Positions 1 through 28,351 of a stretch of DNA of 28,351 bases are shown one piece after another. The notes beneath the pieces are model-generated. The model did no database searches. It was not told the origin of the DNA and saw nothing but the letters and a program-made list of their open reading frames with translations. Every line of letters starts with the position of its first letter. The first letter of the stretch is position 1. This stretch comes from a virus. Position numbers and translations under genes: made by a program. The stretch covers positions 1-28,351 of IMG/VR virus record IMGVR_UViG_3300021519_000050; one strand, given 5' to 3'.

Positions 1-379
1 ACCCGGGAATCTCCACGCTGCCGGAGTGTTTTACTTCTTCGGGAGCGTACCATGCGGAGGCTTTGCCAATCTCACGGAGCGCGCCGGTTGCCGCTGGAAA
101 GTCCTCTACGGCTTCAGCCTTGCCCGCGATTCCTTCGAGTCGATCCAGCCACTTCTCTTTCGTGAGGTTGAATTTCTTCTCCGCAGTTTCCGAAACTCTC
201 GCTTTCAGTTCTGCAACCCTACTGGCCACATGCTTTGCAAGCGCCTTGCCTTCGGTCTTGCCCGTTTCGTAAGAGCACTTTCCGCCGCTGACATACTCAG
301 CATAAGCCTGACTCGCGGGCATTCCCAAAGCCACCGCTTGCGCGAACGCTTCGTGTTTCTGGTTCTTGAGTGCTGGCAT
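1..379 (-). CDS. terS: terminase small subunit (partial, runs off left edge)
   Basis: This is the DNA-recognition subunit of the packaging motor, which binds phage DNA and hands it to the large terminase. The frame from the ATG at 379 stays open to base 1, giving about 126 residues without a stop. The N-terminus (MPALKNQKHEAFAQAVALG, then MPASQAYAEYV) has the typical Terminase_2-type opening: 'K-x-x-x-F...G.....AY' followed by an HTH-like helix pair. A Lys/Glu-rich helical stretch (VASRVAELKARVSETAEKKF) and an 'ATGALREIGKASAWYAPEEV' ending follow, as usual for this family. No good Shine-Dalgarno site precedes the ATG. The large subunit is expected just beyond the left edge. Family identity is from pattern recognition, and the C-terminus is unseen. 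Confidence 0.82.
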   Translation of the reverse strand, partial: MPALKNQKHEAFAQAVALGMPASQAYAEYVSGGKCSYETGKTEGKALAKHVASRVAELKARVSETAEKKFNLTKEKWLDRLEGIAGKAEAVEDFPAATGALREIGKASAWYAPEEVKHSGSVEIPG

Positions 380-414
380 AAGCGATAAAGCGGAACTCGC
401 AGGCAAAAGTCAAA

Positions 415-479
415 GCCGAACGTCCGATGCAGCGAACTGCTTCGCCAAGGCTCATCTGTCGCTGATCTCTTTGTTAGGT
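415..479 (+). other. integron attC-like hairpin site
   Basis: This 65-bp imperfect palindrome has the attC architecture. The left outer box GCCGAAC (415-421) faces the right outer box GTTAGGT (473-479), which fits the R' consensus GTTRRRY. The inner boxes GATGCAGCG (426-434) and CGCTGATC (460-467) are complementary apart from one extra G in the left box, as with the extrahelical base of attC L''. The central 25 bases (435-459) would be the variable tip. The left outer box departs from RYYYAAC at one base, so this may be a degenerate or chance site. It lies between the 131-aa gene and the terminase gene. Confidence 0.35.
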
Positions 480-499
480 GTCTCGCGTTTCGGTGTCAT
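452..499 (-). CDS. possible 15-residue coupling ORF
   Basis: The product would be MTPKRETPNKEISDR. Its ATG overlaps the TGA of the upstream 131-aa gene in an ATGA junction, the same arrangement used throughout this operon. It ends inside the attC-like hairpin. It could be a real micro-ORF, a translational-coupling leader, or a leftover of a longer gene cut by a rearrangement. No function can be assigned, and chance is quite possible. Confidence 0.2.
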   Translation of the reverse strand: MTPKRETPNKEISDR

Positions 500-891
500 A
501 GAAAGCACTCCCCGGATGGACAGCTTCCCGAAAACAAGTCGTCCGGCTTGGTCAGGTCGGCATCCCGCAGCGGTTTGATTGCGCTGTGCAAATATGCGTT
601 TTCGTCGCGTTCGCGGATTGATTTCGTTCCTTTCTTGCTCGCCGTCGCCTCATCAGCGACATTCGGTAGATGCTTTTGGTATTCGCCATCTGCGAAGTAT
701 TGTTGCCAGTAGTGCCTTGCTTCGCCCTCCACCGATTCACGGTATGGGCCTTCCACTTCCCACAAGCCTAGGCGACACTTTATTTCATACCGACTGCCTT
801 TGGATTTTCGCACGACGCACCTGTCGAACAAGCTCACTGGAGCTAACGTCTGCCCCGCGTTGCCGTTTCCTACCGTTGTTTCAGTCGTCAT
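496..891 (-). CDS. hypothetical phage protein, 131 aa
   Basis: I do not recognise this protein. It is soluble-looking, with no signal peptide or membrane segment. A central region rich in aromatic and charged residues (about 30-75: YEIKCRLGLWEVEGPYRESV, then HYWQQYF) is followed by a charged Lys/Arg/Glu stretch and an Asp/Pro-rich tail with two cysteines (SGSCPSGECFL). The ATG at 891 overlaps the stop of the DUF551 gene (ATGA), and its own TGA overlaps a tiny ORF. It has no Shine-Dalgarno site, so translation probably depends on coupling. It sits between the DUF551 gene and the small terminase. Confidence 0.6.
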   Translation of the reverse strand: MTTETTVGNGNAGQTLAPVSLFDRCVVRKSKGSRYEIKCRLGLWEVEGPYRESVEGEARHYWQQYFADGEYQKHLPNVADEATASKKGTKSIRERDENAYLHSAIKPLRDADLTKPDDLFSGSCPSGECFL

Positions 892-1511
892 ATTTTTGGT
901 GTCGCTGTGGCCGCGCTGTCTGGCAGCCGTAGCTCAGTTCGGTTGTTAGCCATCATGGACGCGCCCAGAGTTTTCACCGCATTGTCCACTTCGGCCTTGA
1001 GTGCCTTTTCCGCCTCGCGGTATTTCAGTGCCTCATCGAAGTTCTGCTTTCGGATGTGGTGTTGCTTCGCGAGCGTGAGAAGCATGATTCGGTCTTGCAC
1101 GCTTCGCGCTTCTGCATACAGGTCTTGGAACGTGATGGCTAACCATGCGCTGCACCCAACAGCCGCCCCGCCTTCCGCTCCACCCGCCCCATCGGGCGCG
1201 TGATCCTTGACGTTCGGGGGATAGGGAAGCGGTCTCCAGTGCGTCGGCTTGTAGTCGTCATCTTGTTCGCAGTCGCCATCCCATCGTGATGCGTTGGCGT
1301 CCCACCAAAAATGCCCGTAGCATCTTCCCCACAGCCAGCCCTCTCCATTATCAGAGCGGTTGCCGACTATGATCCAGTCGGGGGGAGCGAATAAAAATAC
1401 GATCTCGTCAAGGTCAGGCATTCTATCGGCGCACAAAATCCACCCCGAACCAGCGGATGCAGGATCAACAGCCTCGCTGTCTGGTTTTTGTGTATCAGTT
1501 GCTTCGGTCAT
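888..1511 (-). CDS. DUF551 domain protein with C-terminal helical extension
   Basis: The product is 207 aa from ATG 1511. Residues about 22-100 carry the DUF551 pattern: 'GWILCADRMPDLDE', a middle rich in Trp/Gly/Asp, and the closing 'THWRPLPYPP'. This small domain is common in phage accessory genes and its function is unknown. The protein should end soon after 'HWRPLP', but a Gly/Ala-rich linker (about 105-125) leads into a charged helical tail (about 130-180) with 'NFDEALKYREAEKALKAEV', which resembles a UVR-type helical hairpin. The linker is encoded by sequence resembling the outer part of an attC site (1137-1155), so the tail may be an added module. An upstream in-frame extension to 1568 is less likely because it overlaps the previous gene. 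Confidence 0.68.
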   Translation of the reverse strand: MTEATDTQKPDSEAVDPASAGSGWILCADRMPDLDEIVFLFAPPDWIIVGNRSDNGEGWLWGRCYGHFWWDANASRWDGDCEQDDDYKPTHWRPLPYPPNVKDHAPDGAGGAEGGAAVGCSAWLAITFQDLYAEARSVQDRIMLLTLAKQHHIRKQNFDEALKYREAEKALKAEVDNAVKTLGASMMANNRTELRLPDSAATATPKI

Positions 1512-1515
1512 ATTT

Positions 1516-1908
1516 TCAGTGGTTTGAGGGTTGATTCTGATTTGCCTGATCCTTGTCGTGCGGCGCATGTTTCAGGCAGCGGAAGCACTTTCGCAGATTG
1601 CCATCATGTGGAAACCACGCGACGCCGCCCAGTGCGTGTACACCGTTTGAAGCTGCCGCGCATGCCGATTGGCCGTTTAGCAAAAAGTGCGCCGAGTCGT
1701 GGTGCAGGCTTTGCATCCAAGCGCCAGCAAAAGGGGTTTCATGTTGCGGTCTTTTCTCTTCGCAATGGGGTGTTTCATCCATTCTAGCGCACCACGTTTT
1801 TACGGTGCCTATTGACAGGCAGAACTCGCGAGCAACGAGGCGAAAACTTTTGCCCTGCCTCTTGGCGGTTACAACAAGGCGTCGAAGGATAACTGGATGC
1901 GCCCTCAT
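1516..1908 (-). CDS. putative HTH and Cys/His-rich regulatory protein
   Basis: The product is 130 aa. The ATG at 1908 was chosen because a strong AGGAGG lies 5 bases upstream; the ATG overlaps the previous stop (ATGA). Residues about 5-40 (RRLVVTAKRQGKSFRLVARE, then FCLSIGTVKTWC) form a plausible helix-turn-helix of the kind that scans DNA. The rest is rich in Cys and His (CARMDETPHC; HH; CFRC; KHAPH), suggesting a metal site. It may be a phage transcriptional regulator or a DNA-binding accessory factor. The family was not recognised, and the DNA-binding role is inferred only from the N-terminal pattern. Confidence 0.6.
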   Translation of the reverse strand: MRAHPVILRRLVVTAKRQGKSFRLVAREFCLSIGTVKTWCARMDETPHCEEKRPQHETPFAGAWMQSLHHDSAHFLLNGQSACAAASNGVHALGGVAWFPHDGNLRKCFRCLKHAPHDKDQANQNQPSNH

Positions 1909-2108
1909 CCGTGCCTCCTGTTCCAATTTTTGATGAACTCAGACAGTGGCAAGCCTTCGCCATCGTTGATGCGACAGGCGCATTTCTCATGCTCGCATTC
2001 GATGAACGCACAGCCGGGCAGGTAGCCGAGTTGCGGCTTGGCATCGCGCCTGCGCTTGCACTTGGCCGTCGTGTTGAAGTAGTTCATAATGCGCTCAAAG
2101 TCGGTCAT
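1905..2108 (-). CDS. small Cys-rich protein with WNRR ending (Lar-like?)
   Basis: The product is 67 aa. A clear GGAGG lies 7 bases before the ATG, and the start overlaps the preceding stop (ATGA). The C-terminal half has closely spaced cysteines (GCAFIECEHEKCACRIND) and finishes with 'FIKNWNRRHG'. A cysteine cluster followed by a terminal Trp-Asn-Arg-Arg is typical of Lar-type restriction-alleviation peptides and similar phage zinc peptides. The usual N-terminal CPFCG motif is missing, so the name is only a suggestion. It probably binds one zinc ion. Confidence 0.55.
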   Translation of the reverse strand: MTDFERIMNYFNTTAKCKRRRDAKPQLGYLPGCAFIECEHEKCACRINDGEGLPLSEFIKNWNRRHG

Positions 2109-2299
2109 TTTCCATCCTCCGGCAAAAGTCGCAGCGTGAGCGTTTTACCGTTCACCCACCACGCGAGGCCATGCTTGGCGCTGAATGCGTCCAGATCGAC
2201 ACCCTTGGATGCTGTCGCAGGCAGGCTCATCACATGCCCCGCCTGCTGCGTTTGCAGCACGGCCAGGGCGGATGTGAGAGCGTTGGAGATTGTGATCAT
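2105..2299 (-). CDS. hypothetical small protein, 64 aa
   Basis: The product begins MITISNALTSALAVLQTQQA and ends GKTLTLRLLPEDGK. The ATG at 2299 lies one base after the stop of the helicase-loader gene. Another in-frame ATG at about 2320 (MEPSSDM) would overlap that gene by about 20 bases and sits nearer a weak GGAG. The protein looks like one helix followed by a short beta hairpin (GLAWWVNGKTLTLRLL). No family was recognised. Its place directly after the helicase loader suggests a replication accessory role, which is inference only. Confidence 0.5.
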   Translation of the reverse strand: MITISNALTSALAVLQTQQAGHVMSLPATASKGVDLDAFSAKHGLAWWVNGKTLTLRLLPEDGK

Positions 2300-2300
2300 G

Positions 2301-3134
2301 TCAGAACTCGGCTCCATCGTTTTCGCCGCCGCGCATTGATTGCCATTCACCATAGCAGAAGGCAACACCTCCCGACCTCAGCCGATCCACGATGCGCGAG
2401 CCGAGCCACTTGCGGATTGCTTCAGCGGGCGCATTGCCGAGGAATATCGTTTGCAGTCCGGCCTTGTGGCGGCGGTCAAGGATGCTAAATAAAATCTCCT
2501 CGCCGTCCGCTGGCAAATCACGAAGGCAAATCTCGTCCAGCACAAGCAGTTTTGCGGCCGCATACTTGTCGGTGACCAGTTCCGTTTCGTCCGTCTTGTA
2601 GGATCGATGGTAGACCGAGAACAGCCGGGCGCACTCCACCCATGCGACGCTTTGACCGCGTGCCAGCGCCGAGATTGCCAGAGCCGCCGCAAGATGGCCC
2701 TTGCCGATGCCGGGCGTGCCAGCAAAGCCGACGTTGCGCACCTCGCCAGCCTCGAATTTCTTGGCAGCTTCAAGGAACTTCATCGGCGAAACGCAGCCGT
2801 CGCTCGCCTTCGTTGCTGGACGATTGACGCCAAAGTTTTCCAGAGTCGCGTGCCGGACATCAGCCGGGATGCCTGCGACCTCGATTCGCTTGGCGTGCCG
2901 CTTGGCGAGCTTTTCGCGCTCGCAGGCCGGGCATGTCCAAACTGGTTCAGCGGCAGCGCGGGAAGCCTCCCGGTTGAGCATGGCGGCGGTTCCGTGAGAA
3001 TCGCACAAAATAGCCTGTTGGCAGGCGTCAAGCATTCGCTCGAATGCCTCGCTTTTCGCCGTGATCGTCGCGCAGAGCCGGTCAAGACCCGCAAAGGTGA
3101 AGCAGTCGTTCGGTAGTTCGTTAGCGAAGTTCAT
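2301..3134 (-). CDS. DnaC-like helicase loader ATPase
   Basis: The product is 277 aa, an AAA+ ATPase of the DnaC/IstB family expected to load the replicative helicase at the phage origin. Walker A is visible as GTPGIGKGHLA (about residue 142), Walker B as KLLVLDEI (about 195), and a C-terminal sensor/arginine-finger region as SRIVDRLRSGG (about 245-256). An N-terminal CPACEREK (about 72) is a half zinc-finger motif, as in many phage DnaC-like proteins. It directly follows the DUF1376 gene, the classic initiator plus loader pair (compare lambda O and P). The ATG overlaps a TGA that lies two codons beyond the upstream gene's TAG. There is no strong Shine-Dalgarno site. Confidence 0.88.
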   Translation of the reverse strand: MNFANELPNDCFTFAGLDRLCATITAKSEAFERMLDACQQAILCDSHGTAAMLNREASRAAAEPVWTCPACEREKLAKRHAKRIEVAGIPADVRHATLENFGVNRPATKASDGCVSPMKFLEAAKKFEAGEVRNVGFAGTPGIGKGHLAAALAISALARGQSVAWVECARLFSVYHRSYKTDETELVTDKYAAAKLLVLDEICLRDLPADGEEILFSILDRRHKAGLQTIFLGNAPAEAIRKWLGSRIVDRLRSGGVAFCYGEWQSMRGGENDGAEF

Positions 3135-3136
3135 GG

Positions 3137-3895
3137 CTAAAATTTTCCAATTTGGTCAGGGGTTAGGCCAGCGGTTGCTGTGGCGGCGTCATAGGCGGCA
3201 TTGCGCGGCCTTGCGTGGTTTGCCGCGTGTTCTGGCTCTCGTAGCCCTTGCCAGCCTTTCGCGATGGTATGCAGCAGGCAGGCCACGGCGCGAAGCTCTC
3301 CCATCGCCGCGAGTTCGGCGAGTTGTTCGGCCTCCATCGTTGGCTTGAGCGGCTTCTTGATCTCGGAGCGATGGCGTTTCCACTTCGCCCAGGCTTCGGC
3401 AAAAGCTGGCGAGTCGAAGGGCAATGCCAAAACCGGAGACGGAGCCGCAGGCGACTCTTTGTTTACAGCTTTAGCTGTAATAGGGTGGGTGGTGGGTGGT
3501 GGGCATTCCTCATGCAATGCTAGCGGCATGCTGTGAGGATGCTTGTGCATTGCTTGTGCATTGCTTGTGCATTGCTTAGACCATCGAGATTCAGCCATTT
3601 TTTTCCCCTTTTCTGCGGCCTTAGCAATGCGAGCGCGTTGCTCGTCGCGGATCGTTTCCAGCCGCTTGTTCCTACGCAGTCCATCGTCACCAGTTGGAAA
3701 CTTAGAAAGCAGATCGTCAGTGACGCCTTTTCCCGCCAGTCTTTGCAGCTTCGCCAAGTCGGAAGAAAGTCCCTGCTTGAGCCATTGATGGCAAAGCAGC
3801 CGGAGAAATGCAAGTTGCTCGGCGTCGCTGAGATCAGCGACGCCAGCTAGCCAACGCTCAGGGTAAAAGTCGAAAGCGGGCGCGTCCTTCATCAC
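3137..3895 (-). CDS. DUF1376 replication-initiator-like protein
   Basis: The product is 252 aa. The N-terminal 100 residues match the DUF1376 layout: 'FDFYPERWLAG...LSDAEQLAFLRLLCHQW' followed by a segment ending in 'NKRLETIRDEQRARIAKAAEKGKKMAESRW'. Such proteins sit at the initiator position before DnaC-like loaders. The middle (about 105-150) is low-complexity linker rich in His, Pro, Thr and Ala, encoded by the repeat cluster described separately. The C-terminal part (FAEAWAKWKRHRSEIKK onward) is helical. The GTG at 3895 overlaps the previous stop (GTGA), and an ATG at 3892 is equally possible; a GGAGG lies 11 bases before the GTG. The gene ends in TAG, followed by CCA and then TGA. An origin-binding role is inferred from position. 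Confidence 0.78.
   Translation of the reverse strand: MMKDAPAFDFYPERWLAGVADLSDAEQLAFLRLLCHQWLKQGLSSDLAKLQRLAGKGVTDDLLSKFPTGDDGLRRNKRLETIRDEQRARIAKAAEKGKKMAESRWSKQCTSNAQAMHKHPHSMPLALHEECPPPTTHPITAKAVNKESPAAPSPVLALPFDSPAFAEAWAKWKRHRSEIKKPLKPTMEAEQLAELAAMGELRAVACLLHTIAKGWQGLREPEHAANHARPRNAAYDAATATAGLTPDQIGKF
3463..3480. repeat. perfect 8-bp palindrome inside the initiator-like gene
   Basis: TTACAGCT and AGCTGTAA form arms separated by TT (3463-3470 and 3473-3480). It is encoded in the linker of the DUF1376 protein, next to a G-quadruplex motif and tandem 11-bp repeats. It could be part of a replication origin or a protein-binding operator; a chance palindrome is the alternative. Confidence 0.6.
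3483..3503 (+). other. four-tract G-quadruplex motif
   Basis: Four GGG tracts (3483-3485, 3487-3489, 3494-3496 and 3501-3503) are separated by loops of 1, 4 and 4 bases on the plus strand, which fits the canonical G3+N1-7 pattern. The minus strand encodes a Pro/Thr-rich linker (CPPPTTHP). It lies between the palindrome and the iterons. Folding itself is inferred. Confidence 0.65.
3540..3577. repeat. 11-bp tandem iterons (about 3.5 copies)
   Basis: TGCTTGTGCAT repeats exactly at 3540-3550, 3551-3561 and 3562-3572, with a partial copy (TGCTT) at 3573-3577. Eleven bases is close to one DNA turn, so all copies would face the same side of the helix, as with initiator-binding iterons. Because 11 is not a multiple of three, the three copies read in different frames (KQCTSNAQAMHK). 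The unit may also simply have expanded by slippage. Confidence 0.8.
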
Positions 3896-4197
3896 GTATT
3901 CGCGCCCCTCCCGGCTTTAATGCCCGTCTTGCCACGAAACTTCTCAGCGGTGTCGAGCTTCCAATTTTTGGCGGAGCGAATGACCCAGGCGAATGAGCCG
4001 TGCATGATGATCTTTGCCTCATGCGTCCGCTGCTGCTCTCGGAACGCCCGAATGCAGCAAGCCTTTTCGTGCTTCGCTATTTCGGGGAAGGTGGAGTTGA
4101 CTCCGAACGGCCCGGCGATGGCACGCATGCCAGGGTAATGCCTTATAACGGCGGCATCGACGCCGGGAGAGTTTTGGAATGGACGAGATATCTTCAT
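3892..4197 (-). CDS. hypothetical protein, 101 aa
   Basis: I do not recognise this protein. It is basic, with a mixed helix/strand look (PGMRAIAGPFGVNSTF; HEKACCIRAFREQQRTHEAK; SFAWVIRSAKNWKLDTAEKF). The ATG at 4197 overlaps the VRR-NUC stop (ATGA), with GGAGG 4 bases upstream, so the start is well supported. It lies between a nuclease and the replication initiator. A DNA-related role would fit its charge and position but is not demonstrated. Confidence 0.6.
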   Translation of the reverse strand: MKISRPFQNSPGVDAAVIRHYPGMRAIAGPFGVNSTFPEIAKHEKACCIRAFREQQRTHEAKIIMHGSFAWVIRSAKNWKLDTAEKFRGKTGIKAGRGANT

Positions 4198-4574
4198 GAT
4201 TCCTCCCCTTTCAGGTAATTAATGATCTCGGCTGTCGCCTCTTCCCAGCCTTTGCAGATGCGGACGCGATAGCCGCATTTCGCCAGCCGCTCGCGCCAAA
4301 GCGTTTGCGCTGGCGATAGTTTGCCTCCAACGCGCCGCTTCATCTCGATGAACAGGCCGGAAGCGCCATGAGCAGGCCACGCAAGAAACAGGTCGGGAAC
4401 GCCGGGAACGACGCCCTCCGCCTTGAGTTGCGCGGCGACAGCAGGATGCCGCATGCCGCCGTTTGGAATGGCGAAGAGGTTGTTGAGTTCGGGGATCGTC
4501 GCCCGCGCCAAGGACGCCCATTTGATGAGCGCGGCCTGCTCCGCGTGTTCGGTGGCGAGAGAGTAGGATTTCAC
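4194..4574 (-). CDS. VRR-NUC domain nuclease
   Basis: The product is 126 aa. The GTG start at 4574 was chosen because it overlaps the preceding TGA (GTGA) and has GGAGG 7 bases upstream. The sequence has the VRR-NUC layout: an N-terminal helix with EHAEQAALIKWA, then 'LFAIPNGGMRH', 'GVVPGVPDLFLAWP', 'GLFIEMKRRVGGKLSPAQ' and 'YRVRICKGWEEATAEI'. The Glu, Pro-Asp and Glu-x-Lys residues form the PD-(D/E)XK-type active site. Phage stand-alone VRR-NUC proteins probably cleave branched or structured DNA during replication and recombination. It is close to the usual length and looks intact. Confidence 0.9.
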   Translation of the reverse strand: MKSYSLATEHAEQAALIKWASLARATIPELNNLFAIPNGGMRHPAVAAQLKAEGVVPGVPDLFLAWPAHGASGLFIEMKRRVGGKLSPAQTLWRERLAKCGYRVRICKGWEEATAEIINYLKGEES

Positions 4575-4735
4575 TCGTCGCCCTCCCCTCGTGCTTCCCA
4601 GCAGTCTTGGCAAAGATCGCCATCGGCGCATGATCCTGCTGGCCTGCTCTTGGCAGAAAACGGCTCATCGCAGTCAACGCAGGCATGTGCATGATGGTCG
4701 TCGTGTTCGCGGTCAGTTGGTAGGTTGTCGCTCAT
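4571..4735 (-). CDS. small zinc-binding peptide, 54 aa
   Basis: The product starts MSDNLPTDREHDDHHAHACV. A His-rich patch (HDDHHAHA) is followed by CVDCDEPF and CADGDLCQDCW, giving a C-x2-C...C-x2-C pattern that would hold one zinc ion, similar in spacing to small TraR/DksA-type or treble-clef phage peptides. The ATG overlaps the stop of the membrane-peptide gene (ATGA), and its TGA overlaps the VRR-NUC start (GTGA). Function is unknown. Confidence 0.65.
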   Translation of the reverse strand: MSDNLPTDREHDDHHAHACVDCDEPFSAKSRPAGSCADGDLCQDCWEARGEGDE

Positions 4736-4926
4736 GAGCGTTTCAGCCCTCCTGTTTTGGCGTCTTCATAGCCACGAGCATACGCGTTGCGGCGGATTGT
4801 CTCGCGGGTGGAAACAATCTCGTCTTGAAGCTCCTGTACTTTGCGCGTGTGAATAATGCTGGCGAAGAAGCCGACGAGACAGCCGCCAAAAAGTGAGCCG
4901 AGGAGGAAGATAAGGGATTCAATCAC
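4732..4926 (-). CDS. small single-span membrane protein, 64 aa
   Basis: Residues 2-24 (ESLIFLLGSLFGGCLVGFFA region) form a Gly/Phe-rich transmembrane helix. A charged helical tail with coiled-coil character follows (HTRKVQELQDEIVSTRETIR). The GTG at 4926 overlaps the nuclease stop (GTGA) and has AAGGAGG 6 bases upstream, so the start is strong. It lies in the recombination/replication operon rather than near lysis genes, so a membrane-anchoring or host-takeover role is as likely as a lysis role. No family was recognised. Confidence 0.6.
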   Translation of the reverse strand: MIESLIFLLGSLFGGCLVGFFASIIHTRKVQELQDEIVSTRETIRRNAYARGYEDAKTGGLKRS

Positions 4927-6149
4927 GACTCGCCTCCTTCCAGTTGACCGACTTCCACCAACTCTTGCTTGTCGGCCTTGCGACCCAGAGCGCCAACACG
5001 AGTCAGCGCTTCGTTAAGCCTATCCTTCGCCTCCTTGGACGTAAGGCTATAAACGATGCGCTTCGGCGTCTGTGACGCGATGCCAGAGCGTTTGCGCACG
5101 GCTTCTTCGAGTGCCGTGATGCTCACGCTGGCAGCTGCCAGCATGTCGCCGTCCGTGATTCCAAACGGTGCCAGGGCAGCGAAAGCCACCTGCGCGTCGG
5201 TGACCTCGCGGTTACCGGGCTTCGTTTCGATCTTCCACCCAGGCATTTCGCCAGCCGTGACACGAGCGCGGAAAGCGCCCTCAATGGCGCTCGCCATACT
5301 CTTAACCATGGCAAGGCCGCGATATGCGCCGAGCAGCCGTTGCGGCGAAAGCTCCATCGCTCGCGCAAAAAGTGCCTCGCGCTGATTGTCGCCATGAATC
5401 AGCGTTGCCGAGTCCAGCACTTCGACCGTTTGAAGTGCGGCCAGCTTGAGCGCAGGACACGCGGCCTTAGCCTTGCACCACTTGCACCACTCGCCCGCCC
5501 TCGCTTGATCTGGCGTCGATTCACTCGCGGCATTGAGCGAGTCGAGCAGCCAGCTTTTCGCCAGCGCCAGCCCGTTCTCGTTGTAGTCGCTCACAGTCGG
5601 CTTACCTGCCCACGGCTGAACAACGGCGACGCGAACAGCCTCGACCTTGTAGCGGCCCGCCACGAGCACGGCCAGGGCGGCAAGCTGCGCATTATCCACG
5701 GCGGCGGCGGTTTCACCCCTCCCCGTCTTGTAGTCGATCACGAGCGCCTTATTGTCCTTCACAAGAACCATATCGGCTTGCCCGGTAAAGATGAAGTCAG
5801 CGGTTGATTGTGGCGTAACGTCCAGCACACGGCCAAGAGCGGTCATACCAAGGCGCTGCTCTCGAAGTGTTTGATCTGGCGTCACAAAGCCGTTTGTCTC
5901 CGCCCATTGAGCGACGACTTCCCCGGCCTGCTTGGCGCACATGTCGAGCGTGTCGCATTCGGCCATCGTGAGTGTGTCGGCGCTCGCGAGTAGCGCCAGG
6001 ACGGCGTGAATGCGCGTCCCGCTAGCGGCAACGTCGCTTTCTTCTTCCGGTGGAGCAAGGCGCTCCAAGTCGAAGGATGGCGGGCATTCATGGAGCCGTT
6101 GCATACCGGAAGCGGAGGGAACCCCGCGACGTTCATTGAGTGAGTGCAT
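4923..6149 (-). CDS. PD-(D/E)XK exonuclease (DUF2800/Cas4-like), RecT partner
   Basis: The product is 408 aa from the ATG at 6149, whose A is also the last base of the recT TAA (TAATG). Motifs of the RecB/Cas4 nuclease family are visible in order: 'SGTRIHAVLALLAS' with the motif I His (about 50), 'FTGQADMVLV' (about 125) with the metal-binding Asp, and 'ALVIDYKTGRGE' (about 138) with the D...D-Y-K core. A cysteine cluster, EWCKWCKAKAACPAL (about 220-233), suggests an iron-sulfur or zinc site as in Cas4 and AddB. The C-terminal third is a helical region less often conserved. Next to a RecT-like gene it most likely resects DNA ends to give single strands for annealing. Confidence 0.83.
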   Translation of the reverse strand: MHSLNERRGVPSASGMQRLHECPPSFDLERLAPPEEESDVAASGTRIHAVLALLASADTLTMAECDTLDMCAKQAGEVVAQWAETNGFVTPDQTLREQRLGMTALGRVLDVTPQSTADFIFTGQADMVLVKDNKALVIDYKTGRGETAAAVDNAQLAALAVLVAGRYKVEAVRVAVVQPWAGKPTVSDYNENGLALAKSWLLDSLNAASESTPDQARAGEWCKWCKAKAACPALKLAALQTVEVLDSATLIHGDNQREALFARAMELSPQRLLGAYRGLAMVKSMASAIEGAFRARVTAGEMPGWKIETKPGNREVTDAQVAFAALAPFGITDGDMLAAASVSITALEEAVRKRSGIASQTPKRIVYSLTSKEAKDRLNEALTRVGALGRKADKQELVEVGQLEGGES

Positions 6150-7147
6150 TACTTCAACCCCCCTTTCACAAGCTTGATGATGGAAGGCCAGAAGTGTTTT
6201 GCCTCGCTCAGTACCTCGTCCGGCGCATCGTCCGGAGCAGGGAAATCGCCGTCTGTGATTTGGTTGCGTTTGAGCACGGCCAGCGCATCCGACCATTTCA
6301 CGCCGCTCGTTTTCACGAGTTCTCGAATTTGATCGGGCAAAGAAACAGGCGCAACCTCCATCAAGTTCGGTTGAGCTTGCGCAGATTCCACGATGGTCGC
6401 GGGAGCTTCAGCTTTTGGCTTTACCTTCGCGGCCTCCTTCGGCTTCACGACTTCGACGGGAGCGGTAGCAGCAGGAAGCGCGGGCGTTGTTGCCTTAAAC
6501 AGCTTCGACTCGCTGGCCTGCGGGGTGACATCGCGTTCCGGCTCCTGATCTTGAGCTTCTTCGGTGGAACGGAAACCTTTCAACGCATCGCCAAAGCAGT
6601 CACGCAAAGCGAAGGATCGCGCACGATTCCGCAGCATGCGAAACGGGTATTGCGTCCAGGGGCCAGCCTTGCCCCAAAGATTTGCCCGCTTGGCGTCAGC
6701 CACAGAAAAGGCGCTTTCGACTTCTTGACCGTCGCGACGCTTCACACGGCAAACGGCGGCGGTGTCGTCCTTGTATTCCGAAGGGTTCCGCGTCGTGCGT
6801 TGACCGGCGATTTCAAACCATTCCTCGAAAGCCTCCATGTCGCCAGTGCCTCGGCAAACGGCAAGCTGCGCATCGCCCCAGATCGTCGGACGACCGTTGA
6901 CGACGGCGATATTTTGAAGCGCCGCCATCGGCGACAGGCCGACTTCAAGCCCCATTTGCACGGCGACAAAGATGGACTGCGCTGACTCCATTCCCTTTGG
7001 CGCAAGGCCGGACTTGGAAACGGTTTCCGCGAATCGAACAAGATCATCGTATTGAGAGATGACGATGCCGCGATTTCCGAACGCGACTGGCGCACGGGTG
7101 GTTTTACCCTCTTGAACCGAGGCGAGTTGTGTGTTTTCGTTGCTCAT
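6149..7147 (-). CDS. recT: RecT-family single-strand annealing protein
   Basis: The product is 332 aa. Residues about 25-185 carry the RecT-type core: 'DLVRFAETVSKSGLAPKGM', 'IFVAVQMGLEVGLSPMAALQ', 'AVVNGRPTIWGDAQLAV', 'GKAGPWTQYPFRMLRNRARS' and 'FALRDCFGDALKGF'. RecT proteins anneal complementary strands after exonuclease resection. The C-terminal region (about 195-270) is a Pro/Ala/Lys linker, followed by a small helical segment (IRELVKTSGVKWSDALAVLK). The start at 7147 fits family length; an in-frame extension to 7237 would overlap a small membrane-protein gene and adds an unlikely tail. No Shine-Dalgarno site precedes the ATG; the leader is a repeated Asn/Thr-type CACCACCACCAAA sequence instead. 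The exonuclease partner follows with a 1-base overlap. Confidence 0.87.
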   Translation of the reverse strand: MSNENTQLASVQEGKTTRAPVAFGNRGIVISQYDDLVRFAETVSKSGLAPKGMESAQSIFVAVQMGLEVGLSPMAALQNIAVVNGRPTIWGDAQLAVCRGTGDMEAFEEWFEIAGQRTTRNPSEYKDDTAAVCRVKRRDGQEVESAFSVADAKRANLWGKAGPWTQYPFRMLRNRARSFALRDCFGDALKGFRSTEEAQDQEPERDVTPQASESKLFKATTPALPAATAPVEVVKPKEAAKVKPKAEAPATIVESAQAQPNLMEVAPVSLPDQIRELVKTSGVKWSDALAVLKRNQITDGDFPAPDDAPDEVLSEAKHFWPSIIKLVKGGLK

Positions 7148-7155
7148 GTGGTGGC

Positions 7156-7181
7156 GTTTGGTGGTGGTGTTTGGTGGTGGT
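7156..7181. repeat. 13-bp tandem repeat in the recT leader
   Basis: GTTTGGTGGTGGT occurs at 7156-7168 and 7169-7181 on the plus strand, so the mRNA leader carries C/A-only repeats up to the recT ATG. It replaces any purine-rich ribosome site. It may be an unstructured ribosome standby region, a protein-binding leader, or slippage-derived. Confidence 0.7.
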
Positions 7182-7182
7182 G

Positions 7183-7308
7183 TTAAGCCCAAAGAATAAG
7201 GGCGACTGAAAGGAGAAGGACGAAGCCGAGAACCCATGCGGCCATCATGCCGCAGGCAGTGAGGCTAAACTCTTCGGCGGCGCGGTCAGTAAAAGGTGCA
7301 GTTTTCAT
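7183..7308 (-). CDS. 41-residue membrane peptide
   Basis: The product begins MKTAPFTDRAAEEFSLTACG, followed by a hydrophobic span (about 20-40) ending LLLSVALILWA at the very C-terminus. The start is strongly supported: AAGGAGG lies 7 bases upstream and the ATG overlaps the previous stop (ATGA). It is a tail-anchored, single-span peptide with the charged end probably in the cytoplasm. Function is unknown; small early membrane peptides of phages often modulate host membrane processes, but that is general context only. Confidence 0.62.
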   Translation of the reverse strand: MKTAPFTDRAAEEFSLTACGMMAAWVLGFVLLLSVALILWA

Positions 7309-7562
7309 GGCTTAACCTCCTTCTGCTCGTTGGCCCAGATAGTCCAGCGTGCAGCCATCATCGCGACCCCTGACAACTTATGATCAAGCTCCGTGACGGT
7401 GGACAAGAAATCGTCCACGACGATCAAAGCGCCCTGCGTATTGCCCATGTCGTGGTCGCTGGCAGCTTCGCGCAGTTGACCGGAAGCCGTGCCGAGAAGT
7501 TCGAGTAAGCCGTGAAACTCGCAACGAGCATCAAGCAAAAGGTCTGAGCTGAGTTCGTTCAC
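7305..7562 (-). CDS. hypothetical helical protein, 85 aa
   Basis: The product is acidic and mainly helical (SSDLLLDARCEFHGLLELLG; LIVVDDFLSTVTELDHKLSG). It has no signal or membrane segment. The GTG at 7562 overlaps the stop of the ribbon-helix-helix gene (GTGA), with a G-rich AAAGGGG upstream. It is the second gene of the early operon. No family was recognised. Confidence 0.58.
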   Translation of the reverse strand: MNELSSDLLLDARCEFHGLLELLGTASGQLREAASDHDMGNTQGALIVVDDFLSTVTELDHKLSGVAMMAARWTIWANEQKEVKP

Positions 7563-7714
7563 TTCGCGACCCCTTTCTTGGCAGACTTCGTGATGAAGTT
7601 GGTGACGAGCTTCTTAAGAAGCGATGATGAAGATTCGCCAAGTTGCGCCGCGAGAACGCGGAACGTCTTGTGCTGATCCGATGGGATGTTTGTGCCGATG
7701 TAAATGAGCTTCAT
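7559..7714 (-). CDS. ribbon-helix-helix (Arc/CopG-like) DNA-binding protein
   Basis: The product is 51 aa, starting MKLIYIGTNIPSDQHKTFRV. The layout fits an RHH dimer: a short N-terminal strand (KLIYIGTNIP), helix A (SDQHKTFRVLAAQLG), a Ser-rich turn (ESSSS) and helix B (LLKKLVTNFITKSAKK) with a basic end. GGAG lies 5 bases before the ATG. It is the first gene after the 86-bp regulatory gap, which contains an inverted repeat, so autoregulation of the early operon is a natural inference. The Ile/Thr/Asn-type strand is slightly unusual for CopG, so confidence in DNA binding is moderate. Confidence 0.66.
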   Translation of the reverse strand: MKLIYIGTNIPSDQHKTFRVLAAQLGESSSSLLKKLVTNFITKSAKKGVAK

Positions 7715-7800
7715 TGTGCTCCATCTATTTCACATCGGCCCGTCCCCGTCAATCGCAGATTTTATCTTTTTGCGATTTTGTTTTTATAGGCTTGCTTGCC
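7715..7800 (-). promoter_or_regulatory. early-operon regulatory gap with inverted repeat and promoter-like elements
   Basis: This gap between late and early gene blocks is AT-rich and gene-free. On the minus strand it contains AATCGCA and TGCGATT as perfect 7-bp inverted arms (plus-strand 7771-7777 and 7751-7757) 13 bases apart, so their centres are about two DNA turns apart. A TTGACG (-35-like, 5 of 6) at 7752-7747 overlaps one arm, with AATAGA 17 bases on as a weak -10. A TATAAA (5 of 6) lies at 7788-7783, without a good -35. An operator overlapping a promoter is a reasonable reading, but activity is inferred. Confidence 0.45.
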
Positions 7801-8121
7801 TTATGGCATATCAGGTTCCAAAGGTTGCAGCCCCATAGCAGTAAGTATTTCCCACGGCTTCTGCGGTTCGGTGCCCAGGTCGTATTCGTGGCACTTGGCC
7901 CACGGCAAAGAGGCCACGAGCTGACGCAGCGCGGCGATTTGGTCTGGAGTGAAAAGGCCACTGGCCCAGTAGTGCGTAGCTGGGGCAGCGCCGGAGGGAC
8001 TGCCCGCAGGCACAAAGAGAGTGGCCGCATCTGCGGGCGATAAACTGAAGGGCGGCACCTCGGCCATGGCGCGAGCGTTGGAAAGGTGGTCAGCCGTGAT
8101 GATGATAAGGATGCGCGTCAT
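7801..8121 (-). CDS. hypothetical protein, 106 aa (end of late block)
   Basis: The product begins MTRILIIITADHLSNARAMA. A hydrophobic beta strand (RILIIITADHL) is followed by a Pro/Ala/Ser-rich middle, then 'GLFTPDQIAALRQLVASLPW' and a Pro-rich tail. It is not recognised. The start overlaps the stop of the LamG-like gene (ATGA), suggesting the two act together, for example as an adhesin and its small partner or chaperone; that role is speculation. It is the last gene before the regulatory gap. Confidence 0.55.
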   Translation of the reverse strand: MTRILIIITADHLSNARAMAEVPPFSLSPADAATLFVPAGSPSGAAPATHYWASGLFTPDQIAALRQLVASLPWAKCHEYDLGTEPQKPWEILTAMGLQPLEPDMP

Positions 8122-8876
8122 GGAATGCTCGTCCCCCATTTCTGTGCAAGGTAAGTCCACATGGAAGTCACTTGGCCGCTCGTCAGCGTGCCACTGCCTA
8201 GCACCAGCTCACCGATCCTGGCGTTGAACCACAAGCCTGTGCCTCCTCCACGCGCAAAGATGCCCGAAGGAAAGTTTGCAAGCCGCCCGTCGTTGCCTGT
8301 GACTGGGTAGTTACCCGTCAGCCCTGTCTTTGAAATCGGACTGCCATTGTCGGCTTGGTAATGCACGGAGGTGGTGTGCCCTTCCAGTCGTATGGCTCTG
8401 CGAACTCCATTGGCGAGGGTGATGCTAGACGACATGGCTCCGGCACCTTGGTTGATGTTGATCGTGCTGGCCGCATTCGTTTCGAGGAGACGATAAATGA
8501 CCGGCGATTGCGGGAAGTCATTCAGCGCCCAAAGCTCTTTCCCTGTGCCCATCGTGACCGGGGCCGCCACGATAAATGCCCACCAGTTGAGTTGCTCACC
8601 TATCGCGGCTCGGGTCATCGCATCGTCCACGCCATCGCCCTCAATGGCAGGACGCCCATTGATGCCATTAAAAACGAACGTTGGGCGCGCCGTGCCGCTG
8701 CTGATGTAGTGGTAATTATTCCCGCTCAAGTCAGTAAACTCAGCGACCGGATCACCATTGCTCAGAGCCAACCGTGTGGCATCGCACCAGATCAACGGTG
8801 CAAGCGACAACGGCGAGAAACCACCGCCGCTAAAGCGCGTCCTCGACAAGCCTAGTCCGTTGGCAAGTGCTGGCAT
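8118..8876 (-). CDS. LamG/concanavalin-like tail-associated protein (adhesin candidate)
   Basis: The product is 252 aa, a single beta-sandwich domain. Typical lectin-like landmarks are 'APLIWCDATRLAL' near the N-terminus, 'FTDLSGNNYHY', 'RPTFVFNGINGRPAIEGDGVDDAM' and the closing 'ARIGELVLGSGTLTSGQVTSMWTYLAQKWG'. This order is characteristic of LamG/ConA-type domains that bind sugars or surface polymers. No signal peptide is present, as expected for a virion protein. Position after the ejection and lysis genes suggests a tail fibre tip or receptor-binding accessory. GGAAGGA lies 7 bases upstream of the ATG. Confidence 0.7.
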   Translation of the reverse strand: MPALANGLGLSRTRFSGGGFSPLSLAPLIWCDATRLALSNGDPVAEFTDLSGNNYHYISSGTARPTFVFNGINGRPAIEGDGVDDAMTRAAIGEQLNWWAFIVAAPVTMGTGKELWALNDFPQSPVIYRLLETNAASTININQGAGAMSSSITLANGVRRAIRLEGHTTSVHYQADNGSPISKTGLTGNYPVTGNDGRLANFPSGIFARGGGTGLWFNARIGELVLGSGTLTSGQVTSMWTYLAQKWGTSIP

Positions 8877-8879
8877 GGT

Positions 8880-9140
8880 TTATTCCTTCCACAGGATGAC
8901 TTTGCCACTGGTGAGAGTGATAGATGATCCACGGATGGGGTAGTAGCCACCAGCTGGGAAGGCGAGGCCAGCTGTGCCAGCCGTATCTTGATCGTAAGCG
9001 CCTTCTGGGTTGCCAGCAGCTGGAGCGACGACGGCAGCAACAACCGTGTCAGCGAGCACCGAGAAGCCATAGAAGGCGTAGGGCGTAGCACTTGTGCCGG
9101 TGACTACCTTGTAGCCTTTGGAAGCGTGTTCTCGTGTCAT
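8880..9140 (-). CDS. small beta-rich virion-associated protein, 86 aa
   Basis: The product has alternating hydrophobic strands and Gly/Pro turns, such as 'KGYKVVTGTSATPYAFYGFS', 'GLAFPAGGYYPIRGSSITLT' and 'GKVILWKE'. This pattern is seen in small phage structural proteins with jelly-roll or fibre-cap folds. It overlaps the upstream stop (ATGA) and precedes the LamG-like gene by 3 bases, so it may be an adaptor for that protein. It has no membrane segment. The family is uncertain. Confidence 0.55.
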   Translation of the reverse strand: MTREHASKGYKVVTGTSATPYAFYGFSVLADTVVAAVVAPAAGNPEGAYDQDTAGTAGLAFPAGGYYPIRGSSITLTSGKVILWKE

Positions 9141-9538
9141 GGATTGATGGTGATGGGGTTTTTAGCGGAGGCTTTGGCGCGTTCATCGAGTGCCACAGGG
9201 ACGGCCCCGACGAGCGCGGCCTTGCCGGTATTCAGCCAGCCTGCGGAGTCGATGCCGAGGAAGGTTTTTTCGCCGCTCGCCGTGGTCGAGCAGGAGCAAA
9301 GTAGGAGAGCCAGACACGGGACGGCGATCCTGGACGCCAGTTTGGAGAGTCCAATCTCAGCGCCCCAGGAGAGCGCAGAGCCGACGCCTGCGACAATAGC
9401 CGCGCTGGTGGCAGCATCGACGCCCTTAGCCAGTAGCCACGTTGCGAGCGAGGCGCAGGCGATGGTGACGCCTTTGAGAATCTGGCGGAATGCCCAGCCG
9501 TTGCGGGTGGCGATGAAAGGAAAAAGGAACTCTTTCAT
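9137..9538 (-). CDS. putative holin-like membrane protein with internal lipobox
   Basis: The product is 133 aa. Hydrophobic spans lie at about 23-38 and 43-60, holin-like (RQILKGVTIACASLATWLLA; AATSAAIVAGVGSALSWGAE). A third span ends in an internal lipoprotein signal, IAVPCLALLLCSCSTT (about 71-87), followed by a soluble tail 'FLGIDSAGWLNTGKAALVGA'. This looks like a holin fused to a small Rz1-like outer-membrane lipoprotein. No separate start codon for the second half was found. It overlaps the previous gene (ATGA). A lysis role is inferred from position and topology; no endolysin is recognisable nearby. Confidence 0.5.
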   Translation of the reverse strand: MKEFLFPFIATRNGWAFRQILKGVTIACASLATWLLAKGVDAATSAAIVAGVGSALSWGAEIGLSKLASRIAVPCLALLLCSCSTTASGEKTFLGIDSAGWLNTGKAALVGAVPVALDERAKASAKNPITINP

Positions 9539-9804
9539 GGAGTTGTTTTTGATTTGTGCTGGATGGAGAAAGTTTCAACGGAGAGCTTGCCCGCATACGG
9601 GCAGTTTTCGACCTCGCAGGTATTGACCATGCGCGTGATGCCGGAGTGAATGCCGAGTTGTTGTGCCATCTGCTCAATCAGCGGCTCCTTTTTGTTTCGC
9701 CACCTTTCGCACTCTTGTGATCTCTTCCACAAAAGGCCGAACAGAAAGCACAAGGCCGTTGTCACGGTTCCCAGGGCGGCGATAGCGGCGGATTCAAGTG
9801 TCAT
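9535..9804 (-). CDS. single-span membrane protein, 89 aa (possible spanin/lysis gene)
   Basis: The product begins MTLESAAIAALGTVTTALCF, with a transmembrane helix at about 6-26, then a charged helix (KRSQECERWRNKKEPLIEQM) and a cysteine-containing tail (CEVENCPYAG). N-in single-span topology with a helical exposed part resembles an inner-membrane spanin, though it is short. ATG 9804 is chosen; a TTG at 9840, one base after the preceding stop, would add 12 residues and cannot be excluded. There is no clear Shine-Dalgarno site. Confidence 0.5.
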   Translation of the reverse strand: MTLESAAIAALGTVTTALCFLFGLLWKRSQECERWRNKKEPLIEQMAQQLGIHSGITRMVNTCEVENCPYAGKLSVETFSIQHKSKTTP

Positions 9805-9841
9805 CGGTGAAAATGGGCGGAACTCGGGATGAAATGTCAAA

Positions 9842-12800
9842 TCAGTTTTCGTCAGCGAGGTTTTGAATCACCTTTGCCGCGTCAAGCCCCGCGTGAGCCA
9901 TAGAGGCAACGCCCGCTGCAGTGTCGTTGAACATCCCAAGGGTTGAAAGCAGTGTGTCAACGTCGCGCATGTCGGCCTCACCGCTGGCAACGTCTTTGAG
10001 CGCAGGCCATGCCCAGGCCACGCCGGAGAGCATGCCTTGGTCGCCCATGAGTTCCGACGCGAGAGGAACGCCATGGAGCGGCCCCGTCAGAGCGGCGAGT
10101 GTGAGGCGTTCGACACTCCATTTTTTCTCGTCATCGTCGCCTTTAGCCTCGCGCCAAAGACCCTTTAAAACCTGAGTCATCAAGCCGCCGACGCCGAACA
10201 CGAGAAACGCCGTCTTGGCGAACTGTGCCGGTTCGCTTGCGGCCTTCGTTGTCGCCCAGGCCATGAGCGCGATTTTCTGGCGAGCTTCGGAAGCGTAGGC
10301 CCAGGAGACTTTAGCGAGCGGATTCGTGCTCGTGAGTTCGGCCAGCGAGCGAGTTGCCATGCGGGTAGGTTGCGCTACCTGCTCCGTGTCGCGTTCTGCT
10401 TCCGTGTGGGCGTGTTCTTCGAGTTCCGCGCCAGTCAGGCCGAGAGCGCGGCCCGTGCCTCGATGGTAGTCGAGAAGCAGGGCGTAGGTGCCAGCGGTAA
10501 AAAGCGCGTCAGTGCCGCTCAAGAGTTGGCCGAGGGCGCGAGTTGCCCGCTTAATCTGGTTCGGCCTCGTTGCCGCCGCAAGGCTGTCCATGGCCTGCCG
10601 CACGATCGGAGGCGCAGATTTATAGCGCCGCTGGATGAACGGCGAGCGGATGGCGTCAGCATAAGCAAGGTTGCCCGTGAGCAGCTTGGACATGCCGACA
10701 AGGTAGGAGCCGAGCGGCATCTTGACCGATGCCGCCGCGAGCTGCGTTGATTGAACGAGCAAAGTTGAGAACCGGCCAAGCAAGCCGACGCTCGCCGCCC
10801 GTCCCGTCATGCGCTGAAGCATCTTGTTCATTTCCAGCGAGGCGGAGGCATCACGGAATCCGCCTTGTGCAATGGCGTCGATCCACTTCCGCAGAGCCGT
10901 TGCCGCTTGCTCTCCGCCCTTAGCTTTTACCGCATTGAGCACTTCGCGGTTGCCGAGAATAGCCGACGACTCAAGCGCGAGGTCATAATACGCCTTCCAG
11001 TATTCAAGCTGCCGCGTGTGCATCAAGAGCGTTTGCAGTGCATCGCGAAACTCTGGCTCTGCGATCGCGTTGCGTGAGCGTGTGCGCAGGCTCCCCGGCG
11101 TGAGGATTGAACCGCTGGACATGGCCGCGCCTGAAACCGGGTCGATTACCTCGCCAGCTTTCGCTTGAACGGGTTGAACGGTGATAGGCGCATAGTTGTC
11201 ATGCGCTGGCATGTTCACGCCGTAGCGGCTGCGATAGAGCGGATTCAATACGGCATGTTCAGCGCCGTATTTCTGCATGATCCAGGCCATCACCTGCCGA
11301 GCTTCGGGTGTGAGTTGCGCGGTGATCTCGTCAACCCAGGCTTGATCGTAGCTCCACAATGAAATTGGCTTACCATCCTCGCCAAGCTGGCCTTCCATGT
11401 GTCGCCGCCCGTCCTCTTGCCGCCACATGAGCAAAGCCTGAATTGCGCCGAGCTGCGAAAGCTCGCCCTTGGCGGTTTGAATCGTGCGTTGCGCCATGTC
11501 GAAACGCAGCTTTTCGCCATCGAGAACCTTGCCGCCAGCGAGCGCAGTAAACAAGTCTTGAATCTCGTCGGCAATGGCTTGATTCGCGTCCTCGTATTGG
11601 CCGGATGCCTCGCGCTCCGCATCGACCAGTGATTTTACGCGGTCGGACTTCGAGCCGAAAGCGTAGCTCAGAACCTCATGGAAGGACGACAGCGAGAGGA
11701 ATCCGCCCTTGATCTTGCCAAGCATGGTTTCCGCCTCGCGTTCTGCCGCGTCGCGCTCTGGCTTGATTCCTCGCTTGCCTGTGTCAGCGATGAAGTCGCC
11801 GCGCATTCCGGCTCGCTCCTCGCGCTTCTCGATCTGCGCCAGCTTCCATTTCAGCCATCCACCTTGATAGATGTCGCGCAGGGTATCAAGTGCCGAATAA
11901 ACCCGGCCAGCGTCCGCATGCTTCAAGTCGCCCACAAGCTCCACGATGCCGCGCTCCGTGATGGCAAGCACCTCTTGTTCTGGCGTGAGTGTATCGCCAG
12001 CGATGAGGGAATCCAGCCTTGCCAGTTCACCGGCTACGGCTACGGCGTCCATTTGCGAGGCACGTTCAGCGGCAGCGAAAAGTGCGTGCATGTCGGCATC
12101 CTTGCCCTTGCCACGCTTGCCCGCCTCACTGTCAGGCCGCGCTTTCTTAAACAGCTTTTGAATCTCTGCGACGCCCTCTTTCTTGAGCCACTTCTCAAGC
12201 TCGACATTGAGCTTTTCAATTCGGCGCTCAATCTCTTGCAGCATGGCCTCGTCAGTCGCCAGCCCGGCGAGTTTGACGTAGCCACCGACGCGGGCGCGGA
12301 CTTCGGGCGGAGCCGCAGCAAGAATGCCGTCAAGGAGACGCAGAGCGCCCTTGAGCATGTCGCGTTGAGCCTTCGGACTCGTCGCCTTTTTCTTCGCGCC
12401 TTCCGCCCACTTGTCGGCCTCGGCACGGCTGGAGTCCTTGGCGTATTTCTGCGCGGCCTTGTATGCGGTCACGGCTTCACGATGCGCGGCCTTGTTTTTG
12501 CGGGTCGATGTAATGGCAATATCAATCGCGTTCCACAAGTCGGCAGCACTATCGCCAGCCGTCAAAGGCCCGCCGTTTCCATCCGCGCCCTCGTGCAAGG
12601 CTTTCGCCATCTTGCCGGGAGTGATGCCAACGCCTTTCGAATACCACGCAGGAGGAAGCCAGGGTGCGCCCTCGTATTCGTCCATGTTTTGCACGCCGTT
12701 CTTAATGGCGGTTGAGCGAGACATGAGCTTTCCATGATCCAGCATGGCAGCGATAAGCGGGTCATCCGCCAGCGAGGCCGGTTCAAATTCGAGATTCAAC

Positions 12801-13981
12801 CGTCCTGCTTCGCTCAATCCGTCCAAGTATTCGTTCATTCGCGCCTCATAGGCCAAGGCCTCACGCATCCGCGATTCCTTGCCGATGTCGCCAGCGCCGC
12901 GAATGACGGCGGCTTTCTCGATCCACTCCGCGCCGAGTTTTTGCGCCCGTGCCTTGGCAACCTGCGCAATCGCCATGCGCAATTCAGGGTTACGCTGGAA
13001 AGGGGAGAACGCCGAAGACATTCGAGAGGCGAAGTCGCCGGATCGGATGGAGAAGGTTTGACCTACATTTGCGCTAGAAGGTCCGCTTTTGCGTCCTTGT
13101 CGAATTCCAGATCGAACACTTCTTTCGGAGTCAATTGCTTGCCCAAGATTTCCTGCCATCCCTGCCTCGCTTCCAACAACACTGGAACCCACTCTTGCCC
13201 ATTCGGGTGGAGTGATTCCCAGTTCAAGGATTCGAGATCTAGCAGATTCAGCATCTGGTGAAGATTCCCATATATCGACAATCTTAGCAACAAATTTTTT
13301 GTTGCGCTTCATGGTGTCTGGAAACAATCCACGAATTGCCTCCCAGGTGATGGACTGCATCTGACGCGGGAGAACGCCACGTTCTGCTGCTGCCTCACGG
13401 AGTGCCTCATGAAAAAGCCAATATAAGCCAGAGTTGCCACCTCCAGCCATGCCAGCCTTGCCAAAGTTTAAAGTCGTTAAATATGCACTGCCCCCCATCG
13501 GAAACAAAACCGCAGCATTGACTGCATGAGTGTCCACAGTGGCATCCCCAAAAGGAGATGTTGGTGAAATGATGTTGTTGTAAAAATTGCGAATCTTATG
13601 CTCAGTTCCAAGTGTCTTTGAAATGTTTTCAAGACTGCCATTCTCGTAAATGGAAATAGCTTTCACGATAAAAGCGTAGGACTGCCAAACCATTTTCTTG
13701 TTTGAACCATCAAGGTTTTTCCGCACTCCCATTGATTCACCTTCGGGAGTTAGCACATCATGCGTCAAACCGTGAACGTGAGTGGATAAAAGCCTAACCG
13801 CAACCGCCGCCAATTTCCTGCCACCTTCAGACTTGTCCGTTAGCAAATCAGCAATGGTGCGACCATCAATTAATTTGAGCGCATCATTGAGATACTTTCC
13901 ATTCTCGGCAGCATTGACCATTTCATCAACTGCTCCGCGCATCCCTTTATTGGTAATTACAGTGTCCTTGTAGTTTGCCAT
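9842..13981 (-). CDS. giant polyvalent ejection protein, C-terminal part (1379 aa)
   Basis: This is the downstream half of a giant virion protein: same frame as the 1681-aa ORF before it, separated by one TAG and five sense codons. Residues 1-300 continue a domain begun upstream (NFGKAGMAGGGNSGLYWLFH; LPRQMQSITWEAIRGLFPD). A linker, GQTFSIRSG, follows at about 308. Long charged helical regions cover about 330-900 (IERRIEKLNVELEKWLKKE). A late module has 'LNPLYRSRYGVNMPAHDNYA' and a hydrophobic C-terminal region (STLLVQSTQLAAASVKMPLG; FAKTAFLVFGVGGLM), as in LPD38-type ends of phage polyvalent proteins. The ATG at 13981 has no Shine-Dalgarno site, which favours readthrough or a recent break. 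Probably ejected with the DNA, like T7 gp16. Confidence 0.72.
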   Translation of the reverse strand: MANYKDTVITNKGMRGAVDEMVNAAENGKYLNDALKLIDGRTIADLLTDKSEGGRKLAAVAVRLLSTHVHGLTHDVLTPEGESMGVRKNLDGSNKKMVWQSYAFIVKAISIYENGSLENISKTLGTEHKIRNFYNNIISPTSPFGDATVDTHAVNAAVLFPMGGSAYLTTLNFGKAGMAGGGNSGLYWLFHEALREAAAERGVLPRQMQSITWEAIRGLFPDTMKRNKKFVAKIVDIWESSPDAESARSRILELGITPPEWARVGSSVVGSEAGMAGNLGQAIDSERSVRSGIRQGRKSGPSSANVGQTFSIRSGDFASRMSSAFSPFQRNPELRMAIAQVAKARAQKLGAEWIEKAAVIRGAGDIGKESRMREALAYEARMNEYLDGLSEAGRLNLEFEPASLADDPLIAAMLDHGKLMSRSTAIKNGVQNMDEYEGAPWLPPAWYSKGVGITPGKMAKALHEGADGNGGPLTAGDSAADLWNAIDIAITSTRKNKAAHREAVTAYKAAQKYAKDSSRAEADKWAEGAKKKATSPKAQRDMLKGALRLLDGILAAAPPEVRARVGGYVKLAGLATDEAMLQEIERRIEKLNVELEKWLKKEGVAEIQKLFKKARPDSEAGKRGKGKDADMHALFAAAERASQMDAVAVAGELARLDSLIAGDTLTPEQEVLAITERGIVELVGDLKHADAGRVYSALDTLRDIYQGGWLKWKLAQIEKREERAGMRGDFIADTGKRGIKPERDAAEREAETMLGKIKGGFLSLSSFHEVLSYAFGSKSDRVKSLVDAEREASGQYEDANQAIADEIQDLFTALAGGKVLDGEKLRFDMAQRTIQTAKGELSQLGAIQALLMWRQEDGRRHMEGQLGEDGKPISLWSYDQAWVDEITAQLTPEARQVMAWIMQKYGAEHAVLNPLYRSRYGVNMPAHDNYAPITVQPVQAKAGEVIDPVSGAAMSSGSILTPGSLRTRSRNAIAEPEFRDALQTLLMHTRQLEYWKAYYDLALESSAILGNREVLNAVKAKGGEQAATALRKWIDAIAQGGFRDASASLEMNKMLQRMTGRAASVGLLGRFSTLLVQSTQLAAASVKMPLGSYLVGMSKLLTGNLAYADAIRSPFIQRRYKSAPPIVRQAMDSLAAATRPNQIKRATRALGQLLSGTDALFTAGTYALLLDYHRGTGRALGLTGAELEEHAHTEAERDTEQVAQPTRMATRSLAELTSTNPLAKVSWAYASEARQKIALMAWATTKAASEPAQFAKTAFLVFGVGGLMTQVLKGLWREAKGDDDEKKWSVERLTLAALTGPLHGVPLASELMGDQGMLSGVAWAWPALKDVASGEADMRDVDTLLSTLGMFNDTAAGVASMAHAGLDAAKVIQNLADEN

Positions 13982-14487
13982 GATGTCAGCAAACCGCTAT
14001 CCCATTGCTACATTTTGGAACCAATCTTTCATCGGGCTGAAGACTGCAATAATTGCAGACGACTGCTCAACGGTCAGATTATATGAATCACGAATTCTTT
14101 CAGCGATTAGTCTTGCCCCATCATACCAGTGAGTTGATCTGACAACGTAATCCGGCGATAACTTTTCAAAAGCATCATAAAGCGCCAAAAGATTTCCCTT
14201 TTGGAAAGCGATGAATGCTCTCATCCTCTCTGTTGGGTCGGTCAAGTCCGTGATATATTTTGGAAGGGGGACGCCGTCGATAAATTGGGTTAGCATTCCC
14301 ATCTGCTTTTTTAGTCCCTTTGGTGTCACCGTGGCAATTCCGTTGTTGGTGTCTTGCGTGGTCGGTTTGACTTTACCTTGCCATGCTGTCCCAACTCGAC
14401 TGCCGTCGTTAATTGGATCTTCTTTAGCGATGCCATCAAAACGAAACCGAGCATCAGCTGAAGAGACGGCGCGGAGGGAGAAGGTTT
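13049..14487. repeat. 11-bp direct repeats flanking an AT-rich domain module
   Basis: GGAGAAGGTTT occurs at 13049-13059 and 14477-14487. The copies are 1428 bases apart, exactly 476 codons, and each encodes the 'TF' of a TFS(I/L) linker. The DNA between is clearly AT-richer than its flanks: 21 of 60 G+C at 13561-13620 and 23 of 60 at 14041-14100, against 43 of 60 at 12241-12300. The module contains the in-frame TAG at 13997-13999. It looks like an exchangeable domain cassette. Confidence 0.7.
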
Positions 14488-17400
14488 CGATTGCAGCGTC
14501 CGGCGTCCATCCGTCTTTCCATTTTTGGATAAATCCGGCGAGCTTGCCAATCTTGGCATTGCCCATGGAAATAGATGCGCGCTTACCGTCGTCATCCTCC
14601 ATGTCCAAGAAAGCATTTCCGTCCGACTCAATCAGCAAATCGGCAAGGCGTGACTTTTGCGCCGCCGTGATGCCATTTCGGCCATGCAGCGTAATTGCTC
14701 CACTTTGGTCAATGCGGACGGCCCCCATCCTCATAAATTCAACCATTGGCATCCATGTCTCTTTGTAGGGTGGCATGCCTTCCCACTCGACCTCGCGATG
14801 ATCGGTTCCGCGACTGCCCTTCATCCAATCCCTTCCGCCATCGGCAGGGAAGTAGAAATCGCCACGGCGCACATACCCAGCGTCAGCACGACCGCTGAAA
14901 TCCAACAGTCTGCCGTCTGGAAGGATATAACCCGCCTCTGTAATGTCGCGAGTCAGCCCGAATCGCTTCACGGCAGACTCAAATGCATCCTTTGCCGCAA
15001 CTGCATTGACCGGCATTTTTGAAATTGAAAACGTCTCTTGCTCCACCGGCTTCCCGTTCTCTTCGAGGATCTTCACAAGCGACTCATCGAAGATGACGTA
15101 GTTGCTCGTGCCGCTTCCGCCGTCGCGAGAGTTGCCGTCGAGGTAGCGAATGCCAGGGATGCCGAGGGAAGCGAGGTGTTCACTGGCTTCCTTGCCCCCT
15201 AAAATTTGTTTTCCAAACCCACGATGCGCCCCTGCGCTAATGTAAATAGAGCGACCATCCTTCCCATCGAGTCCAGCGGCTACTAGGATCGCCCTCACCT
15301 TCTCACTCTGCTCCGACAGCGGCTTGTCCCAGTCCAGAAACTCAGATTCATCTGGCAGGAGTTCGACGGTATAGAGGTTGCCCTTGATAAACTCCGACGG
15401 TTGGGGTATTTTGCCCACATGATCGAACTTACCTGCTCGCAATGCGGAAACATCTTCACTCGAAAGTTTCTCCAGCCCAGCAAATCCGGTTTGCGCTTTT
15501 GCTCCCGCGATTGTCAGCGCGGCGGACAATACATTGACGGCCTCAACTCCGCTGGATACAGGATTATCAGCGTAGGAGGAAAGCAGATATACGAGCATCG
15601 TTGGATTGCTTCGCAAATACTCGGCAGAGTATTGCTTTCCTCCGAGCATGTTCACCACATCAACGGGAACAAGTCTGATAACCGCGTCGAGAATCTCAAG
15701 GTTGTCAAAAATACGGACCATTTCCGCCACGAACACGGACCGCGATGGAATGTCGAGTTGGCTAAAACGCTTCGAGATAAGGGATTCGGTTACAAGCGTC
15801 TTGCTCAAATTCTCAAGGTAAACGCTCTCACGATCAGAGAGGCTTTTATCGCTCGCGGCTGGCATTCCAGCACGCAACCGCGCTTGAGTCGCACTGTCGC
15901 CACTCAAATTCTTGCGGTAACTCTCCGCGACTTCGCGGCTAGAGGCCATATATAAACCGTATCCGTAAGCCTGCGCCCCTTCGCCCGTGCCGATTTTGCT
16001 CGTGCTAAACTTATCGACCTTGTGCGGAGTCCCATGAAAAGCTCGAATTGAAAATGTCGTAGGCCCGACAAGCTGCGCACCGTCTGGCATTTGAACGATC
16101 TTCGAGGCGTCGGCAGGAACGGCGCGAGACATCGAAAACGTTTCGCCATTCGGCCCAGGATTCTCTTCCGAGTAGGACGTGCCACCCACGTTCAGCGCCT
16201 CGTTCGCGATGGCTTCCGCGTCTTTCGCGGCTTCGCTCTCAAACTTGGCTTGCGAGTCGATGCCGAGTTGGCGCTCTAGCTCTGCCGTGATGTCAGCGCC
16301 AAGTTTGCCCTCGCGCTTGAGCTTTGAGAGCTTCGCGGCACGACGCCAGACGGCATTGAAAAACTGCGTCTCCGAGTTCATCGCGCCGCCCATGCCAGCC
16401 TTGAGTACGTCCGCGAAGATCCTCCGCGCTCCACCCTTGCCGATGGCCGCGCCCTTCTTTGATTTGCCGACAAGGTAGGATTGACCGAGTGAAGACCACG
16501 CTTCGATCAAGTCGTCGTTTTGCAATTCGGAATCGTCCGCCACTTTGCGGAAAAGCGAATCGCCGCTCACACGCTCATACTCGCGGAGCTTTGTCAGCAT
16601 CCACTCGCGCCCCGGCTTGCTGGCTACAATCTGCTTTGCGTCACCTTCGAGCTTTTCCTCGACCAGCGTCAAGACGTTTGCGCCTTCATAGAGTTTGATC
16701 GTCGTCCGCAGAACGCCGTCTTTGAACTCGTTCGAGGAGCTGCCAAGAATTTGCAGCGAAGCGAGGTAATCGGAGGTTGCCTTGTCCGTGGCAACGGCGT
16801 TGTCGAAAGTCTCCGCCTCGTTCACTGGTTCCGCCGCAGACTCGCCGACTGCCGCGCCCTGTTGCACGCGCCGCTGGATTTGCGATGCGTCAACGCGGCC
16901 TTCAGCCACGGCCATTTGAGCGGTCATTGCGTCCGGCTTGAACTCCACCGCAAACTCGCGGCCCACTGCCGAACCTCTCTCCAGTTGCGCTAAAGCTTCG
17001 CGTGTTGCGAGATGCACTTTGCCAAGTTGATCCGTCGCCCATTGCCACCGCGCCGCGTCGGCTTCCCTGTGGCTGTTGAAGTCGGCGGTTGAGCCGTCGT
17101 TGAACGTGAGCTTCCAGGCGTTTTCCGAGGCGTGAAGCATTCGAGGCAAAATGCCGCGAGATTCTAAATCCTTCTGTGCCGCGATGGCGTCGCCTTGCAA
17201 CATCCGCATGCGCTCGCCTACCGTCTTGGCTGCGGCCTCGATGCTCTGCGGAGTGCCAGCACGAGCGCCCCACAACTCCCGCGCCTTGCTGATCTTCGCC
17301 TCTTCCGTGGTTTGAAGTCGAACCTGGTTCGCTTGCGCAGCGGAATAGCCAGCAGCCTCTAGCATGTCCTGCGAAGAAATGGCGGCAGCGGATAGATTCG

Positions 17401-19042
17401 CCTGCGCGGCGGTCATCATGCCGCCGAACACGAGCGCCATGGGTGCAATCGTCCAAAATAGCTCTGGAAAGCTCTTCTTCACATTTGCGTTGATGTTGTT
17501 CCAAAGCTCGCCCATGCCAATCTGCGGCAAGGATTCATCGAAGGCAGCGGCAACCTTTTCGATCACAGGGCCAACAACATGAGTTTGAAGGTTTTCCTCC
17601 GTCAATTCTAAACCCAAAGACGCGAGCGTATTTTGACCGTAGCGAACAACGGCTGCGGTAGAACCTGAACGAATGGGCTTTGTCAATCCAGATAGGACGC
17701 GCTGAACAGCAGGGAATCTGCCAAGCTGCGTCATGTTTGACAAGCTTTCGATACCTGCCAAAAATGGAGCTTCGATCATGCCTAAAGCGGTCGCGTCCTC
17801 GTTGTCCCATCCCTCCGCCCGCAAGTCTCGCCTGCGCTGCTCCGCAAAGTCGGCGGTCATAATGGCCGAACCGCCAAGAAAGCCCGTCGCGGCGGAAACC
17901 ATCATAAACGGCGCAACGGCCCCCGGCCCCTTGATAAGTCCCGTTTCAACGGAGTCATTCAGCCAGGAGATAACCGGCTTCACCGGATCAACGCCACCGG
18001 CCACGATGCCCGCAATCTCGTCATACATCTCACCAATGCCCTGCCGTCTCGCAATGCTCGCGTCTGTGGCGGCAAACTCTTCCGGCTTCATGGTGTTCGA
18101 CAGCATGGCGGGCAGGTTCGCCAGAACGTCACCAGTCACGCCCGCTTGCGTCGTGAGCGTGCTTCCCATGCGAGCCGTCCCTTTGCCGAGTTCGGAAAGC
18201 ATCTGGCTCCAGAAGCCCTTCTGGTCATAGCCCGCCGCTTCCGCCTTCGCGCCGATGATGGCGTAAACCTGCTTTCGATCCCTTGGCTTCATCGTCGCCA
18301 GCGTCGCCAAGGATTCCTCGAATTGTGCGGTCATCTCACGGCTTGCTGGCGCTGGCCTTTGCCCGCCGTCGCCTTTCGTGAGTCCTGTATTGCTCTCAAT
18401 CTGTTTCAAAAGCACGTCTGCAAATTCGAGGTGTTCGCCAGCGCGTTCCCGCGCCTGCAAAAAGCCACGAGTGAACTCGGTAGAGTCCGGCATACGGTCA
18501 AGGTTCTTGGCCTGCCACGCTTGCAGCGACGGAATCACGTCGTCACCACGGAGCGCGGCCTTGACGCCTTCCGCCTCGGTGTCCTCTTTCTGCTTCACGC
18601 GCTTGATCTCGTTCGCGGCGGATGCGTGGAAAGCAAGATCGTCTAAACCCTTTGGAGCTTGGAGGAATCGTGTCGCGTAGTCATCGCGCCAAAGCTCATA
18701 CGATGAGCCGATCTCGTCCGCTGTTTTGCCGTAGCGAGTCGCGAGATAAGCGGTATTTGCCACTCGCGCCCGGTCGGCGTCTGGATTCTCGGAGTAGGGC
18801 AGGACGGCAGCGAGCGAGGGCGCGGCGGCATCTACCGTTTTTAGGTCATCGAAGAACCCGCGCAGGCGGTCAGAATCAGCTTGTCGCGCCTGCGCTTGCG
18901 ACGGCCATTCAGGCTCGCCGTTGTCGTCCTGCTGCTGCTTGTAGCGAGCGAGAATATCGAGCGCCTGCGGGCGTTGCGCCTCGTCCATGGAGTCCATTCC
19001 ACGAGCGAGAGCGAAGGCGTCATTTTCCAAGATTCGGGGCAT
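13997..19042 (-). CDS. giant polyvalent ejection protein, N-terminal part with ART domain (1681 aa)
   Basis: It sits at the T7 gp16 position. Residues 1-900 are mostly helical, with hydrophobic patches at about 375-400 and 530-555 (APFMMVSAATGFLGG; FWTIAPMALVFGGMMTAAQA) that could insert into membranes during ejection. After TFS linkers at about 967 and 995, an ART-PolyVal-type ADP-ribosyltransferase domain begins with 'HGTPHKVDKFSTSKIGTGEG' (about 1003) and resumes at 'KGNLYTVELLPDESEFLDWD' (about 1219) up to 1327. The intervening ~165 residues are antisense to an HNH endonuclease gene. Linker 3 (about 1336) opens a 'GYILPDGRLLDFSG...DHREVEW' domain, and linker 4 (about 1519) opens the AT-rich module, which is cut by TAG. 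The start overlaps the previous gene by 23 bases. Confidence 0.75.
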   Translation of the reverse strand: MPRILENDAFALARGMDSMDEAQRPQALDILARYKQQQDDNGEPEWPSQAQARQADSDRLRGFFDDLKTVDAAAPSLAAVLPYSENPDADRARVANTAYLATRYGKTADEIGSSYELWRDDYATRFLQAPKGLDDLAFHASAANEIKRVKQKEDTEAEGVKAALRGDDVIPSLQAWQAKNLDRMPDSTEFTRGFLQARERAGEHLEFADVLLKQIESNTGLTKGDGGQRPAPASREMTAQFEESLATLATMKPRDRKQVYAIIGAKAEAAGYDQKGFWSQMLSELGKGTARMGSTLTTQAGVTGDVLANLPAMLSNTMKPEEFAATDASIARRQGIGEMYDEIAGIVAGGVDPVKPVISWLNDSVETGLIKGPGAVAPFMMVSAATGFLGGSAIMTADFAEQRRRDLRAEGWDNEDATALGMIEAPFLAGIESLSNMTQLGRFPAVQRVLSGLTKPIRSGSTAAVVRYGQNTLASLGLELTEENLQTHVVGPVIEKVAAAFDESLPQIGMGELWNNINANVKKSFPELFWTIAPMALVFGGMMTAAQANLSAAAISSQDMLEAAGYSAAQANQVRLQTTEEAKISKARELWGARAGTPQSIEAAAKTVGERMRMLQGDAIAAQKDLESRGILPRMLHASENAWKLTFNDGSTADFNSHREADAARWQWATDQLGKVHLATREALAQLERGSAVGREFAVEFKPDAMTAQMAVAEGRVDASQIQRRVQQGAAVGESAAEPVNEAETFDNAVATDKATSDYLASLQILGSSSNEFKDGVLRTTIKLYEGANVLTLVEEKLEGDAKQIVASKPGREWMLTKLREYERVSGDSLFRKVADDSELQNDDLIEAWSSLGQSYLVGKSKKGAAIGKGGARRIFADVLKAGMGGAMNSETQFFNAVWRRAAKLSKLKREGKLGADITAELERQLGIDSQAKFESEAAKDAEAIANEALNVGGTSYSEENPGPNGETFSMSRAVPADASKIVQMPDGAQLVGPTTFSIRAFHGTPHKVDKFSTSKIGTGEGAQAYGYGLYMASSREVAESYRKNLSGDSATQARLRAGMPAASDKSLSDRESVYLENLSKTLVTESLISKRFSQLDIPSRSVFVAEMVRIFDNLEILDAVIRLVPVDVVNMLGGKQYSAEYLRSNPTMLVYLLSSYADNPVSSGVEAVNVLSAALTIAGAKAQTGFAGLEKLSSEDVSALRAGKFDHVGKIPQPSEFIKGNLYTVELLPDESEFLDWDKPLSEQSEKVRAILVAAGLDGKDGRSIYISAGAHRGFGKQILGGKEASEHLASLGIPGIRYLDGNSRDGGSGTSNYVIFDESLVKILEENGKPVEQETFSISKMPVNAVAAKDAFESAVKRFGLTRDITEAGYILPDGRLLDFSGRADAGYVRRGDFYFPADGGRDWMKGSRGTDHREVEWEGMPPYKETWMPMVEFMRMGAVRIDQSGAITLHGRNGITAAQKSRLADLLIESDGNAFLDMEDDDGKRASISMGNAKIGKLAGFIQKWKDGWTPDAAIETFSLRAVSSADARFRFDGIAKEDPINDGSRVGTAWQGKVKPTTQDTNNGIATVTPKGLKKQMGMLTQFIDGVPLPKYITDLTDPTERMRAFIAFQKGNLLALYDAFEKLSPDYVVRSTHWYDGARLIAERIRDSYNLTVEQSSAIIAVFSPMKDWFQNVAMG
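15419..15955 (+). CDS. HNH homing endonuclease, antisense inside the polyvalent gene
   Basis: The product is 178 aa. An N-terminal zinc knuckle (LTCSQCGNIF...FCSRDCQ) is followed by 'YRIISVGGKQIYEHRW' and a full HNH core, 'HVHHINGNKSDNRVENLKVV' with downstream H-x3-H (HFRHEH), at about 75-110. A helix-turn-helix-like tail (GYKRLAQILKVNALTIREAF) probably reads the target site. ATG 15419 is preferred to TTG 15401 because the zinc knuckle starts right after it. Natural sequence seems to end near 'IARGWH'; the last ~25 codons are antisense ART sequence before TAA. This is the only plausible plus-strand gene. Its codons are in exact register with the minus-strand gene, and none is TTA, CTA or TCA. 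Confidence 0.86.
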   Translation: MIELTCSQCGNIFTRKFLQPSKSGLRFCSRDCQRGGQYIDGLNSAGYRIISVGGKQIYEHRWIASQILGRVLLSSEHVHHINGNKSDNRVENLKVVKNTDHFRHEHGPRWNVELAKTLRDKGFGYKRLAQILKVNALTIREAFIARGWHSSTQPRLSRTVATQILAVTLRDFAARGHI

Positions 19043-20744
19043 AGCGTTTCAAGATTTCGTTGAGGTCGATCTTTGGAGCGCCAAGCGCGGGCAGCAATGG
19101 ATTTGCAGCCGAGCCGGTTTCGCTCGCCGCCTGCTTCACGAGCGTCATTTTGGCGAGTTCGGCCATGCGCTTCATTGCGTCTTCGGGCGTGACAACCTTA
19201 CCGGATGCCACATCCTTTTCGAGCTGAACGCGGATCATACCGACTTGAGCGGCCACACGGTCACGCTTCGCAGGGTCATCCTGCATTACCGGCTTTACCT
19301 GCTTTGCGTCCTGCTCTTTGACTGTCGAGGTTCCGGTTTGAACCGGCCCGCCCATCCACGGCAAACGACGCCACCAAAGGAAGCCGCTGCTCGTGTCTGG
19401 AACGGCGGTCTTGATCGTGGCCTCTGTGACAACCGGGTTGCCGTCCGGCCCGAGCGCGGGTTTTTCAAACTCACCCAGGCGCTTTTCATCGAAGGCCCAG
19501 CGGTGAAGTTGCGCCAGCGGCTCCTTCAAAATATCGGCCTGATTCGGCGCGGAGAACCTTGCATCGAGACGCTTTTTTAACTGCTCCGCATAGGGGCCGG
19601 AGAATCGCGACTCAATGCCCGCCTCAAGTTGAGCGCGAGGCAGGCCGGAGCCGTCGTCTTTCAGGTTGTCGATGGACGCAACAGCGGCTTCGTATTCCGC
19701 CGTCGAGTTCATCCCAGCCTTGTTGTGATAACTCGCATTGTAGAGCTTTGCCACGTCACGGGTCAGCGGGTCGAGTTCCTTAATGCCGTCGAAGGTTTCG
19801 CCTTTTTTCACTTGGCCGAGTTCGATGCGCGTCTTGATGTCGCGCCATGCGTCGGAGCTTTGACCGGCCAGGATATTCTTGGCCTGAACTTTCATCGCCT
19901 CCCGGTCACCAATAGACACGAGCGAGAACTTGCCTGGATCATCAAGCTCTGTGAGCGCCTTCTGCGGCTCTTGCAGGGACAATGCTTGGAACTCGTCTTT
20001 CTGCGCGTTGACGGCGTGCGTTGCGTCGATGCGGGCAAGCTGCGCATTGCGGTCGATGTCGTTCAGATGGGGCGATTCGGATACCATCGCCTTAGCACCA
20101 GCCACGTCGCGCAGGTCAAGCGCCGTTCCCACTTGCTTTTCTAACTGGTTGAGAGCCGCGCCCTTGGCTTTGCCGTGAAGGTCGAGGCGCATTGCGTCGC
20201 GTTCTTCCGGCGTCGTGTAGTCCACGGGGAGCAAGCTCAAGGCGGACTCGATGCCGCCAAAGTCTCCCGCCTCCGCAGACTCGTTGGCGCGATTGACGAC
20301 AGCTTGCTTTGCTCGCCCGACCGACCGCTTGAACGCCTCGCCCTGAATGGAGATGGCGTGATTGTCCGACCACCGCCCAAAGCTGGAAGTAAGCCGAAGT
20401 CTTGCGCCGTCCGTGAGCTTTAAGCCGTCCATGTATTCTTGCATTCCCGCTTGTCGTTTCTGCCATGCGGGTAGCCATTGCTCCTGATCCGTGGTTGTCT
20501 GCTGGAACTGCTGGAACTCCATGGCCTGCTTGCGCATTTCGCCTTCTGCTTCAATTAGCTGGCGCGTGTCGTTTGCTTCCTGCTGCTTTTGAGCAAGTGC
20601 GACCATGACATTGCCCACCTTGCCAAGTGCCTGACCGAACGCCTCCGCGCCTTGACCGGCAGGCAAAGCCGAAGGCAGAGGAATGCGCGAGCCTTGCGGA
20701 GCCTGCGGAGGAACGCCGCCGTTGTAAAGTGGAACGCGAGCCAT
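19020..20744 (-). CDS. internal virion (ejection) protein, gp15-like
   Basis: The product is 574 aa. It is long, mostly helical and Ala/Gln/Glu-rich, with a Gly/Pro N-terminus (MARVPLYNGGVPPQAPQGSR). Alpha-helical stretches include 'LAQKQQEANDTRQLIEAEGE', 'WLPAWQKRQAGMQEYMDGLK' and 'RVAAQVGMIRVQLEKDVASG'. No enzymatic motif was found. Placement between the Gln-rich small core protein and the giant polyvalent protein, after the tail tubular genes, matches T7-like gene order (14, 15, 16). It is expected to form part of the channel ejected through the cell envelope. The end overlaps the next start by 23 bases. The role is assigned by synteny. Confidence 0.68.
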   Translation of the reverse strand: MARVPLYNGGVPPQAPQGSRIPLPSALPAGQGAEAFGQALGKVGNVMVALAQKQQEANDTRQLIEAEGEMRKQAMEFQQFQQTTTDQEQWLPAWQKRQAGMQEYMDGLKLTDGARLRLTSSFGRWSDNHAISIQGEAFKRSVGRAKQAVVNRANESAEAGDFGGIESALSLLPVDYTTPEERDAMRLDLHGKAKGAALNQLEKQVGTALDLRDVAGAKAMVSESPHLNDIDRNAQLARIDATHAVNAQKDEFQALSLQEPQKALTELDDPGKFSLVSIGDREAMKVQAKNILAGQSSDAWRDIKTRIELGQVKKGETFDGIKELDPLTRDVAKLYNASYHNKAGMNSTAEYEAAVASIDNLKDDGSGLPRAQLEAGIESRFSGPYAEQLKKRLDARFSAPNQADILKEPLAQLHRWAFDEKRLGEFEKPALGPDGNPVVTEATIKTAVPDTSSGFLWWRRLPWMGGPVQTGTSTVKEQDAKQVKPVMQDDPAKRDRVAAQVGMIRVQLEKDVASGKVVTPEDAMKRMAELAKMTLVKQAASETGSAANPLLPALGAPKIDLNEILKRYAPNLGK

Positions 20745-20747
20745 AGA

Positions 20748-21329
20748 TTAAAGTCCAAGGCCAGCAAGGCCGGTTGCTGCATTTCGCGAGCCGATTACGC
20801 CCGCATCCGTTGCCGTTTTGGCACGCCCAAGCATGGAAGCACTTCCAGCCAATGAGGCCGCCCCAGAAAGCAGCGTCGCGCCCGCCTGCGCCTTGTAGCC
20901 CGCTGCCTGCTGGTTGCCCATAGCAAGCGCATTTGCCTGCTGGTAGCCAAGGCTGCGCTGCGCCGTGTCGTTCAGGTAACTAAGGTCGTTAAGCTCCTGT
21001 TGCTGCGTTACGGCAGTATTCGCCAGAATGTCGAGCGGAGTTCCGGTGATCTGAACACCTTGCCCCGACATTTCCGCAAGTTGAGTGCTGCGAAACCGCT
21101 GCTGCTCGATGGCTTTGCGGCGCTGCTGATCGGCTGTTTCATTCTGCTGCTGTTGCGCCTGTGCCGCTAACGCTGCCGCTTGTGCCTGTGCGTTTAACTG
21201 CGACTGTTTGGCCTGCTGCTGCGATGCCGAATAATTGGCGTACGTACTGCCAGCGAGGCCAGCAATGGCGATGTAAGCCAAAATGGCGTCATCTATGCCG
21301 AACAGGGCGAGGTGATAAAAGAAATTCAT
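20748..21329 (-). CDS. internal virion protein, gp14-like
   Basis: The product is 193 aa. An N-terminal hydrophobic segment (FGIDDAILAYIAIAGLAGST) is followed by a Gln/Ala-rich helix (residues about 35-75, QQQAKQSQLNAQAQAAALAA) and 'IEQQRFRSTQLAEMSGQGVQ'. The C-terminus is Gly/Ala-rich (GATLLSGAASLAGSASMLGR). This composition is typical of the small T7 gp14-like core protein that inserts in the outer membrane. ATG 21329 overlaps the tail protein stop (ATGA). A longer frame from 21422 overlaps the tail gene and is rejected. Confidence 0.74.
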   Translation of the reverse strand: MNFFYHLALFGIDDAILAYIAIAGLAGSTYANYSASQQQAKQSQLNAQAQAAALAAQAQQQQNETADQQRRKAIEQQRFRSTQLAEMSGQGVQITGTPLDILANTAVTQQQELNDLSYLNDTAQRSLGYQQANALAMGNQQAAGYKAQAGATLLSGAASLAGSASMLGRAKTATDAGVIGSRNAATGLAGLGL

Positions 21330-24055
21330 TGGCCGGAAATCTCCGCCTTGAGCACAAAGCCCAGGACATTGAAGGGTGTAGGGTCGGAATGCTTGAAAGT
21401 CAAAGTCAGCGCGTCCAACCATTCGGGAGAAATATGCTCGTCAACGCGACCTGTGTAAACGCCCGAGGTGCCGGATGGATAGCCGATGGCGTCGCCGGTC
21501 AACGCTGGATCATTGCTCAAGGTGCCGCCCATAGACTTGTGAAGGATGAGTTGCAGACGTTGTGCATTGAACCTGCGGCCCTGCGATGTGCCGTCCTGCA
21601 AAACCTGCTCGATGGGCATTGGCTGCAAAGTTGATGCCATCGGCAAGCCAACAAACATCGTTGTTGCTGCCGTGCCGAGAGTGATTGCACCACTTGCCAC
21701 CGTCTTACTTTCGATGGTCGTTCCCGAGTGCCACACCTTGACCGCCTTGGCTTCAAGATGAGACATGCCAGAAACCGCCGTGCTCGATGCCTGCGTGATC
21801 TTCTTCGCGCAATCGAGATAACAGAAATCGGAGGCTGTAGAGAAATCAAACTCTGCTGCCGTTGGATAGAACCGTTCGATATATCGCTTCGTTGTGCCGT
21901 TGATCGTGCGCTTGACGATGCACCAAACGCGATCCGCGTTGCCGCTACTCCGCACCGTGGCCACGGACTCGAACAGCCCGTCAGTCGTGCGATTGAACCA
22001 TGCCGCAATTTGATTACTGCGATTGTAAGAGAAGCCGATAAGTTTACCCGCCCCCGTGACGCACCACAGAACCGGGTCAGGCTCATTCTGGAAGGCGATT
22101 TCTTCAATGCCTCCGCTAGTGATATGCTCCGCCCTTAGCGTCATGTCCGGCGCTTCGTAATTGTCGGAGGCAAAAACATAAGCGAACTCATAGACCTTTC
22201 GCCCCGTGAGCGAAACCCACAACAAAGCGTCCCGCGTCTGAATGGCGCTCAGTTTCTTGGAGCCGGAGCGGTTGCGTTGAATCGCTTGAATGTTCGTTGG
22301 CTTCAAGACTTCGGAGCCGTCGCCGCCTCCTTGCACTGTCCATTCTTCGCCCTCGGTGCCGATGACAAGCCCTTGCTTATAGCCCGCGATCCACTGCACG
22401 GCGTTTGCCTCGTTGGAGTTGAGCGTGATGTCAAAGGCGTCGCCGTCAGCGTCGCCCGTGGCAAAGTTGAAAAAGTCATCTACCGCCGAGCCGCGTACCT
22501 TGTTTGGTTCCTTGCTGGTGCCGCCAAACCACAAGCGCAGGTTGTGGATTCCCACGGCGGCAGGATAGCCGTTGTCGTCGGAGAATGCCAGAGTGTAGAA
22601 GGTCGTCGCCGCCGCACTCAGCGCCATGATGGGCATGATGGCCTTAAAGTTGAGCGCCGACTTGGCTGTAACAACGGTTGAGCTTGTGAGTCCGACAACG
22701 GTAAACGGCAGCTTGAGCAGAGAGGTCAACGGCTCAAGTTTGGCGATACTCGAAGGCCCGCAGGTGTTCGTCAAGGTGTAGGTTGAAATGCGATAAAATG
22801 CACCGTATAAAGGTGCGGTGTCCTCATAACTTACCGTTGCGGAAGTCGCGCCTTCAAAAACCCACTCTTTCACAATCTCAAACGTCACACCATCCTCGCT
22901 TTTTTGCAGTTGAATACTTCCATTCGGCCCCGTGTTGCTCGTCCATTGAGTTGAGAACAAAAAACCACCTTGAATAAACACGGCGGCAGTCGGGCCGATG
23001 GCCCCGGCTACTGCGTCAAGATACTGGATTATTCCGCGTTGCGCCGAAGACTTCTGGTAAATAGCAGGCTCAAGCGTAAAGCCGTCATCTACCGCCAGCC
23101 CAGTAAAGATCGTCGAGGCTGAAGCGGTCAGGTTGTAAATCACTTCTTCACCCGTCGCTAGCCGCCATACTGTTGCCCAGTTTGCCCCAATTCCAGGCTG
23201 TGTGGCTGCCGCAGAAGTGTGGTTTGAGGTGCAATAATAAACCACATTTGAGACATGCCTCAAATTGCCAACGACATAGGCTGTCGTTGTTGCCCAGGCG
23301 GCATGAGAAATCGTTGCCGTAACCGTGCCGCCCTCGCCTGACAGCGGATGTTCAGCTAGGGGCGGAAAAGTAAACGTCACGTCTCCCACCATGAAGGAGT
23401 TTGTAACGGCGGTCGTCGCTGCGTCACTCCAGGCGGTGTTTTGAAAAAACTCATTCGTCAGCGAATCGACCGGCACGCTTTCAATAATAATCGGTGCATG
23501 GCTGGGATGCACAATAACAGTCAGGCGGTTGATTTGACGCCATTGAATGTCGGGCAATTCGGCCTCTGTGTAGTCGTTCGGCCATTCAATGACTCCACCC
23601 GTTAGTGCGTAGTATTTTGAAAGGTTGGCCGCAAACGTGCCACTGTCCGTTCCGGTGTCAGCCGTGCGAATGTAGTTCGTGCCCGAGTTGGAGACGATAG
23701 TGCCCTTGGTTTTAGCGCCAGTTGCCCACGCCGGAACGCTGTAGCCGGATTTGATCTGGAGATATGCCGGTTCGTTTTCTTTCCAGAAACGGAAGTAGCC
23801 CGCACCGACTTCGACGAGGTAGTTTTCTGTCCGGCTTATTTTCAATGGTAGAAGTCGCGTCCGCTTGGTGGAATCCTTGACTTCGCCGACGTACTGCGTT
23901 CCCGGCATTTTGAATGCTCCGCCGTAGGGACGAACCATGAAGTTTTCCATTTGGACGCAGGCCGAACGGTAGCCTTCAAAGTCAACGCGCCCTACCATGA
24001 GCGGCGACAACTCGCCGTTATTAAAATTTACGTCGAGATAGTGAAGCGCGGGCAT
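21326..24055 (-). CDS. tail tubular protein B-like (tail tube tip/nozzle)
   Basis: The product is 909 aa. The N-terminus has the family signature seen in podoviral nozzle proteins: 'NFNNGELSPLMVGRVDFEGY', 'ENFMVRPYGGAFKMPGTQYV' and 'TRLLPLKISRTENYLVEVGA'. The rest is beta-rich, with many Thr/Ser/Gly strands and few helices. A mid region contains 'AFSDDNGYPAAVGIHNLRLW' and 'GTEGEEWTVQGGGDGSEVLK', and a late region 'IPQVWCIVKRT'-like strands with 'RYIERFYPTAAEFD'. It is slightly longer than T7 gp12 but within the family range. It follows the gp11-like gene with a two-base gap, the standard pair building the short tail tube. Confidence 0.83.
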   Translation of the reverse strand: MPALHYLDVNFNNGELSPLMVGRVDFEGYRSACVQMENFMVRPYGGAFKMPGTQYVGEVKDSTKRTRLLPLKISRTENYLVEVGAGYFRFWKENEPAYLQIKSGYSVPAWATGAKTKGTIVSNSGTNYIRTADTGTDSGTFAANLSKYYALTGGVIEWPNDYTEAELPDIQWRQINRLTVIVHPSHAPIIIESVPVDSLTNEFFQNTAWSDAATTAVTNSFMVGDVTFTFPPLAEHPLSGEGGTVTATISHAAWATTTAYVVGNLRHVSNVVYYCTSNHTSAAATQPGIGANWATVWRLATGEEVIYNLTASASTIFTGLAVDDGFTLEPAIYQKSSAQRGIIQYLDAVAGAIGPTAAVFIQGGFLFSTQWTSNTGPNGSIQLQKSEDGVTFEIVKEWVFEGATSATVSYEDTAPLYGAFYRISTYTLTNTCGPSSIAKLEPLTSLLKLPFTVVGLTSSTVVTAKSALNFKAIMPIMALSAAATTFYTLAFSDDNGYPAAVGIHNLRLWFGGTSKEPNKVRGSAVDDFFNFATGDADGDAFDITLNSNEANAVQWIAGYKQGLVIGTEGEEWTVQGGGDGSEVLKPTNIQAIQRNRSGSKKLSAIQTRDALLWVSLTGRKVYEFAYVFASDNYEAPDMTLRAEHITSGGIEEIAFQNEPDPVLWCVTGAGKLIGFSYNRSNQIAAWFNRTTDGLFESVATVRSSGNADRVWCIVKRTINGTTKRYIERFYPTAAEFDFSTASDFCYLDCAKKITQASSTAVSGMSHLEAKAVKVWHSGTTIESKTVASGAITLGTAATTMFVGLPMASTLQPMPIEQVLQDGTSQGRRFNAQRLQLILHKSMGGTLSNDPALTGDAIGYPSGTSGVYTGRVDEHISPEWLDALTLTFKHSDPTPFNVLGFVLKAEISGQ

Positions 24056-24057
24056 GT

Positions 24058-24891
24058 TCAGTGCGTCGAGATGAAGCCGCGACGAGCGCGAACAAGTTCG
24101 GAGTCATAGACCGGCTGCAATGCTCGGCCCTTCCCTTGGCGTGCGTCGCGTTGCTTGGCGGCAGGCGCAATCATTCGCTCAAACTGCGATCGCAGTTCTG
24201 CCGCCTTGCCAGCAGGCCCAGTCAATTCTTGCGCGAGGTAGGAGGCGAGCACAAGGGCAAAGGCGTTAATGAACTCCTGCGTCCAGTTCGTTGTCGTCGT
24301 TTCCTGAAAAACGTAGTTCAAAAGAATCTCGTCAGAGTCACAAAGAATCTTTGAGCCTTCGACTGCGTAGCGTTCCGAATCTTCCTCGTTGCCCTCCAGG
24401 CTGTTGATCTTGTTGACGCGCAGGCAGTCGGCAGGCTTCGCGTGCTGGTAGTTCCAGCCGAAAAGAGGGGCGAGAATCCATTCGCCCGTGCCGCTCGTGT
24501 GCGATCCGCTGAAAACGGAGTCGTCGAGGTCGAAGACGCTGGATGAAATTACCGTCACATACCAAGTCCCATTTGCAGCCGGGCAGCCTTCCACGTCTTG
24601 AAGGTGAATGCGGTTTCCAGTCGTCAGACCGTGAGCCGTTGCTGTGACGCGAATTTCATCACTCGCGCCAGCGTCAGCCAGGGCGACGCCTGATAGGTCA
24701 GTCCAGGTCAATGTAAGCCGCGCCCGCTTCGTGGCGAAGTTCCACGGATGCGACGCAAGCGCCTCATCACGCGCCGCCGAATACCACTTGCGGCAAACTC
24801 TCGCCTGCTGCGTGGCGTCCGTGCTCATCACGCTCATTTCCTTGGCGGAGATGAGAGAGAGAGCAAGATTTGCGATTTCGGTTTCAGTCAT
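24058..24891 (-). CDS. tail tubular protein A-like (adaptor)
   Basis: The product is 277 aa. The N-terminal helices 'TETEIANLALSLISAKEMSV', 'CRKWYSAARDEALASHPWNF' and 'ATKRARLTLT' are characteristic of T7 gp11-like adaptors that join portal to tail tube. An inserted beta domain (about 75-140: 'IRVTATAHGLTTGNRIHLQD', 'GTWYVTVISSSVFDLDDSVF') resembles small structural insertions in other podoviruses. The C-terminus returns to helix ('FINAFALVLASYLAQELTGP', 'AELRSQFERMI'). A short hairpin immediately precedes the ATG. It is upstream of and adjacent to the nozzle gene. Confidence 0.84.
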   Translation of the reverse strand: MTETEIANLALSLISAKEMSVMSTDATQQARVCRKWYSAARDEALASHPWNFATKRARLTLTWTDLSGVALADAGASDEIRVTATAHGLTTGNRIHLQDVEGCPAANGTWYVTVISSSVFDLDDSVFSGSHTSGTGEWILAPLFGWNYQHAKPADCLRVNKINSLEGNEEDSERYAVEGSKILCDSDEILLNYVFQETTTTNWTQEFINAFALVLASYLAQELTGPAGKAAELRSQFERMIAPAAKQRDARQGKGRALQPVYDSELVRARRGFISTH

Positions 24892-24973
24892 GGCTTTTCA
24901 AAGAAAAGGCCCCCGCCGCCCACATGAAAAAGACGACGAGGGCCAGAGGACTCCACCAACCACAGAGGAGATT

Positions 24974-25453
24974 TTAGGCGAGTTCGTAGGCGAGGTTCCA
25001 AGTCTGCGTATGCGACACAGGAACGGTGGCGGTCGTCCAGGTGACGACGATCCAAACGTCCTGCGTGAAAGACGCAGGAGTGAGGAAATTAATGCCGATG
25101 GTGCCAGCTTCAGAGAAGAACTTGCGGCCAGCTGCGGAGCCGAGGGCAAGCGCTGTTCCGAAGGCGTTATTGTCCACCACAACCGGCGTTTCAGCGTCGG
25201 TAAAGTAGCCGATGGAGCCAGTGAGGGCGTCACCAGGGTCGCCGTAGTCCACTGAGCAAAGCTGCGGAATGAGGCGAGCACCTTTCGGCAGTCGGATCAA
25301 GTACAGCGGGTCAGCGGTGGCGGCGGTGTAGCCGGTTTTGCGAACCTGAACGAATTTCAGGTTGCCGCCGTAGCTTTTCAGGTTTGGGGCCTGCGACATG
25401 TCAGTGACAGCCGCAAGTTGAAGGGTTCCGAAGTCGGAGAATACGTTAGCCAT
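24974..25453 (-). CDS. small structural protein, probable capsid decoration/accessory
   Basis: The product is 159 aa and beta-rich: 'FGTLQLAAVTDMSQAPNLKS', 'LYLIRLPKGARLIPQLCSVD', 'GSIGYFTDAETPVVVDNNAF', 'FTQDVWIVVTWTTATV'. Proteins of this type commonly lie directly after the major capsid gene and are virion-associated, probably decorating the head. It is preceded by a hairpin (25489-25512) and an AT-rich leader with no Shine-Dalgarno site. The function is assigned from position and composition. Confidence 0.65.
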   Translation of the reverse strand: MANVFSDFGTLQLAAVTDMSQAPNLKSYGGNLKFVQVRKTGYTAATADPLYLIRLPKGARLIPQLCSVDYGDPGDALTGSIGYFTDAETPVVVDNNAFGTALALGSAAGRKFFSEAGTIGINFLTPASFTQDVWIVVTWTTATVPVSHTQTWNLAYELA

Positions 25454-25488
25454 ATTGTTAGAGAATAAAGATTGAAGAAGGGTTGAAG

Positions 25489-25512
25489 AACGGGGGCCGT
25501 AAAGCCCCCGTT
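25489..25512 (-). terminator. strong hairpin after the capsid gene (weak terminator or RNA-processing site)
   Basis: A perfect 9-bp stem, AACGGGGGC/GCCCCCGTT, closes a 6-base loop. It lies 11 bases beyond the capsid stop codon. In the minus direction it is followed by pyrimidine-rich sequence rather than a clean T run, so it is more likely a partial terminator, attenuator or mRNA-stabilising hairpin. T7 has a terminator at the comparable position after gene 10. Confidence 0.55.
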
Positions 25513-25522
25513 CAAGTTTGGA

Positions 25523-26416
25523 TTAAGGGCTTTCGTCCGCGTAGATGCGGACAACCTTTTCATTCTGCGTGCGAACAGCGCCGCAGCGATAGACGCCGCG
25601 AATCTGTTTGCAGTGACGACGGGAGGGAAGCACGTCCATGTGGACATTGCGCCCACCGTCCGCGAACTTCACGCCGGACTTGTGCCAAGCGAAGCAGGTG
25701 CGAACGTCGGTCGAAGTGTTCCGAGCAAGGCGCTCCGTGCGGACGAACTTGAAGCCGAGGAAGCGGTCAACCTTGCCGTCCACCAGAGCTTTCACGCTGG
25801 CATAGTCTTCGCTCGTCATCTTGTCGATGAGCAGCATGTCTTGAAGCTGCTGCGCGGAGTGCGAGAAGAAGCGGTCGCCGTCTTCAACTTCGGCGGCATC
25901 AAGAAGTTTCTTGGCGCGGGCGATCTTTGCCAGCGTTATGCCACTGTTCGCGGTCGAACCGCTGGCGACGTAATCTACAGCAATCGAGAAATTGGTGTCA
26001 AAGGCGTCGCTCGTGGTGCCGTTCTCGCCGATGTAGCGAGTAGCGCCAAACGCCTGAATGATCACGTCATCCTTGGAGCGATTGGAAGCCGCGCCCATGG
26101 AGGCGACTTCATCGGAGTCAGGAAGGCTGATCGTGCCGAGCTGCATTTCGTCGTCCTCATCGAAGACGATAACACGCTCGAACTTGCGGCGGAACAGCCA
26201 GTAGGAAACGCCGGTCGAGTCGCCGTCGGGCGTGTCGCCTTTGCGCTCCGTGACTTCGGACATTTCGCCGATGTCGAGTTGATTGAACTTCCGGCGCTTG
26301 CCGGTGATTGTGGTGGAAGTGACGGAATCGCCGAGGCGAGAATCCGTCTGTTGTGCGAGCATGTCCCAATTTTTGGAAAACTCCGTTTCGTAGTAAGTAG
26401 TGAGTGCGTCAGACAT
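25523..26416 (-). CDS. major capsid protein (HK97-fold type)
   Basis: The product is 297 aa from ATG 26416. It begins MSDALTTYYETEFSKNWDML, an N-terminal arm leading to 'DSRLGDSVTSTTITGKRRKF'. A glycine-poor beta region with 'YWLFRRKFERVIVFDEDDEM' follows, then the spine helix region 'ASNRSKDDVIIQAFGATRYI' and 'KIARAKKLLDAAEVEDGDRF'. The ending 'FADGGRNVHMDVLPSRRHCK' plus 'QIRGVYRCGAVRTQNEKVVR' is typical of a phage capsid family found with T7-like tails. The frame extends upstream to 26593, but that part is a non-coding leader. There is no Shine-Dalgarno site; the leader just before ATG is rich in A, T and C. It is short for a major capsid protein but plausible. Confidence 0.85.
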   Translation of the reverse strand: MSDALTTYYETEFSKNWDMLAQQTDSRLGDSVTSTTITGKRRKFNQLDIGEMSEVTERKGDTPDGDSTGVSYWLFRRKFERVIVFDEDDEMQLGTISLPDSDEVASMGAASNRSKDDVIIQAFGATRYIGENGTTSDAFDTNFSIAVDYVASGSTANSGITLAKIARAKKLLDAAEVEDGDRFFSHSAQQLQDMLLIDKMTSEDYASVKALVDGKVDRFLGFKFVRTERLARNTSTDVRTCFAWHKSGVKFADGGRNVHMDVLPSRRHCKQIRGVYRCGAVRTQNEKVVRIYADESP

Positions 26417-26483
26417 GACGTTAAAGAGATTGGATTTTGCGAGACTGGCGCTTCCGAGTCGTGGAATTGCCGGGTGATTTACC

Positions 26484-26532
26484 CTCTCGCGGGTGTCTCT
26501 TTCGAGGCCGCTGCTTGGCTCTCGCGGGTGTC
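26484..26532. repeat. 14-bp direct repeat pair in the capsid leader
   Basis: CTCTCGCGGGTGTC is present at 26484-26497 and again at 26519-26532. The 35-base spacing is a little over three DNA turns. The copies read in different frames, so protein repetition does not explain them. They lie about 70 and 105 bases upstream of the capsid ATG. Confidence 0.7.
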
Positions 26533-26597
26533 CTTCATCGAAGGGCCGCTCTGACTCTGGCGTGAAGGGGTGGAACTCCGCGCCGAATGTCAAACAG

Positions 26598-26633
26598 AAA
26601 AAAGCGCCACCGGGTTACAAGTCCGGTAGCGCT
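26598..26633 (-). terminator. rho-independent terminator between scaffold and capsid genes
   Basis: On the minus strand an 11-bp stem (AGCGCTACCGG with CCGGTGGCGCT, one G-U pair) closes a 9-base loop and runs directly into TTTTTT (26603-26598). It lies about 80 bases after the scaffold stop and 180 bases before the capsid start. A terminator here would separate capsid transcription from upstream head genes or lower readthrough. The loop happens to look like a tRNA anticodon loop, but no tRNA is present. Confidence 0.85.
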
Positions 26634-26712
26634 CTGCATTTCGTCGAAACCGCGTGAGGGTCGATTCAGCGCGTTTGCTTATGCGCCACTGTTTATCAAT
26701 TCCGCGAGACTG

Positions 26713-27687
26713 TCAAGCCACCTTCACGCCTTTGAGCCGCGCCATAAGCGCCGCCGCCTCCTGCTGTCGAGATGGCCCTTCCTTGCCCATGTAGGCCGCG
26801 TGCCACGGGTTGTTCGTATTGCGGCGAATGTCTTCGGCTTGTGCCGCGCCATCCATGATCGAGGATGATTTATCGGATCCGACGAGCTTATCTGGAGAGA
26901 TGAGCCGGGAGACGGTCAACATCGCCTTCACGAACTTCGCATTGTTTGCCAGCTCGTTGTCGTTGATGTCGAAGCCGACCACTTGCGCCGCCTTTGATGC
27001 AAGGCCCAAGTTTGCTTCAAAGTCCGCGCCCCAATCTTTTCGCAACTCCGCCTCTTGCGACTTCACGAACTCATCGAGCTTTGATTGCCCTGTTTGCTGG
27101 AGCTTTGACATACGGGCAGCATCAAACTCGACGAGCTTTTGAGCAGCAGCAGGCGTGATATTCAGCGAATGCGCCAGCTTGGCGAACTCGCCGACTTCCG
27201 CATCATTCCACGTCAGGCCATCGGGCAGCTTGTCAGGCTTCGCGATCTTGTAGTCCTCAATCTTGGCGGGGACGCCGAGCACATCGCGAATCTGCGCATT
27301 GAACCTTTCCACTTCTTCCGGCTTCGCATCTGGAGCCGGAGCCTTGATCGTGGTCTTCTGACCGATGAGCTTCGATGCGTTGGCATGGCCGCGCATGAGT
27401 TCCAGTGGGTTTGGATACTTGGCGAGAGTCGATGCCGATGGCTTCAAGTCGTCAGGTAAGCCAGCATCCCAGCCAGCTTTAAAGTTGCCCTTGTCATCGA
27501 GCGCGGAACGGAAGTCCCACGCGGGAGAGCCGCCGTCGCCGTCGCCTTGTTTCTGCTGTTGTTGCTGGCCTCCGCCGCCGTCGCCAGAACCGGCACCCTT
27601 GCCGAGCAAAGTCGTGGGAGTGCCTCCGCCATTGCTGCCGCCGTCGCCGCCGTCGCCTTCAAGTAGGAATCGTGGATAGAGTTTCAT
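26713..27687 (-). CDS. capsid assembly scaffold-like protein
   Basis: The product is 324 aa. The N-terminal ~55 residues are low-complexity Gly/Asp/Gln (GDGGDGGSNGGG; GGGGQQQQQKQGDGDGG). Then come 'WDFRSALDDKGNFKAGWDAG', 'LPDDLKPSASTLAKYPNPLE', a Lys/Pro middle resembling 'VPAKIEDYKIAKPDKLPDGL', and a long charged C-terminal helix (QSKLDEFVKSQEAELRKDWG). The 'LP..L....tL.KY..' motif, the 'P.....Y.....P' segment and the helical tail are typical of podoviral scaffold proteins directly upstream of the capsid gene. The start lies three bases after the previous stop, with GGAG further upstream. Confidence 0.76.
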   Translation of the reverse strand: MKLYPRFLLEGDGGDGGSNGGGTPTTLLGKGAGSGDGGGGQQQQQKQGDGDGGSPAWDFRSALDDKGNFKAGWDAGLPDDLKPSASTLAKYPNPLELMRGHANASKLIGQKTTIKAPAPDAKPEEVERFNAQIRDVLGVPAKIEDYKIAKPDKLPDGLTWNDAEVGEFAKLAHSLNITPAAAQKLVEFDAARMSKLQQTGQSKLDEFVKSQEAELRKDWGADFEANLGLASKAAQVVGFDINDNELANNAKFVKAMLTVSRLISPDKLVGSDKSSSIMDGAAQAEDIRRNTNNPWHAAYMGKEGPSRQQEAAALMARLKGVKVA

Positions 27688-27690
27688 GGG

Positions 27691-28350
27691 TTATGCGTCT
27701 CCTTCGCCGGTAAAATCGTTTTCTTTGCTGATGTCTTTCTTCTCACCGGGGAGGCGGTCTTGCAGCTTTGCCTCGGCTTTCGCAAACTCCGCGACCGTAG
27801 CGGGAATGCGGCGGTTGTCAGCATAGCGCACGGAGATCTCGGCAGGCGTCGCGTGAGCTTTGAACCATGCGACGTACTCGGGCGTCTTGTCGCCCATCGC
27901 TGGCAGCTTTGCGGGTGGCTTCGGAATCTTGCCTTCGTCAGCGAGCTTGTGAAGGCGCTCGACGGCGGATAGGTCGCGCTCAATCACGGGAGGCTGAACG
28001 ACTGTGGGCGCTTCTGGCGCGTCCTGAATGAGTCCGCGCCGCTTCATCTCGGCGGCAAGGTCATCGTCTGACATGTCGGCAATAATCTGCTCTTTTTCGC
28101 CAATGAGAAACTCTGCCTCGCTGGCATCGAGCACAGCTCTGGCCTTTTGGATTTTTTCGACAGTCAGTTGTGACTTTTCTTCTGACGCATCGCCGACGAT
28201 GAATTGCAGATCAACAATGCCCGACTCTTTGCGAATAGCGCCCTTGACAGTTGGCCCGACTTTGACGGTCAGGTGACAGGTGGAATCTTGAATGATGCCG
28301 ATTTCGTCGCCGTCATTCGTGACAACGCCCTCTTTAATTTGGATGTTCAT
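27691..28350 (-). CDS. hypothetical head-region protein, 219 aa (start at window edge)
   Basis: The ATG at 28350 is one base from the end of the window, so the true start could lie further upstream. An N-terminal beta region (QIKEGVVTNDGDEIGIIQDS; HLTVKVGPTVKGAIRKESGI) is followed by charged helices ('VEKIQKARAVLDASEAEFLI', 'MSDDDLAAEMKRRGLI') and a Lys/Pro-rich C-terminus. It precedes the scaffold gene with a 3-base gap. I do not recognise the family; position suggests a head assembly or head-associated protein. Confidence 0.6.
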   Translation of the reverse strand: MNIQIKEGVVTNDGDEIGIIQDSTCHLTVKVGPTVKGAIRKESGIVDLQFIVGDASEEKSQLTVEKIQKARAVLDASEAEFLIGEKEQIIADMSDDDLAAEMKRRGLIQDAPEAPTVVQPPVIERDLSAVERLHKLADEGKIPKPPAKLPAMGDKTPEYVAWFKAHATPAEISVRYADNRRIPATVAEFAKAEAKLQDRLPGEKKDISKENDFTGEGDA

Positions 28351-28351
28351 G

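Follow-up and report, generated by a model that had tools for sequence, protein, structure and literature searches.

Where does a phage with a DUF1376 gene begin to replicate its DNA? The question is raised by a 28,351-base phage record (the window, i.e. the whole stretch of DNA that was analyzed), an incomplete fragment with head, tail, and replication genes on the minus strand. A preliminary description had reported a palindrome, a G-quadruplex motif, and 11-bp iterons inside one of the replication genes, and had read them as a lambda-like origin. All three elements are present where it had placed them.

The initiator-like gene and its repeats

The gene that holds the repeats (Table 1) encodes a protein of 251 aa, in which a divergent N-terminal DUF1376 domain (residues 7–79) is followed by a disordered linker (residues ∼117–160) and then by a helical C-terminal domain. 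The match to DUF1376 (PF07120; E 5e-6, 27.2 bits) narrowly misses the Pfam cut-off of 30.1. The domain was aligned end to end between the window protein and its closest relatives, and the PHROG matches were to “primosomal protein” and “replication initiation O-like”. Directly downstream of the DUF1376 gene lies a gene for a DnaC-like loader or DnaB, an arrangement that holds in PfDIW6, AH02, and Lbo240. The gene context given earlier for the window, DUF1376 upstream of a DnaC-like loader, was confirmed by the Pfam match and by that of the loader (Table 1). In an AlphaFold model of the protein (mean pLDDT 78), the N-domain is compact, the linker has low confidence, and the C-domain is helical; a long helix is also present. 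Foldseek searches with this model returned no match at E 0.001 or less; the N-domain model weakly resembles the winged-helix domains of ORC2 and MarR-type regulators (best Z 4.9).

DUF1376 is present in many phages and in YdaU of the Rac prophage of E. coli K-12. The window protein gave no tblastn match to named phages at 1e-5, and named-phage relatives were reached via YdaU as an intermediate. In the genome collection, the nearest relatives come almost entirely from Verrucomicrobiota records, so the host of the window phage probably belongs to this phylum. Elsewhere in the window, a 184-aa ORF resembling an HNH homing endonuclease (15401–15955, plus strand) lies antisense within an uninterrupted 1681-aa ORF (13997–19042, minus strand), and may have been inserted without closing the host frame.

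Table 1. Features at the candidate origin and in its operon (positions in the window).
Feature	Positions	Strand	Basis or remark
DnaC-like helicase loader gene, next downstream	2301–3134	−	phrog_50, E 5.8e-39; IstB_IS21, E 1.8e-16
Initiator-like gene	3137–3892	−	Pfam DUF1376 match; PHROG primosomal / O-like replication initiation; AlphaFold model
Candidate opening region, 30 bp past the heptamers	3453–3482		Family mean AT +6%; includes palindrome 3463–3480
Heptamer microrepeat array, coding strand CCCACCA/CCACCAC	3483–3503	−	TRF, period 7
Iterons, seven in-register units of 11 bp	3500–3577	−	TRF and codon-shuffle register test

The 11-bp iterons reported at 3540–3577 are real: the 3.5 copies are 100% identical, and no tandem repeat in the window has a higher TRF score (76). 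The array also extends further than had been claimed. On the coding strand, three perfect units of AGCAATGCACA are followed by the degenerate units AGCATCCTCAC, AGCATGCCGCT, AGCATTGCATG, and AGGAATGCCCA, giving seven in all. These four degenerate units equal the consensus at 27/44 positions, compared with a mean of 12.2 and a maximum of 25 in 20,000 codon shuffles. The 11-bp spacing corresponds to one helical turn. The last degenerate units run straight into the heptamers CCACCCACCACCC (coding strand), the 7-bp array thus abutting the 11-bp array, and both sit in the linker between the two protein modules. No other 5–8-bp array in the window scores 12 or more.

The palindrome, TTACAGCT-TT-AGCTGTAA, is found exactly at 3463–3480. 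The window contains 6 perfect inverted repeats with 8-base arms and loops of up to 4, where a first-order Markov model predicts 3.8, and in 13 relatives the palindrome was not conserved (best match 12/18). Being neither above chance nor conserved, it is best regarded as incidental, and we rejected it as a part of the origin.

GC skew gave no signal in the window, an incomplete fragment. In three of four complete relatives the skew minimum lies within 1.8–3.1 kb of the gene, a weak sign that is confounded by the divergence of transcription at the same place, and the skew of PfDIW6 is at odds with an origin in the DUF1376 gene.

Linker arrays across the DUF1376 family

A total of 197 DUF1376 genes were gathered from viral contigs and genomes by protein homology and not by their repeats; 178 of these were complete, and they were reduced to 117 non-redundant genes at 60% identity. 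The linker DNA (codons 70–230) was scanned for self-matches, and 391 windows from neighboring ORFs together with codon shuffles served as controls. The scan thresholds are arbitrary, and the period spectrum holds at two of them. Peaks were found at periods of 6, 7 (with 14, 21, 28, and 35), 11, 12, 22, 23, and 33, and the controls were near zero. Lag-7 arrays occurred in 53.8% of the 117 linkers compared to 0.8% of control windows and 0% of codon shuffles, figures that, like all counts in this survey, are to be read as non-independent tests since the surveyed genes are related. The corresponding values for linkers and control windows were 23.9% and 0.5% at lag 11, 28.2% and 1.3% at lag 12, 12.8% and 0.3% at lag 22, and 12.8% and 0 at lag 23. 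Lags of 5, 8, 10, 13, 16, 17, 19, and 20 were seen in 0–1% of linkers, and periods 9 and 15 were barely enriched.

At a fixed threshold, 97/117 genes contained a 6/7-mer array, 69/117 an 11/12-type array, and 60/117 both (16, 17, and 2 of the 391 control windows, respectively). For all 60 genes with both, the iterons were located 5′ of the microrepeats, with a gap of −3 to 73 nt. Neither array was detected in 11/117 homologues, which counts against an origin. Four complete phage genomes were scanned along with the window, and arrays of these types were nearly confined to the DUF1376 gene. Nearly all of the nearest viral relatives have a linker array of 11 or 12 bp (or 22, 23, or 33) and then CCACCAC/CCCACCA heptamers, and the iteron sequences vary among them. 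One relative, L049, contains 23 copies of the 12-bp unit CCAAGCAGTGCT (∼4207–4481), which encode a long PSSA repeat and may be an extreme case of array expansion. Exact periods can drift, as seen in L247 (Acinetobacter phage vB_ApiM_IME-Ap7), where codons ∼114–157 hold a microrepeat of period 8 and an iteron of period 32.

Where two relatives share a residue, the proportion of identical codons was 0.892 in the iterons and 0.883 in the microrepeats, compared to 0.653 in the N-domain and 0.608 in the C-domain. Codon identity in the iterons exceeded that in the rest of the gene in 46/49 pairs, and that in the microrepeats did so in 37/42. Dyad symmetry of the iteron units (4 or more of 5) reached 56% vs. 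19% when shuffled; examples are CGCTCAGCG, TCGCAATGCGA, and AACCGCGGTT. The microrepeats are G-poor on the coding strand (7.8% G vs. 28% over whole genes), and family mean AT content is raised by ∼7% within them and by ∼6% in the next 30 bp. These gene comparisons show a constraint on the linker arrays that acts on the DNA itself and holds throughout the DUF1376 family.

Low-complexity repeats might also arise by neutral slippage, or by selection on the protein, in a linker that is predicted to be disordered and where repeats would be tolerated. Hexamer arrays are the weaker case in this respect, because a period of 6 could equally be a dipeptide repeat. None of the periods 7, 11, 22, and 23 is divisible by 3; they run through all frames, so these arrays are not simple peptide repeats, and periods 9 and 15 stand out little. 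Together with the order seen in 60/60 genes, the synonymous conservation, and the zero in codon shuffles, this led us to reject slippage or protein-level selection as the source, an explanation to which we attach next to no probability.

A functional G-quadruplex at 3483–3503 is equally improbable in our judgment, although the motif reported there, GGGTGGGTGGTGGGTGGTGGG on the plus strand, exists and is the only four-tract G4 motif of the window, and several high-GC relatives share the CCCACCA heptamers. The period-7 and period-6 arrays of most relatives are without G-tracts (CCAATAA, CCAAGAA, CCAGACA, TCTTCA); what is conserved is period, position, and strand bias. The G-quadruplex was therefore rejected as a conserved property, and the motif in the window is a GC-rich variant of the heptamer array. 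That the microrepeat of the window is GC-rich, whereas the usual unwinding element is AT-rich, counts against an origin at this site.

CCACCAC heptamer runs also occur outside initiator genes, a further point against an origin. Only 5/19 matches in a database scan were located in initiator linkers, and the heptamer alone was rejected as an origin finder for want of specificity. Some runs immediately precede what appear to be the start codons of unrelated phage genes (L011, L012, L013, L015/L021/L024, and L020) and look like parts of 5′ leaders. In the window, a 13-bp repeat that resembles these leader repeats (GTGGTGGTGTTTG, coding strand CAAACACCACCAC; 2.8 copies by TRF, 7148–7184) lies immediately before the probable start of a RecT-like gene.

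A candidate origin within the initiator gene

Iteron similarity was related to N-domain similarity with a partial Mantel value of 0.149, reached by none of 500 permutations; the value for the C-domain was 0.062. This is seen most clearly in L002, whose N-domain is 73% identical to that of the window protein and whose C-domain is different: the AGCAATGCACA unit is shared, and L002 has six register units based on it, ending in AAGAATGCCCACCAC. The earlier description would have been refuted by close relatives with the protein linker but none of its three elements; L002 retains the heptamers as well as the 11-bp unit and is without the palindrome only.

Similarities of the N- and C-domains are themselves almost uncorrelated (0.026), which marks the linker as a shuffling point. 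The arrays might accordingly be a recombination joint whose repeats promote swaps of the C-terminal domain between phages. Exchange would leave the dyads, the one-turn spacing, and the fixed order unexplained, and the unit sequences differ between families, so that little shared homology is available for it. We consider a recombination joint very improbable; the domain shuffling may simply follow from the array being held in one position.

DNA-level constraint and dyad units would suit any target of a DNA-binding protein, and the sites lie within the replication operon. The arrays could thus be a control element other than an origin, e.g. an operator used by the initiator to repress the operon that encodes it, or a site for partition or anchoring. 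Several observations make this improbable, if somewhat less so than a recombination joint: the array is located mid-gene and not at a promoter, an operator has no need of a further 6/7-bp array with strand bias and a fixed order, the matching layout in lambda is a proven origin (PMC7466680), and partition genes were not noticed in the window.

Comparative sequence evidence thus favors an origin, and we regard it as highly probable that the candidate region at ∼3453–3577 is a lambda-like phage replication origin inside the gene of its own initiator. The earlier proposal of such an origin beside a loader gene is borne out by the family-wide arrays in fixed order, the synonymous conservation, the tracking of the N-domain, and the lambda O control described below.

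In the mechanism that we propose, copies of the initiator would attach to the iterons by their N-terminal DUF1376 domain, which is winged-helix-like, and form a complex resembling the lambda O-some. The scheme as a whole, including cooperative binding, follows lambda O, SPP1 gp38 (PMC6316719), and plasmid initiators (PMC10797057). The bound complex would open the adjoining microrepeat tract and ∼30 bp beyond, and one strand would be kept as single-stranded DNA. The exchangeable C-terminal domain would then recruit the helicase loader encoded by the adjacent gene (DnaC-like here; a loader or DnaB in relatives). With the array inside the gene, the domain that binds DNA is passed on along with its sites, even as the C-terminal module is exchanged.

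The surprise is the family-wide rule rather than the three features as first listed. DUF1376, a domain of unknown function, gains a concrete predicted role. If the reading is true, the likely origin of DUF1376 phages can be found from sequence, as 11/12-bp dyads and then 6/7-bp repeats within the initiator linker, and the layout, which recurs in most relatives, may mark the start of replication in many uncharacterized phages. Since the binding domain and its sites are in one gene and differ between relatives, co-evolution of initiator and origin is directly testable. GC-rich heptamers in the usual place of the AT-rich unwinding tract challenge the simple view that AT-rich DNA melts first. In-gene origins are known; the family-wide DUF1376 version appears to be undescribed in the open-access papers searched, and single cases have perhaps been described elsewhere. 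Of five such papers that mention DUF1376, PMC5795418 names the domain in a list and no more, and the others, by title and abstract, do not point to work on origins.

Comparison with known origins

The closest parallel is lambda, where the origin inside gene O is experimentally established (PMC7466680). An identical scan of lambda O, used as positive control, recovered the annotated ori iterons at codons 116–141, and an AAAAGAA microrepeat was seen directly 3′ of them (AAAAGAAAAAAGAAAA). As in the window, the dyad iterons of lambda and Stx phage origins lie midway along the initiator gene, an asymmetric tract follows them, and the helicase-loader gene adjoins (PMC7466680). The iterons of lambda are 18 bp long and spaced 20–24 bp, whereas the DUF1376 units are 11–12 bp at one-turn spacing; the tract that follows is AT-rich in lambda and consists of 6/7-mers, sometimes GC-rich, in DUF1376 genes. 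The N-domains also differ: lambda O matches Phage_rep_O (PF04492) at E 5.7e-36, and the window protein, with DUF1376 in its place, gave no match to Phage_rep_O up to E 1. By analogy the window protein may work like O, and we do not class it as a member of the O family.

SPP1 oriL, by description, likewise combines direct repeats and an unwinding element inside an initiator gene, gene 38, which is accompanied by the genes for the loader gp39 and the helicase gp40 (PMC6316719). Iterons together with repeats in the unwinding element are also found in the iteron plasmids RK2, F, and R6K, in which the winged-helix Rep binds the repeats of the unwinding element as single strand (PMC10797057). Plasmid origins of this kind have an AT-rich unwinding element (PMC10797057), whereas the DUF1376 arrays lie in a coding linker and their tract can be GC-rich.

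Phage initiators of the DnaT type (epsilon15, CP2, and phiPSA1) resemble DUF1376 genes in having linker dyads, GTAACG/CGTTAC and GTCCGC/GCGGAC, and then a small array, here the 5-bp AGAGA; a replication gene usually adjoins. Their N-domain is not matched by the DUF1376 model, and their microrepeat is purine-rich with a period of 5 or 6. In further DnaT-type genes (L237–L245 and L008), dyads and an array of 5-bp AGAGA (or of 6 bp) are found at the corresponding point of the linker. Another initiator, L023/L236, contains a 12-bp repeat, CCACCAC heptamers, and GATCAA hexamers; a search for further relatives of it returned only the L023 type itself. Among the families sampled, sequence layout suggests that the arrangement may extend beyond DUF1376. 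Strand-biased microrepeats of 5–8 nt beside one-turn dyad iterons might then be a general, unnamed origin element shared by several unrelated initiator families (DUF1376, the DnaT type, the L023/L236 type, and faintly lambda O), a generalization that we offer tentatively and with some doubt. Such an element would act as a strand-specific, single-stranded platform on which the initiator or the helicase loader assembles, and its period and strand bias would matter rather than its AT-richness.
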